Shown here: piece after piece, positions 1 through 64,000 of the stretch
Layout of the letters: every line of letters begins with the position of its first letter
Numbering within the stretch: the stretch's first letter is position 1
Assembly: GCA_029781975.1 (NCBI GenBank)
Contig: JAKOVQ010000017.1
Span: 62,001 to 126,000 of the forward strand
Length of the DNA stretch: 64,000 nt
Source of the DNA: Acidobacteriota bacterium
GTDB lineage: Bacteria > Acidobacteriota > Thermoanaerobaculia > UBA5066
Direction: 5' to 3'
Notes under the pieces: model-generated
What the model saw: the letters and a program-made list of their open reading frames with translations, nothing else
The model's database searches: none
Told to the model about the DNA's origin: nothing
Program-made: the position numbers and the translations under genes

Positions 1-1203
1 CGCGCCCAGGGCCGCGTTGATCGCGTGGGCCGCCGCGTGGACGGGCGCGGCGACCGGGTCGCCGACGATCACCACTCCCGCCCCGGCGCGGGACTTCAGG
101 TCCTTCGCGGCGGCCGCGACGGTGCGGGCGACCTTCTCGTCGAGGCCGGCGGGCTTCGCGAAGCCCGGGACGCCGAGCTCGGCGCCGAGGGCGAGGGCGA
201 CGGCGGGGAGCGCGCTGGCCCGGACCGGCTGCCTGTTGTCGGCCTTCGTCCCGGTCGGGGTCGGCGACGACTCGAAGGTGTAGAGCCGGCTCATCTCCGT
301 CGCGCCCCCCACGAGGCGGCGCCGCGCCGAGAAGTCCTTGGCGTAGCGGACCGAGTGGGGGCCCGAGACGAGGAAGTCCGCGTCGAGCGCGACGACGACG
401 TCCGCCTTCGACAGCTCGTAGCGGGTCTCGACCGGCTGCCCGAAGGCCTTGACGGCCCCCGCGCGGACCTCGTCCCGGCCGGCCGGCTCCCACTGGTGCC
501 AGCGCGCCTTCGGGAAGGCGGCGAGGAGGGTTCGGAGCTGCGAGGCGAGGGTGGGCGAGGTGACGCTGCCCGTCAGGACCCTCAGGCCCGCGCCCCCGAG
601 GGCCTTCTGGGCCTTCGCCGCGGCCTTGAGCTCGTCCGAGAAGAGGGCCCACGTCTGGATCGTCTCGAGCTTCGTCGGCGTCTGCAGGCGGTCCGGGTCG
701 TAGAGGTCGAGGATGGATGCCTGGGCGAGCGCCGTCGCGGCGCCGAGGCTGGCCGGGTGCTCCGGGTTCCCCTCGAGCTTCGTCGGCCGTCCCTCGTGGC
801 TCTCCGCCAGGAGCGGCTGGGCGAAGCCGCCGAGCGTCATCGCGGTGGCGAACTGGAGCGGGACCCCCGGGAGGATCTCCTCGGGCTGCTTGACGTAGGG
901 GACGATCTTCTCGAAGGGCTGGCGCGTGCACGCCGCCATCCCCGCGAGGGCCATCGACGCCAGGCCGAGCTCGAAGAAACGGCGCCGGCTGAAGCCGCGC
1001 TCGAGGCTCTCGTCCCAGTCGGAGGCGTGCCGGGGGAACTCCCGGGCGAGGAACTCCTGGAACCGCTCGTCCCCGGCGAGCTCCTCGAGCCCCCGCCAGA
1101 ACGCGGGGCCCCGGGAGCTCCTCAGCCTCTCGCGGGCCGCGGCGAAGTCGATGGGGAGGGTCGTCGGCTCCGGAGGCGCCGGGGGTTCGATGGGGGAGGT
1201 CAT
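1..1203 (-). CDS. actB: Alternative complex III iron-sulfur/molybdopterin-like subunit ActB (3' end cut by window edge)
   Basis: Membrane-associated quinol:electron-acceptor oxidoreductase subunit of alternative complex III, the bc1-independent complex that feeds a terminal oxidase. The first 401 codons are visible and run off the left edge without a stop. The N-terminus has the long cytosolic leader typical of ActB and a twin-arginine-like motif SRRRFFELG at residues 72-80, followed by a hydrophobic stretch and Cys92. Downstream is a molybdopterin-oxidoreductase-like region (EGNPEHPASLGA, then repeated Rossmann-like segments) with no obvious molybdenum-ligand loop in the visible part, as expected for ActB. 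The ATG lies 25 bp after actA on the same strand, the usual actAB order. The iron-sulfur domain would be encoded beyond the edge. Confidence 0.88.
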   Translation of the reverse strand, partial: MTSPIEPPAPPEPTTLPIDFAAARERLRSSRGPAFWRGLEELAGDERFQEFLAREFPRHASDWDESLERGFSRRRFFELGLASMALAGMAACTRQPFEKIVPYVKQPEEILPGVPLQFATAMTLGGFAQPLLAESHEGRPTKLEGNPEHPASLGAATALAQASILDLYDPDRLQTPTKLETIQTWALFSDELKAAAKAQKALGGAGLRVLTGSVTSPTLASQLRTLLAAFPKARWHQWEPAGRDEVRAGAVKAFGQPVETRYELSKADVVVALDADFLVSGPHSVRYAKDFSARRRLVGGATEMSRLYTFESSPTPTGTKADNRQPVRASALPAVALALGAELGVPGFAKPAGLDEKVARTVAAAAKDLKSRAGAGVVIVGDPVAAPVHAAAHAINAALGA

Positions 1204-1228
1204 TCTCTCTTCGTCTCCTCGCGTCGGC

Positions 1229-1888
1229 TCAGCGGTGGCAGGTGCCGCACGACTCCAGGAACTTCCGGGGGCGGACCTTGTACTTCGCGACGAGCTCGCG
1301 GCCGAGCTCCTCCTGGTTCGACGGCGGCTGCCAGTCCATGTTGAAGACCTCCTCCTTCGGGCGGAGGTACTTCTCCGGGTTCCGGTGGCAGTCGAGGCAC
1401 CAGCGCATCTGGAGAGGCTGGGCGGAGCGCATCAGCCGCATCTTCTGGACGGCTCCGTGGCAGGTGGCGCAGCCGACCCCCTTGGCCACGTGGATCGAGT
1501 GGTTGAAGTAGACGAAGTCCGGCAGGTCGTGGACCTTGGTCCAGCGGAGCGGCTGCCCCGTCCGGAAGCTGGACCTGACGGGCTCCAGCATAGGCGCCTC
1601 GTTCCAGATCAGCTTGTGGCAGTTGTAGCAGGTGGCGGTGGGGGGGATCCCGGCGGTCGCCGACTTCTCGACGGCGGTGTGGCAGTAGCGGCAGTCGATC
1701 CCGAGCCCGGAGACGTGGTGCTCGTGGCTGAAGGGGACGGGCTGCTCGATCGTCTCGCCCCTCCGCTGGTTGAACCCGGCGTAGTCGACCGCCAGGAGCC
1801 CCCCGACGACGCCGCCCCCGGCGAGGAGGAGGGCGACGATCGATGCCGGGGCGAGGACATTGGCGCTCTTCGGAAACAGCTGGGCCAT
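1229..1888 (-). CDS. actA: Pentaheme cytochrome c subunit ActA of alternative complex III
   Basis: Periplasmic electron-transfer subunit of alternative complex III. The 219-residue protein has one N-terminal hydrophobic anchor (about residues 13-33) and five CXXCH heme-attachment sites: CRYCH, CYNCH, CATCH, CLDCH and CGTCH, the last almost at the C-terminus. Five hemes, the cytochrome c7-like spacing and the adjacent actB identify it as ActA rather than a free tetraheme NapC/NrfH protein. It is the first gene of the operon; the 409-bp gap upstream should hold its promoter. Confidence 0.9.
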   Translation of the reverse strand: MAQLFPKSANVLAPASIVALLLAGGGVVGGLLAVDYAGFNQRRGETIEQPVPFSHEHHVSGLGIDCRYCHTAVEKSATAGIPPTATCYNCHKLIWNEAPMLEPVRSSFRTGQPLRWTKVHDLPDFVYFNHSIHVAKGVGCATCHGAVQKMRLMRSAQPLQMRWCLDCHRNPEKYLRPKEEVFNMDWQPPSNQEELGRELVAKYKVRPRKFLESCGTCHR

Positions 1889-2297
1889 CTCGGTTCCGTC
1901 CTCAGGTCGGGTTCCGGCGCGCGGGAGCGCCCCGGTGGGCGGAGAGCGGCCCCGGGAAGCCGGGAATATCGGCTGCCGCCGCTCCGTTCGTACTCAGGGT
2001 CTGTGTCGCGGGCTCGGTCGAGGCATGGGGACCGCCACGGCGTCGGGGACGCCGCCGGACCGTCGTTCTCAAGCCTTGGCTCCTCCTCGATTCGTCGGGG
2101 CGGTGCCCCGTCCGACTCGAAGAACAGAATAGGATACCCGAAAATCACTTGCTTGGGAAGCCCCTCCTGCGACGGTTTCTCGCGTCGCAGCGAGAGGGCA
2201 AATCGTTGCCCGGCCAAGGCTTCGAGACGACATGCCCGAACGGCCGCCCCACGTTTCGAGAACGCTCGACATGAGGGCCCGCCCCGGGGACTCTCTG
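1889..2297. other. Intergenic region, probable actAB promoter
   Basis: No convincing gene in this 409-bp stretch between the cytochrome peroxidase stop and actA. An A+T-rich patch around 2124-2160 stands out from the G+C-rich background. On the minus strand it offers -10-like TATCCT (2131-2136) with a weak -35-like TTCCCA (2154-2159, 17-bp spacer). If used, actA would have a leader of about 235 nt. A small inverted repeat (6-bp arms, 2169-2174 and 2183-2188) lies just upstream of that patch. Assignment is tentative. Confidence 0.35.
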
Positions 2298-3386
2298 TCA
2301 GGAAGCGGGACCTGCCGGAACGGCCGATTCGGCCGAGGCGGCCGGAGGGGCCCCGACGTCGTCGAGAGCCCCCAGGAACGCGACGATCGCCCGCAGGTCG
2401 CCGGGCGGGAGAGTCCTGCCCAGCTGGTGCCAGGCCATCTTCCGGACCGCCTCCTCGAGCGTCGCGATGCTTCCGTCGTGGAAGTACGGGGCCGTCCGCG
2501 CGACGTCCCGGAGGGGAGCCACCTTGAATTTCCCGCGGTCCGCCTCGTCGTGCGTCACCTCGAAGCGACCCGGGTCAGCTGTGGGATAGGCGTGCGCCAG
2601 GCCGAGGGGCTGGTACTGGCGCGCCCCGAGCGCCGGCCCCGCATGGCAGGTGACGCACCCGGCGTCGAGGAAGAGGCGCAGACCCTCCGACTCCTCCGCG
2701 CTCAGGGCCGCGAGGTCGCCCCCGACGAACGCGTCGAGCCGGTCGCGGGTCAGGAGGGTCCTCTCGAAGGCGGCGAGCGCCCGCGACGCGTTCCGGAGCG
2801 TCACGGGACGTTCCGTCCCCGGGAACGCCGCGCGGAAGGCGGCCGCCGTCGCCGGGTCCCCTTCGAGCGCCCGGGCGACCGCCGCCGCGTCCGGCATCGC
2901 CATCTCGTCGGGGTCGAGGATCGGCCCTTCCGCCTGCTCCTCGAGCGTGGCGGCGCGCCCGTCCCAGAACTGCGCGAGGTGGAGCGCCGCGTTCCTCACG
3001 GTCGGCGCGTTCCGGCGGCCCCGCCGGCCGAGGGCCCCTTCGGACGTCCGCTCGCCGTCGGCCCCGGAAGGATTCGCCCCGTCGAGCCGGTGACAGTCGT
3101 TGCACGACTGGGAGCCGTTGACGGAGAGCCTCCGGTCGAAGAAGAGCGCCTTCCCGAGCGCCACCAGCTCCGGCGCGTCCGCGCCGGCCCCCGGGACCCG
3201 TTCCGGCAGCCGTCCGAAGGCGACCCGCGCGCGCTCGGCGAGCGCGGAGCGCCGGTCGCGCTCCGCATGGGAGAGCGCCGCGTCTCCCGCGCTCCGCGAG
3301 CACCCGCCCGGGGAGAGGAGCGCCGCCAGCCCCGCGAGGGCGGCGGCGAGGCGGAGGAGCCGGATCGGGCGGGCGGGTCGGGCCAT
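2298..3386 (-). CDS. Diheme cytochrome c peroxidase (CcpA/MauG family)
   Basis: Periplasmic reduction of hydrogen peroxide with electrons from a small cytochrome or quinol pool. The 362-residue protein starts with a basic then hydrophobic export signal ending near a cysteine (GGCS), so it may be a lipoprotein, although the lipobox is imperfect. Two heme sites are visible: CNDCH in the N-terminal half and CVTCH in the C-terminal half. Family landmarks include LGKALFFDRRLSVNG, FWDGRAATLEEQAEGPI and the C-terminal TAPYFHDGSIATLEEAV. ATG at 3386 was chosen because it gives a proper signal peptide; the longer open frame upstream has no leader-like features. It sits upstream of actAB on the same strand, suggesting a shared respiratory role. 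Confidence 0.88.
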   Translation of the reverse strand: MARPARPIRLLRLAAALAGLAALLSPGGCSRSAGDAALSHAERDRRSALAERARVAFGRLPERVPGAGADAPELVALGKALFFDRRLSVNGSQSCNDCHRLDGANPSGADGERTSEGALGRRGRRNAPTVRNAALHLAQFWDGRAATLEEQAEGPILDPDEMAMPDAAAVARALEGDPATAAAFRAAFPGTERPVTLRNASRALAAFERTLLTRDRLDAFVGGDLAALSAEESEGLRLFLDAGCVTCHAGPALGARQYQPLGLAHAYPTADPGRFEVTHDEADRGKFKVAPLRDVARTAPYFHDGSIATLEEAVRKMAWHQLGRTLPPGDLRAIVAFLGALDDVGAPPAASAESAVPAGPAS

Positions 3387-3485
3387 CGCTGGGGTCCCGG
3401 CGGCGCGCCGGGCGAAGGATCGTAGCAGCCGCTCCTCTCGCGCCGGTCCGCGCGGATTCGGCGAGCCCGTCCGGGACGGGAGCGG

Positions 3486-3491
3486 TAGCAT
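3486..3491 (+). promoter_or_regulatory. -10 hexamer TAGCAT of a possibly leaderless promoter
   Basis: TAGCAT ends 6 nt before the ATG at 3498, and there is no correctly spaced Shine-Dalgarno sequence. This matches a leaderless-transcript arrangement seen at several other genes here. No convincing -35 box. Confidence 0.4.
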
Positions 3492-3497
3492 CGATCG

Positions 3498-4655
3498 ATG
3501 GACCGGCGGACCCGATGGCGTCGCATCGTGGTGGTCGCGGCCGTCGTCGCGGCGGCGGCCTTCGTCAAGGGCGTCCTCCTCCGGCCCGCCCCCGTCCCGG
3601 TGACGGTCTTCCGCGTCGCGCGGGGCCGCGTCGAGGAGACGGTGACCAACAGCCGGGCGGGGACCGTGAAGGCCCGCCGGCGTGCCACGCTGAGCCCCGA
3701 GGTCGGCGGACGCGTGGAAGAGCTCGCGATCCGCGAGGGCGACCGCGTCCGAGCGGGCCAGGTCCTGATGCGGATCGCGGACGCCGACGTGAAGGCGCAG
3801 CGCGAGCTGGCCGAGCGGTCGCTCGAGGTCGCCCGGGCGCAGGAGACCGAGGCGTGCCGGCAGGCGGAGCAGGCGCGGCGCGACGTCGCCCGCTCCGAGG
3901 CCCTCGCGAGGGACGAGATCGTCTCGGCGACCCTCCTCGAGCAGGCGCAGACGGCGCACGACGTGACGTCCGCGGCGTGCGAGACGGCGAGGGCGCGCGT
4001 GGCGCAGGCCCGCGCGCAGCTGGAGCTGTCCGGTGTCGGCGTGGCGAAGAGCGTCCTCAGGGCGCCGTTCGGCGGCGTCGTCGCGAAGGTCTCGACCGAG
4101 GTGGGCGAGTGGATCACCCCGTCCCCGCCAGGCCTGCCGATCCCTCCCGTCGTCGACCTGTTCGACCCGGACGCCCTCTACGTGACCGCCCCGATCGACG
4201 AGGTCGACGTCGGCAAGGTCCGCACCGGCGTCCCGGTCCGCGTGACGCTCGACGCCTACCCGGGCCAGGTCACCCAAGGGCGCGTCAGCCGGGTCGCCCC
4301 CTACGTCGCCGACGTCCGCGAGCAGAACCGGACGCTCGACATCGAGGTGGAGCTCCTCGACCGCACGTTCGCGCGACGGCTGCTGCCGGGGACCTCGGCC
4401 GACGTGGTGGTCGTCCTCGACGCGAGGGACGGCGTCCTTCGGGTCCCGTCGTACGCCCTCCTCGAGGGAGGGAAGGCCCTCGTCCTCGACCGGGGCATCC
4501 TCGTGGAGAGGCGGGTGGAGGTCGGCGTGAGGAACTGGGAGTACGCCGAGGTGAAGTCGGGGCTGGCCGAAGGGGACGCCGTCGTCGTGACCCTTGACCG
4601 CGCGGAGGTGAAGGCGGGAGCGCGGGCCGTGGCGGAGGGGGAGACGGTGCGGTGA
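3498..4655 (+). CDS. Efflux/export membrane fusion protein (HlyD/MacA-like)
   Basis: Periplasmic adaptor linking an inner-membrane ABC transporter to an outer-membrane channel. The 385-residue protein has an uncleaved N-terminal membrane anchor (about residues 9-25). A lipoyl/barrel-sandwich half follows (LSPEVGGRVEELAIREGDRV), then an alpha-helical hairpin rich in Ala, Glu and Arg (about 95-185), the second lipoyl half (LRAPFGGVVAKV) and a beta-barrel with a membrane-proximal domain. Its stop overlaps the start of the ATPase gene (GTGA), so it is the first gene of a MacA-ATPase-permease-permease operon. No TolC-like outer-membrane partner is encoded nearby. The substrate cannot be told from sequence; MacA homologues export macrolides, peptides or lipoproteins. 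Confidence 0.85.
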   Translation: MDRRTRWRRIVVVAAVVAAAAFVKGVLLRPAPVPVTVFRVARGRVEETVTNSRAGTVKARRRATLSPEVGGRVEELAIREGDRVRAGQVLMRIADADVKAQRELAERSLEVARAQETEACRQAEQARRDVARSEALARDEIVSATLLEQAQTAHDVTSAACETARARVAQARAQLELSGVGVAKSVLRAPFGGVVAKVSTEVGEWITPSPPGLPIPPVVDLFDPDALYVTAPIDEVDVGKVRTGVPVRVTLDAYPGQVTQGRVSRVAPYVADVREQNRTLDIEVELLDRTFARRLLPGTSADVVVVLDARDGVLRVPSYALLEGGKALVLDRGILVERRVEVGVRNWEYAEVKSGLAEGDAVVVTLDRAEVKAGARAVAEGETVR

Positions 4656-5335
4656 TCCGCCTCGAGGGGGTCACGCGCACCTACGAGGTGGGCGGGCGGC
4701 CGGTCCACGCCCTCGCCGGGGTCGACCTCGAGGTGGCGGGAGGGGAGTACGTCTCGATCATGGGCCCTTCGGGCTCGGGGAAGTCGACGCTCCTCTCGAT
4801 CCTGGGCTGTCTCGACCGGCCGACCGGAGGGACCTATCGGCTCCGCGGCGCGGACGTCGGCCGGCTCGGCGAGGACGAGCTCGCGCGGGTCCGGCGGAAC
4901 GACGTCGGATTTGTCTTCCAGTCGTTCCACCTGGTCCCTCGGCTGACGGCCCTCGAGAACGTCGAGCTGCCGATGGTCCTGGCGGGGCTCCCGCGGGCGG
5001 AGAGGACGAGGCGCGCGGAGGCCGCCCTCGGTGCGGTGGGGCTGGCGGATCGGGCGCCCCACCGCCCCGAGCAGCTCTCCGGCGGCGAGCGTCAGAGGGT
5101 GTGCATCGCGCGGGCCGTGGTGCTGCGCCCGTCGATCCTCCTGGCGGACGAGCCGACCGGGAACCTCGACTCGGCCTCGGGGAACGAGGTGATCGGGCTC
5201 CTCGAGTCGCTCAACCGGGAGGGCCTCACCCTCCTCGTGGTCACTCACGACGAGGCGATCGGCCGGCGCGCGCGCCGGAGGGTCCGCCTCCTGGACGGGC
5301 GGGTCGTAGGCACGGCCCCCGAAGGAGCGCCGTGA
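4652..5335 (+). CDS. ABC transporter ATP-binding protein, MacB/LolD type
   Basis: Cytoplasmic ATPase of a type VII (mechanotransmission) ABC transporter. The 227-residue protein has Walker A GPSGSGKST (residues 38-46), the Q-loop region FVFQSFHLVPRL, signature LSGGERQRV, Walker B ILLADEPTGNLD and the H-loop VVTHDE. GTG at 4652 overlaps the adaptor's stop by 4 bp, and its own stop overlaps the next GTG in the same way. Unlike E. coli MacB, the ATPase is a separate polypeptide, as in LolCDE-like systems. Confidence 0.92.
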   Translation: MIRLEGVTRTYEVGGRPVHALAGVDLEVAGGEYVSIMGPSGSGKSTLLSILGCLDRPTGGTYRLRGADVGRLGEDELARVRRNDVGFVFQSFHLVPRLTALENVELPMVLAGLPRAERTRRAEAALGAVGLADRAPHRPEQLSGGERQRVCIARAVVLRPSILLADEPTGNLDSASGNEVIGLLESLNREGLTLLVVTHDEAIGRRARRRVRLLDGRVVGTAPEGAP

Positions 5336-6537
5336 GCCTCCTCGACGTCCTCCGATTCGCCGGGACGGCCCTCGTCGGCCACCGGCTCCGGACCGGCCTC
5401 TCGCTCCTCGGCGTCGCGGTCGGGGTCGCGGCGGTCATCCTCCTGACCAGCCTCGGGGAGGGGGCGCGCCGCTACGTGACGGGGGAGTTTGCGCTGATGG
5501 GGTCGAACCTCCTGATCGTGGTCCCCGGGAAGACGGAGACGACGGGGACGCTCCCCCTCGTGGGCGGGACGACGCACGACCTGACGCTCGCCGACGTCGA
5601 GGCGCTGGAGCGCCGGGTCAGCGGCGTGGTCCGCGCGGCGGGGCTGACCGTCGGCAGCGCCACCGCCCGCGCCGGGGAGCTGAGTCGCGACGTGACCGTC
5701 GCCGGGACCACGGCCGAGTGGAAGCCGCTCCGGCGGCTGACGCTCCGGGCGGGCCAGTTCCTTCCGGCGGGCCGGCCGGAGGAGGCGCCGCGCGTCTGCG
5801 TCGTCGGCGCGCGCGTCGCCTCGGAGCTCTTCCCGGGGCGGAACCCCCTCGGGGAGCTCCTCCGGCTCGGGGACGAGAGGTTCCGGGTGATCGGGGTCCT
5901 GACCGCGCGGGGCGTCTCCCTCGGCCTCGACCTCGACGAGGTGGTCCTCGTCCCGGCGGTCCAGGCGCTCCGGATGTTCGACAGGACCTCCCTCTTCCGC
6001 GTCCTCGTCGAGATGCGCCACCCCGCGGACCTCGCCCCGGGGAAGACGTCGGTCCTTCACGTTCTGAAGGAGCGGCACGGAGGCGAGGAGGACGTGACGG
6101 TCTTCACGCAGGACGCCGTCGTCTCGACGCTCGGGACGATCCTCGGGATGCTCACGCTCGTCCTCGGGGGGATCGCGGCGGTGTCGCTCGCCGTCGCGGG
6201 GGTCGGGATCATGAACGTGATGCTCGTCTCGGTCTCGGAGAGGACGCGGGAGGTGGGCCTCCTCCTCGCGCTCGGCGCCGCCCGGCGCCAGGTCCTCCGC
6301 CTCTTCCTCGCGGAGGCGGCCCTCCTCTCGACGGCGGGGGGAGCCGCCGGCCTCCTCATCGGCCTCGGCGGCGCGCGGGCGGTCCGGGCCCTCTTCCCGG
6401 CGTTCCCGGTCGCGCCCCCCGCCTGGGCCGTGGCGGCGGCGGTGGCGCTCTCGGTCGCCGTGGGCCTCGTCTTCGGCGTCCTGCCGGCGCGGCAGGCGGC
6501 GCGGCTCGAGCCGGTCGCCGCCCTGGCGCGGAGATGA
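5332..6537 (+). CDS. MacB-like ABC transporter permease (first copy)
   Basis: Inner-membrane permease of the adjacent exporter. The 401-residue protein has the MacB_PCD/FtsX architecture. It begins with a transmembrane helix (VAVGVAAVILLTSLGEGARR region), followed by a periplasmic core domain of about 200 residues. Three C-terminal helices follow, with the FtsX motifs GGIAAVSLAVAGVGIMNVML and REVGLLLALGAARRQVL. GTG at 5332 overlaps the ATPase stop. A second, related permease follows directly, so the functional transporter may be a heterodimer of the two permeases with two copies of the one ATPase. Confidence 0.88.
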   Translation: MSLLDVLRFAGTALVGHRLRTGLSLLGVAVGVAAVILLTSLGEGARRYVTGEFALMGSNLLIVVPGKTETTGTLPLVGGTTHDLTLADVEALERRVSGVVRAAGLTVGSATARAGELSRDVTVAGTTAEWKPLRRLTLRAGQFLPAGRPEEAPRVCVVGARVASELFPGRNPLGELLRLGDERFRVIGVLTARGVSLGLDLDEVVLVPAVQALRMFDRTSLFRVLVEMRHPADLAPGKTSVLHVLKERHGGEEDVTVFTQDAVVSTLGTILGMLTLVLGGIAAVSLAVAGVGIMNVMLVSVSERTREVGLLLALGAARRQVLRLFLAEAALLSTAGGAAGLLIGLGGARAVRALFPAFPVAPPAWAVAAAVALSVAVGLVFGVLPARQAARLEPVAALARR

Positions 6538-6571
6538 GGCTGAGATGTCGCGGAGATGACGCGGAGATGAC
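6528..6571 (+). repeat. Four 11-nt direct repeats carrying SD-like and ATGA sequences
   Basis: Four consecutive 11-nt units (6528, 6539, 6550, 6561) read GCGGAGATGAG, GCTGAGATGTC, GCGGAGATGAC and GCGGAGATGAC. They run from the last codons of the first permease exactly to the GTG start of the second. Three of the four contain GGAGATGA, that is a ribosome-binding motif fused to an ATG/TGA pair. The stop codon of the first permease (6535-6537) lies in unit one, and the last unit supplies the GGAGA for the second permease. The exact repetition is visible; a role in reinitiation is inference. Confidence 0.85.
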
Positions 6572-7774
6572 GTGAGGGGCTCCGAGGTCCTCCGCCTCGC
6601 CGCGGGAGCCGTCCTGGCCCACCGCCTCCGCTCCGCCCTCACGGTCCTCGGGATCGTGATCGGGGTCGCCTCCGTGGTCCTCCTGACGGCCATGGGAGAG
6701 GGGGCGCGCGCCTCGATCGTGAGCGAGTTCTCCCAGTTCGGGACCAACACCCTCGTCGTCGTCCCGGGGAAGGTGAGGACGGGCGGGATCGCCGGGGCGG
6801 TCGGAGGGGGGATCCGGCCGCTGACGGTGGACGACGCGGAGGCGATGGAGCGGGTCCCCGGGGTGGAGAAGGTCGTCCCCGTCTGCATGGGGATGGCGCG
6901 CGTGAGCGCCGGGTCCCGCGGGCGGAGCGTCTTCGTCTACGGCGCCACGGCCGGCGGCCCCGACGTCTGGAAGTTCCGCGTCCGGGTGGGGCGCTTCCTG
7001 CCGCCCGGCGACGTCCGCCGGGCCGCGCCGGTCGCGGTCCTCGGCCCGAAGCTGAAACGGGAGCTCTTCGGCGACGCCAACGCCCTCGGGGAGCGGGTGA
7101 GGATCGGGGAGTTCCGGTTCGTCGTGATCGGCGAGATGGCGCCCGTCGGCCAGTTCCTCGGGCTGACGCTCGACGACGCCGCGTACGTCCCGATCGCGTC
7201 CGCGCAGCAGCTCTTCAACCTCTCGCGCCTCACCGAGATCGACGCCCTCTTCTCGCCCCGCGTGCCGCCGGGACCGGTGGTCGACGGGGTCCGGCGGGCG
7301 CTCGCGTCCCGCCGCGAGGGGGAGGAGGACTTCACCGTCCTCTCGCAGACGGAGATGCTGTCGGCCTTCGACCGCGTCCTCGCCGTCGTCAGCGGCGCCG
7401 TCACGGGGATCGCGGGGATCTCCCTCGTCGTCGGCGCGATCGGGATCCTCACGATGATGTGGATCTCGGTGGGCGAGAGGTCGGCCGAGATCGGGCTCCT
7501 GAAGGCCCTCGGCGCGCGGCCCCCCGAGATCCGGGCGCTGTTCCTCGCCGAGGCGGCCCTCCTCTCGGCGGCGGGGTGCCTCCTCGGCCTGCTGGCCGGC
7601 GCGGGACTCGGCGCGCTGATCCACGTCGCCGTACCCGGCCTGCCGCTCCGGGTCCCCCTCCCGTTCGTCGCGGCCGCGCTGGCCGTCAGCGTGGGGGTGG
7701 GGCTCGCCTCGGGCGTCCTCCCGGCCCGGCGCGCGGCAGCCCTCGACCCGATCGAGGTCCTCAGGGCCGAGTAG
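6572..7774 (+). CDS. MacB-like ABC transporter permease (second copy)
   Basis: Second FtsX/MacB-type permease of the operon, 400 residues, similar in plan to the first. It has an N-terminal helix with GIVIGVASVVLLTAMGEGAR, a periplasmic core domain, and three C-terminal helices starting at ISLVVGAIGILTMMWISVGE and ending GVLPARRAAALDPIEVLRAE. GTG at 6572 is the only start available after an in-frame stop at 6557 and has GGAGA just upstream. It is the last gene of the exporter operon and converges on the phosphatase gene with an 18-bp gap. Confidence 0.88.
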   Translation: MRGSEVLRLAAGAVLAHRLRSALTVLGIVIGVASVVLLTAMGEGARASIVSEFSQFGTNTLVVVPGKVRTGGIAGAVGGGIRPLTVDDAEAMERVPGVEKVVPVCMGMARVSAGSRGRSVFVYGATAGGPDVWKFRVRVGRFLPPGDVRRAAPVAVLGPKLKRELFGDANALGERVRIGEFRFVVIGEMAPVGQFLGLTLDDAAYVPIASAQQLFNLSRLTEIDALFSPRVPPGPVVDGVRRALASRREGEEDFTVLSQTEMLSAFDRVLAVVSGAVTGIAGISLVVGAIGILTMMWISVGERSAEIGLLKALGARPPEIRALFLAEAALLSAAGCLLGLLAGAGLGALIHVAVPGLPLRVPLPFVAAALAVSVGVGLASGVLPARRAAALDPIEVLRAE

Positions 7775-7792
7775 GACCCGGGCCGCGGGGGC

Positions 7793-9058
7793 TCAGAGCC
7801 TCTCGGCGACCAGGAGGGTCACGTCGTCCTGGCGGGGCCGTCCCTCCAGGTGGCTCGCCACCCCCTCCCGGAGAGCGGCCACGATCCCCTCGGCGCCGTC
7901 CCGGGCGGAGGCGGCGATGACCTCCTTGACGGCTGCGAGGCCCCAGCTCCCGCCTTCGGGCGACGCCGCCTCGTAGAGGCCGTCGGTGAAGAGGACGACG
8001 ACGTCGCCGCGGCGGAGCGGGTCGACCTGGTGGGCGGTGAAGGAGGCGTTTCCGTCGAAGCCGAGGAGGAGGTCGGTCTCCTCGAGCGAGTCGAAGACTC
8101 CCTGCGCCGCGCGGTAGACCAGCGGCGGCGGGTGCCCCGCGGAGACGTAGCACGCCGAGCCGTCGGCGCCGATCCTCGCGAGCGTCATCGTGACGAAGGA
8201 GTCGGACGGCATGTCCGGGACGAGGAGGCGGTTGAGCCGGTCCATCACCTTCCGCGGGTCGCTCTCGACCGTGTGGACGGCGCGGCCGTAGGCGCGGGTC
8301 GTGGCCATCAGGAGGGCGGCCGCGATGCCGTGGCCCGAGACGTCGCAGACGATCAGGTCGAGCGAGCCCTGTGGGGCCTCGATGACGTCGTAGTAGTCGC
8401 CTCCGGTCTTGTCGGCGGTCTCCATCCAGGCGGCGAGGCGGAGGCCGGCGAGGGTCGGCATCCGGCGGGGGAGGAGGCCGCTCTGGATCCGGCGCGCCAC
8501 CTCCATCTCGCTCTCCATCCGCTGGCGGAGGCGCTCGCCGTCGAGGAGGCGCTGCGACTCGACGGCGACAGCCGCGTGGCTGCAGAGGGCGCGGAGCCTC
8601 TCCTCGTCGTCGCCGTCGAACGGCTCGCCCCCCTTCTTGTTCATCGCCTCGAGGACGCCGACCACGGCGCCTTCCTTGTCGACGAGCGGGACGCAGAGGA
8701 TGCTGCGCGTCCGGAACCCGGTCTTCCGGTCGATCTGCCGGTCGAAGCGGGGGTCGTCGTAGGCGTCCCGGATGTTGACGACCTTCCCGGTCCGGGCGAC
8801 GAGCCCCGCGATCCCCCAGCCCGGCGGGAGCCGGATGATGTCCGACGACCCCTCCGCGACCTTGGTCCAGAGGCTGCCGTCGTCGTCCCTGAGGAAGAGG
8901 CTCGACCGGTCGGCGTCGACGAGGCGCGAGGCGGAGGCGACGATCAGCTCGAGAAGCCGCTGGGTGTCCCTCACGCCGCTCATCGCCTCGGCGAGCTCGA
9001 GGAGGGTGCGAAGGTCTCTCAGCTTCTTGTCGAGCGGGGACGACATCCGGGACACCAT
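7793..9058 (-). CDS. GAF-domain PP2C/SpoIIE-type serine phosphatase (RsbU-like)
   Basis: Signal-responsive protein serine/threonine phosphatase, probably acting on an anti-sigma-factor antagonist. The 421-residue protein has a short helical lead, a GAF sensor domain (about 35-185, with SILCVPLVDKEGAVVGVLEA), a linker helix (EVARRIQSGLLPRRMP) and a SpoIIE/RsbU catalytic domain. Metal-binding aspartates are visible in DKTGGDYYD, CDVSGHG, LFTDGLYEA and RQDDVTLLV. No transmembrane segment, so it is cytoplasmic. ATG at 9058 gives the longest protein. A second in-frame ATG at 9046 (MSSPLDKKL) is equally plausible because TAACAT at 9057-9062 could be its -10. Its substrate gene is not in the window. 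Confidence 0.88.
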   Translation of the reverse strand: MVSRMSSPLDKKLRDLRTLLELAEAMSGVRDTQRLLELIVASASRLVDADRSSLFLRDDDGSLWTKVAEGSSDIIRLPPGWGIAGLVARTGKVVNIRDAYDDPRFDRQIDRKTGFRTRSILCVPLVDKEGAVVGVLEAMNKKGGEPFDGDDEERLRALCSHAAVAVESQRLLDGERLRQRMESEMEVARRIQSGLLPRRMPTLAGLRLAAWMETADKTGGDYYDVIEAPQGSLDLIVCDVSGHGIAAALLMATTRAYGRAVHTVESDPRKVMDRLNRLLVPDMPSDSFVTMTLARIGADGSACYVSAGHPPPLVYRAAQGVFDSLEETDLLLGFDGNASFTAHQVDPLRRGDVVVLFTDGLYEAASPEGGSWGLAAVKEVIAASARDGAEGIVAALREGVASHLEGRPRQDDVTLLVAERL

Positions 9059-9086
9059 GTTAGTTTCACCCGCTGCGGAGGGGGGA

Positions 9087-11360
9087 ATGATCGATCGAGT
9101 CCGCGAGGTCCTCCGGGGAGCGCGCCGCGACGGCCGGACCCGGCTTCTCGAGAACGAGGTCTACGCCGTCCTCTCGGCGGCCGGCTTCGCCGTCCCCCGG
9201 CACGTCTTCCTCGCCGGGCCGCCCGCCGCAGAGGCCGCCCTGCCGGCGGACGCCCTGGAGCTCTGCCGCAGCGCGGCCGGACCCGGCCTCGTCCTGAAGA
9301 TCGCCTCCCCGGAGATCCTCCACAAGAGCGACGTCGGGGGCGTGGCGTTCTGCGCCGCCGACCCCGCGGCCCTCGTCCGGGAGTCCGCCTCGCTCTGGGA
9401 GCGGGTGGCGGCGAAGGCGCCCGGGGCCCGCCGGTCGGGGATCCTGGTGAGCGAGAGGATCGCGGCGGGAGGAGCCCCGGGGGAGGAGACCCTCCTCTCG
9501 GTGAAGCAGGACCCCGCGTTCGGTCCCGTCCTCGTCCTCGGCCTCGGCGGCGTCCTGACGGAGTGGTTCGGCGCCCTGGCCGAGGGACGCTCCACCGCCA
9601 TCCTCCGCCCGGGGGAGATCCTCCCCGGGCTTCGCGCGGCCGCCGACGAGCTCCCGGCGATCGGGCTCCTCTTCCGGCCGAGCCGGCTCCACGCCGTCCC
9701 ACCGCTCGACCTGGCGGCGACGGCCGCGCGCCTCGAGCGGCTGGGCGAGGTCGCCGTGGCGTTCGGAGCGGCGGCGCAGGCGGGCGAGGACGACCCGCTG
9801 ACGCTCGAGGAGGTCGAGGTGAACCCGCTCCTGTCGGCGCCCGGGGGCGCGTGGACGGCGGTCGACGGGAAGGCGCTGCTCTCGAAGTCGACCGCGCGCC
9901 CGCCGCGGCGACCCCTGCGGAAGATCCGGAACCTCCTGGAGCCGCGGAGCGCGGTCGTCGTCGGCGCCTCGGCCTCGTCGATGAACCCGGGCCGGATCAT
10001 CCTCAGGAACCTGAGGCACGCCGAGGGGATCGACTACGGCCGCCTCTGGGCGGTCCATCCCAAGGAGCGGACGCTCGAGGGGATCCCGTGCGTGAGGAGC
10101 CTCGCCGACCTCCCCGAGGTCGTCGACCTCGCGGTCGTGGCGATCCCGGCCGAGGGGGCGCGCGACGCCATCCGGTCCCTCTGCGCGACGGGTCGCGCCG
10201 AGTCGATCATCCTGATCCCCGGCGGCTTCGCCGAGACGGGGCGGAGGGAGCTGGAGGAGGAGATCGTCGAGGCGGTCGCGGCGTCCCGCGGGACGGCGGG
10301 GGAGGGGCCCGTCCTCGTCGGGGGGAACTGCCTCGGGATCGTCTCCAAGCACCGGTACAACACCTTCTTCCTCCCGCAGTACAAGCTGCCGTTCCACGAC
10401 GCCCCCGGCGACGGCCTCGTGGCGGTGAGCCAGAGCGGCGCCTACCTCGTCTCGCTCACGAGCAATCTCGACGGCATCGTCTTCCCGCGGGCGTCGATCT
10501 CCTACGGCAACCAGATGGACCTGACCGTCGCGGACTTCCTCGAGTACCTCCGCGACGAGCCGTCGGTCCGCGTCGTCGCCTGCTACGTGGAGGGGTTCAA
10601 GCCCCTCGACGGCGAGCGGTTCGCCCGGCTGGCCCGGGAGCTCCGGGAGGCCGGGAAGCGCGTGATCGCGTTCAAGGCCGGGAAGACGGCCCTCGGGGCC
10701 CGGGCGACGCAGAGCCACACGGCCTCGCTGGCCGGCGACTACGCCGTCGCGCGCGCCCTCCTCACCGGCGCCGGCGTCGTCCTCGCCGAGACGCTCGACA
10801 TGTTCGAGGACTTCACCAAGGCCTTCACGATGCTCTTCGACCGGATCCCGCCCGCCGGGGGGAACCGGGTCGGCGTCATCTCCAACGCCGGGTTCGAATG
10901 CTCCGCGGTCCTCGACAAGCTGTACGACCTCGTCCCGGCGACGCTCTCGGAGGGGACCCGCCGGCGGCTCGCCGCGGTCCTCCCGGAGATCGCTCACGCC
11001 GACAACCCGGTCGACGCCACGCCGATGGCGGCGACGCGCCCCTTCGTGCAGGCCGCCGAGGCGATGCTCGAGGACGAGGGGGTCGACGGCCTCGTCGTCT
11101 CGCCGATCCCGGTGACGCCGGCCCTCGACGACCTCGCCCCGGACCTGGCCGGGAGCCACGGCGAGAACATCCACGCTCCCGCCTCGCTGCCTCAGGAGCT
11201 GGTCCGCCTCTTCCGACGGACCGGCAAGCCGTTGGTCGTGTCGGTCGACTCCGGGCGCCTCTACGACGACTTCGTCACCGTCCTCCAGCGGGCGGGGATC
11301 CCCGTCTTCCGGAAGATCGACCGGGCCTCGCGCGCCCTCTCCGCCCTCCTGACCCGCTGA
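9087..11360 (+). CDS. ADP-forming acyl-CoA synthetase (fused alpha-beta, acetate-CoA ligase type)
   Basis: Cytoplasmic enzyme converting acyl-CoA, ADP and phosphate to acid, CoA and ATP (or the reverse). The 757-residue fusion has the ATP-grasp beta-like domain first (about 1-235; LKIASPEILHKSDVGGVAF, EVEVNPLL). The CoA-binding Rossmann domain follows (about 280-420; VVVGASASSMNPGRIIL), then the succinyl-CoA-ligase-like domains with the phosphohistidine loop SHTASLAGDY. ATG at 9087 follows a GGGGGA ribosome-binding site. Its start lies only 28 bp from the divergent phosphatase start. Acetate, propionate or aryl-acetate could be the substrate; sequence alone does not decide. Confidence 0.85.
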   Translation: MIDRVREVLRGARRDGRTRLLENEVYAVLSAAGFAVPRHVFLAGPPAAEAALPADALELCRSAAGPGLVLKIASPEILHKSDVGGVAFCAADPAALVRESASLWERVAAKAPGARRSGILVSERIAAGGAPGEETLLSVKQDPAFGPVLVLGLGGVLTEWFGALAEGRSTAILRPGEILPGLRAAADELPAIGLLFRPSRLHAVPPLDLAATAARLERLGEVAVAFGAAAQAGEDDPLTLEEVEVNPLLSAPGGAWTAVDGKALLSKSTARPPRRPLRKIRNLLEPRSAVVVGASASSMNPGRIILRNLRHAEGIDYGRLWAVHPKERTLEGIPCVRSLADLPEVVDLAVVAIPAEGARDAIRSLCATGRAESIILIPGGFAETGRRELEEEIVEAVAASRGTAGEGPVLVGGNCLGIVSKHRYNTFFLPQYKLPFHDAPGDGLVAVSQSGAYLVSLTSNLDGIVFPRASISYGNQMDLTVADFLEYLRDEPSVRVVACYVEGFKPLDGERFARLARELREAGKRVIAFKAGKTALGARATQSHTASLAGDYAVARALLTGAGVVLAETLDMFEDFTKAFTMLFDRIPPAGGNRVGVISNAGFECSAVLDKLYDLVPATLSEGTRRRLAAVLPEIAHADNPVDATPMAATRPFVQAAEAMLEDEGVDGLVVSPIPVTPALDDLAPDLAGSHGENIHAPASLPQELVRLFRRTGKPLVVSVDSGRLYDDFVTVLQRAGIPVFRKIDRASRALSALLTR

Positions 11361-11370
11361 GCGCGGGCCG

Positions 11371-11400
11371 CGGGCCGCGGGCCGCGAGGCCCGCGGCCCG
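11371..11400 (+). terminator. Strong 13-bp hairpin after the acyl-CoA synthetase gene
   Basis: Perfect 13-bp inverted repeat (11371-11383 and 11388-11400) with a GCGA tetraloop, starting 11 nt after the stop codon. It is preceded by tandem GCGGGCC units. No U-run follows, so termination efficiency is uncertain. Confidence 0.6.
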
Positions 11401-11488
11401 TTCCGCTATCATCGTGTCCATCCGGAACGCCCAGCGGAGCCGATCGGAGCGGGACGCCTTCGGGGCGGCCCGGCCCGGGGAGGGGCGG

Positions 11489-13756
11489 ATGGCGGGCTCG
11501 AGCGGGATGGAGCGGACCGCCGACGAGGACGGCGCGCAGGCGCCCGAGGCGGGCGTCCTCTTCCGGATCCGATTCCAGAAGACGCGGGCGGCCGTCTTCC
11601 TCCTGGCCCTCGTCGTCGGCCTCGTCTCGTGGGCCGGCGGGACCCTCCGGATCGACCCCGTCGTCGGCGTCGGCGTGGTCTCGATCGGGATCGTCTCCGC
11701 CCTGACGTTCATCGCCCTTGCGCCGCGCGCGGTGGCCGGGGGGTGGGTCGGCGCCCTGGACGCGGTCTGGATGATCGTCGACCCGATGATCGTCGCCTGG
11801 GGGGTGAAGATCAGCGGAGGCCTCGCGAGCCCCTGGTACCTGTGGCTCCTCTCGACGAGCTCGGCCGCCGCCTTCGGCGCCGGCCTCCCGGCCACGATCG
11901 GCGTCGCGGCCTGGAGCGTCGCCTGCTACGTCGGCGCGCTCGTCCTGACGGGCGACGTCCGCGGGCTCGACGCGGCCCTCGCGCAGGCCCTCACCCGGAT
12001 GGCCTTCCTCTTCGGCTCCTCCTTCTTCTTCCTCAGGGGCGTCGCGCAGCTGCGCGAGAAGAGGTCCGTCATCCGCAAGCTCCGCGAGGACGAGAGCCGG
12101 AAGGTCGAGGAGCTCAGGCGCCTGACCTCCGCCCTCGACCGCGCGACGCACGAGCTGGCCGAGGCGAACGCGAGGATCCGCGAGGCCGACCGGCTGAAGA
12201 CCCGGTTCCTGGCCAACATGAGCCACGAGCTGAGGACGCCCCTCAACTCCATCATCGGGTTCTCCGAGATCCTGAAGACCCGGCTCGCGGGGCAGGTGGG
12301 GGAGAAGCACCTCCGCTTCCTCGAGAACATCAACACGTCGGGCCACCACCTCCTCGGGATCATCAACGACATCCTCGACCTGTCGAAGATCGAGGCCGGG
12401 CGGATGGAGCTCAACCCCGAGCCGCTCCCCGTGCGGAGCGTCGTCGAGGGGGTCTGCCACGTGATGAAGGGGATGGCGGCCAAGGGGGGGGTCACGTTCG
12501 AGGTGGAGGTCCCCGAGGACCTCCCGCCGCTCGAGGCGGACCCGGTGAAGTTTAAGCAGATCCTCTACAACCTCCTCTCCAACGCCGTGAAGTTCTCGCC
12601 GGAGCGGTCGGCGGTGACGATCTCGAGCCGTCTCGTCCCCGCCGACGAGGGGTCCGGGGCGCCGGAGGCGATCGAGGTGGCCGTGAGGGACCGCGGGATC
12701 GGGATCGCCGAGGCTGACCGGGCCCTCATCTTCGAGGAGTTCCGCCAGGCCGACGGGACGGCGACTCGCCGCTTCGCCGGGACCGGCCTCGGGCTCGCCC
12801 TCGTCCGGAAGCTGGTGACGCTCCACGGCGGGACGGTCGACGTGGAGAGCGCCCTCGGCGAAGGGAGCACCTTCACGGTGACCCTGCCCCGGCGCGCCCG
12901 CGCCGCCTCCCCGGTCCCCGGCCCGGAGCGCGCCCTCCCGCCGACGTCCTCCGAGCCGGCGTCGCCGAGGCCGCGGCCGCACGCCGCCGGCCGGCACAAG
13001 GTCCTCGTCGTCGAGGACGACGCCGAGGCCTACGAGGCGATCGCCTCCGCCCTCGCCGAGGCTTCGTTCATCCCGCTGCGGGCCCGCTCCGGCGAGGAGG
13101 CGGTGATGCTCGCCCAGGCGCTGCGGCCCGACGCGGTGACCCTCGACCTCGTCCTGCCGGGCCTCGACGGGTGGGGCGTCCTCAAGGCCCTCAAGGGGGA
13201 CGAGAGGACCCGGCGGATCCCCGTCGTGATCGTCTCGGTCGTCGACAGCCGCGACCTGGGGTTCGCGCTCGGCGCCGACGGCTACTTCCTCAAGCCGGTC
13301 GACGGGGCGGAGCTCGTCTCCCGCCTCGAGGAGCTGCTGGAGGGGCGGAGACGGGGCGAGACGACGATCCTCGTCGTCGACGACGACCCGCAGGTCCACG
13401 AGCTGCTCGATTCGTTCCTCCTCGCGAGCGGGTTCGAGACGGTCCACGCCCTGACCGGCGAGGAGGCCCTCGAGCGCGCCCGGGCCACGAGCCCTTCGCT
13501 GATCGTCCTCGACCTGATGATGGACGGGATGGACGGGTTCGAGGTCGCGAGCCGCCTCTCCGAGGACCCGGCGACGTCGGCCATGCCGATCCTGGTCCTG
13601 ACCGCGCGGGACCTGACGCTCGAGGACCGGACGAGGCTCGCGGGGAAGGTCGCCGCCCTCGTCGCGAAGGGGGACCCCGCCTCGACGAGGCAGAGGCTGG
13701 CGGCGGTCCTGGACGGGATCGTCGGGCGGCTGGGCGGGGAGGCCCGCGGTGGCTGA
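11489..13756 (+). CDS. Membrane-bound hybrid histidine kinase with two receiver domains
   Basis: Sensor kinase of a phosphorelay. The 755-residue protein starts with a membrane sensor region of about six hydrophobic helices (roughly 30-195), followed by a coiled-coil linker. Next come a HisKA domain with phospho-acceptor His246 (NMSHELRTPLNSIIGFSE) and an HATPase domain (NLLSNAVKF, DRGIGI, FEEFRQ, GTGLGLAL). Two C-terminal receiver domains carry phospho-acceptors Asp553 and Asp675. ATG at 11489 follows GGGGAGGGG; the much longer open frame upstream is antisense to other genes. It overlaps the next response regulator by 8 bp. Confidence 0.9.
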   Translation: MAGSSGMERTADEDGAQAPEAGVLFRIRFQKTRAAVFLLALVVGLVSWAGGTLRIDPVVGVGVVSIGIVSALTFIALAPRAVAGGWVGALDAVWMIVDPMIVAWGVKISGGLASPWYLWLLSTSSAAAFGAGLPATIGVAAWSVACYVGALVLTGDVRGLDAALAQALTRMAFLFGSSFFFLRGVAQLREKRSVIRKLREDESRKVEELRRLTSALDRATHELAEANARIREADRLKTRFLANMSHELRTPLNSIIGFSEILKTRLAGQVGEKHLRFLENINTSGHHLLGIINDILDLSKIEAGRMELNPEPLPVRSVVEGVCHVMKGMAAKGGVTFEVEVPEDLPPLEADPVKFKQILYNLLSNAVKFSPERSAVTISSRLVPADEGSGAPEAIEVAVRDRGIGIAEADRALIFEEFRQADGTATRRFAGTGLGLALVRKLVTLHGGTVDVESALGEGSTFTVTLPRRARAASPVPGPERALPPTSSEPASPRPRPHAAGRHKVLVVEDDAEAYEAIASALAEASFIPLRARSGEEAVMLAQALRPDAVTLDLVLPGLDGWGVLKALKGDERTRRIPVVIVSVVDSRDLGFALGADGYFLKPVDGAELVSRLEELLEGRRRGETTILVVDDDPQVHELLDSFLLASGFETVHALTGEEALERARATSPSLIVLDLMMDGMDGFEVASRLSEDPATSAMPILVLTARDLTLEDRTRLAGKVAALVAKGDPASTRQRLAAVLDGIVGRLGGEARGG

Positions 13757-14156
13757 CGCCGCACGCCGCCCCGCGTCGATCCTCCTGGTGGAGGACGACG
13801 AGCAGAACCTCGAGCTCGTCGAGTTCCTCCTCGAGGAGGCCGGGCTCGAGGTGCGGGTGGCGCGCGATTCCGAGGGGGCGCGCGCGGCGGCCCTCGGGCC
13901 CCCGCCGGACGTCGTCCTCCTCGACATGCAGCTCCCCGGCGCCGACGGCCTCGCCCTGGCGCGGGAGCTCCGCCTGCGGCCGGGCTGGGACCAGGTCCCG
14001 CTGGTCGCGCTGACCGCGGCGGCGATGAGGGGCGACCGGGAGCGGTTCCTCGCCGGCGGCTGCACCGGCTACGTCGCGAAGCCGATCGACGTCTCCACCT
14101 TCGTCGCGACCGTCCTCGGCTTCGTGCCGCCGAAGGCGGCGGACGGGACCCCGTGA
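13749..14156 (+). CDS. Single-domain response regulator
   Basis: Stand-alone receiver protein of 135 residues, probably a phosphotransfer intermediate between the upstream hybrid kinase and the downstream regulator. All receiver hallmarks are intact: acidic pair EDD near residue 15, phospho-acceptor Asp59 (VVLLDMQLPG), switch Thr in ALTAAAM, and Lys in the YVAKPID loop. There is no output domain. GTG at 13749 overlaps the kinase gene, and its stop overlaps the next GTG (GTGA). Resembles the DivK/CheY-like class. Confidence 0.9.
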   Translation: MADAARRPASILLVEDDEQNLELVEFLLEEAGLEVRVARDSEGARAAALGPPPDVVLLDMQLPGADGLALARELRLRPGWDQVPLVALTAAAMRGDRERFLAGGCTGYVAKPIDVSTFVATVLGFVPPKAADGTP

Positions 14157-15562
14157 GCGCGGCGACGGCCGGAGGGGGTCACGTCCTCGTCGTCGACGAC
14201 GAGCCCGAGAACCTCGACCTGATCGAGGAGCTGCTCGTCGAGGAGGGGTTCGAGGTGACCCGGGCGGGGGACGGCGCCGCGGCCCTCCGGGCGGTGGAGG
14301 AGCGGAGCCCGGACTGCATCGTCCTCGACGTGATGATGCCGGTGCTGGACGGCTTCTCGGTCTGCCGGGTCCTGAAGGGGAGCCGGAGGACGGGCGTCAT
14401 CCCGATCGTCGTCCTCACCGCGCTCTCCGAGGTCACCGACAAGGTCCTCGCGCTCAACGTCGGGGCGGACGACTTCCTGAACAAGCCCGTCGACCAGGCG
14501 GAGCTGGCGGCGCGGGTCAGGTCCCTCGTCAGGATCCGCCGCCTCAGGAACGACCTCGACGTGGCGGACCGGCTCCTCCTCGACGCGGTCCGGTTCGCCG
14601 AGGCGCGCGTCCCGGGGCGGGCCGGCCACTCCGAGCGCGTGGCGGCCCTCTCGATCCTCCTCGCGCGCCGCCTCCCGGCGGCCGGCGCGTCCCTCGAGGC
14701 CGTGGCGCGGGCCGGCCTCCTCTACGACGTCGGGAAGGAGCTCCTGTCCGGGGCGGTGCGGGCGGGATGGGGGGCGGAGGGGGGGAGGCACGCGGCCGCG
14801 GGAGAGCCCTTCCCCCTGGCGGCGGAGGTGGTGGAGGCGTGCAACCTGTTCGACGGCCTCCTCTGCGCCGGCCAGACCCCGGCGGCCGCCGCCGCCAGGC
14901 TGAGGGACGACGTCGCGCGGGGCGCGTTCCGGCCGGAGGTGGTGGAGATCCTCCTCGCGAACGACGCGACGCTGGCGATCCGGCCCGGCCTCCCCGTCCC
15001 CCGGTGGGAGGACCTCCTTCCGCCGCCCGCGGGGCCCCTGCGGGGCCGCATCCTGGTGGCGGTCGAGCGGCGCGCGAACCGCGAGGTCCTCGAGGAGATC
15101 CTGGCGACGGCCGGGCACGAGGCGACCTTCGTCGACGGGGGCGAGGCCGCCCTCCGGTCCGCCTCCGAGAGCCGCCCCGACCTGGCCCTCATCGACCTGC
15201 AGGCCTCCGAGCCGGACGGGATCACGGTCTGCAGGCGGCTGAAGGAGTCGCCGGGAGGAGAGGTCCTCCCCTCGATCGTCGTCCTGAGCTGGCCGGAGCC
15301 GAGGGCCCGGATGAGGGCCGTCGCGGCGGGCGCCGACGACCTCCTCCTCCACCCGATCGACCGGCTCGAGCTGGTCGCGCGGGTGAAGTCGCTCCTCAGG
15401 CTCCGGCTCTTCGTGAAGGACCTCGAACGGCAGCGCGAGCTGCTCCGGGCGCTCGCCGGGGCCCTCGGCGCCTCCGCAGGGGAGGGCGGCCTCCCGCCCG
15501 CCCTCGCCGCGTTCCTCGCCGCCGGGAGCGGGCCCGGCGACCGGCGGAATCAGAGGTCGTAG
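14153..15562 (+). CDS. Response regulator with REC, degenerate HD-GYP-like and second REC-like domain
   Basis: Last gene of the kinase operon, 469 residues. Domain 1 (about 8-128) is an intact receiver with Asp59, DDE at 15-17 and KP at 111-112. Domain 2 (about 140-290) resembles an HD/HD-GYP phosphohydrolase: a helix with H159 (GHSERV) and LLYDVGK at 189-195. The conserved HD pair reads Tyr191-Asp192 and no GYP loop is evident, so it looks catalytically dead. Domain 3 (about 297-420) is receiver-like with Asp348 (LALIDLQ). It lacks the acidic pair (AVER instead of DDE) and has HP where KP is expected. No DNA-binding domain. Probably a scaffold or sequestration output. Its 3' end overlaps the convergent glnA by 13 bp. 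Confidence 0.75.
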   Translation: MSAATAGGGHVLVVDDEPENLDLIEELLVEEGFEVTRAGDGAAALRAVEERSPDCIVLDVMMPVLDGFSVCRVLKGSRRTGVIPIVVLTALSEVTDKVLALNVGADDFLNKPVDQAELAARVRSLVRIRRLRNDLDVADRLLLDAVRFAEARVPGRAGHSERVAALSILLARRLPAAGASLEAVARAGLLYDVGKELLSGAVRAGWGAEGGRHAAAGEPFPLAAEVVEACNLFDGLLCAGQTPAAAAARLRDDVARGAFRPEVVEILLANDATLAIRPGLPVPRWEDLLPPPAGPLRGRILVAVERRANREVLEEILATAGHEATFVDGGEAALRSASESRPDLALIDLQASEPDGITVCRRLKESPGGEVLPSIVVLSWPEPRARMRAVAAGADDLLLHPIDRLELVARVKSLLRLRLFVKDLERQRELLRALAGALGASAGEGGLPPALAAFLAAGSGPGDRRNQRS

Positions 15563-16968
15563 TAGAGCTCGATCTCGTACGGGTGGGGCCTGTTCCGGAC
15601 CTCCCGGTCCTCCTTCCGCTTCCGCGCGATCCAGCGGTGGATCAGGTCCGCGCTGAAGACGCCCCCTTCGAGGAGGAAGCCGTGGTCCGCCTCGAGGGCG
15701 TCCATCGCGGCGTCGAGGGAGGTGGGGAGCGCCTTCACCGTGGCCCGCCGCTCCGGGGGCCAGAGGAAGACGTCCTCGTCGACCGGCCCGAAGCCGAGGG
15801 CGGCCGGGTCGAGGCCGCGCCGGATCCCGTCGATCCCCGCCATCAGCTGCGCGGCGATGGAGAGGTACGGGTTGGCCGTGGCGTCGGGCGGCCGGAACTC
15901 GAACCGGGCGCTCTCGGGCCGGTTCGCGTACTTCGGGATCCGGATCGCCGCGCTCCGGTTCCCGAGGGAGAAGATGGCGCTGACGGGCGCCTCGTAGCCG
16001 GGGATCAGGCGGCGGTACGAGTTCGTCGAGGGGTTCGTGAACGCCATCACCGCCCCTCCGTGGAGGAGGAGCCCGGCGATGTACGAGCGGGCCAGCGCGC
16101 TGGAGGAGCCGTAGCCCTCCGGGTCGAAGCAGAGGTTCTTCCCGTCCTTCCAGAGGTGCTGGTGGAAGTGCATCCCGGAGCCCGCCTCGCCGTAGAGCGG
16201 CTTCGGCATGAAGGTGGCCGTCATCCCCGCCTGGAGCGCGGTCATCCGGGCGACGTACTTCACCAGCATGATGGCGTCGCCGGCGCGGAGCATCGGGAGG
16301 ATCGGCGTCTCGATCTCGCACTGGCCGGGTCCCCCCACCTCGTGGTGGTGGTACTTCACCTCGACCCCCATCGCGGCGAGGTGCTTGGTGATCCGGGTGC
16401 GGAGGTTCGAGAGGTGGTCCTGCGGGGGGATCGCGTGGTAGCCCCCGTGCTTGGGGATCGTGTAGCCGCTCCCCATCTCGTGGCTGTGCCAGTCGGCCTC
16501 GGACGAGTGGACGCGGTAGGCCGCCACGTTCATCCCGTTCTCGTACGAGACGCCGTCGAAGACGTAGAACTCGAACTCCGGACCGAACCGGCTCTCGTCG
16601 GCCACGCCGGTCGCCTTCAGGTGGGCCTCGGCGCGGCCGGCGATGCTCCGCGGGTCGTACGGGAAGAGCTGGCGGGTGTCGGCCTCCAGCGTCTGGCAGA
16701 CGAACGAGAGCGTCGGGACCTCGCAGAAGGGGTCGACGAAGCCGGTGCCCAGGTCGGGGATCATCACCATGTCGCCCGCGCTCACGGTCTTGAAGCCGAC
16801 GCTCGAGCCGTCGAAGCCGACGCCGTTCTCCATCAGGTCGCGAGTGAAGCCGCCGGCGGGGATCGTGAGGTGGTGCCACCGTCCCCAGAGGTCGCAGAAC
16901 TTGAGGTCGACCATCTCGATGCCGAGCCGTTCGACGTGGGCGCGGGCCTCGGCGAAATCCTGGAACAT
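15550..16968 (-). CDS. glnA: Glutamine synthetase type I, lacking the adenylylation tyrosine
   Basis: Cytoplasmic dodecameric enzyme making glutamine from glutamate, ammonia and ATP. 472 residues, the normal GSI length. Landmarks are GFDGSSV, GPEFEFYVFDG, KYHHHEVGGPGQCEIE, GSGMHFHQHLWK, FTNPSTNSYRRL and RFEFRPPDATANPY. At the site where E. coli GSI has the adenylylated tyrosine (NLYDLPPEE), this protein reads DVFLWPPER with Phe401, so GlnE-type adenylylation is not possible there. ATG at 16968 is preceded by GGGAGAGGGAGAG. Longer open frames upstream are rejected because GSI homology begins at MFQDF. Confidence 0.93.
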   Translation of the reverse strand: MFQDFAEARAHVERLGIEMVDLKFCDLWGRWHHLTIPAGGFTRDLMENGVGFDGSSVGFKTVSAGDMVMIPDLGTGFVDPFCEVPTLSFVCQTLEADTRQLFPYDPRSIAGRAEAHLKATGVADESRFGPEFEFYVFDGVSYENGMNVAAYRVHSSEADWHSHEMGSGYTIPKHGGYHAIPPQDHLSNLRTRITKHLAAMGVEVKYHHHEVGGPGQCEIETPILPMLRAGDAIMLVKYVARMTALQAGMTATFMPKPLYGEAGSGMHFHQHLWKDGKNLCFDPEGYGSSSALARSYIAGLLLHGGAVMAFTNPSTNSYRRLIPGYEAPVSAIFSLGNRSAAIRIPKYANRPESARFEFRPPDATANPYLSIAAQLMAGIDGIRRGLDPAALGFGPVDEDVFLWPPERRATVKALPTSLDAAMDALEADHGFLLEGGVFSADLIHRWIARKRKEDREVRNRPHPYEIELYYDL

Positions 16969-17142
16969 CTCTCCCTCTCCCTTCTGTCGGGCCCGGCCGT
17001 CCGGGCGCCGGGCCGGACATCGTATCCGAGGGAGGCCCGGACCGCTCGTTCCGGACCCCGGCCCCTCGCCCCGGCTCCGGGGCGTCGTCGCTGGTACCCT
17101 CTCGCGTCCGCGGTCCCGACGACCGAGGAGCATGGAGGGTTC

Positions 17143-17529
17143 ATGTCGATGGAGATCGGTTTCCCGGGGGGGGTGGTCGTCGAGGCCCGGCACGGTGAGC
17201 TCGTCATCCGGACGGACCAGACGAAGCCCGAAGGCGGGGGGAGCGCCCCGACGCCGTTCGACCTCTTCCTGGCCTCGATCGGGACCTGCGCGGGCTTCTA
17301 CGCCCTCCGCTTCTGCCAGGAGCGGAAGATCTCCCCGGAGGGGCTCAAGGCCACGATGGACTGGGAGCGCGACCCGGCGACCCGGCTGATCTCCCGGATC
17401 CGCGTGGCGTTGACGCTGCCGCCCGGCTTCCCGGAGAAGTACGTCCCCGCGATCGTCCGGGCGGCCGACCAGTGCGCGGTGAAGAAGCACCTCGTCCACC
17501 CGCCCGAGATCGAGGTCTTCACCGTCTGA
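17143..17529 (+). CDS. OsmC/YhfA-family peroxide or thiol-stress protein
   Basis: Probable cytoplasmic hydroperoxide-handling protein of 128 residues. The two conserved redox cysteines of the OsmC fold are present, in IGTCAGFYALRFCQER and ADQCAVKKHL. The conserved segment TPFDLFLASIGTCAGFYA matches the YhfA-like subgroup. ATG at 17143 gives MSMEIG. The second ATG at 17149 is better spaced from GGAGGG (17134-17139) and may be the real start. Monocistronic; the next gene converges on it. Confidence 0.82.
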   Translation: MSMEIGFPGGVVVEARHGELVIRTDQTKPEGGGSAPTPFDLFLASIGTCAGFYALRFCQERKISPEGLKATMDWERDPATRLISRIRVALTLPPGFPEKYVPAIVRAADQCAVKKHLVHPPEIEVFTV

Positions 17530-17544
17530 GGCCGCAGGGCCCGC

Positions 17545-18135
17545 TCAGGGCGACCCGTCGCGGGCGGCGAAGCGCCTCATCGTCCCCCGGGCGCGCCGCC
17601 CGCCATCGTCGACGAGGAAGCCCGCGGCGCGGACGGCTCCCTCCGTGTCCCTGTTGGGGCGGCAGCCGCCCGTCAGCCAGGTCCAGAACGGCTGCGCGGC
17701 GTCCTGCAGCCAGGCCTCGAGCCGGCCATCGGCCCGGACGTGCTCCATCATCCGGAGCGCCCCGCCCGGCGCCAGGACCCGCCGGACCTCGGCGAGACCG
17801 CGCGCGGGGTCGCCGACCGAGCAGAAGACCAGCCCGCTGACGACGGTGTCGAAGGCCCCCGCGCGGAACGGGAGCTCCTCCGCCCGTCCGAGGACGAGCG
17901 GCGTGCCCGGCGCCCTCCGGCGCGCGGCCGCCAGCACCTCGACGTGGGGATCGAGGCCGATCGGGCGGCTCCCGGCGGCGTAGAGGACGAGGTTCCGCCC
18001 CGTCCCGCAGCCGACGTCGAGGGTGAGGCCGCGGGCGCCGGCCACGAGCCATTGCCGCCAGCTCCCGAGGCCGGTCGCCTCGAGGAAGGCGAGGCCGGCG
18101 TCGTACAGGAACGGGATCTGCTCGAGGCCCCTCAT
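17545..18135 (-). CDS. Class I SAM-dependent methyltransferase (UbiE/UbiG-like fold)
   Basis: Small-molecule methyltransferase of 196 residues. SAM motif I is LDVGCGTGRN, the acidic motif II is in IGLDPHVEVL, and motif post-I/III regions are LPFRAGAFDTVVSGLVFCSV and RRVLAPGGALRMMEHV. The substrate is not identifiable. The start ATG overlaps the stop of the asparaginase-like gene (ATGA), so the two are translationally coupled. Confidence 0.8.
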   Translation of the reverse strand: MRGLEQIPFLYDAGLAFLEATGLGSWRQWLVAGARGLTLDVGCGTGRNLVLYAAGSRPIGLDPHVEVLAAARRRAPGTPLVLGRAEELPFRAGAFDTVVSGLVFCSVGDPARGLAEVRRVLAPGGALRMMEHVRADGRLEAWLQDAAQPFWTWLTGGCRPNRDTEGAVRAAGFLVDDGGRRARGTMRRFAARDGSP

Positions 18136-18626
18136 CCCTTCGTCTCGAAGACCCCCAGCGCGCGGTTCTTCCGCACGTTGTCCCAGGAGAAGTGCATCCC
18201 GTTCATCGCCACGTAGACGCCCGGAGGGAGCGTCTGGACGAGGGAGAGGGCGCTTCCGAGGTTGAAGAGCCCGTCCGAGCTCCCGAAGGCGTACGGGATC
18301 ATCGCGCCCGTCAGGACGACCGTCTTCCCGGTGCCGGAGAGCCCGGCGCCGAGGACGGCGGCCGTCTCGGCCATCGTGTCGGTCCCGTGGGTGACGACGA
18401 TCCGGGTCGACGCGGTCCGGCGGCAGAAGGAGAGGATGACCTCGCGGTCGGCGTCCGTCAGCTCGAGGCTGTCGACCATCATGACGGTCCTGACCCGCAC
18501 GTCCACCCGGCACCGTCCGAGCTTCAGCATCTCGTGGACGTGGGTGTCGCGGAACGACAGGGACCCGCTCAGCTCGTCGTAGGTCTTGTCGAAGGTCCCC
18601 CCGGTGACGAGGATCTCGATCGGCAT
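18132..18626 (-). CDS. Half-size asparaginase-like protein
   Basis: The 164-residue protein corresponds to only the N-terminal catalytic domain of type I/II L-asparaginase (normally about 330 residues). Both catalytic threonine segments are present: VTGGTFDK at the N-terminus and VTHGTDTMAET in the middle. The C-terminal domain that completes the dimer interface is absent, and the reading frame stops cleanly after GVFETKG rather than by frameshift. ATG at 18626 has a strong site GGAGGGG. Small stand-alone asparaginase-domain proteins exist as a family, so activity is possible but unproven. Confidence 0.78.
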   Translation of the reverse strand: MPIEILVTGGTFDKTYDELSGSLSFRDTHVHEMLKLGRCRVDVRVRTVMMVDSLELTDADREVILSFCRRTASTRIVVTHGTDTMAETAAVLGAGLSGTGKTVVLTGAMIPYAFGSSDGLFNLGSALSLVQTLPPGVYVAMNGMHFSWDNVRKNRALGVFETKG

Positions 18627-18737
18627 CGCCCCTCCTGCGGAGATGATACGGGCCGCGGCGGCTTGCCGACTCCCGTCCGCTTCCTGTACCGTTCGCCTTT
18701 CGTCGGGCGAAGGGCCGTCTTCGCAGGGGGAGGGGTC

Positions 18738-19580
18738 ATGAAGTCGTTGGCTGTCCGGGTGCTGGTCGCGGCGCTGTCGGTGGCGCTCGCGGGACCCGTC
18801 GCGGCGCAGGGCAAGTCGACCAAGGCCTTCAAGTACAAGGGGGGCCGGGTCGACGTGGGGATGATGTACGTCTACGACCGGTCGGACCTCGCGGGGACCA
18901 GGAGCGGCGAGGCGATCGTCTACGTGCCGTCGAGGACGAAGCTCGAGATCGTCTTCATGGGGCCGGGGACCGACCTCGTGCGCGACCTGGTGGCCGAGAT
19001 GGACTGGGACACCTACTCCCTCAGGAGCTTCGAGCTCTACACGGAGCGGACGGGAGGCGTCCGGACCCTCTCGGCGTCGGGCACCGCCACCGACGAGGCG
19101 CTCTCGCTGACGGTCCAGGACCCGGCCCTCGCCGCGGGCGGGACGGTCCCCGTCACCGTCTCGATCCGGCTCCCGCACGTCCCGACCCACATCTACCCGT
19201 TCGGGCTCCTGACCCTCTCCCACGCCATGCGGCACCTGGCGGAGCGCGGCAAGGAGTTCCAGGTGGGCCTCCTGGGCGAGGACCCGAAGGGCCCCGCCTG
19301 GCTCTCGGCCCTCGGGACGGTCACCGTCTCCTTCGTCGAGGAGGTCGACCGGGACGGGATCGCGTGCAATAAGTACAAGCTGGAGGGGCCGGCCTTCGGC
19401 AGCGAGGTCGGCTTCCTCTGGATCGAGAAGGACAAGGGCTACCTGCAGGACGTGGAGGTCGCGGTTCCGCCCGGGCTCGGCTGGCCGGACCTGAAGATGA
19501 CGTACAAGTCGTCCGAGAAGGTCTCCGAGAGCTCGTGGGAGTCCCGCCGGGCCGAGGAGATCGCCCGGTTCCTCAAGTAG
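18738..19580 (+). CDS. Secreted protein of unknown function
   Basis: A 280-residue protein with a clear Sec signal peptide (MKSLAVRVLVAALSVALAG, probable cleavage after VAAQ or PVAA). The mature part is predicted beta-rich, with no cysteines apart from one in GIACNKY, and no domain I recognise. The C-terminus ends SWESRRAEEIARFLK. ATG at 18738 follows GGGGGAGGGG. Monocistronic and followed by a strong hairpin terminator. Probably periplasmic. Confidence 0.75.
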   Translation: MKSLAVRVLVAALSVALAGPVAAQGKSTKAFKYKGGRVDVGMMYVYDRSDLAGTRSGEAIVYVPSRTKLEIVFMGPGTDLVRDLVAEMDWDTYSLRSFELYTERTGGVRTLSASGTATDEALSLTVQDPALAAGGTVPVTVSIRLPHVPTHIYPFGLLTLSHAMRHLAERGKEFQVGLLGEDPKGPAWLSALGTVTVSFVEEVDRDGIACNKYKLEGPAFGSEVGFLWIEKDKGYLQDVEVAVPPGLGWPDLKMTYKSSEKVSESSWESRRAEEIARFLK

Positions 19581-19605
19581 CGCCGGCCCTCGCCCGGGAC
19601 CCGCG

Positions 19606-19638
19606 CGCCCCGGTCCCCGCTTTGCGGGGGCCGGGGCG
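19606..19638. terminator. Bidirectional hairpin terminator between converging genes
   Basis: Arms 19606-19620 and 19624-19638 pair over 15 positions with one mismatch around a TTT loop. It lies between the secreted-protein gene (+) and hom (-). The downstream T-run is short on either strand. Confidence 0.7.
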
Positions 19639-19658
19639 TTTCGCCTCGAGGGAGGCGG

Positions 19659-20960
19659 TCAGGGGGTCATGGGGAGCGCCAGCGGCGGCTCCACGTGGAA
19701 GGGGAGGGCGGCGATCGCCTCGAGGGCGCGGGAGAGCTGCGGCGCCGCCACGGTCTCGAGCGTGATCACGAAGGGGAGGGCGTCCTTCTCGCCGTACGGG
19801 GCCTGGAAGACGGCGTCGATGTTGATCGCCTGGTCGGCCAGGGCCCGGCTGAGGTCGGCGAGGATCCCGGGCCGGTCGCTCACGACGAACCTCAGGTAGA
19901 ACGGGGCGGCGAACTCCTCCGGCGCGGCGGGGGCGAAGGGCGCGAGGACGGGGGAGCCGAACGGGGCGACGCCGGGCCTCGGGCCGGAGCGGGCCAGCTC
20001 GACGACGTCGGCGAGGACGGCGGTCGCGGTGGGGTCGCCTCCGGCCCCGCGCCCCGAGAGGACGAACTCGCCCCCGTTCTCCGCCGCCACGACGACGGCG
20101 TTGAAGGGGCCGGTCACCTTGGCGAGCATCGACTCGGACGAGACGAGGTGCGTCCTCACCGACAGGAGAACGTGGCCGGTCGGCATCAGCCGGGCGGAGG
20201 CGACCTGGCGCGGCGTCCGCCCGAGGAGCCGCGAGTAGACGAAGTCGCACGGGAGGAGGCGGGTGATCCCCTCGCGCGGGATCGCGTCGACCGGGACCTC
20301 CTGGCCGAAGGCGAGGCGGGAGAGGAGGGCGAGCTTGGCGGCCGCGTCGGCCCCGCCGACGTCCGCCTCGGGGTCGGCCTCGGCGTAGCCGAGCCGCTGG
20401 GCGTCGGCGAGGACGTCGCCGTACGAGCGCCCCGTCCGCTCCATCTCCGTGAGGACGAAGTTGCAGGTCCCGTTGAGGATCCCCCCGACGGAGACGACGC
20501 GGTCCCCCGCGAAGCTCTCGCGGAGGGCGCGGAGGATGGGGATTCCGCCCGCCACGGCCGCCTCGAACCCGAGGAAGAGCCCGTTCCGGCTTGCGAGGCG
20601 CGTCAGCTCGGGCCCGCGCGCGGCGAGGAGGGCCTTGTTGGCGGTGACGACGCTCTTCCCCGCCGCGAGCGCCGCGAGGAGGAGGTCGCCGGCCGGGGAG
20701 AGCCCCCCGATCAGCTCGACGACCACGTCGACGTCGTCGGCGGTCGCCACCTCCGCGAGGTCGGTGCCGAGGCGGACGGGGGGCTCCAGCCACGAGGTCT
20801 CCTGCCGATGAAGGCTCCGGCTCGCGATGGCGGCGATCCTCACCTCCACCCCGAGGGTCGAGCGGAGCCTCTCGCGCTGCTCCTTCACGAGGCGTGCGAA
20901 CGAGCGGCCGACCGTTCCGAAGCCGAGGAGCCCGACCCGCAGGGGACGGGGCGCCGTCAC
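19659..20960 (-). CDS. hom: Homoserine dehydrogenase with C-terminal ACT domain
   Basis: NAD(P)H-dependent reduction of aspartate semialdehyde to homoserine on the threonine/methionine branch. 433 residues. The Rossmann motif is GLLGFGTVG near the N-terminus, the catalytic region includes TANKALLA and GGILNGTCNFVLTEM, and the conserved KLALLSRLAFG follows. A C-terminal ACT domain (YLRFVVSDRPGILADLSRAL) suggests feedback control by threonine. GTG at 20960 overlaps the hmgA stop (GTGA). Its position at the end of a tyrosine-degradation operon is unusual. Confidence 0.92.
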   Translation of the reverse strand: MTAPRPLRVGLLGFGTVGRSFARLVKEQRERLRSTLGVEVRIAAIASRSLHRQETSWLEPPVRLGTDLAEVATADDVDVVVELIGGLSPAGDLLLAALAAGKSVVTANKALLAARGPELTRLASRNGLFLGFEAAVAGGIPILRALRESFAGDRVVSVGGILNGTCNFVLTEMERTGRSYGDVLADAQRLGYAEADPEADVGGADAAAKLALLSRLAFGQEVPVDAIPREGITRLLPCDFVYSRLLGRTPRQVASARLMPTGHVLLSVRTHLVSSESMLAKVTGPFNAVVVAAENGGEFVLSGRGAGGDPTATAVLADVVELARSGPRPGVAPFGSPVLAPFAPAAPEEFAAPFYLRFVVSDRPGILADLSRALADQAINIDAVFQAPYGEKDALPFVITLETVAAPQLSRALEAIAALPFHVEPPLALPMTP

Positions 20961-22108
20961 GCCGGCACCCAGGAGTCGTGGTACCCGGCGTGCTCGAGAC
21001 CGAGGGCCTGCTCCGTCAGGGAGAGCGGGAGGAAGGTGTCCATCATCACCGCCAGCTCGTCCGTCGCGCGGGTCCCGATGGAGGCCTCGTAGGCTCCCGG
21101 GTGGGGCCCGTGGGGGATCCCCGCGGGGTGGAGCGACACGGCCTGGGGCCCGACTCCCTTGCGGCTGGTGAAGCTCCCCCGGACGTAGTAGATCACCTCG
21201 TCGCAGTCCACGGACGCGTGGGGGTATGGGCAGGGGATCGCGTCCGGGTGGGTGTCGGTGACGCGGGGGACGAAGGAGCAGACGAGGACGCCGCGCCCGG
21301 CGAAGGTCCCGTGGATGGTGGGAGGCAGGTGGACGAGCCCGGTCTTCGGCTGGAACCGGAGGATGGGGAAGGCGAACGGCCAGACGGTCCCGTCCCACCC
21401 GACCACGTCGAAAGGCGAGGCGAGGGGGACGCGGCGGACGAAGAGCCCCCCCTTCTTCACGAGGACCGTGGCGGGACCGGGGCGGGGGCCCGAGAAGCGG
21501 GGGCGCCGGAAGTCCCGGTGGGTGAACGGAGCGTCCATCCGGAGCTGGCCGACGGGGTTCCGGAACTGCGTCGGCAGGTGGAAGCCGCCCTTCAGCTCGA
21601 AGCCGATCCCCCGGAGGTCCTCCTCGATCCGCCAGCGGTGGACGACTCCCCGCGGGACGAGGACGTAGTCGCCTCCCTCGGCGGGGAGATCGCCGAACGG
21701 CGTCTCCAGCGTCCCGCGCCCCGAGTAGAGATAGAGGAGGTCGTCGCCGTCGCCGTTGCAGAAGCCCTCGTCCCCGGCCGCTTCGGGGGGGAGGTGGAAG
21801 AGGGACACGGTGACGTCGGCGCTGTCGAGCACCGGAGTCCAGCCGGGCGGGCTCTTCTCCCCGAGGAGGAGGCGCCGCTTGAGCGGGACGGGGGAAGCGG
21901 GGATCGGCACCCTCCGGTCGAACGGGCCCGGGTCGGCGGGGCCGATCTCGCGGTCCGTCATCGGCGGCCCCTCGTGGTAGAGGATCGAGTACTCGCCGTC
22001 GAAGCCCGCGCGGGTGAGGCACTCCTCGTGGCGGAGGCGTCCGGCGCGGTCGCGAAAGACCGTGTGGGGCTTTTCGGGGACCTCCCCGAGCTGCATCCGG
22101 TCGATCAT
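20957..22108 (-). CDS. hmgA: Homogentisate 1,2-dioxygenase
   Basis: Ring-cleaving Fe(II) dioxygenase of tyrosine/phenylalanine catabolism, homogentisate to maleylacetoacetate. 383 residues, the shorter bacterial form, a double-stranded beta-helix cupin. Signature segments are NGDGDDLLYLYSGRG, VPRGVVHRW, FDVVGWDGTVWPFAF and LHPAGIPHGPHPGAYE. Several histidines in these segments fit the iron site. It begins 2 bp after the hpd stop, so it is cotranscribed with the preceding pathway enzyme. Maleylacetoacetate isomerase and fumarylacetoacetase are not in the window. Confidence 0.9.
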   Translation of the reverse strand: MIDRMQLGEVPEKPHTVFRDRAGRLRHEECLTRAGFDGEYSILYHEGPPMTDREIGPADPGPFDRRVPIPASPVPLKRRLLLGEKSPPGWTPVLDSADVTVSLFHLPPEAAGDEGFCNGDGDDLLYLYSGRGTLETPFGDLPAEGGDYVLVPRGVVHRWRIEEDLRGIGFELKGGFHLPTQFRNPVGQLRMDAPFTHRDFRRPRFSGPRPGPATVLVKKGGLFVRRVPLASPFDVVGWDGTVWPFAFPILRFQPKTGLVHLPPTIHGTFAGRGVLVCSFVPRVTDTHPDAIPCPYPHASVDCDEVIYYVRGSFTSRKGVGPQAVSLHPAGIPHGPHPGAYEASIGTRATDELAVMMDTFLPLSLTEQALGLEHAGYHDSWVPA

Positions 22109-22110
22109 CG

Positions 22111-23274
22111 TCAGCCGACGACCTCGAGGGAGCGCGACTCCGAGCGCTGCGCCGCCTCGATCGACTCGAAGAGGGCGCGGAAGTTCCCGTACCCGAACCC
22201 CTTGTCCCCCTCCCGCTGGATCACCTCGTAGAAGAACGGGCCGGCCGACTGGTCGCCGTAGAGGGCCCCCGCGTCGAGCATGAAGATCTGGAGCATGTAG
22301 CGGTCGTCCTGGCCGTCCACGAGGATGTGGTTGGCTCGGAGCGCCTCCATCGGCTCCTTCACGTTCGTGATCCGGACCTCCTCGAGCCGCTTCGGGAGGC
22401 GGTCGTAGTACGCGCCGGGCGCGGGGAGGAAGGCGATGCCGCGCTTCCTGAGGCTCTCGACGGCCGGGATGATCCCCTTCACGAGGAAGGCGACGTGCTG
22501 GACGCCGGCGCCGTGGTGGTCCTCGCAGAAGCGGTTGATCTGGCTCTCGCGGAAGAAGGGGCGCATCGGCTCGTTCGTGGCGAACTTGATCCCGCTCTCG
22601 GGGTCGGCCATGACGATCGACCGCAGGCCCGACCCGGTCATCTTCTTCCCGCCGTCCACCTCGGAGGTGTGGAACTCGACGTCCCAGTAGTGCGTGAAGC
22701 CGAGGACGTCCCGGTACCAGTTGACGACGGGAAGCATCGTGTACGCGTTCGAGGTGACGTGGTCGATGGTCGCGAAGCCGTGCGGGTTCTCGCGCGGGAC
22801 GCCGTCGCCGACGGCCTCGAAGTCCGGCGCGAAGCGGGGGTAGTCGCCGGTCCGCTCGATGAAGCGGAAGGTCACGTCGTCGAGCGGCGTGGCGATGGAG
22901 AAGGTCCGGAACGAGCCCCCCGCCTCCCCGGACTCCTGGATGCCCGACAGGAAGGTGGCGCCGCGGCCCTCGAGGAAGGCCCAGGCCGCCTCGACGCTCC
23001 GGACGCGGAACGCGAGGGACGAGATCCCGTCGGGGTGGATGCGCAGGTAGCGGGCCGCGCGCGAGTCGGCGCGAGCCGGCGTGGAGACGAGGACCCGGAT
23101 CTGGCCGGCGCCGAAGACGGAGGCGACCTCGCCCCCCTTCTCCACCTTCGCGGCCGAGGACCGGGCGACCTCGGTGAAGCCGAGGGCGTCGGTGTAGAAG
23201 CGCCGGCTCCTCTCGAGGTCGTTGACGATAAAGTGGAACGAGTCGTAGCCGACGATCCCGAGACTCTGAGTCAT
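22111..23274 (-). CDS. hpd: 4-hydroxyphenylpyruvate dioxygenase
   Basis: Converts 4-hydroxyphenylpyruvate to homogentisate. 387 residues with two vicinal-oxygen-chelate domains. The Fe(II) facial triad is visible as His in TIDHVTSN, His in GVQHVAFL and Glu in FFYEVIQR. The C-terminal segment RNRxxxG-like GFGYGNFRALFESIE is typical of the family. ATG at 23274 begins MTQSLGIVGYDSFHF; the long upstream open frame lies antisense to other genes. It is the first gene of hpd-hmgA-hom. Hydroxymandelate synthase is a homologue with the same triad, but the hmgA neighbour favours dioxygenase. Confidence 0.92.
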   Translation of the reverse strand: MTQSLGIVGYDSFHFIVNDLERSRRFYTDALGFTEVARSSAAKVEKGGEVASVFGAGQIRVLVSTPARADSRAARYLRIHPDGISSLAFRVRSVEAAWAFLEGRGATFLSGIQESGEAGGSFRTFSIATPLDDVTFRFIERTGDYPRFAPDFEAVGDGVPRENPHGFATIDHVTSNAYTMLPVVNWYRDVLGFTHYWDVEFHTSEVDGGKKMTGSGLRSIVMADPESGIKFATNEPMRPFFRESQINRFCEDHHGAGVQHVAFLVKGIIPAVESLRKRGIAFLPAPGAYYDRLPKRLEEVRITNVKEPMEALRANHILVDGQDDRYMLQIFMLDAGALYGDQSAGPFFYEVIQREGDKGFGYGNFRALFESIEAAQRSESRSLEVVG

Positions 23275-23282
23275 AATGGAAA

Positions 23283-23288
23283 ATTCTA
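23283..23288 (-). promoter_or_regulatory. -10 hexamer TAGAAT upstream of hpd
   Basis: On the minus strand TAGAAT (5/6 match to TATAAT) ends 8 nt before the hpd ATG, inside a conspicuous A+T-rich patch. No Shine-Dalgarno sequence and no clear -35. Transcription would start at or within a few nt of the ATG. Confidence 0.45.
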
Positions 23289-23334
23289 TGACGCGGGGCT
23301 CCGGAACGGGTACGGTCTGCGGAGGGAGGGGCTG

Positions 23335-24642
23335 ATGCCGGCGGACCACCTGATCTTCGACTGGAATCGCGAGGCGGGGGACGAGAGCCCCGCCCGGGGC
23401 TCCGTGGAGCTCGTGGACGAGACCCTGCGCGACGGGCTCCAGTCCCCCTCGGCGAGCTGCCCCGAGCCGGAGGAGATGCTGAGGCTCCTCAGGCTGATCG
23501 ACGCCCTCGGGATCGACTGGGTCGACATCGGGCTCCCCGGCGCGGGCCCGCGGCAGGCCCGGCAGGTGGAGCGGCTCGCGCGCGAGATCGCCTCCGCCCG
23601 CCTGCGCGTCCGCCCGGTCTGCGCCGCGCGGACCGTCGAGGCGGACATCCGCCCGGTCGTCGAGATCTCCCAGAGGACGGGCGTCCGGATCGCCGTGGGA
23701 GCCTTCATCGGCTCGTCGCCGATCCGGCAGACGCTCCAGGGCTGGGACCGGGCTCGCCTCGTCCGGCTGACCGAGGAGGCCGTCCGCTTCGCGGTCCGCG
23801 AGGGGCTGCCCGTGGTCTCCGTCACCGAGGACACGACGCGCGCCCACCCGAAGGACCTCCGCGCCCTCTACGGGGCCGCCATCCAGGCGGGCGCGAGCCG
23901 GGTCTGCGTCTGCGACACGGTGGGGCACGCGACCCCCGCGGGGACGGAGGCGGTCGTCCGGTTCGTCGCGGAGCTCGTCGAGCGGGAGAACCCCGAGGTC
24001 AGGATCGAGTGGCACGGCCACGAGGACCGCGGCCTCTCCGTCGCGAACGCCCTCGCGGCCCTGCGGGCCGGCGCGCACGCCGTCCACGGCTGCGGCCTCG
24101 GCATCGGAGAGCGGGTCGGCAACACGCCGATGGACGTCCTCCTCGTGAACCTGCGGCTCCTGGGGTGGATCCGGAGGGACCTCTCGTCGCTCCCCGACTA
24201 CGTCGCCGAGGTCTCCCGGGTCGTGGGAATCCCCGTCCCGGACCGCTACCCGGTCTTCGGCCGCGACGCGTTCCGGACCGGGAGCGGCGTCCACGCCGAC
24301 GCGATCCTCAAGGCGCTGGTGCGAGGCCGGACGGACCTCGCCGACCGCGTCTACTCCGGGGTGACGGCCGCGGACGTCGGGCGCGAGCAGGTCCTGGAGG
24401 TGGGCCCGATGTCCGGCGCCGCGAACGCCGTGTCGTGGCTCTCCCGGCACCGCCTGGCGGCGACCCCGTCCCGGGTGGAGGCGATCCTGGCCCACGCGAA
24501 GGCCGCGTCTCGGATCCTGGGCGACGACGAGCTCGCGCGGGCGGTGATCGAGGCCGACGAGGCCGCCACCGGACCGGTCGAACCGCCGATTCCGCCCCCG
24601 CCGGACAGCCGCGGGGAGACGGACGCCCCCGCGCGTCCGTAA
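23335..24642 (+). CDS. LeuA/HMG-CoA-lyase-like carboxyltransferase-family enzyme of unknown substrate
   Basis: TIM-barrel enzyme of the isopropylmalate/homocitrate synthase superfamily, 435 residues. The N-terminal catalytic loop reads DETLRDGLQSPS, where LeuA, NifV and CimA have RDGEQ; Leu in place of that Glu is the HMG-CoA-lyase pattern. The metal site HGHEDRGLSVANAL corresponds to Leu[14 protein letters not shown], and a LeuA-like lid segment GRDAFRTGSGVHADAILKAL is present. The C-terminal LeuA regulatory domain is absent, and a Pro-rich tail ends the protein. ATG at 23335 has GGAGGGAGG. The true leuA lies at 31073-32578, so this paralogue does something else (citramalate, homocitrate, Re-citrate or a lyase reaction are candidates). 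Confidence 0.75.
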   Translation: MPADHLIFDWNREAGDESPARGSVELVDETLRDGLQSPSASCPEPEEMLRLLRLIDALGIDWVDIGLPGAGPRQARQVERLAREIASARLRVRPVCAARTVEADIRPVVEISQRTGVRIAVGAFIGSSPIRQTLQGWDRARLVRLTEEAVRFAVREGLPVVSVTEDTTRAHPKDLRALYGAAIQAGASRVCVCDTVGHATPAGTEAVVRFVAELVERENPEVRIEWHGHEDRGLSVANALAALRAGAHAVHGCGLGIGERVGNTPMDVLLVNLRLLGWIRRDLSSLPDYVAEVSRVVGIPVPDRYPVFGRDAFRTGSGVHADAILKALVRGRTDLADRVYSGVTAADVGREQVLEVGPMSGAANAVSWLSRHRLAATPSRVEAILAHAKAASRILGDDELARAVIEADEAATGPVEPPIPPPPDSRGETDAPARP

Positions 24643-24645
24643 ACT
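24640..24645 (+). promoter_or_regulatory. -10-like TAAACT, possibly leaderless xerD promoter
   Basis: TAAACT ends 6 nt before the GTG at 24652 and no Shine-Dalgarno sequence is present. Its TAA is also the stop codon of the preceding gene, so coincidence is possible. Confidence 0.3.
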
Positions 24646-24651
24646 CGAATC

Positions 24652-25557
24652 GTGGGAACCCAGCCCTTCCTGGAACGGCACCTGCCGCTCTTCCTCGACT
24701 ACCTCGCCGTCGAGAAGGGGCTGGCGGAGAACTCGATCGAGGCCTACCGGCGGGACCTGTCGGCGTTCGGCGCCTTCCTCGCCGCGCGGGGGCTCGAGAC
24801 GGGCGCCGTCGGGAGGGACGACGTCGTCAGGTGGCTCGGCGAGAGGAGGGCCGCCGGAGCCTCCCCCCGTTCGCTGGCCCGCGCCACCTCCGCCCTCCGC
24901 GGGCTCTACGGCTTCCTCTCGGGCGAGGGGCTCGTCCCGTCCGACCCGACGGCCGACCTCGAGAACCCGCGGCGATGGCTCGTCCTCCCGAAGGTCCTCT
25001 CGCGGGACGAGGTGGAGCGGCTCCTGGGGGCGCCGGACCCGGAGACGCCGCGGGGCCTCAGGGACCGGGCGCTCCTGGAGCTCCTCTACGCCTGCGGGCT
25101 GCGCGTCTCGGAGCTCTCGGGCCTCCCGCTCTCGGGCCTGAGGCTCGAGGACGGGTTCGTCCTGGTGAAGGGGAAAGGGGGAAAGGAGCGGATCGTCCCG
25201 ATCGCCGACTCCTCCGCCCGGTGGGTGAAGAGGTGGATCGAGGAGGGGCGGCCCCGGAAGAGTTCGGCCGCGTCGAGCCCGTGGCTCTTCCCGGGCGCGG
25301 GGCGGCAGCCCATCACGCGGCAGACCGTCTTCCTCGCCCTGAAGGCCGCGGCCCGGAACGCCGGCCTCCCGGAGGAGGCCGTCTCCCCGCACGTCCTCCG
25401 GCACGCCTTCGCGACCCACCTCGTCGACAACGACGCCGACCTCAGGGCCGTCCAGATGATGCTCGGTCACGCCAGCATCGCGACGACCGAGATCTACACC
25501 CACGTCTCCCGAGCGCGCGTGCGGCGCGTCTACGACCGCACCCACCCCCGTGCCTGA
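24652..25557 (+). CDS. xerD: Tyrosine recombinase XerD/XerC
   Basis: Site-specific recombinase resolving chromosome dimers at dif. 301 residues, standard length. The N-terminal SAM-like DNA-binding domain covers about 1-100 and the catalytic domain the rest. Catalytic residues are visible as Arg in ACGLRVSEL, His-x-x-Arg in HVLRHAF, His in MLGHASIATTEIYTH, and Tyr in the same segment. GTG at 24652 is chosen because the family N-terminus starts here. No integrase-associated genes, att sites or phage genes flank it, so this is the housekeeping Xer and not a mobile integrase. Overlaps the next gene by 8 bp. Confidence 0.88.
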   Translation: MGTQPFLERHLPLFLDYLAVEKGLAENSIEAYRRDLSAFGAFLAARGLETGAVGRDDVVRWLGERRAAGASPRSLARATSALRGLYGFLSGEGLVPSDPTADLENPRRWLVLPKVLSRDEVERLLGAPDPETPRGLRDRALLELLYACGLRVSELSGLPLSGLRLEDGFVLVKGKGGKERIVPIADSSARWVKRWIEEGRPRKSSAASSPWLFPGAGRQPITRQTVFLALKAAARNAGLPEEAVSPHVLRHAFATHLVDNDADLRAVQMMLGHASIATTEIYTHVSRARVRRVYDRTHPRA

Positions 25558-26413
25558 CGGTCCGCGGCCCCGGCCCGGTCCCGTCCGTCGGACCGGCCTG
25601 GCGCGCCGGCGCGGGCTCCTGCGGGAGCTCCGCGTCCTGATCCTCCTCCTCCCCCTCGCGGGCACCCTCGGAAGCGCCCGCGCGACGGCCGCCCTCGTCG
25701 TCTTCGAGGGGGGAGGACAGATGCGGGTCTCGGGGTTCGAGGTGGACGACGACCGGGTGAGGCTCCAGCTCGCCGGAGGCGGGTGGATGGTCATCCCCCT
25801 CGACCGGGTCGACCGGATCGTCGACGACGAGTTCGACCCGGACGACTTCCGGCCTCCGGCCCCGCCCGGAAAGGCCGCGGCAGCGCCGCTCCCGTCCCTC
25901 CGGCTCGCCGCCTCGTCCTCGCGCCACCTCGAGAAGCCGTTCGGGGCCATCGTCGAGGCGGCCGCGAAGGCCAGCCGTCTCGACCCGGCGCTCGTCGCGG
26001 CGGTGATCGCCGCGGAGTCCGCCTTCCAGCCGCGCGCGGTCTCGAGGAAGGGGGCCCGAGGGCTGATGCAGCTGATGCCGGCGACGGCCCGCAGGCTGGG
26101 GGTGAGGCGCCCGTTCGACCCGGCGGAGAACGTCCGCGGGGGCGCGGCCTACCTCTCCGAGCTCGCCGAACGGTACGGCGACCGCTCCGTCGAGCTGGTC
26201 CTGGCGGCCTACAACGCGGGGGAGGGAGCCGTGGACGAGTACAAGGGGGTCCCGCCCTATCGCGAGACCCGGGAGTACGTCCGGCGCGTCCTCGCGTTCT
26301 GGCACGCCCTGCGGGGAGAGGTGGCGGACGCCTCCTCCCGGGGGGCCGCACCGCAAGGCGGCCTGAACGGGCCGGCCGGCGCCTCCCCGGACACCCCCGC
26401 GCACGCCGGTTAG
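25550..26413 (+). CDS. Lytic murein transglycosylase (SLT domain)
   Basis: Periplasmic enzyme cleaving peptidoglycan glycan strands. 287 residues with an Arg-rich N-terminus and a hydrophobic signal (about 28-47). A short beta-rich segment (about 48-95) is followed by a Pro/Ala linker and an SLT domain (about 127-265). Catalytic Glu156 is in AAESAFQP, followed by the family motifs GARGLMQLMPATARRLG and AYNAGEGAV, ending YVRRVLAFW. GTG at 25550 overlaps xerD. Confidence 0.88.
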   Translation: MPDGPRPRPGPVRRTGLARRRGLLRELRVLILLLPLAGTLGSARATAALVVFEGGGQMRVSGFEVDDDRVRLQLAGGGWMVIPLDRVDRIVDDEFDPDDFRPPAPPGKAAAAPLPSLRLAASSSRHLEKPFGAIVEAAAKASRLDPALVAAVIAAESAFQPRAVSRKGARGLMQLMPATARRLGVRRPFDPAENVRGGAAYLSELAERYGDRSVELVLAAYNAGEGAVDEYKGVPPYRETREYVRRVLAFWHALRGEVADASSRGAAPQGGLNGPAGASPDTPAHAG

Positions 26414-26416
26414 ACT
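26411..26416 (+). promoter_or_regulatory. -10-like TAGACT upstream of membrane-protein gene
   Basis: TAGACT ends 6 nt before the GTG at 26423 and no Shine-Dalgarno sequence is present. Its TAG doubles as the stop codon of the transglycosylase gene, so chance cannot be excluded. Confidence 0.3.
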
Positions 26417-26422
26417 CGCGGC

Positions 26423-27001
26423 GTGTTCCGAACCGTCCGAGGGTTCCTCGTCGTCACCCCCCTGATCTTCCTGGTCGCGCTCCTCGCCTACCTCTCGACG
26501 CGCCCCCACGCCGCCGAGACCTTCGTCGTCTACCCGTTCCTGGCGGAGATCCTGGGGAGGGGGGTGCCGCGCGGCCCGATCGGACGGTTCGTCGTCGTCT
26601 CGGTCCTCTTCTTCCTGGTGCCGTACCTGCTGGCGGGGCTCGTCCTCTTCCTGGCCGACCTCGGGATCTCCGCGGCCGCCCCGCTCTGGCGGCGCAAGCC
26701 ACGGGAGAAGGGGGGCGAGGCGCCGCGCGGCCGGACACTCGTCCCCGAGGCGTTCTACGCCCTCCTCGCCGTCTCGATCGTCACGGCCGTCGTGGCCGGG
26801 CGGGCGCTGCACCGCGTGGCGCACGGCGGCGAGCTGCCGGGGGGGGTGAACGTCGCCCCGCTGTTCGTGGCGATGATCCCCTTCGTGGCCGTCGCCCTCG
26901 GCCTGGCGGCCGCCGCGCTGGCGGCGATCCCGAGGTCGGTGCGCCGGGCGTTCCGCGGGAGGGGCGACGGGGCCCGGACCGCTCCGTCGGAGGCGCGATA
27001 A
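26423..27001 (+). CDS. Integral membrane protein of unknown function
   Basis: A 192-residue protein with about four hydrophobic helices: 7-25, 54-78, 112-131 and 147-170. A basic cytoplasmic loop (WRRKPREKGGEAPRGR) lies between helices 2 and 3, and the tail is basic (RSVRRAFRGRG). I do not recognise a family. It sits between the transglycosylase and guaA with 9-bp and 7-bp gaps; no functional link can be drawn. Confidence 0.65.
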   Translation: MFRTVRGFLVVTPLIFLVALLAYLSTRPHAAETFVVYPFLAEILGRGVPRGPIGRFVVVSVLFFLVPYLLAGLVLFLADLGISAAAPLWRRKPREKGGEAPRGRTLVPEAFYALLAVSIVTAVVAGRALHRVAHGGELPGGVNVAPLFVAMIPFVAVALGLAAAALAAIPRSVRRAFRGRGDGARTAPSEAR

Positions 27002-27002
27002 T
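26997..27002 (+). promoter_or_regulatory. -10-like GATAAT upstream of guaA
   Basis: GATAAT (5/6 match) ends 6 nt before the guaA ATG. The nearest GGAGG-like sequence is 14 nt from the ATG, too far to be a good site. The TAA of the upstream gene lies within it. Confidence 0.35.
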
Positions 27003-27008
27003 CCGCGG

Positions 27009-28547
27009 ATGACAGGACCCGTCGACACCGTCGTCGTCCTCGACTTCGGCTCCCAGTACACCCAGGTGATCGCGCGGCGGATCCGCGAGGCGCGCGTCCG
27101 GTCGCTCGTCCTCCCGTGCACGACCCCCGCCGGAGAGGTGGCGGCGCTGGCCCCCCGGGGGATCGTCCTGTCGGGCGGCCCCTCCAGCGTCTACGACGAG
27201 GGGGCGCCGACCGGCGACGCGGCGGTCTTCGGGCTGGGGATCCCGGTCCTGGGGCTCTGCTACGGGATGCAGCTCCTCGCCCAGGCCCTCGGCGGGGAGG
27301 TGGGGCGGGCGCCCGGCAGGGAGTACGGCCGCGCCTCCGTCGACGTCGCCGGGGGGCGGCTCTTCCGGGGGCTCGGCCCGAGGGAGACCGTCTGGATGAG
27401 CCACGGCGACCACGTGAAGGGCGCGCCCCGGGGATTCACGGTCACGGCGTCGACGGTCAACGCCCCGATCGCGGCGTTCGAGGACCCGGCGCGAGGCCTC
27501 TACGGCCTGCAGTTCCACCCCGAGGTCCACCACACCGAGCACGGCGCGGCGATCCTCGAGAACTTCCTCTACGACGTCTGCGGGGCGGCGCCCCGCTGGA
27601 CGATGGCGGGCTTCCGCTCGGAGGTGGTCGCGCGGATCCGCGACCAGGTGTCCGACGGCGTCGTCCTCGGCGCCCTCTCGGGCGGCGTCGACTCGACGGT
27701 CGCCGCCGTCCTGATCCGCGAGGCGGTGGGGGAGCGGTTCCGCGGGGTCTTCGTCGACACGGGCCTCCTCCGGAAGGACGAGGGGCGGCACGTCCTCTCG
27801 ATGTTCCGGCACCTCGGCCTCCCGGTGTCGGGAGTCGACGCCTCGGACCGGTTCTTCGCGGCGCTGGCCGGGGTGACCGAGCCGGAGCTCAAGCGGAAGG
27901 TGATCGGCGGTCTCTTCATCGACGTCTTCACCGAGAACGCGCGCGCGGTGGACGGCGCCGCCTGGCTCGCCCAGGGGACGCTCTACCCGGACGTGATCGA
28001 GTCGGTCTCGATCAAGGGTCCCTCGCAGGTCATCAAGACGCACCACAACGTCGGCGGCCTCCCCGAGAAGCTCGGGTTCCGGCTCGTCGAGCCCCTGCGG
28101 GAGCTCTTCAAGGACGAGGTGCGTCGGCTGGGGGAGGAGATGGGGATTCCCCACGACGTCCTCTGGCGGCACCCCTTCCCGGGGCCGGGGCTCGCGGTGA
28201 GGATCCCGGGCGAGATCACGCGAGAGAAGGTGGCCGTCCTCCAGGAGGCGGACCACGTCTTCCTCGAGGAGCTCCGGGCCTCCGGGGAATACGAGCGGAC
28301 GGCGCAGGCCTTCGCCGTCCTCCTCCCGGTGAAGTCGGTCGGCGTGATGGGCGACAACCGGACGTACGAGAACGTGGTGGCCCTGCGGGCGGTGACGACC
28401 GAGGACTACATGACGGCCGACTGGGCCCGGCTCCCGTACGACCTCCTCGACCGGGTCGCGCGGAGGATCGTGGGCGAGGTCCGGGGCGTGAACCGGGTCG
28501 TCTACGACGTGACGTCCAAGCCGCCCGGGACCATCGAGTGGGAGTGA
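27009..28547 (+). CDS. guaA: GMP synthase (glutamine-hydrolysing)
   Basis: Final step of GMP synthesis, XMP plus glutamine and ATP to GMP. 512 residues. The class I glutamine amidotransferase domain (about 1-190) has the nucleophile in LGLCYGMQLLAQ and His-x-Glu in LQFHPEVHHTEHG. The ATP-pyrophosphatase domain has P-loop LSGGVDSTVAAVL, and the C-terminal dimerisation domain ends NRVVYDVTSKPPGTIEWE, the canonical GuaA terminus. Confidence 0.96.
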   Translation: MTGPVDTVVVLDFGSQYTQVIARRIREARVRSLVLPCTTPAGEVAALAPRGIVLSGGPSSVYDEGAPTGDAAVFGLGIPVLGLCYGMQLLAQALGGEVGRAPGREYGRASVDVAGGRLFRGLGPRETVWMSHGDHVKGAPRGFTVTASTVNAPIAAFEDPARGLYGLQFHPEVHHTEHGAAILENFLYDVCGAAPRWTMAGFRSEVVARIRDQVSDGVVLGALSGGVDSTVAAVLIREAVGERFRGVFVDTGLLRKDEGRHVLSMFRHLGLPVSGVDASDRFFAALAGVTEPELKRKVIGGLFIDVFTENARAVDGAAWLAQGTLYPDVIESVSIKGPSQVIKTHHNVGGLPEKLGFRLVEPLRELFKDEVRRLGEEMGIPHDVLWRHPFPGPGLAVRIPGEITREKVAVLQEADHVFLEELRASGEYERTAQAFAVLLPVKSVGVMGDNRTYENVVALRAVTTEDYMTADWARLPYDLLDRVARRIVGEVRGVNRVVYDVTSKPPGTIEWE

Positions 28548-28784
28548 GACCCCGGCGGCCGGACCCGGTTCCGCCGCGACTCGACGTTTCGGCCCGGATG
28601 TGATTTGATAAGCTTGCGAGCCATCCGTCGAGCGACGGTGCGGATTGCCGAAGATGTCCCCGTCGCCCCGGCCCCGCCCGATGGCGGGAAGGCACGAACC
28701 CCGGAACGACCAGAGCCCTCAGAGCCACTAGAGCCCCCAGAGCCCCCAGAGCCCGAAGGTTCGGGCAAGAAGAAGGAAACCCGC
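28548..28784 (+). promoter_or_regulatory. 5' leader of the RRM gene: five 9-nt repeats plus hairpin
   Basis: The 237-bp gap has an A+T-rich patch (about 28600-28613) that may hold the promoter. From 28711 to 28755 there are five consecutive 9-nt units (CAGAGCCCT, CAGAGCCAC, TAGAGCCCC, CAGAGCCCC, CAGAGCCCG), all sharing AGAGCC. Overlapping the last unit is a perfect inverted repeat GCCCGAA-GG-TTCGGGC (28751-28766), directly before the AGAAGGA ribosome-binding site. An in-frame TTG at 28605 would translate the repeats as Glu-Pro-rich sequence, but the ATG at 28785 is better supported. Repeats next to an RNA-binding-protein gene suggest autoregulation, an inference. Confidence 0.6.
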
Positions 28785-29120
28785 ATGAAGCTCTACGTCG
28801 GAAACCTTTCCTACGCCTCCACCGAAGCCACCCTGCGCGAGCTCTTCTCCCCGTACGGCGAGATCGAGTCGGCCCGCGTGATCACCGACCGCGACACCGG
28901 GAGCTCCAAGGGCTTCGGGTTCGTCGAGATGAACGACGCCGACGCCCAGAAGGCGATGGGCGCCCTGAACGGCCGCGAGCTCGACGGGCGCGTCCTCCGC
29001 GTCAACGAGGCCCGCCCGCAGGAGGCGCGGACCGGCGGCGGCGGCGGCGGCCGCGGCGGCTACGGCGGCGGCGGTGGCCGCGGTGGCTACGGCGGCGGCG
29101 GCGGCCGCGGCCGCTACTAG
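28785..29120 (+). CDS. Glycine-rich RRM RNA-binding protein
   Basis: Single RNA-recognition-motif protein of 111 residues, like cyanobacterial Rbp and plant glycine-rich proteins. It probably acts as an RNA chaperone or post-transcriptional regulator. RNP2 is LYVGNLS at residues 3-9 and RNP1 is KGFGFVEM near 44-51. The C-terminal 30 residues are Gly/Arg/Tyr repeats (GGRGGYGGG) ending GRGRY, encoded by near-repetitive GGC/GGT codons. ATG at 28785 has AGAAGGA upstream and starts exactly at the RRM. Confidence 0.92.
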   Translation: MKLYVGNLSYASTEATLRELFSPYGEIESARVITDRDTGSSKGFGFVEMNDADAQKAMGALNGRELDGRVLRVNEARPQEARTGGGGGGRGGYGGGGGRGGYGGGGGRGRY

Positions 29121-29139
29121 GACGATCCCTTCCGCGATG

Positions 29140-29182
29140 CCCGGAGCTGCGGGGCCCCCAGACGAGGCCCCGCGGCTCCGGG
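29140..29182 (+). terminator. Long G+C-rich hairpin after the RRM gene
   Basis: Inverted repeat with arms 29140-29156 and 29166-29182 (17 pairs, one mismatch) and a 9-nt loop, 19 nt after the stop. No U-run follows; terminator or mRNA-stabilising hairpin. Confidence 0.55.
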
Positions 29183-29354
29183 TGCGCCGTCGCACCGGGG
29201 GACGGTGCGCGCCCGCGCCGGGAGGGTCGCGGCGCCCGATCGGGGATATCCTCTCCGCGAGCGCCTGACCCGGCCTCCCGCGCCAGGCAGTCGGCTCCCC
29301 GCGGGTCCGCGTGGCTCCGCGAGGTCGCGCCGGGTCCCGCGCCAGGAGGTACCC

Positions 29355-29714
29355 GTGTCCGACACCCGACGCCCTTCCTCCCTTCCCGGAGCCCTCCTCC
29401 TCTCCCTCGCCCTCCTCGTCGCGCTTGCGCTCAGGCCCGCCCCCCCGGCCGACGCGTCACCCGCGGAGCAGGCCGCGGAGCCGGCGCAGGTCGCCTGCGC
29501 GTTCACGAACCCCGCCTATTCCGGCGCCTGTCGCGAGAGCGTGGACCTCCTGCCTGGCAGGACGCCGGCGGAGTCGTGCAAGCCGGTCCTCGACTGCCTG
29601 AACACGACCGCCTGCCTGAAGAACTACTGCCAGGCGACCACGATCCGGAGCGGCTGGAAGCTCGAGTCGGCGAAAGTCGAGCCGAAAGTCGAGAAGGAGC
29701 GGCCCCGGAGCTAG
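29355..29714 (+). CDS. Small secreted cysteine-rich protein of unknown function
   Basis: A 119-residue protein with a Sec signal peptide (LPGALLLSLALLVALALRPA) and mature start near ADASPA. The mature 80 residues contain six cysteines within about 50 residues (VACAF, GACRE, ESCKP, LDCLN, TACLK, NYCQA), enough for three disulfides, and a charged tail rich in Lys/Glu/Pro. GTG at 29355 is supported by CAGGAGGT at the right spacing. No family recognised. Its stop codon overlaps that of the convergent leuB in the sequence CTAG. Confidence 0.7.
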   Translation: MSDTRRPSSLPGALLLSLALLVALALRPAPPADASPAEQAAEPAQVACAFTNPAYSGACRESVDLLPGRTPAESCKPVLDCLNTTACLKNYCQATTIRSGWKLESAKVEPKVEKERPRS

Positions 29715-30862
29715 CGATCCCGGGACGCCGGGAGGGGACCCGGCGGCTCCATCGGGAGCGAGTGGTCCTCGGCCTTCGCGACGCCCCGGGCCTCGGTCCG
29801 GACCTCCTCCGCCACGGCGGCGGCGAAGGCGGACGTCCCGACGCTGCCGGCCGTCCCGGTCGCGAGGTCGGCTGTTCGGAGCCCCGCCGCCAGGACGCGG
29901 ACCACCGCGCGCTCGACGAGGGCGGCTGGTCCCGCCAGGCCGAGCCCGTCGCGGAGGAGCATCGCCGCCGAGAGGATGGCCCCGATCGGGTTGGCCACGT
30001 CGCGCCCGGCGAGCGTGGGCGCCGAGCCGTGGACGGGCTCGAAGAGCCCCGGCCCGTCCCCGAGGCTCGCGGACGGGAGGAGCCCCAGGGAGCCGACGAG
30101 CGCTCCCGCCTCGTCCGAGAGGATGTCGCCGAAGAGGTTCTCCGTCAGGACGACGTCGAACCGCGCCGGGGCGAGGACGAGGGCCATGGCGCAGGAGTCG
30201 ACGTACTGGTGCTCGACCTTCACACCGGGATAGCGTCGCCCGACCTCGTCGACGACGGAGCGCCAGAGGACCGACGTCTCGAGGACGTTCGCCTTGTCGA
30301 CCGACGTGAGGAGGCCGCGCCGGGCTTCGGCGAGGCGGAAGGCGACCTCGGCGACCCGCTCCACCTCCTCCCGGCGGTAGGGGAGGGTGTTGACGGCCGT
30401 GCCCGCCTCGAGGTCGAGCGAGCGGGGCTCCCCGAAGTAGAGCCCCCCGGTCAGCTCGCGGACGATGACGAGGTCGAGCCCGCGGGCGATCTCGGGCTTC
30501 AGGGGGCCGGCCCCGTCGAGGCCGGGGAGCGCGCGGGCGGGACGGACGTTCGCGTAGACGCCGAGGGCCTTCCGAAGCCGGAGGAGCCCCGTCTCCGGCC
30601 GGCGCTCCCGCGGCTCGCCGTCGCACGCCGGGTCGCCGACCGCGCCGAGGAGGACGGCGTCGGCGGCCAGGCAGGCCGACAGCGTCCCGTCGGGGAGCGG
30701 GGTGCCGGCGAGGCGCAGGGCGGCTCCGCCGATGGGATGGGAGGTCGTCTCGAGGACGACGCCGGAGCGGGCGGTCGCCTCGCGGAGGACGCCGAGCGCC
30801 GCCCGGGTCACCTCGGGCCCGACGCCGTCGCCCGGGAGGACCGCGATGCGGGCGGCCGTCAC
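29711..30862 (-). CDS. leuB: 3-isopropylmalate dehydrogenase
   Basis: NAD-dependent oxidative decarboxylation of 3-isopropylmalate in leucine synthesis. 383 residues. Landmarks are IAVLPGDGVGPEVT at the N-terminus, RPARALPGLDGAGPLK, the substrate loop VIVRELTGGLYFGEPR, DKANVLETSVLWR and NLFGDILSDEAGALVGSLG, followed by the NAD-binding EPVHGSAPTLAGRDVANPIG. GTG at 30862 lies 7 bp after the 57-codon orf. Last gene of the attenuated ilv-leu operon. Confidence 0.95.
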   Translation of the reverse strand: MTAARIAVLPGDGVGPEVTRAALGVLREATARSGVVLETTSHPIGGAALRLAGTPLPDGTLSACLAADAVLLGAVGDPACDGEPRERRPETGLLRLRKALGVYANVRPARALPGLDGAGPLKPEIARGLDLVIVRELTGGLYFGEPRSLDLEAGTAVNTLPYRREEVERVAEVAFRLAEARRGLLTSVDKANVLETSVLWRSVVDEVGRRYPGVKVEHQYVDSCAMALVLAPARFDVVLTENLFGDILSDEAGALVGSLGLLPSASLGDGPGLFEPVHGSAPTLAGRDVANPIGAILSAAMLLRDGLGLAGPAALVERAVVRVLAAGLRTADLATGTAGSVGTSAFAAAVAEEVRTEARGVAKAEDHSLPMEPPGPLPASRDR

Positions 30863-30869
30863 GGAGCGC

Positions 30870-31043
30870 TCAGACGCCCCAGCCGTACATCTCGCGGATC
30901 TCGTCCTCCTCGGGCGAGCGCGAGAAGGGGAAGGTCATCGGCTCGGGCCGGCGGGCCCCGGGCGCCGGGGGACGTTGCGTCGAGGCCGCCTCGCGGCGGG
31001 CCTGCTGGGGCTCCTGGGACGGGGGGTCGGGCTTCTGGGACAT
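30870..31043 (-). CDS. 57-residue conserved-position small protein between leuA and leuB
   Basis: Small open reading frame with a strong ribosome-binding site (GAAGGAGGAACGA before ATG). It sits in the operon with 29 bp to leuA upstream and 7 bp to leuB downstream. The sequence is hydrophilic and Pro/Gln/Arg-rich in the first two thirds, with no signal or membrane segment. It ends with an acidic-aromatic tail, SPEEDEIREMYGWGV. No family recognised. The spacing and ribosome-binding site make it a real gene candidate missed by length cut-offs; a role in leucine or isoleucine enzyme assembly or control is speculation. Confidence 0.65.
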   Translation of the reverse strand: MSQKPDPPSQEPQQARREAASTQRPPAPGARRPEPMTFPFSRSPEEDEIREMYGWGV

Positions 31044-31072
31044 TCGTTCCTCCTTCGCCGGGGCGGGCGCGG

Positions 31073-32578
31073 TCAGGCGGCGGCGGCCTCGAGCGCGCTC
31101 GTCCGCGCGGCGCCGAGAGCCGAGAGATAGGACTTCAGGGCGGCTTCGATCGAGTCGGTGGAGGCGGCGTGGCCGGTCGCCTCGGCCTCGCCGTGGCGGA
31201 CCTTCACGACGACCTCGGCGAGGGCGTCCTTGCCTCCCGTGACCGCCCGGGTCGTCAGCTCGAGGAGCTCGACGTCGAGGCCCAGGGCCGCGTCGCACGC
31301 CTTGAGCGTCGCGTCGAGGGGGCCGTTCCCCGTGGACGACCCGCTCCGGCGGTCGCCGTCGACCTCCACCTCCACGGTGGCCATCGTCATCAGGTCGTTA
31401 CCGGACAGGACCTGGTAGCGGACGAGGCGGACGCGGCGGTCGGGGACGCAGGAGACGAGGGTCAGGAGGTCCTCGTCCCAGACGAACTTCTTCCGGTCGG
31501 CCAGCTCCTTCACCCGCGCCGTGACCGACTCGACCTCGTCCTTCGACAGGTAGAGCCCGAGGCCGCGCAGCCGCGCCTCGACGGCGTGCTTGCCGGAGTG
31601 CTTGCCGAGGACGAGGTGGCTCTCGGACGCGCCGACGCTCGCCGGCGTCATGATCTCGTAGGTCAGCGGGTTGGCGAGGACGCCGTGCTGGTGGATCCCG
31701 GCCTCGTGGGCGAAGGCGTTCCGCCCGACGACCGCCTTGTTCGGCTGCGGCCAGATCCCGGTGATGGAGGAGAGGAGGTGGCTCGTCCGGACGATCTCCT
31801 CGGTCTTCACGCCCGTCGCGAGAGAGAGGAGCTCGCCCCGGACCTTCAGCGCCATGACGAACTCCTCGAGCGACGTGTTCCCGGCGCGCTCGCCTACTCC
31901 GTTGATCGTCACCTCCACCTGGCGGGCGCCGTTCCTCACGGCGGCGATCGAGTTGGCGACGGCGAGCCCGAGGTCGTCGTGGCAGTGGGCCGAGAGGGTG
32001 ACCCCGGGGACGTCGCGTGCCAGCCTCGAGAACGTCGCCCCGTACTCCTCGGGGAGGGCGTAGCCGACCGTGTCGGGGACGTTGACGGTGGTGGCGCCGG
32101 CCTCGTGGACGGCGGCGACGACGTCGCGGAGGAAGCCGTAGTCGCTCCGGGAGGCGTCCTCCGCCGAGAACTCGACGTCGGGGAAAAAGGTCAGCGCGAA
32201 CCGGACCGCCGCGACGGCCTGGCGGAGCGCCTCGTCCCGCGAGATCCGGAGCTTGTGCGCGAGGTGGAGGTCCGAGGTGGCGATGAAGGTGTGGATCCGC
32301 GGCCGCGCGGCGTCCGCGAGGGCCGCCGCGGCGTGGCGGATGTCCTCCTCGCGGGTCCGGCAGAGGGCCGCGACGGAGCAGGAGACCTCGGCCGCCACGG
32401 CCCGGACCGACTCGCGCTCGCCCGGCGAGGCCGCCGGGAACCCCGCCTCGACGACGTCGACGCCGAGGTGGTCGAGCTGCCGGGCCAGGCGGACCTTCTC
32501 GACCGGCGTCATCGAGCAGCCGGGCGACTGCTCGCCGTCGCGGAGAGTCGTGTCGAAGACGGTGACGCGGCCGTTCAT
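31073..32578 (-). CDS. leuA: 2-isopropylmalate synthase
   Basis: First committed step of leucine synthesis, acetyl-CoA plus 2-oxoisovalerate. 501 residues. The catalytic barrel starts [16 protein letters not shown], has metal ligands in [15 protein letters not shown], and the lid segment [17 protein letters not shown]. The C-terminal LeuA dimer/leucine-binding domain (about 370-501) is present, so leucine feedback inhibition is expected. ATG at 32578 overlaps the ilvC stop (ATGA). Distinct from the LeuA-like paralogue at 23335. Confidence 0.94.
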
Positions 32579-33660
32579 GCGGTCCGCGCGCCGCCGGCGC
32601 CGACGGCGCGCTCCTCCGTCCGGGGCGCCTCGGCGGCCCGGACCACGTCTCCCTCGGGGGTCACGGTGACCGCGTCGAGGAACGGCATCATCGACCGCAG
32701 GCGCGCCCCGACCTCCTCGATCGGGTGGGCCCGCTCCGCCTTCCGGAAGGCCTCGAAGTCGCCGCGGCCGGTCTGGTTCTCGGCGATCCAGCGCTGGGCG
32801 AACGAGCCGTCGCGGATCGCGGCGAGGAGGTCCCCCATCGCCCTCTTCGTCTCGTCCGTGACGACGCGGGGGCCGGCCGTGTAGTCGCCCCACTCGGCGG
32901 TGTCCGAGATGGAGTGCCGCATGTAGCCGAGCCCGCCGCGATACATCAGGTCGACGATCAGCTTCAGCTCGTGGAGGCACTCGAAGTAGGCGACCTCCGG
33001 CTGGTAGCCGGCCGCCACCAGCGTCTCGAACCCCGCCTCGACGAGGTGGGAGACGCCGCCGCAGAGGACCGCTTGCTCGCCGAACAGGTCCGTCTCGGTC
33101 TCCTCGGCGAACGTCGTCTCGAGGACCCCGGCCCGGGTGCAGCCGATGCCGCGCGCGTAGGCGAGGGCGTTCGCGAGGGCCCGGCCGCTGGCGTCCCGGT
33201 GGACCGCGACGAGCGCCGGCGTCCCCTGCCCCTCGACGAAGACCTCGCGGAGCCGGTGGCCCGGCGCCTTCGGGGCGACCATCGAGACGTCGACCCCCTC
33301 GGGGGCGTCGATCGTCCCGAACCGCACGTTGAAGCCGTGGGCGAACATCAGGGTCTTGCCCGGCTTCAGCGCCGGCGCGATCTCGTCGCGGTAGAGAGCC
33401 GCCTGGCTCGTGTCGGGGGCGAGGACCATGACGACGACCGCCCGCTCGCACGCCTCGCGGGGGGTCGCGACCGCGAGGCCGTGCTCGGCCGCCTTCGCCC
33501 GCGAGCGGCTGGACGGGGGAAGGCCGACGACGACGTCGACGCCGCTGTCGCGGAGGTTGAGGGCGTGGGCGTGCCCCTGGCTCCCGTAGCCGAGGACCGC
33601 AACCGTCTTTCCCTGGAGGTCCTCGAGGCGGGCGTCGCTGTCGTAGTAGATCCGGGCCAT
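32575..33660 (-). CDS. ilvC: Ketol-acid reductoisomerase (class I)
   Basis: NADPH- and Mg-dependent isomeroreductase of valine/isoleucine synthesis. 361 residues, slightly longer than the usual class I length through an extended C-terminal tail. The Rossmann motif is [15 protein letters not shown], followed by a phosphate-binding loop [10 protein letters not shown] consistent with NADPH. Metal and catalytic segments are [19 protein letters not shown] and [19 protein letters not shown] at 33660 has AAGGAGA upstream. A 92-bp gap separates it from ilvN. Confidence 0.95.
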
Positions 33661-33752
33661 CTGGTCTCTCCTTCTCGATCTCTCGCTCGGGCTCCCGCGC
33701 CCCGCGCGGGGTCGTTCGGGGCCCCGCAGCAGAGGGGCCCTCCGGTCTCGTG

Positions 33753-34292
33753 TCAGCTCGCGATCTCCAGGGGGTCGGACTCCGCGTCGTCGTCCTTCCC
33801 GGCGCCGCGCCTCGCCGACGACCCGCGGGCCATGGCCACCTTTCCGGTCCGGACCATCTCGACGATCCCGCGGGGGCGGAGGAGCTCCACCAGCCCGTCC
33901 ACCTTGTCGACGTCGCCGGTGCACTCGACGATGACCGTGTCCGCCGCCACGTCCACGATCCGGGCGCGGAAGATCGAGATCAGGTCGTTGACCTGGGACC
34001 GCTCGGTCTCGGCGCACCGGACGCGGATGAGCGCGAGCTCGCGGGACACCGTCGGGACGTGCGTGACGTCGTGCACCTCGAGGACCGGGACGAGCTTGCG
34101 GAGGTTCGCCTCGACGATCCGCGACGGCACCTTCGAGGTGTCGACGACGAACGTCATCCGCGACACCCCTTCCGTCTCGCTGTGGCCGACGGTCAGGCTC
34201 TCGACGTTGAAGGCGCGCCGCCGGAACATGCTGACGACGCGGACGAGGACGCCCGGCTGGTCCTTCACGCTGGCGATCAGGGTGTGCTTCAC
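33753..34292 (-). CDS. ilvN: Acetolactate synthase small regulatory subunit
   Basis: ACT-domain subunit activating IlvB and conferring valine feedback inhibition. 179 residues. The N-terminal ACT domain ([20 protein letters not shown], with FNVESLTVG) is followed by the C-terminal ALS_ss domain ([27 protein letters not shown]). GTG at 34292 overlaps the ilvB stop (GTGA). The last 20 residues are an extra Lys/Asp-rich tail. Confidence 0.93.
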
Positions 34293-35989
34293 GCGCTCAC
34301 CTCCCGGGCGGGCGGGTGGGGGCGCCGGATCATCGCGTGGAGGTCCGCTCCGGCCGGGACCATCGGGTAGACGGCCTCCTCGCTTTGGACGACGAAGTGG
34401 ATGAGGGCGGGCCCCGGGCGGCTCCTCACGCTCTCGACCGTCGGGATGACGGCGTCGCGCGTCGTCACGCGGTGGGCCGGGATCCCGTAGGCCTCGGCCA
34501 GCTTGACGAAGTCGGGGGAGAGGAGCGGCGTGGCGGCGTAGCGGCGCTCGTAGAAGAACTCCTGCCACTGCCGGACCATCCCGAGGTAGCCGTTGTCGAC
34601 GACGGCGATCTTGATGTCGAGCTTCTCCTGGACGACGGTCGCGAGCTCGGCCTGCGTCATCTGGAAGCCGCCGTCGCCGGCGACGACCCAGACCTCGGCC
34701 TGGGGACACGCGAGCTTGGCGCCGATGGCGGCCGGGAGGGCGAAGCCCATCGTCCCGAGGCCGCCGGAGGTCAGGAGCGTTCGGGGCTGCTCGTGGGGGT
34801 AGTACTGGGCCTCGAACATCTGGTGCTGGCCCACGTCGCTGACGACCATCGCGCCCCCCTTCGTCGCCTTCCAGACGTCGTTGATGACGTGGGGGGCGAG
34901 GAGGGCCTCCCCCTCGGGCCGGTTCTGGATGCAGCGCGCGCGGGACTCGCGGCGCCACCCGTCGACCTGCGACAGCCACGGCTCGTGGCCCCTGGCCTCG
35001 ACCAGGGGGAGGAGGGCCTCGAGGACGTGCTTCAGGTCCCCGACGAGAGGGACGTCGACCGGGACGTTCTTCCCGACCTCCGACGGGTCGATCTCGACGT
35101 GGATCTTCTTCGCCCCGGGGGCGTAGCTCTTCAGGTTCCCGGTGACCCGGTCGTCGAACCGCATCCCGAGGGCGAGGAGGAGGTCGGACCTCTGGATCGC
35201 CGTGTTGACGTGGGCCTCGCCGTGCATTCCCATCATCCCGAGGCAGAGGGGGTGGCTCGGCGGGAAGCCGCCGAGGCCGAGGAGGGTCAGCGCGACGGGG
35301 GTACCCGTCTTCTCCGCGAAGGACGTCAGGACCGCCGTGGCTCCGGAGTCGATCACGCCGTGCCCGGCGAGGATCACGGGGCGCTCGGCCTCGGCGATCA
35401 GCTGCACCGCCTTGCGGAGGTCGGCGCGCCTGAGCGGGGGCGTCCGGCGGGCGGGGGCCTCGACGGCCTCGGGCCAGCGGAGCTCGGTCGACGCCTGCTG
35501 CGCGTCCTTGCAGATGTCGACCAGGACGGGGCCGGGGCGGCCGGAGCGCGCGATGGCGAAGGCCTCGAGGATCGCCGGCGCGACGTCCTCCACCCGCGTC
35601 ACCAGGACGTTGTGCTTGGTGATCGGCATCGTGATGCCGACGATGTCGGCTTCCTGGAAGGCGTCGCTCCCGAGGACCTTCGACGGGACCTGGCCGGTGA
35701 TGAAGACCACCGGGATCGAGTCGAGCATGGCGTTCGCGATGCCGGTGACGAGGTTCGTCGCGCCGGGTCCCGACGTCGCGATCGCGACCCCGACCCGTCC
35801 GCTGGCGCGGGCGTACCCGTCGGCGGCGTGGGCCGCCCCCTGCTCGTGGCGCACGAGGACGTGGCGGACGGGGTAGTCCAGCATGGCGTCGTAGACCGGG
35901 AGGATCGCCCCCCCGGGGTAGCCGAACACGGTGTCGACCCCCTCGCGGACGAGGCATTCCCACACGATCTGGGCTCCGGTCCTCTTCAT
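34289..35989 (-). CDS. ilvB: Acetolactate synthase large catalytic subunit
   Basis: Thiamine-diphosphate enzyme condensing pyruvate with pyruvate or 2-oxobutyrate. 566 residues. The TPP-activating Glu is in [19 protein letters not shown], the FAD/pyrimidine-domain segments include GHGVIDSGA and DRVTGNL, and the TPP motif is [16 protein letters not shown] ending [14 protein letters not shown]. The start ATG and the ilvD stop share one base (TGATG). Confidence 0.95.
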
Positions 35990-37731
35990 CAGAACCTCCC
36001 GGCCAGCCGGCCGCTCTCGACCCCTCGCCGGGGGGCCGCGGACGGCGCGGCGACGTCGTCGCCGTCCCTCAGCACCGCCCCCTGCGCCGCGTTCGTGACG
36101 AGGGCGCGGTAGCGCCGGAGCCACCGGCTCGCGACCTCGCGGCGGAGGATGGGGGTCCCGGCCCGGCGCCTCTCCATCTCCCCGGGGGCGACCTCGAGGT
36201 CGAGGGTCCGCGCGTCGAGGTCCACCGTGACCAGGTCGCCGTCGCGGACGAAGGCGATCGGCCCCCCCTCGCCGGCCTCGGGGCTGACGTGGCCGACGCA
36301 CGCGCCGCGGGTCCCGCCGGAGAAGCGCCCGTCGGTGACGAGGGCGACCTTCTCGCCGAGGCCCATCCCCATCAGCGCCGACGTGGGGGAGAGCATCTCC
36401 TGCATGCCGGGGCCGCCGCGGGGCCCCTCGTGGCGGATGACGACGACGTCCCCCGCCTTCACCAGGCCGCCCGTGATCCCCCCCATGGCGTCTTCCTGGC
36501 TCTCGAAGACGACCGCGGGGCCGCTGTGGCGCCGCATCGACGGGGCGACCCCGGCGGTCTTGACGACCGACCCCTCGGGCGCGAGCGAGCCGAAGAGGAT
36601 CGCGAGCCCGCCGCGGGCCGAGTGGGGCCTCGAGACGGGCCGGATCACCTCGTCGTCCGACGCCGGCGCCGCCGCCACGTGGTCGCGGAAGGTCCCGGCG
36701 ACGGTGGGGCGGTCGAGGTGGAGGCGCCCGATCGAGGCGAGCCGCTCGAGGATCGCCGGGACCCCCCCGGCGCGGTGGACGTCGTCCATGTGCCAGGGGC
36801 CCGATGGAGCGACCTTCGCGAGGTGGGGCGTGGCGTCGGCCACGGCGTTGATCCGCTCGAGCGGGTATGGGACCCCCGCCTCGTTCGCGATGGCGAGGGT
36901 GTGGAGGACGGTGTTCGTCGAGCCCCCCATCGCCACGTCGAGGGCGAACGCGTCGTCGAGCGCCTCGCGCGTGACGATCTTCCGCGGCGTCAGGTCCGCC
37001 GCGACGAGGGCGACGATCCTGGAGGCGGCCGCCCGCGCCAGGGCCTCGCGCTCGGCGCTCCGCGCGAGCGCCGTCCCGTTGAAGGGGAGGGCGAGGCCGA
37101 GCGCCTCCATCAGGCAGTTCATGGAGTTCGCCGTGAAGAGGCCCGAGCAGGAGCCGCACGACGGGCAGGCGAGCGACTCGAGCTCGTGGAGGCGCTCGGC
37201 GCCGATCGAGCCGGCCCGGAAGGCGCCGACGCCCTCGAAGACGCTGATCAGGTCGATCGGGCGTCCCGTCCGGTCGCGCCCCGTCGCCATCGGCCCGCCC
37301 GAGACGAAGACCGCCGGGACGTCGAGGCGGACCGCCGCCATCAGCATCCCCGGCGTGATCTTGTCGCAGTTCGGGATGCAGACCATCCCGTCGAACCGGT
37401 GCGCCGAGACCATCGTCTCGACGCAGTCGGCGATCAGCTCGCGGGAGGGGAGCGAGAGCTTCATCCCCTCGTGCCCCATCGCGATCCCGTCGTCGACGCC
37501 GATGGTGTTGAACTCGAACGGCACGGCGCCGGCGGCCCGCACGGCCTCCTTCACCAGGGCTCCGAGCTCGCGGAGGTGGACGTGTCCCGGGACGACGTCG
37601 ACGTACGAGTTGACGATCGCGACGAACGGCTTGTCCCAGTCGCCCTCGCCGACGACCCCCGTGGCCCGCAGCAGGCTCCTGTGCGGCGCCCTCTCCGGCC
37701 CTCTCTTGATCGCGTCCGACCTCATCGGCAT
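35989..37731 (-). CDS. ilvD: Dihydroxy-acid dehydratase
   Basis: Iron-sulfur dehydratase giving 2-oxoisovalerate or 2-oxo-3-methylvalerate. 580 residues. Cluster cysteines are in [11 protein letters not shown] and [18 protein letters not shown], with the further landmarks [36 protein letters not shown] and [19 protein letters not shown]. First structural gene after the leader-peptide attenuator, 39 nt downstream of the terminator's U-run. Confidence 0.95.
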
Positions 37732-37770
37732 GCGGGTCTCCGTTCCCTTTCGGCGTTGCGCCCGGAGGCG

Positions 37771-37850
37771 CCCAAAAACGAAGACCCCCGGGTTTCCCCG
37801 GGGGTCTGCTGATCGCTGGCTCTCTTCGGCCTAGATCAACCGACCCCCGG
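37771..37850 (-). promoter_or_regulatory. Transcription attenuator with antiterminator/terminator switch for the ilv-leu operon
   Basis: On the minus strand, segment 2 (37850 to 37842, CCGGGGGTC) lies in the last codons of the leader peptide. Segment 3 (37806 to 37798) is GACCCCCGG. Segment 4 (37791 to 37783) is again CCGGGGGTC. Segments 3 and 4 belong to an 11-bp intrinsic terminator stem (arms 37797-37807 and 37782-37792, 4-nt loop) followed by CGTTTTTGGG. Segments 2 and 4 have the same sequence and compete for segment 3. A ribosome stalled in the Leu/Val/Ile run leaves segment 2 free to form the 9-bp antiterminator; a ribosome reaching the stop codon (37836-37838) masks it, so the terminator forms. 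Sequences are observed; the mechanism follows known amino-acid operon attenuation. Confidence 0.88.
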
Positions 37851-37967
37851 AGGGCCGATGACGAGGACCAGAAGGACGAGGACGAGCAGCGAGAGGACGA
37901 CGCTCCCCGCGACGGCCTGCGGGACCGGGGTCGAGATGCGGGCGGCGGCGGCGTTCTCTCGGCTCAT
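37836..37967 (-). CDS. ilv-leu operon leader peptide (43 aa)
   Basis: Short reading frame between the operon promoter and the attenuator. Residues 23-37 read VVLSLLVLVLLVLVI, 14 of 15 being leucine, valine or isoleucine, the regulatory end-products of the genes downstream. The frame ends IGPPGVG then TGA, so its last codons form the antiterminator strand. ATG at 37967 is chosen because the likely -10 box lies at 37985-37990; a longer frame starting at 38018 would begin upstream of the promoter. No good Shine-Dalgarno sequence precedes it. Like IlvL/LeuL, the peptide itself probably has no function. Confidence 0.85.
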   Translation of the reverse strand: MSRENAAAARISTPVPQAVAGSVVLSLLVLVLLVLVIGPPGVG

Positions 37968-37984
37968 GACGGTAAAGTTGGCGG

Positions 37985-38014
37985 ACTTTACGGAATCCCC
38001 TCGACGGGTGTCAA
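37985..38014 (-). promoter_or_regulatory. Sigma-70-type promoter of the ilv-leu operon
   Basis: Minus strand: perfect -35 TTGACA (38009-38014), 18-bp spacer, -10 TAAAGT (37985-37990). Transcription should start near 37978, about 10 nt before the leader-peptide ATG. A perfect 7-bp inverted repeat, GTAAAGT and ACTTTAC (37972-37978 and 37985-37991), overlaps the -10 and start site and could be an operator. Confidence 0.75.
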
Positions 38015-38056
38015 GCACGAAATCGCAGGAACGAACGGAGCGGGTCCTGCACCGCG

Positions 38057-38084
38057 GTCCGCGGTCGCAGCCTGCGACGCGGAC
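38057..38084 (-). terminator. Hairpin after leuD, candidate leuCD terminator
   Basis: Twelve base pairs with one bulged base: arms 38057-38062 with 38079-38084, and 38064-38069 with 38073-38078, loop of 3. It lies 47 bp past the leuD stop, before the ilv promoter. A second G+C-rich inverted repeat lies at 38103-38118. Neither has a U-run. Confidence 0.5.
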
Positions 38085-38130
38085 GTCAGGGCAGCCTCGC
38101 GCGCGGGGCGGGCCCCGCCTCGCGGAGGCC

Positions 38131-38721
38131 TCAGAAACCCGTGACGTAAGGGAGCCGTTCCGCGACGGCGCGGACCTCTTCGGGTCGCTGGAGGAGGGCG
38201 TTGAGCCCGTCCCATCCGTCCGAAAGGAACGCCTGGCGGGTGGCCTCGGGGAGCGAGCAGGCGAAGGTCCTCTCTCCCGCGGAGACCGAGAGCGTCTCGA
38301 GGTCGACCGAGCAGGGTGTGCCGGGCGCGCTCTCGACGATCTCCTGCAGCGCGAGCGCGTCGCCGTGCGCGACCGTCACGCAGGGGAGACCGAGGGCGAC
38401 CGCGTTGCCGAAGAAGATCTCCGAGTAGCCCTCGCCGACGATCGCGCGGATCCCGCGCCGGACGAGCGCCTGCGGGGCGTGCTCGCGCGAGGAGCCGCAG
38501 CCGAAGTTCCGGTTGACGAGGAGGATCGACGCCGCCGCGTGCTCGGGCCTCTCGAACGGGTGAGTCCCCCGGAGGGCCCTGCGGTCGTCCTCGAACGCGT
38601 GCGCGCCGAGCCCCTCGAACGTGACTGCCTTCAGGAAGCGGGCCGGGATGATCCGGTCGGTGTCGATGTCGTCCCCCCGGAGCGGGAGGGCGGTGCCGGC
38701 GACGCGGACGATGGAGCTCAT
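38131..38721 (-). CDS. leuD: 3-isopropylmalate dehydratase small subunit
   Basis: Swivel-domain subunit of isopropylmalate isomerase, 196 residues. Landmarks are [41 protein letters not shown] and [18 protein letters not shown] at 38721 overlaps the leuC stop (ATGA). Encoded upstream of, and apparently transcribed separately from, the attenuated ilv-leuAB operon. Confidence 0.95.
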
Positions 38722-40136
38722 ACCTGCCCCTCGGTGGAGAGGAGCGTCCGGACGTCGACGACGGCGCCCTCGACGGCCGCGGCCGCCACCATCGCGGGGC
38801 TCATCAGGAGCGTCCGCCCGGTGGGGCTCCCCTGGCGTCCCTTGAAGTTCCGGTTCGACGTGGACGCGCAGACCTGCCGTCCCTCGAGCCGATCCGGGTT
38901 CATCGCCAGGCACATCGAGCAGCCGGCGTGCCGCCACTCGAAGCCGGCGGCCCGGAAGACCTCGTCGAGCCCCTCCCGCTCCGCGGCGGCCTTCACGGCG
39001 ACCGAGCCGGGGACGGCGAGCGCCCTGACGTGGGGGGCGACGCGGCGCCCGCGAAGGACGTCGGCGGCGGCCCGGAGGTCGGACAGCCTCCCGTTCGTGC
39101 ACGACCCGATGAAGGCGACGTCGATCCGCGTCCCCGCGATCGGCTCGCCCCCGGAGAAGCCCATGTAGGCGAGCGCCTCCTCGACTCCGGCCCGCTCCTC
39201 CGCGGGGACGTCGACGGGGCGGGGGACCCGGCCGCCGACCGCGGTCGACTGGCCCGGGTTGATCCCCCACGTGACGTTCGGCTCGACCTCGGCGGCGGCG
39301 AGGACCACGTCGTCGTCGTAGGGGGCGTCCGGATCCGAGGCGATCGAGCGCCACCAGGCGACGGCGCGGTCCCACGCGGCGACCGACGGCGCGAAGCGAC
39401 GGCCCGAGAGGTAGGCGAAGGTCGTCTCGTCCGGGTTGACGTAGCCGACCCGCGCCCCTCCCTCGATGGCCATGTTGCAGAGGGTCATCCGCTCGTCCAT
39501 CGACAGCGCCCTCACGGCGCTCCCGCCGTACTCGTAGGCGTAGCCGGCGCCTCCCTTCACGCCGAGCCGGCGGAGGACCTCGAGGGCCACGTCCTTGGCG
39601 GTGACGCCCGGACGGAGCCGCCCTTCGACGGCGACTCGCCTCACCTTCAGCGGCTCCAGCGCCAGGCACTGCGAGGCGAGGACGTCCCGGACCTGCGAGG
39701 TGCCGATCCCGAGCGCGACGGCCCCGAAGGCGCCGTGCGTCGACGTGTGGCTGTCGCCGCACGCGATCGTCATCCCGGGCTGCGTCAGGCCGAGCTCGGG
39801 GCCGATCACGTGGACGATCCCCTGCGCCTCGCTCCCGAGGCCGTGGAGCGGGATGCCGAAGTCGCGGCAGTTGCGCTCGAGCGCGGAGAGCATCTCCTCG
39901 GCCATCGGGTCGGCGAAGGGGCGTTCCTGCGCGTCGGTCGGGACGATGTGGTCGACGGTGGCGACCGTCCGCTCCGGGAACGGGACGCCGAGGCCGCGCA
40001 GCCGGAGCATGTCGAACGCCTGCGGGCTCGTCACCTCGTGGACGAGGTGGAGTCCCACGAAGAGCTGCGTCTGGCCCGTCGGGAGCCGGCGGACCGCGTG
40101 GGAGTCCCAGACCTTCGAGAAGAGGGTGCGTCCCAT
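38718..40136 (-). CDS. leuC: 3-isopropylmalate dehydratase large subunit
   Basis: Aconitase-family [4Fe-4S] subunit, 472 residues. Cluster cysteines are in [14 protein letters not shown] and [13 protein letters not shown]; other signatures are [14 protein letters not shown] and [13 protein letters not shown] at 40136 begins [15 protein letters not shown], typical of LeuC. A possible extended -10 (TGCTACCCT, hexamer 40149-40154 on the minus strand) lies about 12 nt upstream of the ATG. Confidence 0.95.
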
Positions 40137-40177
40137 CCTGGGGCGGAGAGGGTAGCACCGGGGTCCCGGGCGCGGGG

Positions 40178-41926
40178 TCAGGCGGGCTGGCCCCGCTCCC
40201 GCGCGAGGCGGAGGAAGTCCGCGACGAGCGCGTCGAGCCGTGCGCCGCCGCGCTCCCGCGCGACGGCCAGCTCCTCGCCGGGTGCCGGAGCCTCGCGCAG
40301 CTCGAAGTAGTACTTGACCTTCGGCTCCGTCCCCGAGGGGCGCAGGGTGACGCGCGAGCCGCCGTCGAGCTCGAAGGCGAGGACGTTCGAGGCCGGGAGC
40401 CCGAGCGGCTCCTCGCCGCCGTCCCGGACCAGGACGCCTCGGAGGTAGTCGCGTCGCCCGCGGACCGCGAGGCCGCCGACCGCAGCCGGCGGCCGCTCGC
40501 GGAAGCCCGCGAGGATCGCCTCGATCCGCTCCGCTCCGTCCCGGCCCGCGAGGGTGACGCTCCTCTGCGCCGAGAGGAAGAGGCCGTGGGCGCGCTGGAC
40601 CTCCTCGAGGTAGTCCCACGGCGTCACGCCGCGGGACCGGCACCAGCCGGCGAGGTCGGCGAAGACGACGGCGGCGGAGATCCCGTCCTTGTCGCGCACG
40701 ACGTCGCCGACGGAGTAGCCGAGCGCCTCCTCGTATCCGAAGACGGTCGTCAGCCCCTCGGCCGCCTCCAGCTCGAGCGCCCTGTTCTCGATCCACTTGA
40801 ATCCCGTCAGGGTCTCGGCGTACCGCGCCCCGAGGTCGCGGGCGATGGCCCCCAGCTGGCTCGAGGAGACGATCGTCGTCAGGACGAGCGGCCTGACGAC
40901 GCGCCGCTGCGTCAGGAGGTAGTGCCCGAGGAGGGCTCCGAGCTCGTTCCCCGAGAAGGTCCGCATCCGCCCCGCGAGGTCGCGGGCGCCGGCCGCGAGG
41001 CGGTCCGCGTCCGGGTCGTTCGCGAGGAGGAGGTCGGCCCGCGTCTCCTCCGCGAGGGAGAGCGCGAGGTCCAGCGCCCCCGGCTCCTCGGGGTTGGGGA
41101 AGCGGACGGTCGGAAAGGCGCCGTCGGGCTGGTTCTGCGCGGCGACCGGGTGGACGTTCCGAAACCCGGCGCGGGAGAGGGCCGCGAGCGTCCACGCCGC
41201 GCCGACGCCGTGCAGCGCCGTGAAGACGACCCCGAGGTCGCGCCCGGCGCCGCGGTGGAGGACGAGGCCGTCGACGGCGTCGAGGTAAGAGCTCCCGACG
41301 GCGCCCTCGACGTCCCGCCAGAGCCCCCGCGCGCGCGCGTCCGCCTCGGAGAGACACGGCACGAGCCCCTCGGCCGCGGCCTGCTCGATCCGGGCCGCGA
41401 TCGCCTCGTCCGCGGGGGGGACGATCTGGGCGCCGTTGGCGGCGTAGACCTTGTAGCCGTTGTACTCGGGCGGGTTGTGGCTCGCGGTGACGACGGCGGC
41501 GCCCGCGGCGCCGAGGCGCTTCAGCGCGAAGGCGCCGAGCGGGGTCGGGACCGGGTCGGCGAAGACGTGGGCCGTCACGCCGTGGGCGGCGAGGACGCCC
41601 GCGACGTCGGCCGCGAACGCGTCGCTCATCCTCCGGGCGTCCCGGGCGACGACGACCCCGCGGCGCGCCGCGTCCGGAACGGTCTCCAGGAGGTGGCGGG
41701 CGAGCCCGGCCGTCGCCTGGCGGACCAGGAGGCGGTTCATCCGGCCGGGACCCGCCCCGAGCAGGCCGCGCAGGCCGGCCGTCCCGAACCGGAGCCTTTC
41801 GGCGAAGCGATCGGAGAGGGCCTGCGCGTCCCCGCTCGCGAGGAGGGAGTCGACCTCGCGGGCGGTGGCGGGGTCGGGGTCGGCGGCCCGCCAGGCGCGG
41901 GCCCGGGCGACGAGCTGTGAGTCCAT
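40178..41926 (-). CDS. Phosphohexomutase (alpha-phosphoglucomutase PgcA/PGM2 type)
   Basis: Interconverts hexose 1- and 6-phosphates through a phosphoserine. 582 residues with four domains. The phosphoserine loop is [13 protein letters not shown], the metal loop is DPDADRL, the sugar-binding loop is GYEEALGYS, and the phosphate-binding loop near the C-terminus is [16 protein letters not shown]. The EEALGY sugar loop is that of the PGM2/PgcA branch rather than GEXSG of the PMM/PGM branch. Located 41 bp upstream of leuC on the same strand. Confidence 0.88.
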
Positions 41927-41933
41927 CGGCGGG

Positions 41934-41939
41934 ATGCTA
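41934..41939 (-). promoter_or_regulatory. -10 hexamer TAGCAT upstream of the phosphohexomutase
   Basis: Minus-strand TAGCAT ends 7 nt before the ATG at 41926 with no Shine-Dalgarno sequence. Same hexamer and nearly the same spacing as at 3486-3491. Confidence 0.4.
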
Positions 41940-41981
41940 GCTCGCCGCGAGGCGCTTCGCCTGCCCGACCCTCCGAGCCAC

Positions 41982-41987
41982 TAGAAT
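41982..41987 (+). promoter_or_regulatory. -10 hexamer TAGAAT upstream of dnaE
   Basis: TAGAAT (5/6) ends 9 nt before the dnaE ATG at 41997 and no Shine-Dalgarno sequence is visible. The 70-bp intergenic region thus holds two divergent promoters with their -10 boxes 42 bp apart. Confidence 0.45.
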
Positions 41988-41996
41988 CGGCTCCAC

Positions 41997-44900
41997 ATGG
42001 CCTCGGACTTCGTCCACCTCCACCTGCACACGCAGTATTCGCTCCTCGACGGGGCGAACCGGCTCAAGGAGCTGGTCCGGCACGTCGGGAAGAGCGGCAT
42101 GACCTCCGTGGCGATGACCGACCACGGGAACATGTTCGGCGCCTTCGAGATGCAGAACGAGGCGCTCGAGCACGGGATCAAGCCGATCCTCGGCGTCGAG
42201 GCCTACGTCGCGCCCGGCTCCCGCCGCGACCGCGAGGCGGTGAAGACGGTGGACGGCGAGGGGAACAGCTACCACCTCACCCTGCTCGTCGAGACGCCCG
42301 ACGGCTACCGGAACCTCTCGCGGCTCGTCTCGGAGGCCTTCCTGTCGGGCTTCTACTACAAGCCGCGGATGGACTGGGAGCTCCTCGAGAGGTACCACGA
42401 AGGGATCATCGCGCTCTCGGGCTGCCTCAAGTCCGAGGTGTCGCAGCGCCTCCTGGCGGGCGACTTCGGCGGCGCGAAGCAGACCGCGCTCCGCTACCGG
42501 GAGCTGTTCGGCCCGGACCGCTACTTCATCGAGGTGATGGACCACGGCCTCCCGGACCAGCGCCGGATCCTCCCCGACCTCTTCCGGCTCTCGAAGGAGA
42601 CCGGGATCCCCGCCGTCGCGACGAACGACTCGCACTACCTCGCCCGTGAGGACGCGGAGGCCCAGGACGTCCTCCTCTGCATCGGGATGGGGAAGACGCT
42701 CAAGGACGCCAAGCGGATGAAGTTCTACAACTCGGAGTTCTACGTGAAGAACCCCGACGAGATGAAGGACGCCTTCCGCTCCTGGTCGCTCGAGGCCGTC
42801 ACGAACACCGCCGCGGTGGCGGAGCGCGTCACGCCGAAGGTCATCGTCGACACGTCCCTCAAGCTCCCGACGTTCCCGCTCCCGGAGGGGGTCACGAGCG
42901 CCGACGACTACCTGGAGGAGCTGGCCCGGGAGGGCCTCGAGAGGCGTCTCGCCCCCCTCGGGGAGATCCTGGCCGCGGGCCGGACGCGGCACCCGCGCCC
43001 GGACTACGACGAGCGGCTCGCCTGGGAGCTCTCGGTCATCCGGGGGATGGGCCTCTCGGCGTACTTCCTCATCGTCTGGGACTTCATCAAGTACGCCCGC
43101 GACAGCCGGATCCCGGTGGGCCCCGGCCGCGGCAGCGCCGCCGGCTCGCTCGTCGCCTGGACGCTCGGGATCACCGAGGTCGACCCGCTCCGCTACGACC
43201 TCCTCTTCGAGCGGTTCCTCAACCCAGATCGCGTCTCGATGCCCGACATCGACGTCGACCTCTGCGAGCGGCGCCGGGGCGAGGTCATCGAGTACGTGAA
43301 GCGGAAGTACGGCCGCGACAACGTCGGGCAGATCATCACGTTCAACTCGATGAAGGCCCGGGCCGTCATCCGGGACGTGGGGCGCGTCCTCGACGTCCCG
43401 CTGCAGGAGGTGAACAAGCTCTGCTCGCTCATCCCGGCCAACCCCGGCAAGCCGACCACCCTCGCCGAGGCGAGACGGGACGTGAAGGAGCTGTCGGACG
43501 CGCTCTCGGGGAACGAGCAGTACCGGCGCCTGTTCGACCTCGGCGAGCGGCTCGAGGGGGTCTCCCGCCACGCGGGCGTCCACGCGGCGGGGGTGCTCAT
43601 CGCGCCCAAGCCGCTGATGGAGTACCTCCCCCTCTACAAGAACAACAACGACGAGATCACGACCCAGTACGAGATGAAGTCCGTCGACCGGATGGGGCTC
43701 CTGAAGATGGACTTCCTGGGGCTGATCACCCTCACGATCCTCGACGACGCCGTCCGCTGGGTCGAGAGGCGGACGGGGAGGAGGATCGACCTCGAGTCGA
43801 TCCCGCTCAACGACCCGGAGGTCTTCCGGCTCTTCTCGGAAGGGCGGACGGACGCGGTCTTCCAGTTCGAGTCGTCGGGGATGCGCGACCTCCTTCGCCG
43901 GGCGCAGCCCGCCGTCTTCGGCGACCTCGCGGCGCTCAACGCCCTCTACAGGCCGGGCGCCCTCGACGCGGGGACGGTGGAGGTCTACATCGAGCGGAGG
44001 AGGGGGAAGAAGTTCGACTACCCGCTCCCCCAGCTCGAGCCGATCCTCTCCGACACCTACGGGGTCCTCGTCTACCAGGAGCAGGTGATGCTGGCCGCGA
44101 GGGCGGTGGCCGGCTACACGCCCGGCGAGGCCGACAAGCTCCGCAAGGCGATCGGGAAGAAGGACGAGAACCTCCTCAAGGCGGAAGGGGAGAAGTTCAT
44201 CTCGAAGGCGGTCAAGCACGGGACGCCGAAGAGGAAGGCGGAGGAGCTCTGGGCGCTGATCCTCCCGTTCGGCCGGTACGGGTTCAACAAGTCGCACTCG
44301 GTCGTCTACGCGCTGCTCGCGTACCGGACCGCGTGGATGAAGGTCCACCACCCGCTCGAGTTCATGGCCGCGACGCTGACCGCCGCATCGGCGAAGTCCG
44401 ACGAGGTGGTCAAGTACGTCAACAGCTGCCGCGACATGAAGATCTCGGTCCTCCCGCCCGACGTGAACCGGTCCGACCTCTCGTTCTCCCCCGACGGGGA
44501 CGCGATCCGCTTCGGCCTCGGGGCTGTGAAGGGGGTGGGGGAGGGGGCGGTCGCCTCCGTCCTGGCGGCGCGCGCCGACGGCGGCCCGTTCACCTCCCTG
44601 ACCGACTTCTGCTGCCGGGTCGACTCCCGCCTCAACAACCGCAAGGTGATCGAGGCCCTGATCCGCTCCGGCTCCTTCGACTCGCTCGGACGGTCGCGGT
44701 CGACCCTCGCCTCGGGCCTCGACTCCGCGCTCGAGGTGGCCGCCGCCGAGCGGAGGGCGCGCGAGTCGGGGCAGGGAGGGCTCTTCGCGGACGACGTCGC
44801 CACGGACCATCGGGACCGGTTCGGGGACGAGGAGGAGTGGACGGCGGACGAGCGGATCAGGTTCGAGAAGGAGACCCTCGGGTTCTACATCACCGGGCAC

Positions 44901-45539
44901 CCGCTCGCGCGGTTCGAGGAGGAGATCCTCCTGTTCGGCGACGTCGTGGTCGACGGCGCCGCCGAGAAGCTCGACCAGAGCGTCCGGATCGTCGGCCTCG
45001 TCGCGTCGCTGAAGAAGAACCAGATCAAGAAGGGCCAGAACGAGGGGAAGCTGATGGCGAAGGCGGTCCTCGAGGACCTCACCGGCTCGGTGCCGATGAC
45101 GATCTTCGCCTCCGTCCTCGACAAGGTGGGCAGCTGGCTCGTGGAGGGGACGCCGGTCCTCGTCACGGGCGTAATCCGGTCGGTGTCGGCCCCCGGGGCC
45201 CCGGAGCCCGACGGCGAGGGCGGGGCGGCCGTGCCGGTCGAGGTGATCGCGAGGGACATCCAGCCCCTGGAGGGCCTTCGCGAGGCCGCGGCCCGGGAGG
45301 TCCGGATCGTCACTCCGGCGCAGGGAGTCCTCGACGAGACCCTCGCCGCGGTCCGTCATCTCCTCCAGGACTCTCCGGGGACGATCCCGGTCTCGATGGA
45401 GGTCCGGCGTCCCGGCCAGTACGAGGTCGTGGTGAAGCTCGCGCCCCGCTACGCCGTCCGCCCGACTCCGGCGCTGACCTCGGGGCTGGAGAACCTCCTC
45501 GGCCCGAAGTCGGTCCGCTACCTCTACGCCGTCGCGTGA
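41997..45539 (+). CDS. dnaE: DNA polymerase III alpha subunit
   Basis: Catalytic subunit of the replicative polymerase, 1180 residues, typical DnaE1 length. The N-terminal PHP domain has FVHLHLHTQYSLLDGA and AMTDHGNMFGAFE. The palm has GPGRGSAAGSLVAWTLGI and the catalytic aspartates in MPDIDVDLCERRR. Later come the finger segment GYTPGEADKLRKAIGKK, FGFNKSH-like RYGFNKSHSVVYALLAY, the (HhH)2 region and a C-terminal OB-fold (VRIVGLVASLKKNQIKKG). First gene of dnaE-cca-unknown-rsmD-metK; its stop overlaps the next GTG. Confidence 0.96.
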   Translation: MASDFVHLHLHTQYSLLDGANRLKELVRHVGKSGMTSVAMTDHGNMFGAFEMQNEALEHGIKPILGVEAYVAPGSRRDREAVKTVDGEGNSYHLTLLVETPDGYRNLSRLVSEAFLSGFYYKPRMDWELLERYHEGIIALSGCLKSEVSQRLLAGDFGGAKQTALRYRELFGPDRYFIEVMDHGLPDQRRILPDLFRLSKETGIPAVATNDSHYLAREDAEAQDVLLCIGMGKTLKDAKRMKFYNSEFYVKNPDEMKDAFRSWSLEAVTNTAAVAERVTPKVIVDTSLKLPTFPLPEGVTSADDYLEELAREGLERRLAPLGEILAAGRTRHPRPDYDERLAWELSVIRGMGLSAYFLIVWDFIKYARDSRIPVGPGRGSAAGSLVAWTLGITEVDPLRYDLLFERFLNPDRVSMPDIDVDLCERRRGEVIEYVKRKYGRDNVGQIITFNSMKARAVIRDVGRVLDVPLQEVNKLCSLIPANPGKPTTLAEARRDVKELSDALSGNEQYRRLFDLGERLEGVSRHAGVHAAGVLIAPKPLMEYLPLYKNNNDEITTQYEMKSVDRMGLLKMDFLGLITLTILDDAVRWVERRTGRRIDLESIPLNDPEVFRLFSEGRTDAVFQFESSGMRDLLRRAQPAVFGDLAALNALYRPGALDAGTVEVYIERRRGKKFDYPLPQLEPILSDTYGVLVYQEQVMLAARAVAGYTPGEADKLRKAIGKKDENLLKAEGEKFISKAVKHGTPKRKAEELWALILPFGRYGFNKSHSVVYALLAYRTAWMKVHHPLEFMAATLTAASAKSDEVVKYVNSCRDMKISVLPPDVNRSDLSFSPDGDAIRFGLGAVKGVGEGAVASVLAARADGGPFTSLTDFCCRVDSRLNNRKVIEALIRSGSFDSLGRSRSTLASGLDSALEVAAAERRARESGQGGLFADDVATDHRDRFGDEEEWTADERIRFEKETLGFYITGHPLARFEEEILLFGDVVVDGAAEKLDQSVRIVGLVASLKKNQIKKGQNEGKLMAKAVLEDLTGSVPMTIFASVLDKVGSWLVEGTPVLVTGVIRSVSAPGAPEPDGEGGAAVPVEVIARDIQPLEGLREAAAREVRIVTPAQGVLDETLAAVRHLLQDSPGTIPVSMEVRRPGQYEVVVKLAPRYAVRPTPALTSGLENLLGPKSVRYLYAVA

Positions 45540-46447
45540 CCACGCACCCGTCTCCGTCGGCCGTGGCGGGGGAGTCCCTGCACGTCCTCGCCGTCGAGGC
45601 GGGCCTGCTCGACGTTCCCCTCTGCCTGGTCGGGGGCGCGGTCCGCGACGAGCTCCTCGGCGCCTCCCCGCGCGACCGGGACCTCGTCGCGGAGGCTCCC
45701 CCGCCCGCGCTCTCCCGGCTGCTGGAGCGGCTCGGCTCGAGGCCCGGCTGGAGGCTCCTCGCCTGGCACCCCCGTTTCGGGACCGGCACCCTCCTCTCGG
45801 ACGAGGCCCTCCGTCTCGACCTCGCCATGGCGCGTCGGGAGACCTACCCGCGGCCCGGCGTGCTGCCGGTGGTCGAGGGGCCCGTCCCGCTCCACGTCGA
45901 CCTCGCGCGTCGCGACTTCACCGTTCACGCGATGGCGCGGCGTCTCGGGGCGGACGGCGAAGGGGCCCTCGTCGACCCGCACGGCGGCAGACGGGACCTC
46001 GCCCTCCGCCGCCTCGCTCTCCTCCATCCGGGCTCGCTCGCCGACGACCCGACCCGGGCCTTCCGGGCCGCCCGCTATGCGGGCCGCCTCGGCTTCACGA
46101 TCGAGGAATCGGGATTCGGCGACGCCCTCGAGCGGAGCCGCAGGGCGGGCGCCTGGACGAACGTCTCGGGGGACCGGCTGCGCCGGAGCATCGAGGAGCT
46201 GCTCCGGGAGGAGGACGCGGCCGTCGCCGCCGCTCTGCGCGAGATCCGGTTCTGGGGCATCCTCGCGGACGTGGTGCCCGGCTGGAACGCCGCGACGGTC
46301 GACCCCGAAGGCGTCGCCTCGGCGCCGACGCTGGTCGCGAGGTGGCGTCGTCTCCTTCCGGCGGCACCTGCGCTGAGACGGCAGGTCGCGTCGCGCCTCG
46401 CCTTTCCGAAGCGCATGGTCCGGGCTCTCGAGGAAGGACGCGGATGA
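45536..46447 (+). CDS. cca: tRNA nucleotidyltransferase / poly(A) polymerase family protein
   Basis: Class II nucleotidyltransferase adding CCA to tRNA 3' ends or A tails. 303 residues. The active-site loop is GGAVRDELLGASPRDRDLV with the DxD carboxylates, followed by DLAMARRETYP and the RRDFTVHAMA motif that positions the nucleotide base. The RNA-binding head region contains DDPTRAFRAARYAGRLGF. Short and lacking an HD domain, so it could be an A-adding or CC-adding enzyme rather than a full CCA enzyme. GTG start overlaps the dnaE stop. Confidence 0.85.
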   Translation: MTTHPSPSAVAGESLHVLAVEAGLLDVPLCLVGGAVRDELLGASPRDRDLVAEAPPPALSRLLERLGSRPGWRLLAWHPRFGTGTLLSDEALRLDLAMARRETYPRPGVLPVVEGPVPLHVDLARRDFTVHAMARRLGADGEGALVDPHGGRRDLALRRLALLHPGSLADDPTRAFRAARYAGRLGFTIEESGFGDALERSRRAGAWTNVSGDRLRRSIEELLREEDAAVAAALREIRFWGILADVVPGWNAATVDPEGVASAPTLVARWRRLLPAAPALRRQVASRLAFPKRMVRALEEGRG

Positions 46448-47280
46448 GCGGCCTCCCGACGTCGCAGCCTCCCCGGGCCGGGAGCCGGGGGGCGGCACCG
46501 GCGGTGGTCGCGGCCGGGGTCGCCGTGGTCCTGGCGCTCTGCCGGGCGGGGGCTCCCGCTCTCGCGGGCCCCCCGACCTCCGGCTCCTCCGCTGCCGGTC
46601 CATCGGCACCCGCGGACATCCGGATCCTGAACGACGGCGACCCGGAAGCGACGCCGACCCCCGCTTCCCCGGTCACCTCGCCCGAGGACGACGTCGTCGC
46701 GGCGCTCGACGTCGCGGAGGGCCTGGGCCACGGCCGTCTGACCCTCTTCTCCAGCGGGACGCTCGTCCAGGCCACGACGTTTCGCGGCCGGACGACCATC
46801 CAGAAGAAGCGCCTCAGCCTCGACGAGGTCGACGTCGTCCGCCGGGTGGTCTCCGAGGCGCTCGCGCTTCCGAACGACGACTTCCGGTCGGCGGCACTGG
46901 GGACGGACCCGAAGCGGCGCACCACGCTCGAGATCGGACGCCCCGGAGGCGGTCCGCCGCGGGTCTTCCTCATCGACGAGCTCTCCTCCCTCCCGCTCGC
47001 CCTCGGGCGCGCCCGCGGCGCGATGGGCGACCTGAGGCAGCGGTTCCTCGTCCCGGACCCCCAGAAGGAGTGGGACGCCGCGGACGTCGAGAAGGGGACC
47101 CGCCTGCGCCGCCGCGCCGACGGGAAGTGGTTCGTGGTCGTCCGGAGCGACGAGTTCGAGCGGGGGCTCGAGCTCGAGGACGTGTCGGAACGGCTCGAGC
47201 GCCTCTTCCTCCCTCGGGACGAGGTCCCCAGGCTGTTCGACGCCCCCGCCCCGGCGGCGACCCCGACGCCGCAGCCGTGA
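46444..47280 (+). CDS. Secreted or membrane-anchored protein of unknown function
   Basis: A 278-residue protein with a hydrophobic signal or anchor (about 19-40) and a low-complexity Pro/Ser/Ala/Thr linker to about 75. A mixed alpha/beta domain of about 190 residues follows, ending in a Pro/Ala/Thr tail. No family recognised. Start ATG and upstream stop overlap (ATGA), and its stop overlaps rsmD (GTGA), so it is locked in the dnaE operon. Confidence 0.65.
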   Translation: MSGLPTSQPPRAGSRGAAPAVVAAGVAVVLALCRAGAPALAGPPTSGSSAAGPSAPADIRILNDGDPEATPTPASPVTSPEDDVVAALDVAEGLGHGRLTLFSSGTLVQATTFRGRTTIQKKRLSLDEVDVVRRVVSEALALPNDDFRSAALGTDPKRRTTLEIGRPGGGPPRVFLIDELSSLPLALGRARGAMGDLRQRFLVPDPQKEWDAADVEKGTRLRRRADGKWFVVVRSDEFERGLELEDVSERLERLFLPRDEVPRLFDAPAPAATPTPQP

Positions 47281-47834
47281 TCCGGATCGTCGCGGGAAGC
47301 CTCGGCGGCCGGCGGATCCGGGTCCCGCGGGGCATCCGACCGACGACCGAGCGGGTCCGGGAGGCCCTGTTCGGCATCCTCGGGCCGTCCGTCGACGGCG
47401 TCACCGCGCTCGACGCCGCCGCCGGCTCCGGGGCCTGCGGGCTCGAGGCCCTGTCGCGCGGGGCCGCGCGCGTCGTCCTGGTCGAGGCGAGCGCCCCGGT
47501 GGCGAAGGTGATCCGGGAGAACGTCGAGAGGCTCGGCGTCGGGCAGTCTGTGGAGCTCCACGTTGTGACCGTCCGGAGGTTCGCCGGCGCCTTCGAGGGC
47601 GAGCGCTTCGGGCTGGTGCTCCACGACCCTCCTTACGCGCCGCCGCCCGACCCCGACCTGCCTCTCCTCTGGGAGCTCCTCGCCGACGGGGGAGTCCTCG
47701 TCCACGAGCGGGGAGACGACGCGGATCCCTGGCCCGGCGGTCCGCGGCCGTTCGATCGCCGCCGATTCGGCGAGACGCGGCTGGTGCTCTATCGCCGACC
47801 CCCCGGCGTTGACCCGCCTCGAACGGGGGCCTAG
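47277..47834 (+). CDS. rsmD: 16S rRNA (guanine-966-N2)-methyltransferase
   Basis: SAM-dependent modification of G966 in 16S rRNA. 185 residues. N-terminus [31 protein letters not shown]-like (split here: [14 protein letters not shown] then [15 protein letters not shown]), SAM motif [19 protein letters not shown], and the catalytic tetrapeptide DPPY in [11 protein letters not shown] (NPPF/DPPY motif). GTG at 47277 overlaps the upstream stop. Confidence 0.9.
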
Positions 47835-47851
47835 ACTTCGGGGTTCAGCAT

Positions 47852-47869
47852 CGGCGTCCCAGGACGCCG
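47852..47869 (+). other. Stem-loop in the rsmD-metK gap
   Basis: CGGCGTCC and GGACGCCG form an 8-bp inverted repeat separated by CA, just before the metK ribosome-binding region. It could be a processing or translational-control hairpin; it does not match a SAM riboswitch consensus that I can recognise. Confidence 0.4.
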
Positions 47870-47883
47870 GAACGGGAGACTCG

Positions 47884-49050
47884 ATGCCGACTCCGCGCAC
47901 GCTCTTCACCTCCGAGTCCGTGACCGAGGGTCATCCGGACAAGATCGCCGACCAGATCTCCGACGCCATCCTCGACGCCATCCTCCGGGACGACCCGCAG
48001 GGGCGCGTCGCCTGCGAGACGCTGGTCACGACCGGGACCGCCTTCATCGCCGGTGAGATCACGACCCGGACCTACGCCGACATCCCGCAGATCGTCCGGG
48101 ACACCATCAGGGACGTGGGCTACACGCGCGCGAAGTACGGGTTCGACTACCAGACGTGCGCCGTCATCACCGCCATCGACAAGCAGTCTCCCGACATCGC
48201 GATGGGGGTCGACACCGGGGGCGCGGGGGACCAGGGGCTCATGTTCGGCTTCGCCGTCCGCGAGACGGAGGAGCTGATGCCCCTTCCGATCACCCTCGCC
48301 CACGCCCTGACCCTCCGCCTCGCCGAGTGCCGCAAGTCCCACGAGCTCGAGTGGCTCCGGCCGGACGGCAAGAGCCAGGTGACCGTCGAGTACGAGGGCT
48401 CGCGTCCGGTCCGCGTCGACGCCGTGGTCGTCTCGACGCAGCACGCCGAGACCGTTCCGACGATGGAGCTCCGCGACGCCGTCCTGGGGGAGGTCATCCG
48501 GAAGGTGATCCCCGCGAGCCTCCTCGACGAGAAGACGAAGTTCCACATCAATCCCACGGGGCGCTTCGTCATCGGCGGCCCCCAGGGAGACACCGGGCTC
48601 ACCGGGCGGAAGATCATCGTCGACACCTACGGAGGGATGGGTCGGCACGGTGGCGGCGCCTTCTCGGGGAAGGACCCGTCCAAGGTCGACCGCTCGGCCT
48701 CCTACATGGCCCGGTACATCGCGAAGAACCTCGTGGCGGCGGGTCTGGCGGACCGCGTCGAGGTCCAGCTGGCGTACGCGATCGGCGTGGCCGATCCCGT
48801 CTCGGTCTACGTGGACACCTTCGGCACGGAGAAGGTCGACCCGGCCCGGCTTCCCGGCCTGGTCCGCGAGCACTTCCGTCTGACCCCGAAGGGGATCATC
48901 GAGTCGCTCGACCTCCTCCGCCCCATCTTCCGGAAGACGGCGGCCTACGGCCACTTCGGCCGGCGGCTCGAGGAGTTCACCTGGGAGAGGACGGACCTCG
49001 CCGAGGCCCTCGCGGCCGCGGCCGGCGTGGCGGTGCCCGCGAAGGCCTGA
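47884..49050 (+). CDS. metK: S-adenosylmethionine synthetase
   Basis: Makes SAM from methionine and ATP. 388 residues. Landmarks are [19 protein letters not shown], the ATP-binding hexapeptide region [31 protein letters not shown], and the P-loop-like [20 protein letters not shown] at 47884 is the canonical start; the preceding reading frame overlaps rsmD. Last gene of the dnaE operon and followed by a strong hairpin. Confidence 0.96.
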
Positions 49051-49075
49051 ACGGCGAACCGGAAGGGGAGCCCCG

Positions 49076-49107
49076 AAGGGCGGGAGGCCGGCAGGCTTCC
49101 CGCCCTT
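49076..49107. terminator. Terminator between converging metK and lptFG
   Basis: Hairpin AAGGGCGGGA-G-GCC with GGC-T-TCCCGCCCTT (arms 49076-49089 and 49094-49107, about 13 pairs plus a G-T) followed by TCTCGTTC on the plus strand. It serves metK and may also block antisense reading of lptFG. Confidence 0.75.
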
Positions 49108-49113
49108 TCTCGT

Positions 49114-51453
49114 TCAGGTCCTGACCCCGAGGAGGCCGTACGCGGCGCCGAGGAGGAAGAACCCGTTGGTTCCCCAGGCGGCGAGGGCCGGGGGAAGGGC
49201 CCCGGTCTCGCCGGCCTTTCCGAGGATCGACGAGAGGACGAGGTAGAGGAGGCCGAGGAAGAGGGCGATCCCGATTCCCGCCACCGCGCCGCGCCGCCCG
49301 TACTGGAAGGCGAAGGGGAGCCCGACGAGCGTCATCAGCAGCGGCGCGATCGTGAGGGCGAGCTTCTGGTGGAGCCCCGTCGACAGCCGGGCGACGTCCG
49401 CTCCGGCCCGTTGGCGGACGCGGATGAAGCGCGCGAGCTGGAACGTCGTCATCTGCCGAGGATCGGCGCGCCCCGCCAGGAAGACCCGGGAGGCCTCCGG
49501 GGCCTCGACGAGCGTCGTCCCGGCCTGCTTCAGGAAGAGCGTCGCCCCGTCCGGGCCGAACGTGCGGGTCCAGCCGTCCTTCAGGAGGACCCCCTTGCCC
49601 GGGACGACGACGGCCTCGGGGGCCTGGGAGTAGCGGGTCAGGCGAAACCGGACGGGGTCGGTCTCGATGACCGTCACGTTCGTGGCGATTCCGGTCTCCG
49701 GGTCGTAGGCGTCGGCCGACAGGAACCGGCCTCCGTCCCCGCGGAACCACGTCTGCCAGCCGTCGTGCACCGGGGTGGGCCTTCCGAGGAGGACGTTCCT
49801 GAGCCGCTCCGCCTCCGTCGACGCCCGGGGGACGATGCGCTCCGAGAAGCCGTAGAGGAGGACTCCGGTCACGAGGGAGAGGAGGACGACCGACGTGACC
49901 GACCGGAGGAGAGAGATCCCGTGGGCGAGGAGCGCCGTCGTCTCCGAGGTCCGGACCAGCCCCGCCACCGCGACGAGGGCCGCCGCGAGGAACGCGAACG
50001 GGACGACGTCCACGAGGATGGGGGCGAGCTTCGCCTCGATGTACGCGAGGATCGTCGAAAGGGGCGGATGGGTCCGCGCGATGTCGTCGGAGATCTCCAT
50101 GTAGTCGACGAGGACGTACAGGACCAGGATCGACGCCAGGACCAGCGCGAAGAGCCTGAGGAACCTCCCCGAGACGTACCGGTCGACGATCCAGGAAGCC
50201 GCGGAGCGTGCGGGTCCCTTCCGCCCCGTCAGGGAGGCCGGGGCGAGGCCTGCCTCGGGAAGACGCTCGCCGCCCCCGAGGGGAGCCTCCTTCGGGCGCC
50301 GGCGAAGGGGGAGCAGGGCGGCGAGCTTCCACCCTTCGAAGAGGGTCCGGTCGCGGCGGACCCGGGCGAGCGCGAAGAGCCCGAGGGCCGTGAGGAGGAG
50401 GTTGGGGAGCCACATCGCCAGCCAGGGGGTCATCGCCCCTTCGATGGCGTTGGCCTCGCCGGTGGCGAGGAGCATGTAGTAGCCGAGGACGATGGCTGCC
50501 GAGACCGCGAATCCCGCGGCCCGGCCCCCGCGGCGGTTCACGACGCCGAGGGGGAGCCCGATGAACGCGAAGACGAGGCAGGCCGTCGGCAAGGCGAACT
50601 TCTTGTGGAGCTCGACCCCTGCCTGCCTCCGTTCGGTCGGCTGCCGGGCGTTCCGGACCCTGGCGACGAGCTCCGGGACGGTCTGCTCCCGGAGCTGCTT
50701 GTCGTACGTCAGCTGGGCGAACCTCTCGCGGGGGTTCGAGTCGTCGAGGAGGATCCGCTGGGTCTGGTAGCTCGTCCGGTCGTATCCCGACGGATCGCGG
50801 TGGGTGTGGTGGGTGACGGCGTCCTCGAGCCGGAGCCAGAGGCGCCCCTCGGCCTCCTCGATCTCCAGGGTGCCGCGACGGGCCAGGGTGAGGCGCTCGC
50901 CCTCGGAGGGGTCGCTCCGGTCCGACACGACGATCCCCTCGAGTGTCCTCCGGTCGGCTGACGCTCGCTCCACGTAGATCCTGCGTCCCGCCAGCTCCGG
51001 CGTGAAGACTCCGGGCTGGATCCGCTGGGCGATCGCGAACGTCGAGAGCTGAAGGCGCATCGAATAGAGGATCCGGTTCGTCCGCGGGACCACCTCGACC
51101 ATCACGAGGGCGGTGAGGATCCAGAGGACGCCCCCCAGGACGCCGATCGGGCGATAGAGCCGCGTCAGGTCGATGCCGGCCGCCCGGATCGCCACCAACT
51201 CCGAGTCGGCGCTCAGCCTGCCGACGCCGATCAGGATCCCGAGCAGGAACGCGATCGGGAGGGTCAGGACGACGATGTGCGGCAGGGAGAAGGCGGCCAC
51301 GAGGGCGGTGTCGCGGAGGGGGTTGCCGCTCTGGAGGATCAGGTCGCTGAAGAGGATGAGCCCGCGGACGAGCATGAAACCGGTGTAGACCGCGAACGCC
51401 ACCGCCGTCGGGGCCAGGACCTCGCGGAGGGCGTAGCGCTCGAGTCGATTCAT
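49114..51453 (-). CDS. lptFG: LPS export permease, LptF and LptG fused in one polypeptide
   Basis: Transmembrane part of the LptB2FG transporter that extracts lipopolysaccharide from the inner membrane. At 779 residues it is twice the family length and holds two consecutive YjgP/YjgQ domains. Residues about 1-345 start MNRLERYALREVLAPTAVAF and contain three N-terminal helices, a periplasmic jellyroll and three C-terminal helices. After a charged Pro/Gly-rich linker (about 350-395), a second copy starts IVDRYVSGRFLRLFALVLAS and repeats the plan to the C-terminus. There is no stop or frameshift between halves. LptF/LptG are separate genes in E. coli. The ATPase LptB is encoded at the right edge of the window. 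Confidence 0.9.
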   Translation of the reverse strand: MNRLERYALREVLAPTAVAFAVYTGFMLVRGLILFSDLILQSGNPLRDTALVAAFSLPHIVVLTLPIAFLLGILIGVGRLSADSELVAIRAAGIDLTRLYRPIGVLGGVLWILTALVMVEVVPRTNRILYSMRLQLSTFAIAQRIQPGVFTPELAGRRIYVERASADRRTLEGIVVSDRSDPSEGERLTLARRGTLEIEEAEGRLWLRLEDAVTHHTHRDPSGYDRTSYQTQRILLDDSNPRERFAQLTYDKQLREQTVPELVARVRNARQPTERRQAGVELHKKFALPTACLVFAFIGLPLGVVNRRGGRAAGFAVSAAIVLGYYMLLATGEANAIEGAMTPWLAMWLPNLLLTALGLFALARVRRDRTLFEGWKLAALLPLRRRPKEAPLGGGERLPEAGLAPASLTGRKGPARSAASWIVDRYVSGRFLRLFALVLASILVLYVLVDYMEISDDIARTHPPLSTILAYIEAKLAPILVDVVPFAFLAAALVAVAGLVRTSETTALLAHGISLLRSVTSVVLLSLVTGVLLYGFSERIVPRASTEAERLRNVLLGRPTPVHDGWQTWFRGDGGRFLSADAYDPETGIATNVTVIETDPVRFRLTRYSQAPEAVVVPGKGVLLKDGWTRTFGPDGATLFLKQAGTTLVEAPEASRVFLAGRADPRQMTTFQLARFIRVRQRAGADVARLSTGLHQKLALTIAPLLMTLVGLPFAFQYGRRGAVAGIGIALFLGLLYLVLSSILGKAGETGALPPALAAWGTNGFFLLGAAYGLLGVRT

Positions 51454-51513
51454 CGGTCTGGAGGCGACAGGGTGGGGCCGCCGTCGGTCGGGGTGAGGCG
51501 GCGCCGCCGGGTA

Positions 51514-51570
51514 ATTCTACGGGTAGCGGCGGTCAGGCAACGTCCGATAAGAAATATTATGTTAAATTTC
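51514..51570 (-). promoter_or_regulatory. Probable lptFG promoter with A+T-rich upstream element
   Basis: The 270-bp gap between parB and lptFG (51454-51723) has no gene. On the minus strand TAGAAT (51514-51519, 5/6) could be a -10, giving a leader of about 55 nt to the lptFG ATG. No good -35. A 24-bp A+T tract (51547-51570), the most A+T-rich sequence seen in the window, lies where an UP element would sit. Confidence 0.45.
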
Positions 51571-51723
51571 GTCGGCAGAGAACCAGGAAACATTCGGAAG
51601 CAGCGGAAACGCCCGGCCCGGATCGCGAGGCTTTCGCCGGTGCCTGCGCGAACCTTCGAGAGATCTGGACCGAGCGGCCTCCGAGCTAACTTGCCTTTCG
51701 GGACAGGGTCAGGCGCGACCGCT

Positions 51724-52761
51724 CTATCCTTCTGGCTCTTCGGTCTGAATCGCCCCGACCCTTTGGTCGATGCTGGCGGCATCGTCTCGACGGTTTGGCG
51801 CGTCGTCGACAGGATCGTCGGGATGCCCATCGACCGTCTCCTGCGACGTCATCGAGTCGCCCTTTTCCTTGAGCCCGACGAATCGCCCGTTCGTGGCGAG
51901 ATCGATCGATCCGGCGCCGATCCTGGCAATGAGGTCCCGGACGGCATCCAGGATCTCGTCGCGCGAACGGAGGGTTCCCTTTACCACGAGGCTGAGGGAG
52001 TACTTGCGGTGTTCCGGTTCGTAGACGAGCTCGTAGTTCTTCCGATGTCTGGGGACCGCCTCGCTCCCGGCGGCGCCGACCTGCTGCCCTTCTCGCTTGG
52101 CTTGACGAAGGGAGTCCCGGGAAAGGAGGCTGCCTCCGGCGTACTGTGCAACGGCTGCGAGCATCTCCCTCTCGGACCCGAGGCGACTGAGCTCCAGGAG
52201 GAACGTCTTCGAGCGAATGTCGGCGCGCCGACATTCTTCCTTCACGCGGTCGGGAAGGCGAGCGAGGGAAAGCGTCTCGGTGATGGTGACGCGGCTCTTC
52301 CCGATCACGCGGGCGATTTGTTCGTGCGTGTACTGATGCCGCTCCTGCAGGACCAGGTACCCCTCGGCTTCTTCCAGGGGGCTGAGGTCCTTTCGCTGGA
52401 GGTTCTCGATCAGGGCGATCTCGGTCATCTCGGCATCCGTAACCGCCATCTCGATGCAGGGGATCTCCCCCAGCCCAGCCTCCATGGCGGCCCGGAACCG
52501 CCGCTCGCCCGAGATGATCGTGAACCTTCCGTCGTCCCGCGGCCGGACGAGGATCGGCTCCAGGATTCCCTTCTGAAGGATCGACTCCTTGAGGTCCTGC
52601 AGGTCGCCGAGCATGTTTCGGGGCTGGTCGGGGTTCGCCTCGATGAGGTGAATCGCTATCTTGCGGCCGATCGGCAGCTCGTCGGCCCGAACGAGCTGCT
52701 CGACGAAGTGCGAATCGTGCCGCATCCGCGAGGACGGTGGGAGCCCGCGGCGCTTAGACAC
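51724..52761 (-). CDS. parB: Chromosome partitioning protein ParB
   Basis: CTP-dependent sliding clamp loaded at parS. 345 residues. The CTP-binding motif GERRFRAAMEAG and the ParB/Srx core (NPDQPRNMLGDLQDLKESI, GILEPILVRP) occupy about 30-130. An HTH domain follows (THEQIARVIGKSRVTITETLSLARLP). After it comes a C-terminal dimerisation region and an acidic tail of low complexity. GTG at 52761 gives the ParB-typical opening SKRRGLPP and overlaps parA by 8 bp. The stretch QPRNMLGDLQDL is well conserved in chromosomal ParB. Confidence 0.9.
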   Translation of the reverse strand: MSKRRGLPPSSRMRHDSHFVEQLVRADELPIGRKIAIHLIEANPDQPRNMLGDLQDLKESILQKGILEPILVRPRDDGRFTIISGERRFRAAMEAGLGEIPCIEMAVTDAEMTEIALIENLQRKDLSPLEEAEGYLVLQERHQYTHEQIARVIGKSRVTITETLSLARLPDRVKEECRRADIRSKTFLLELSRLGSEREMLAAVAQYAGGSLLSRDSLRQAKREGQQVGAAGSEAVPRHRKNYELVYEPEHRKYSLSLVVKGTLRSRDEILDAVRDLIARIGAGSIDLATNGRFVGLKEKGDSMTSQETVDGHPDDPVDDAPNRRDDAASIDQRVGAIQTEEPEG

Positions 52762-53509
52762 GCGAAAGCACTTCCTCTGTGAGGCTGTAGTACTCCATGG
52801 CTCCGGACGACCGCGGGGCAAACGTGAAGATGGATTCCCGATACGCGGGCGATTCTTCGAGGCGGATCGACTTCGAGATCGTCGTCTTGAAGAGCTTGCC
52901 CTGGAAGACGTCGTCGATCTGCTTCTGGATGTCGCGCCCGAGGATGGTCCGTCGATCGTGGAGGGTGATGACCACCCCGAGGATTTGCAGGTTCGGATTC
53001 GGGCGGCTCTTGATCTTCTCGATGGTCTCGAGAAGGTCGTCCGTCCCTTCCAGGGCGAAGTACGAGGACTGGATCGGGATCAGGACGTGGCTCGCGGCCA
53101 CCATCGCGTTCACGGTGATCATCCCGAGCGTGGGCGGGGTGTCGATGACGATCGCGTCGTAGTCCCCTGCCGCCGGCTGGAGCTTGTCCTTCAGCCGGTA
53201 GTGGCCGTCGATCTCGCCGATCAGCTTCGACTCGACCTTGGCGAGGGAGATCTTCGCGGGGGCGACCCAGAGGGTCGGGAGCGCGGTCGGCAGGACGATC
53301 GATCGGAGCGGAAGGTCGGGGTCCGTCAGGACGTCGTAGACCGACAGGCCGACCGCCTTCCTGTCGAGGAAGGACATGGTGGAGTTGGCCTGGGGATCCA
53401 GGTCGATCAGGAGCGTCTTGAGGTTCTTCTGCGCGAATGCGGCGGAGAGGTTGATGGCCGTGGTCGTCTTCCCGACGCCACCTTTCTGGTTCGCGATCGT
53501 GATGATCAT
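52754..53509 (-). CDS. parA: Chromosome partitioning ATPase ParA/Soj
   Basis: Deviant Walker ATPase moving ParB-parS complexes over the nucleoid. 251 residues. N-terminus IITIANQKGGVGKTTTAINL (deviant Walker A with the signature Lys), Walker A' LLIDLDPQANSTMSF, and Walker B VIDTPPTLGMITVNAM. Short N-terminus without the extra HTH of plasmid type Ia ParA, consistent with the chromosomal type. Confidence 0.94.
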   Translation of the reverse strand: MIITIANQKGGVGKTTTAINLSAAFAQKNLKTLLIDLDPQANSTMSFLDRKAVGLSVYDVLTDPDLPLRSIVLPTALPTLWVAPAKISLAKVESKLIGEIDGHYRLKDKLQPAAGDYDAIVIDTPPTLGMITVNAMVAASHVLIPIQSSYFALEGTDDLLETIEKIKSRPNPNLQILGVVITLHDRRTILGRDIQKQIDDVFQGKLFKTTISKSIRLEESPAYRESIFTFAPRSSGAMEYYSLTEEVLSRV

Positions 53510-53520
53510 GGGAGGCCGAG

Positions 53521-53549
53521 AGGATACGGGCTCGGGAAGGCCGGATCAA
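53521..53549 (-). promoter_or_regulatory. Possible parAB promoter
   Basis: Minus strand TTGATC (53544-53549), 17-bp spacer, TATCCT (53521-53526), then 11 nt to the parA ATG. Each hexamer matches consensus at 4 of 6 positions. Confidence 0.4.
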
Positions 53550-53630
53550 CCCGGAGCGATCTCCCCTGGTTGCCGATGGTCATTCCGGAGCCGGCCAGCC
53601 GGCGCCTCCGGAGCGTTCTTCCCCGTCCGC

Positions 53631-54116
53631 CTACATCTTGTAATTGCCGAGGGAGTCCGGGTCGGCTTCCTCGAACCACTTTCTCAGGCGCTCCGAGCTC
53701 TGGGACTCGGCGGAATCGTCCTGGGCGCGGCTCTTCTCCAGGACCGTCTCCTCGACGAAGACGGGAGCAGAGGCTCGCAGCGCGAGCGCGATGGCGTCGG
53801 AAGGCCGGCTGTCGACGGTCAGCTTCCGGCCGTCGATGTCGAGGTAGATCTCGGCGTAGAACGTGTTCTCCTGCAGCTTCGAGATCAGCACCTTCTCGAC
53901 CTCGCCGCGCACCTGCGAGATCACGTTCCTGAGGAGGTCGTGAGTCATCGGTCGCGGCGTCGTGATTCCTTCCATCTGGAGGGCGATCGCATTCGCCTCG
54001 AAGACCCCCACCCAGATCGGAAGGAAGTTCTTCTCCTCGTCGTCGCGCAGGATGATCACCGGCATGTTGGCGATCGGGTCGACGATGAGGGCTTTGACGT
54101 CCATCTTGACGCTCAC
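53631..54116 (-). CDS. Bifunctional nuclease-family protein (BFN/DUF151)
   Basis: 161 residues of the bifunctional-nuclease domain family. Landmarks are VKALIVDPIANMPVIILRD, LPIWVGVFEANAIALQME, RPMTHDLLRNVI, and the conserved VDSRPSDAIALALRASAPVFV. A short acidic C-terminal extension (about 130-161) follows. Plant and archaeal members were reported to have DNase/RNase activity; bacterial roles are poorly defined. ATG overlaps the miaB stop (ATGA). Last gene of the rpoN-pts operon strand. Confidence 0.88.
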   Translation of the reverse strand: MSVKMDVKALIVDPIANMPVIILRDDEEKNFLPIWVGVFEANAIALQMEGITTPRPMTHDLLRNVISQVRGEVEKVLISKLQENTFYAEIYLDIDGRKLTVDSRPSDAIALALRASAPVFVEETVLEKSRAQDDSAESQSSERLRKWFEEADPDSLGNYKM

Positions 54117-55516
54117 GGAACATCCCCCTGCTCAATAATTTGGGGAACGTGGGCCGGATTTTCAAGCCTCGTGCCGGAGGTTCCGACCACCCTCAGGGCT
54201 TTCCCGCGCAGCGAATTCGGAAAGGCCTCGGTGACCTCGACCCGGACGAGGGTGCCTTCCCCAAAGCGTGCAGGCCCTTCGATGTTGACGACCCGGTTGC
54301 ACGGCGAACGGCCCGAGCTTCGCTCTCCCTTCCGGTCCTCGCCGTCCACGAGAACGTCGAGGACGCTTCCCACGAGAGCGCGGTTGAGCTCGTGCTGGAT
54401 CTCCTGCTGGAGCTCCGTGAGGCGCGCCAGCCTGGCGGCCGACCGGGCGGGCGGGACGTCGTGTTCCCACCGGGCGGCGGCCGTGTGGGGGCGTGGCGAG
54501 TACGTGAAGGAAAAGACCTGGGCGAACCGGACCTCGCGGAGGAGCGACAGCGTCTCCTCGAAGTCGTCCTCCCCTTCGCCTGGAAAGCCGACGATCACGT
54601 CGGTCGACAGCGCGATTCCGGGCAGGGCCTTCCTGATCCGGCGAGCCAGATCGAGGTATTCGGACCTCGTGTACTGCCGCTTCATCCTGGCGAGGACCCT
54701 GTCGCTCCCGGACTGGAACGGGAGGTGAAGCGACGGGCAGACCACCGGGTTCGATGCCATCGCCTCGATGAGCCCGGGCGAGAAGTCCCTCGGGTGGGAG
54801 GTCACGAACCTGAGGCGCTTCAGCCCGGGAAGCGGGGCGATGGCCTTCAGGAGATCGGCGAAGTCGGCGCCGGTCCCGGGATCCCTGTAGGCGTTCACGG
54901 TCTGGCCGAGGAGCTCGATCTCGACAGCCCCGCCCTCGAGGATTCCCCGGACCTCCTCCACGACGTCTTCCAGGCGGCGGTTTCGCTCCCGGCCCCTCGT
55001 GAACGGCACCACGCAGAAGGTACAGTTCTTGTTGCAGCCCTCCATCACCGTCACGGACGCCTTGTGACGGACGAGCCTGTCGATGGCCGCGGGGGTGTAC
55101 GCGACCTCGTCCATATCGAACGAAAGCTCCACCGGCCGGTCCCCCTCCTCCCGGACGCGGCGAAGGACGGAGGGGAGGAGCTCGATCCTTCCCGTTCCGA
55201 GGACGAAGTCGACGTAGGGCGCCCGCCGCAGGATCGCCTCCCCTTCCTGCTGCGCGACGCACCCGCAGACCCCGAGGACCATCGAGGGGCGGGACCTCTT
55301 GATCGCCCCGAGCCGTCCGAGCCTGTCGTACACCTTCTGTTCGGCCTTGTCGCGGACCGAGCACGTGTTGAGGAGGATGACGTCGGCCTCCTCGGGGTCG
55401 GGCGCTTCGCGGTAGCCGTCCCGGGTCAGCAGCCCGACGAAGCGGCGGCTGTCCAGCTCGTTCATCTGGCAGCCCCACGTCTCGACGAAAACGGTCCTCT
55501 TCCCAGGTACGCTCAT
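54113..55516 (-). CDS. miaB: tRNA-2-methylthio-N6-dimethylallyladenosine synthase
   Basis: Radical-SAM methylthiotransferase modifying A37 of tRNA. 467 residues. The N-terminal UPF0004 domain carries three cluster cysteines in ETWGCQMNELDSRR, LNTCSVRDKAEQK and GVCGCVAQQEGE. The radical-SAM triad is in EGCNKNCTFCVVPFTRGRE. A C-terminal TRAM domain (about 390-450) follows. MiaB rather than MtaB/RimO because of the QMNE and FCVVPFTRGRE motifs. Confidence 0.95.
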   Translation of the reverse strand: MSVPGKRTVFVETWGCQMNELDSRRFVGLLTRDGYREAPDPEEADVILLNTCSVRDKAEQKVYDRLGRLGAIKRSRPSMVLGVCGCVAQQEGEAILRRAPYVDFVLGTGRIELLPSVLRRVREEGDRPVELSFDMDEVAYTPAAIDRLVRHKASVTVMEGCNKNCTFCVVPFTRGRERNRRLEDVVEEVRGILEGGAVEIELLGQTVNAYRDPGTGADFADLLKAIAPLPGLKRLRFVTSHPRDFSPGLIEAMASNPVVCPSLHLPFQSGSDRVLARMKRQYTRSEYLDLARRIRKALPGIALSTDVIVGFPGEGEDDFEETLSLLREVRFAQVFSFTYSPRPHTAAARWEHDVPPARSAARLARLTELQQEIQHELNRALVGSVLDVLVDGEDRKGERSSGRSPCNRVVNIEGPARFGEGTLVRVEVTEAFPNSLRGKALRVVGTSGTRLENPAHVPQIIEQGDVP

Positions 55517-55550
55517 CCGGCAGGATCCTCCGGGGGTTCCGCGACGGCGC

Positions 55551-56279
55551 CTATCGCAGCCAGCCGGGCGGCGTCCCGGCCTTTCGCGCCTGCTCCTGCA
55601 GGTCCTCGAGAGCCGCCTTCGCGGCGTCGAGCTCCTCGAGGTTCTTCTTCAGGGCTTCCTTCGCCTGCTCCCAGGCGGGCCGGATGACCCGATCCCTGTA
55701 GTTGCCGTCGTCCCACGCGTAGAAGTCGTTCTCGAGGCGGCGGACCTCGTTCGAGAGACGCTCCTTCGCTTCCTCTGCGTCCTCGACCCTCTTCCTGGCG
55801 GCCTGCGCGATGGCCCTCCAGTCGGACTCCGTCCTCCCGAGCGAGTCCTTGTATTCCGGGATGGCGATGATCTCGGGGGCCGGGGTCTTCCTGGCGGCGC
55901 GCGACCGGGCCGGCTTGCCCGAGGGAGACGCCGAGGGCGTCGACGGAGATGGCGCGGCTCCGGGCTCCCCGTCCTTGCGGAGGGACTCGTTGGTGATGAC
56001 GAGGCGTCTCGGAGGCTTTCCCGCAGCCTCGTTCTCCGCGCGCGATTGCCTGGCGATGTCGGCGAGCGAGGCCGGGTGTCCCGTCCCTCCCGCAGACGCT
56101 TCCGCCGCTCCCCCTCCCGTCTTCCGGGCGCCGGGGGTCGCGGTGGGGGCAGGCGGGGGTGAATCCCGATCGTCCGCGCGGGCGGCGCCGGTCGCCGGTG
56201 CGCCGAGCAGGGCGAGGCAGGATAGGAGCCCGAGGGCGTGGCAAGCGGTTCGAGGGAATGTCCTGCTCATGCGCGTCAC
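55551..56279 (-). CDS. Secreted coiled-coil protein of unknown function
   Basis: A 242-residue protein with an N-terminal signal peptide (HALGLLSCLALLGAPATG). A low-complexity Pro/Ala/Ser/Gly central part (about 35-135) is followed by a C-terminal helical, probably coiled-coil segment rich in Ala, Glu, Arg and Lys (about 155-235), ending GTPPGWLR. No recognised family. GTG at 56279 overlaps the cupin stop (GTGA); an internal ATG at 56270 is an alternative start. Confidence 0.65.
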   Translation of the reverse strand: MTRMSRTFPRTACHALGLLSCLALLGAPATGAARADDRDSPPPAPTATPGARKTGGGAAEASAGGTGHPASLADIARQSRAENEAAGKPPRRLVITNESLRKDGEPGAAPSPSTPSASPSGKPARSRAARKTPAPEIIAIPEYKDSLGRTESDWRAIAQAARKRVEDAEEAKERLSNEVRRLENDFYAWDDGNYRDRVIRPAWEQAKEALKKNLEELDAAKAALEDLQEQARKAGTPPGWLR

Positions 56280-56644
56280 GGAGCCGTCGTCCCCGTCCTT
56301 CCGTATCGGTCCTCGAGTCGAACGACGTCGTCGAGCTCGGGCGAGGAGACCTCGACGATGAGGACGTCGGCAGCCTCGGCGAACATCCGGTGCCTCGTCC
56401 CGGGCCTGATGTGGAAGGACACCCCGGGCCCGAGACGGAGGGTCTGGCGGAGACCGTCCTCCTCGACCTCGAGCCCGAGGCTTCCGGAGAGGACGTGGAC
56501 CGTCTCCTCCTTCACGTTGTGGTACTGGTAGGAGAGGGACTCCCCTGCCCGGATGGTGATCAGCTTCCCGGCGTAACGCGCCGTCTCGGCGAAGACGAGC
56601 TCGTGACCCCAGGGCTTCGGGACGGTTCGAGGGTTGGTCGTCAT
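56276..56644 (-). CDS. Single-domain cupin, mannose-6-phosphate-isomerase type II-like
   Basis: A 122-residue beta-barrel related to the C-terminal isomerase domain of type II phosphomannose isomerases. The motif PKPWGHELVFAET is followed by cupin motif 1 (LSYQYHNVKEETVHVLSG) and motif 2 (GVSFHIRPGTRHRMFAE), with His and Glu metal ligands. It overlaps ptsI by ATGA and may act on a sugar phosphate or merely bind metal. Confidence 0.8.
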   Translation of the reverse strand: MTTNPRTVPKPWGHELVFAETARYAGKLITIRAGESLSYQYHNVKEETVHVLSGSLGLEVEEDGLRQTLRLGPGVSFHIRPGTRHRMFAEAADVLIVEVSSPELDDVVRLEDRYGRTGTTAP

Positions 56645-58431
56645 ACGGTAACCGCCGTCCGGAGCTCGGCGCCTCCGGAGAAGAGGTTCTCGGACTCCCG
56701 CAGGAGGAGAGCGGCGACGTCGTCGGGCGTCGAGAGGGAGAGGGCGGCCCGAGCCATCCGTGCGGCGTCCGCGGCGGAGACGCCGCAGGCGACGTCCTTG
56801 AGGGCCGGGACGGACCGGGGGCCCATCGAGAACTCTCGAATCCCGAGGCCCAGGAGGAGCATGAAGAGGACCGGGTCGGCGGCCATCTCGCCGCAGACGG
56901 CCACCGGCTTCCCGGCAGCCCTGCCAGCCTCGGCGACGCGAGAAATCAATCGAAGGATGGACGGGTGATGCGGGCGGAAGACGTCCGACACGTGCTCGTT
57001 CGCCCGGTCCGCGGCCAGGGTGTACTGGATCAGGTCGTTCGTCCCGAGCGAGAGGAAGTCGACCTCCGCGGCGATGAGGTCGGCCGTGATGGCCGCCGAC
57101 GGGACCTCGATCATCGCTCCGAGAGGGACGTTGTCGGGTACCGGGACGCCTCTCTCGTCGAGCTCCTGGCGCGCCTCGTCCACGAACGCACGGACCCGGC
57201 GCATCTCCTCGACGCCCGAGACCATCGGGATGAGGATCCGGAGGTTTCCGGCGGACGCCGCGGCGAGCAGCGCGCGGATCTGCGTCCGGAACATGTCCGC
57301 GCGCCGGAAGCAGAGCCGCACGCCGCGAAGGCCGAGCACGGGGTTCGGCTCCTCCGTCCCGACGAGGTGGCGCGCGCCCTTCTTCCCGCCGAGGTCGTAC
57401 GTCCGGATGACCACCGGGCGGGGGGCGAGCCTCTCGAGGGCCTCCCTGTAGATGGCGGTCTGGATCGCCTCGTCGGGGAACTCGACCCCTTCGGAAGACA
57501 GGTACAGGAACTCCGAGCGGAAGAGCCCGATGCCGTCCGCCCCGTAGCCGAGGACGTCCCGGACCTCGCTGGCGAGCTCGATGTTCGCCCGGACGGCGAC
57601 CTCCTCGCCGTCCCGGGTCCGGGCGATCCCCCCGAGGCTCCGCCTCTTGAGCGACTCCTCGACCGTCAGCTCGCGCCCGCGGCGCTCGAGGAAGAGGGAG
57701 ACGACGTCCTCGGGGGGCTCCCTCCAGACGACCCCGTCGCGCCCGTCGACGACGAGGCGGTCCCCCTCGCCGACGCTCACGAGGAGCTTCGGGACGGCGA
57801 CCACGGCGGGGAGGCCGAACGAGCGGGCCAGGATGGCCGCGTGCGAGGTCTTCCCGCCGCGCTCGGTCACGAACGCGACGACCCGCTCCCGCGGGATCCG
57901 GATCGCGTCGGACGGGGTCAGCTCGTCGGCGACCAGGATGATGTTGTCCCCGGTCAGCTCCTCCATCCGCTGGCGCGACGCGCCTCCGTCGCCGAGGTGC
58001 TTCCTCACGAGGCGCGAAACGTCGACGAGGTCCGCCGCCCGGAGCGCGAGCTCCTGGTCCGGCAGGTCGCGAAGCTTGGCGCTCAAAGACTCCGCGACGA
58101 CGCTGACGGCCCACTCCGCGTTGACCCCCTCGGTGGAGATCCGCTTCTCGATCGGTCCCAGGAAGGCCGAGTCCTTCAGGAAGAGCGCGTGCGCGTGGAA
58201 GATCGCGGCGTAGTCGTTGCCGAGCTTGCCCCGCACCTGGTCGGCCATCTCGCCGATCTCCCGGAGGGAGGCGTCCACCGCGTGGCGGAACCGCTCCAGC
58301 TCGGCGGGGACCTGCTCGCGGTCGAGGTCCCGCCTCGGCGCGGCGTCCGGCCGGACGATCCAGACGACCGCCCGTCCGACGGCGACGCCCGGAGACACGG
58401 GGATCCCGCTGAGCGACAGGGCGCGCTTCAT
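56641..58431 (-). CDS. ptsI: Phosphoenolpyruvate-protein phosphotransferase (PTS enzyme I)
   Basis: Transfers phosphate from PEP to HPr. 596 residues. The HPr-binding/phosphohistidine domain has active-site His197 in GGKTSHAAILARSFG. The PEP-binding barrel has GIGLFRSEFLYL, VIRTYDLGGKKG, NPVLGLRGVRLC, GAMIEVPSAAI, DFLSLGTNDLIQYTLAADR and the Cys in VAVCGEMAADP. A full-length cytosolic enzyme with no GAF domain, so PtsI and not PtsP. Confidence 0.95.
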   Translation of the reverse strand: MKRALSLSGIPVSPGVAVGRAVVWIVRPDAAPRRDLDREQVPAELERFRHAVDASLREIGEMADQVRGKLGNDYAAIFHAHALFLKDSAFLGPIEKRISTEGVNAEWAVSVVAESLSAKLRDLPDQELALRAADLVDVSRLVRKHLGDGGASRQRMEELTGDNIILVADELTPSDAIRIPRERVVAFVTERGGKTSHAAILARSFGLPAVVAVPKLLVSVGEGDRLVVDGRDGVVWREPPEDVVSLFLERRGRELTVEESLKRRSLGGIARTRDGEEVAVRANIELASEVRDVLGYGADGIGLFRSEFLYLSSEGVEFPDEAIQTAIYREALERLAPRPVVIRTYDLGGKKGARHLVGTEEPNPVLGLRGVRLCFRRADMFRTQIRALLAAASAGNLRILIPMVSGVEEMRRVRAFVDEARQELDERGVPVPDNVPLGAMIEVPSAAITADLIAAEVDFLSLGTNDLIQYTLAADRANEHVSDVFRPHHPSILRLISRVAEAGRAAGKPVAVCGEMAADPVLFMLLLGLGIREFSMGPRSVPALKDVACGVSAADAARMARAALSLSTPDDVAALLLRESENLFSGGAELRTAVTV

Positions 58432-58527
58432 CCGTCCGGATTGTAGCGTTCCCCGTCGGGCCGGGGCTGCGGGACGGGAAGGGATCGCCTCCGGCGTCCG
58501 GAGGCGCCGGCGCGGGGCCGCGCTCCC

Positions 58528-58797
58528 CTACTCGGACTCGTCGAAGCGGCGGTCGACGAGCTCCTCGAGCGCCCGCATGGCGTCGCCCTCGTCGATCCCG
58601 TCCGTCCTGACGACGATCGACGTCCCTTTCCCCGCGGCGAGGAGGAGGACTCCGAGGATGCTCTTCCCGTCCACGTCCTCCCCGTCCTTGGAGAGGGTGA
58701 CCCGGCAGCTGTAGTGCGCCGCGGTGTGGACCAGCTTCGCGGCGGCCCTCGCGTGGAGCCCCAGCCGGTTCTTGACGAGGAGCTGCTTCTCGATCAC
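58528..58797 (-). CDS. ptsH: Phosphocarrier protein HPr
   Basis: 89 residues. Phosphohistidine site His15 in NRLGLHARAAAKLV and the regulatory Ser46 in GKSILGVLLLAAGKGT are both intact, so it can be phosphorylated by enzyme I and by the HPr kinase encoded two genes upstream. GTG at 58797 overlaps the EIIA stop. The 96-bp gap to ptsI shows no obvious terminator. Confidence 0.95.
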   Translation of the reverse strand: MIEKQLLVKNRLGLHARAAAKLVHTAAHYSCRVTLSKDGEDVDGKSILGVLLLAAGKGTSIVVRTDGIDEGDAMRALEELVDRRFDESE

Positions 58798-59249
58798 GAG
58801 CGGACCTGCTCCGTCTCCATGAGCTCGGCCGCCGCGACGATGCTCTTCCGGCCCCGCTCGACGAGGGTGCAGGCGATCTCGGTGGGGCCCTCGCCGACCC
58901 GGCAGAGCGCGATCGCCTTCAGGACCATCGGGAGGTTGACCCCGGTCACGATCTCCACCTTGCCGCGCTCGCGGAAGGCGAGGGCGAGGTTCGACGGGGT
59001 CCCCCCGAACATGTCGGTGAGGAGCACGACCCCCCGGCCGCGGTCGGCCGCCGAGATCGCCTCCCGGAGCCGCTGGCTCGCCTTCTCGGGCGCCTCGTCC
59101 CAGGCGAGGGAGAGGGCGCCGCACGTCTCCGGCGTGTCGGGCTCGAGGACGTGGACCGTCTCGCGGAGCGCGTCGGCGAGAGGGCCGTGGGAGAGGAGGA
59201 GGAGCCCGACCGGCGGCTCGCCGGCTCCCTCGTCGCGGGGTGCTTTCAT
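58794..59249 (-). CDS. PTS EIIA component, mannose family
   Basis: Cytoplasmic phosphotransfer domain of 151 residues accepting phosphate from HPr on His21 (LLLLSHGPLADAL). VVLLTDMFGGTPSNLAL is the other family signature. No EIIB, EIIC or EIID gene is present, so it is probably regulatory. Coupled by 4-bp overlaps to rapZ and ptsH. Confidence 0.9.
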   Translation of the reverse strand: MKAPRDEGAGEPPVGLLLLSHGPLADALRETVHVLEPDTPETCGALSLAWDEAPEKASQRLREAISAADRGRGVVLLTDMFGGTPSNLALAFRERGKVEIVTGVNLPMVLKAIALCRVGEGPTEIACTLVERGRKSIVAAAELMETEQVRS

Positions 59250-60124
59250 GGGGTCTCTCGAACGTCGTCCCGGTGGGTGACCCGGACCGGGTAGCCCCGG
59301 TCCGCGAGGTCGCGGCCGAGGCGGTCGGCGATGTAGACGGATCGGTGGCGCCCGCCGGTGCAGCCGATCCCGATCGTGAGGTAGGCCCGGTTCTCGCGCC
59401 GGTACTCCGGCAGGCAGAAGAGGAGGAAGTCGAGGAGGCGCGCGTAGAAGGGCTCGGTCGACTCGCCGGCGGCGATGTATCCGGCCACCTCGGGATCCCG
59501 TCCCGTCCGGTCGCGCAGGGTCGGCTCGAAGTGGGGGTTCCGGAGGAAACGGACGTCCCAGCAGAGGTCGAGGGACGCCGGGAGCCCGTGCTTGAACCCG
59601 AACGAGACGATCGAGACCGCGAGCTCGCCCGGGTCCTCGGGCGAGCGGAAGTGCTCGGCGAGGACGGAGCGGAGCTCGTGGACCGTCATGGCCGTGGTGT
59701 CGATGACGACGTCGGCCGACTCCCGAAGGCCCTCGAGGAGGCTCCTCTCCAGGCGGACCGCCTCGACCAGGGTCCGTCCGACCGCCAGGGGGTGAGGCCG
59801 CCGCGTCTCGGAGAAGCGGCGGTAGAGCGTCCGGTCCTCGGCGTCGAGGAAGACGAGGGTGACCGGGAGGCGCGCCTTGAGGTCCCGGAGGAGCGGGGGG
59901 AAGGCCTCGGAGAAGCCGGGGTTCCTCACGTCGAGGACGACCGCGTGCTTCGGGTGGCCGACCTTCCCGCTCCCGATCTCGTCCGCGAGCCCCGGGAGCA
60001 GCCGGAGCGGGAGGTTGTCGACCGTGCTGTAGCCGATGTCCTCGAGCGCGTGGGCCGCGTACGACTTCCCCGAGCCCGACAGGCCCGTGACGACGAGGAG
60101 CCGCTGCTCCGGCGACGACGTCAC
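59246..60124 (-). CDS. rapZ: RapZ/YvcJ family P-loop nucleotide- and RNA-binding protein
   Basis: 292 residues. N-terminal P-loop ATPase domain with GLSGSGKS (14-21) and the conserved YSTVDNLPLRLLPGLAD. The C-terminal domain has SFGFKHGLPASLDLCWDVRFL, NPHF and the GCTGGRHRSVYIADRL signature. In E. coli it controls GlmZ sRNA decay; in Firmicutes the homologue (YvcJ) is linked to HPr-type PTS proteins. Placement between hprK and the EIIA gene supports a PTS-linked regulatory role. Confidence 0.92.
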   Translation of the reverse strand: MTSSPEQRLLVVTGLSGSGKSYAAHALEDIGYSTVDNLPLRLLPGLADEIGSGKVGHPKHAVVLDVRNPGFSEAFPPLLRDLKARLPVTLVFLDAEDRTLYRRFSETRRPHPLAVGRTLVEAVRLERSLLEGLRESADVVIDTTAMTVHELRSVLAEHFRSPEDPGELAVSIVSFGFKHGLPASLDLCWDVRFLRNPHFEPTLRDRTGRDPEVAGYIAAGESTEPFYARLLDFLLFCLPEYRRENRAYLTIGIGCTGGRHRSVYIADRLGRDLADRGYPVRVTHRDDVRETP

Positions 60125-61140
60125 GGGGCGTTCGTCCCCGCGGCGCGCGGCCGCTTCCCGACCCGGGCCCTCCGGTCTCCCGCGGTCTTCCGGGCGATCT
60201 CCTCGTGGACCCGGGCGGCCATCTCCCGCGCCGCGTGGTAGCCGCGGCGCTTCAGGAGGTGGTTGCGCGCCGCGATCTCCACGAGGAGCGCGACGTCGCG
60301 CCCGGTCGCCACCGGCATCCGGATCATCGGGATGGCGACGCCGAGGATCGTCTCGGTCTCGTCGTCGAGCCCGAGCCTGTCGTACTCGGTCCCCTCGATC
60401 CAGTGGGTGAGCCGGATGACGTACTCGACGGTGTGCCGCTCGAGGACGGCCGCCACGCCGAACAGGAGCGGGACGTTCACGATGCCGAGGCCCCGGAGCT
60501 CCATGTGGTGACGGATCACCCCGGCCGACGAGCCGACGAGGGCGTCGTTGTGGAACCGCTTGATCACGACGAGGTCGTCCGCCACGAGCCGGTGGCCGCG
60601 CTGGACGAGGGCGAGCGCGCACTCGCTCTTCCCCACGCCGGAGTCCCCGAGGAGGAGCGTCCCGAGGCCGCCCACCTCCAGGAGGACCCCGTGGAGGGTG
60701 ACGCGCGGAGCCAGGGACTCCTCGAGGAACGCCGTCAGGCCTTCGATCACGGTGCTCGTGAGCCGGGGGGTTCCGAACAGCGGGATGTCCCGCTCGCGAC
60801 AGAACCTCTTGAGGACGGCCGGCGCCCGGATCCCCTTCGTGACGACGACGCAGGAGAGCGGCAGCGCGGTGAAGGCGTCGAACCGCTGGCGCGCGACCTC
60901 CGGCGAGAGCGTCTTGAGGTACTCGAACTCGCTCTCGCCGAGGATCTGCACGCGGTGCGGCCTCACGTACGGCAGGAACCCCGCGATCGCCAGGCCCGGC
61001 TTCTGGACGCGCGGCCACTCGATGGGCCGGCGGAGGCCGGCGCGCCCGCAGAGGAGCTTCAGGCCGAGCGGCGCCAGGCCGGGCGACTCGAGGTCGCCCG
61101 CCGTGACCTGCGGCTTCAGCTCGGGGGGAGACGGGAGCAT
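60121..61140 (-). CDS. hprK: HPr kinase/phosphorylase
   Basis: Phosphorylates or dephosphorylates HPr on Ser46. 339 residues. The P-loop is GDSGVGKS (165-172), followed by LVADDLVVIKRF, the HprK signature MELRGLGIVNVPLLFG, and a C-terminal helix with LLKRRGY. The N-terminal DRTGG-like domain is present. The C-terminus has an extra Arg-rich tail. Stop overlaps the rapZ GTG. Confidence 0.94.
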   Translation of the reverse strand: MLPSPPELKPQVTAGDLESPGLAPLGLKLLCGRAGLRRPIEWPRVQKPGLAIAGFLPYVRPHRVQILGESEFEYLKTLSPEVARQRFDAFTALPLSCVVVTKGIRAPAVLKRFCRERDIPLFGTPRLTSTVIEGLTAFLEESLAPRVTLHGVLLEVGGLGTLLLGDSGVGKSECALALVQRGHRLVADDLVVIKRFHNDALVGSSAGVIRHHMELRGLGIVNVPLLFGVAAVLERHTVEYVIRLTHWIEGTEYDRLGLDDETETILGVAIPMIRMPVATGRDVALLVEIAARNHLLKRRGYHAAREMAARVHEEIARKTAGDRRARVGKRPRAAGTNAP

Positions 61141-61147
61141 GCGCCTC

Positions 61148-61675
61148 TCAGACGACGGTCAGGGTCCCCACGCTCCCGTCCTTGCGGCGGTAGAGGACCT
61201 TGATGGCGTCGTCGGACGGGTCGCGGTACGGAAGGACCTCCCGCTTCGCGTGGGAGAAGGCGTGGAGCGCGTCCTCGTCGAACATCGGGCGCGCCTCGAC
61301 CGTCTCGCTCCGGGGCGTGCGCGGGGCGGGGCGAGGCGCCGCCTGGGTCGGCGCTTCGGCGGCCCGGACGCTGGCGGGGGTGTGCTTCTTGACCTCCTTG
61401 ACCATGGCCTTCGTCTTCTTCGCCTGCCCGGCGAGCCGATCGAGCGCGTTCTGGGCGGCCGTGAGCTGGTCGGCCGCGGTCGCCTCGGCCGCCCACGTCC
61501 TCTGGCGCGCGGTGACGGCGATCTCGAAGCTGAACCCGCGCTTCTCCGCCTTGAGCATGACCTTGGCCTGCGCCTCGGGAGGAAGCACCTTGGCGAGCTT
61601 GGCCAGCCTCTTCTCGACGGTGTCCTTCACCTTGGGCTCGACCGAGAGGCGCCGGGCGGTGATCTCGACGTTCAT
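61148..61675 (-). CDS. hpf: Ribosome hibernation-promoting factor (long-type)
   Basis: Binds the 30S decoding centre and dimerises 70S ribosomes in stationary phase. 175 residues. The N-terminal S30AE domain (about 1-95) starts VEITARRLSVEPKVKDTVEK. A Pro/Ala linker (about 105-128) and a C-terminal segment with VLPYRDPSDDAIKVLYRRKDG follow. The C-terminal dimerisation domain is shorter than in typical long HPF. The rpoN-hpf neighbourhood is common across bacteria. Confidence 0.88.
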   Translation of the reverse strand: MNVEITARRLSVEPKVKDTVEKRLAKLAKVLPPEAQAKVMLKAEKRGFSFEIAVTARQRTWAAEATAADQLTAAQNALDRLAGQAKKTKAMVKEVKKHTPASVRAAEAPTQAAPRPAPRTPRSETVEARPMFDEDALHAFSHAKREVLPYRDPSDDAIKVLYRRKDGSVGTLTVV

Positions 61676-61721
61676 GGTTCCTCCTCGCTCCTCGTGGTGC
61701 AGATGGCGGCGGCGGGCCGGC

Positions 61722-63326
61722 TCAGGACGGCTCCTCCGATCCGCCCCGGACCCTCCCGGGCTCGACCTTGCGGACCGAGCTCGAGGGGATGTGCAGCTCT
61801 TCGCGGTACTTGGCGACCGTGCGCCGGGCGATCCGGATCCCCTCGCGCGCGAGGAGCTCGGAGAGCCGGGCGTCGGAGAGGGGGTGCGCCGGGTCCTCCG
61901 CCTCGATCAGCGTCCGGATCTTCCCCTTCACGGCCAGGGACGAGACGTCCTCCCCGTCCGAGCAGGCGATGGCCGAGTGGAAGAAGAACTTCATCGGGAG
62001 GAGGCCCCGGGGGGTCGACATCCACTTGTTCGAGACGACGCGGGAGACCGTCGACTCGTGCATCCCGATGTCGGCGGCGACGTCGCGCAGGATGAGCGGC
62101 TTGAGGTGGGCCACGCCGTAGTCGAGGAAGTCCCGCTGCTTGCGGACGATCGACTCGGCGACGCGGACGATCGTCCGCTTCCGCTGGTCGAGGCTCTTCA
62201 TGAGCCACTGCGCCGCGCGCATCTTCTCGCGCAGGTAGCTCCTCCCCTCGCCGTCGAGCGCGAGGCCCCCGGCCTGGAGGAGGCGCCGGTAGTACGAGGA
62301 GACGCGCAGGCGCGGCAGGCCGTCGTCGTTGAAGCGGACGACGTACTCGTCGTCGACCTTCTCGACGGCGACGTCGGGCTCGACGTAGATCGTCCGCGAC
62401 GAGTCGTACCGGCGGCCCGGCTTCGGGTCGAGCTTCCGGATCACCTCGATCGTCTGGGTCAGCTCCTCGAGCGGGACGTTGAGCTGCCGCGCGAGGACCT
62501 GGGGGGCCTTCGACCCGAGGTCCGCGAAGCGTTGCGTGACGAGCTCCACGAGGAGCGGGGTGGCCACGTCCGCCGCCCGCGCCTGGATCAGCAGGCACTC
62601 GGCGAGCGACCGGGCGCCGACGCCCGCCGGGTCGAACGACTGCAGCAGCGAGAGGGCCAGCTCGGCCTCCTCCAGGGAGCACGGGACCGCCTCCGCGGCC
62701 TCCTCGAGCGTGACCCGCAGGTAGCCGTCCGAGTCGAGGTTCCCGATGAGGAACGCGCAGGCCTCGCGGAGGACGCCCGTCGCCTCCGAGACGCCGAGCT
62801 GCTCGGCCAGGTGCGCGTCGAGGCCCGGCGGGACGTCGGCCCGGTTCTCCAGCGAGAACTCCTCCCCCTCCTCGCTCATCCGGGGGGCCGACGCGGTCCC
62901 GTCCATGTAGTCCTCGAAGTAGGCCTCGAAGTCGATCTGCTCGAACGTCTCCGAGACCTGCGCGCCGGGAGGGGGGACCTCGTCGGGGCCCGGCTCGCCG
63001 GGAGGCGCCGGCGGGACGTCGGCGGGGACGCCGTCTCCGCCGTCTCCGCCGTCCCCACCGTCCGCTGGCTCGGACCCTTCGGCGGATTCCCGCCCGTCGT
63101 CCTTCCCCTGGGACGTCTCGGCCGCGGAGTCGACGCCGTCGGCGGCCGGAGCCTCGTCCGCCCCCCCCTCCTCCTCGTCGAGGACGGGGTTCGCGACGAG
63201 CTCCTGGTTGACGACGTCCTGCAGCTCCAGCCGCGTCATCTGCAGCAGCTTGATGGCCTGCTGCAGCGTCGGCGTCATCACGAGCCGCTGCGAGAGCTTG
63301 AGGGAGAGCTTCTGTTCGAGCGCCAC
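61722..63326 (-). CDS. rpoN: RNA polymerase sigma-54 factor
   Basis: Alternative sigma factor needing AAA+ activators. 534 residues. Region I starts MALEQKLSLKLSQRLVMTPTLQQAIKLLQM. A long acidic, Ala/Asp/Gly-rich region II spans about 50-140. The core-binding domain, HTH and the RpoN box ARRTVAKYRE (500-509) follow. No sigma-54 activator gene is in the window. First complete gene of a long minus-strand series that continues into the PTS genes. Confidence 0.95.
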   Translation of the reverse strand: MALEQKLSLKLSQRLVMTPTLQQAIKLLQMTRLELQDVVNQELVANPVLDEEEGGADEAPAADGVDSAAETSQGKDDGRESAEGSEPADGGDGGDGGDGVPADVPPAPPGEPGPDEVPPPGAQVSETFEQIDFEAYFEDYMDGTASAPRMSEEGEEFSLENRADVPPGLDAHLAEQLGVSEATGVLREACAFLIGNLDSDGYLRVTLEEAAEAVPCSLEEAELALSLLQSFDPAGVGARSLAECLLIQARAADVATPLLVELVTQRFADLGSKAPQVLARQLNVPLEELTQTIEVIRKLDPKPGRRYDSSRTIYVEPDVAVEKVDDEYVVRFNDDGLPRLRVSSYYRRLLQAGGLALDGEGRSYLREKMRAAQWLMKSLDQRKRTIVRVAESIVRKQRDFLDYGVAHLKPLILRDVAADIGMHESTVSRVVSNKWMSTPRGLLPMKFFFHSAIACSDGEDVSSLAVKGKIRTLIEAEDPAHPLSDARLSELLAREGIRIARRTVAKYREELHIPSSSVRKVEPGRVRGGSEEPS

Positions 63327-63373
63327 TACGTCGGGCAGCCTGTCAGGTCGTTCGGACCGTTCTCGGGAGCATT

Positions 63374-64000
63374 CTAGTCCAGCCGGAACCGGTCTCCGAG
63401 GTAGACGCGACGGACCTCGGGGTCGTCGGAGAGCTCCTGCGGTGAGCCGGTCCGGAAGATGGTCCCGGCGTTGATGATGTAGCCGCGATCCACGATCGCA
63501 AGCGTGTCGCGGACGTTATGGTCGGTCACCAGGACGCCGATCCCGGAGGCCGACAGCTCCCGGATCACGCCCTGCAGGTCGAGGACCGTGATGGGGTCGA
63601 TCCCCGCGAACGGCTCGTCGAGGAGGATGAACCGGGGCGAGAGCGTCAGGGCGCGCGCGATCTCGAGGCGGCGACGCTCGCCCCCGGAGAGGGTGTCCGC
63701 CACCGATGCCGACAGATGCGACAGCTTGAACCGGTCGAGGAGCTCGTGCGCGCGCTCGATCCTCTCGCGCCGCGAGAGCGGGAGGGTCTCGAGGATCGCG
63801 AGGACGTTCTCGAGCGCGGTCAGCTTCCGGAAGATCGACGCCTCCTGGGGCAGGTAGCCGACTCCCCGCCGCGCCCGGCGGAACATCGGCAGCTCCGTGA
63901 TGTCGTCGCCGTCGAGGAGGACGTGCCCCGAGTCCGGCTCGACGAGGCCGACGAGCATCGAGAAGGTCGTCGTCTTCCCCGCTCCGTTCGGCCCGAGCAG
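63374..64000 (-). CDS. lptB: LPS export ABC transporter ATP-binding protein (5' end cut by window edge)
   Basis: ATPase of LptB2FG. The frame is open to the last base, so the N-terminus (about 35 residues) is missing and the visible part is 208 codons. Walker [21 protein letters not shown] begins at the edge. Also visible are the Q-loop [19 protein letters not shown], signature [15 protein letters not shown], the LptB-typical Walker [17 protein letters not shown] and H-loop [12 protein letters not shown]. The lptB-rpoN-hpf order is common. Its partner lptFG is about 12 kb away. Confidence 0.92.

Follow-up and report, generated by a model that had tools for sequence, protein, structure and literature searches.

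A probable leader-peptide attenuator rich in branched-chain amino acid codons before the ilvDBNC-leuA-orf57-leuB operon of an Acidobacteriota bacterium

The enterobacterial ilvGMEDA (ilvL), ilvBN (ivbL) and leuABCD (leuL) operons are controlled by attenuators in which the leader peptide is rich in branched-chain amino acids (BCAA), its stop codon lies close to segment 2, the 2:3 and 3:4 hairpins exclude each other and the terminator is U-tailed. In Corynebacterium glutamicum, the ilvBNC transcript begins (+1) a single nucleotide from the ATG of the leader (PMC11857589); a 15-residue peptide, MTIIRLVVVTARRLP, is encoded in the ilvBNC / ilvB-II leader, the first hairpin is an anti-antiterminator, and changing ATG to AGG in ilvBNC cuts expression by 80% (PMC10272879, PMC11857589). 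In actinobacterial ilvB leaders, short ORFs that contain runs of Ile/Val/Leu are found close to terminators, the ORF overlapping the terminator itself, and codon changes in the Streptomyces coelicolor ilvB leader were without effect (PMC1262725). The ilvB-OMG and Leptospira ilvB motifs have been proposed as uORF attenuators before ilvB that are rich in Thr plus BCAA (PMC10272879). For Acidobacteria, one study reported that attenuators had almost no functional annotation (PMC2965389). Our literature search returned no BCAA leader peptide for Acidobacteriota or Chloroflexota, which is weak evidence, since most subscription journals lie outside its coverage.

The stretch of DNA analysed here (the window, 64,000 nucleotides) is part of a 5.37-Mb draft genome. 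Within it, the ilvDBNC-leuA-orf57-leuB genes are very probably under classical ribosome-mediated transcription attenuation. The relevant features, in the direction of transcription, are as follows.

38718-40142, minus strand: leuC, just upstream of the leader and before the promoter
38131-38640, minus strand: leuD, likewise just upstream and before the promoter
37985..38014, minus strand: predicted promoter TTGACA-18-TAAAGT, with TTGACA from 38014, an 18-nt spacer and TAAAGT to 37985
37836..37967, minus strand: leader peptide ORF MSRENAAAARISTPVPQAVAGSVVLSLLVLVLLVLVIGPPGVG and stop codon, 43 codons, no Shine-Dalgarno site
37857..37901, minus strand: control codons, residues 23-37 (VVLSLLVLVLLVLVI), 14/15 being Leu/Val/Ile
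37834..37852, minus strand: segment 2, the antiterminator 5' strand, overlapping the last codons and the stop codon
37797..37814, minus strand: segment 3, the antiterminator 3' strand, including the terminator 5' arm
37774..37807, minus strand: predicted intrinsic terminator, a 3:4 hairpin of 11 bp with a GAAA loop (-25.4 kcal/mol) and a U-rich tail
35989..37731, minus strand: ilvD (Pfam PF00920/PF24877)
34289..35992, minus strand: ilvB (Pfam)
33753..34280, minus strand: ilvN (Pfam)
32578..33600, minus strand: ilvC (Pfam; the coordinates are those of the segment scanned, not of the gene start)
31073..32581, minus strand: leuA (Pfam)
30870..31043, minus strand: orf57, 57 codons between leuA and leuB, with no Pfam family
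29711..30862, minus strand: leuB (Pfam)

An earlier note on this DNA, made from its letters, had described most of this arrangement, and its description stands up well. The TTGACA/TAAAGT promoter can be read directly on the minus strand, as can the 43-codon frame with 14 of 15 Leu/Val/Ile at residues 23-37; the U-tailed 11-bp terminator is confirmed, segment 2 does begin 6 nt past the ATC (Ile) codon, and CCGGGGGTC at 37850-37842 is identical to the distal terminator arm and complementary to the proximal one. Pfam likewise confirms the identities and order of the genes after the leader, ilvDBNC-leuA-orf-leuB. The 9-nt 2:3 complementarity that the note had reported is present, its length having been understated: duplex prediction gives a helix of 11 + 7 bp with one mismatch, in which CTCCGGGGGTC-G-GTTGATC pairs with GATCAGC-A-GACCCCCGGGG and which extends from the Pro codons past the TGA stop. 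In orf57, a 22-residue stretch is 91% identical in the related genome G005.

The terminator hairpin, AGACCCCCGGG-GAAA-CCCGGGGGTCT (37807-37782) followed by TCGTTTTT, is the only one found within the surrounding 2 kb. It lies between the first gene and an ORF of predicted translation that is rich in the amino acids of the pathway, as is expected of a leader-peptide attenuator. According to the pairing analysis, antiterminator and terminator are mutually exclusive, segment 3 being common to both. The 2:3 duplex of the window has an energy of -40.2 kcal/mol, which is equalled by 2/1000 shuffles of segment 2 and by 45/1000 synonymous recodings of the last nine codons.

A Leu/Val/Ile-rich uORF with a terminator just 5' of ilvD was found at 16 acidobacterial loci: ten in the window's order, five in a second family of the same class (f13) and one in G048, a more distant class relative whose version is short and less clear. 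In the order, 10/10 ilvD-bearing genomes (of 19 examined), all from the window's own family, carry the leader, each with the BCAA-rich uORF, whose stop codon falls within segment 2 or adjoins it, and with the terminator immediately before ilvD. Four genomes of this family (G003, G004, G009 and G011, each at least 90% complete) gave no ilvD match and are possible BCAA auxotrophs. Class members with ilvD after ilvC or elsewhere have no such leader directly 5' of ilvD.

The BCAA-rich run is kept in all relatives aligned. The N-terminal half of the leader is not conserved, and its C-terminal end, which encodes segment 2, persists across relatives while the N-terminus diverges. Control codons ending in U are enriched relative to each genome's own ilvD (CTT, 28 against 7.6 expected; ATT, 18 against 3.2), an enrichment of Leu/Ile codons that is a property of the locus set, the window's own leader having one such codon. 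A bias towards one class of tRNA isoacceptor was also weighed and rejected: overall NNY use equals that of the operon genes. The leader has a second match in the genome (C25, 35 nt, E 3.7e-4), covering Leu/Val coding sequence only.

Antiterminator energies range from -20 to -41 kcal/mol across the acidobacterial loci except G048. In 13/16 loci, at most 3.3% of nucleotide shuffles match the 2:3 energy; G010, G073 and G048 are individually weak, and G048 has no significant 2:3 helix in either the shuffle or the recoding test. Since synonymous recoding of the last nine codons abolishes the pairing in most loci, the peptide sequence alone does not explain it; this test is weak for G001, G010, G068, G069 and G070, and it says nothing about G073, whose segment 2 lies beyond the stop codon. 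The pairing segments differ by lineage, being CCGGGGGTC/GACCCCCGG in the window, GGGGTGC/GCACCCC in genus g3 and GGGCCGTTTTC/GAAAACGGCCC in G070, and when five lineage groups with differing segments 2 and 3 are permuted, matching each with its own partner ranks 1/120. The comparison with related genomes that the note had suggested comes out in its favour: over the 16 loci the run is conserved and, as judged from sequence comparison, segments 2 and 3 co-change between lineages.

We have also followed the pairing in a folding model in which the RNA is made up to the terminator loop and the ribosome hides everything to 14 nt past its A-site codon (an assumed leading edge). In the window, with segment 4 not emerged, segment 3 is predicted to pair with segment 2 at 85-91% up to the fourth-last BCAA codon in the A site, at 87, 63 and 36% when the A site holds the last Leu, Val and Ile codon, respectively, and at 0-11% over the stretch that begins with the following Gly and ends at the stop. 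A drop in 2:3 pairing near the end of the run is predicted in 15/16 acidobacterial loci, in line with the geometry of an attenuator, in which a stall in the run frees segment 2 and a ribosome at the stop codon covers it. Since Ile is a single codon at the end of the run, the model predicts for the window that Ile starvation alone would be detected least efficiently.

At equilibrium, folding of the full-length leader favours the terminator for most ribosome positions, and the switch therefore depends on the co-transcriptional order of events; such timing dependence is normal for attenuators. Equilibrium folding of the complete leader was dropped as a criterion, the decision being a co-transcriptional one, and such folding alone does not show a switch; nor is the complete leader unusually stable compared with shuffles (z -1.25). 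In the folding model of untranslated RNA, no 1:2 protector hairpin is predicted. In such RNA ending ahead of segment 4, the pairing of segment 3 to segment 2 amounts to 91% in the window, to 45% in G048 and to 52-100% in the remaining 14 loci. The lack of a predicted 1:2 protector means that untranslated RNA should default to read-through. Assignment to the four-segment trp/his subtype, which has such a protector, was rejected, as segment 3 of the untranslated RNA is held by segment 2.

The promoter is the sole sigma70-like site on both strands of 37000-39000 (shuffles give 0.0), and a TTGAC-17/18-hexamer is present in 12/16 acidobacterial loci, 7-17 nt 5' of the leader start codon; in the window, the -10 box and the start codon are 17 nt apart. 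If the start site lies ~7 nt past the -10 box, the predicted 5' leader is ~0-10 nt and the leader ORF would be nearly leaderless in these 12/16 loci. By predicted anti-Shine-Dalgarno energy (+0.7 for the leader ORF vs -6.6 for ilvD), there is no Shine-Dalgarno site before the leader ORF of the window. A perfect 7-bp inverted repeat, GTAAAGT-CCGCCA-ACTTTAC (37972-37991), spans the -10 box, and the earlier note had read it as a possible repressor input. This gains little from the comparison: the repeat occurs once per genome, and its core is kept in three genera (3 of 16 genomes), being identical in G005 and G013 only. A repressor regulon built on it was searched for in the genomes and not found, each having a single copy.

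Taken together, conservation, co-change of the segments and the ribosome-position model uphold the central reading of a leader peptide with a 2:3 antiterminator and a 3:4 terminator. Transcription would start a few nucleotides 5' of the leader ATG, so that the ribosome would load almost at the 5' end. A shortage of Leu-, Val- or Ile-tRNA would stall the ribosome within the run and leave segment 2 free to pair with the emerging segment 3, so that no terminator would form and ilvDBNC-leuA-orf57-leuB would be transcribed. With ample charged tRNAs, it would reach GPPGVG-stop and cover segment 2, the 3:4 hairpin would form and transcription would end. We infer from these features that the leader ORF is translated, that termination takes place in vivo and that the operon responds to amino acids.

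The same elements could be read in other ways. As leuC-leuD end at 38131, just 5' and on the same strand, the terminator might merely end transcripts that come from leuCD or elsewhere upstream, and the ORF, whose Leu/Val/Ile run looks like a transmembrane helix, might encode a small single-span membrane protein, with no translation-based regulation. The placement of leuC-leuD, which the earlier note did not mention, is outside the attenuator's reach. Against this, the predicted promoter is placed after leuD and ahead of the terminator, and in G005 and G006 the leader unit is retained with leuD 2-3 kb away; since other sequence parts leuC-leuD from the leader in these two relatives, the leader belongs to the ilvD side. 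This reading would also fit poorly with an unconserved N-terminus, a stop codon that lies within segment 2 or adjoins it and the co-change of segments 2 and 3, and we consider this explanation very improbable. Less probable still is that nascent-peptide or polyproline (GPPG) pausing is the main switch, sensing elongation-factor P or general translation speed and not BCAA-tRNA. PPG is a known pause motif and IGPPG follows the run in 5/6 closest relatives; however, PP is missing in G006, genus g3 and family f13, where the remaining design is kept, and the CCTCCGGGGG sequence is accounted for by segment 2 pairing.

We give equally little credence to a ligand- or tRNA-binding leader (a T-box, ppGpp riboswitch or similar) that controls the terminator, with the ORF incidental. 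Elsewhere among bacteria, such elements do control ilv or leu genes (for ppGpp, PMC10272879), but only ~185 nt, mostly coding, separate the -10 box from the terminator, and no Rfam leader family, T-box or ppGpp riboswitch matches the leader at gathering score, sub-threshold chance matches being seen at E up to 10. An Rfam match to a Brucella sRNA (E 0.0024) was discarded, as it is on the opposite strand, far under the gathering score and mainly on the terminator stem.

The arrangement is also seen beyond Acidobacteriota. A strict scan of 80 ilvD loci of other genomes found a uORF-terminator before ilvD in at least 55 loci, mostly from Chloroflexota (Anaerolineae), with 58 such pairs directly 5' of ilvD vs 5 anywhere else on either strand. 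Leaders of this kind are present in the cultured Anaerolineae Bellilinea caldifistulae and Ornatilinea apprima (L082, L065). In many of 29 loci examined, the pairing falls as the ribosome leaves the run, L029, L076 and L079 being among the partial falls. Three Anaerolineae loci (L074 8594-8909, L084 99-480 and L095 2550-2835) have tandem uORF-plus-terminator units before ilvD, possibly double attenuators. Leu/Ile-rich short ORFs that the strict scan missed lie 5' of ilvD in L036, L054 and L083 (Bacteroidota-, Ignavibacteriota- and KSB1-titled), and may be attenuators. In seven genomes, no convincing attenuator of this kind was found before trpE, hisG or pheA, which may not be operon-first there.

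The merged ilv+leu operon with one leader had been noted as unusual, a view that does not survive this comparison: Anaerolineae carry [uORF-terminator]-ilvDBNC-leuA-leuCD, the order ilvD-ilvB-ilvN-ilvC-leuA being common with the window. The E. coli ilvL leader also combines Ile, Val and Leu. In a quick IlvD tree with long branches, the window's clade falls within a group made up mostly of Chloroflexota, among them Anaerolineae with the same ilvDBNC-leuA order, and away from the ilvD type that other class members carry, a position which suggests that the ilvDBNC-leuA operon type has been exchanged between Acidobacteriota and Anaerolineae. Genus g3 and G069/G070, although their ilvD is of the other type, also carry attenuators, and the attenuator is therefore not tied to one gene lineage.

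It is conceivable, though rather doubtful, that these loci form one large, unnamed group of nearly leaderless BCAA attenuators before ilvD in Acidobacteriota and Chloroflexota, which would have no protector, be ON unless the ribosome reaches the stop, and have moved between phyla with the ilvDBNC-leuA operon. The locus and its relatives make a well-supported case in Acidobacteriota, with dozens in Chloroflexota, and make it possible to ask whether switches of this kind have evolved many times or are carried along with the operons under their control. The mechanism is classical; its setting is new, in phyla where leader-peptide attenuators have hardly been annotated. Rfam models match neither the window leader nor the leaders of seven Anaerolineae loci.

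The closest described systems bracket the window leader in different ways. With the enterobacterial ilvGMEDA, ilvBN and leuABCD attenuators it shares the BCAA peptide, the proximity of stop codon and segment 2, the exclusive hairpins and the U-tailed terminator; in contrast to them, it is not recognisably related in sequence (no Rfam leader matched), it lacks both a Shine-Dalgarno site and a predicted 1:2 protector, and it precedes an ilvDBNC-leuA-leuB operon in the phylum Acidobacteriota. The ilvB-OMG and Leptospira ilvB motifs, compared with it by description only, have likewise been proposed to attenuate ilv genes through a uORF in lineages other than Proteobacteria and Actinobacteria, but they precede ilvB and are Thr-rich too, whereas the window leader precedes ilvD. 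The actinobacterial ilvB leaders share the short ORF with a BCAA run near a terminator, and the window differs from them by its separate 2:3 antiterminator. C. glutamicum ilvBNC has the BCAA leader peptide, the terminator/antiterminator pair and the leaderless start (a few nucleotides in the window, as predicted) in common with it; the window peptide, however, has 43 residues rather than 15, and our model predicts read-through without translation.
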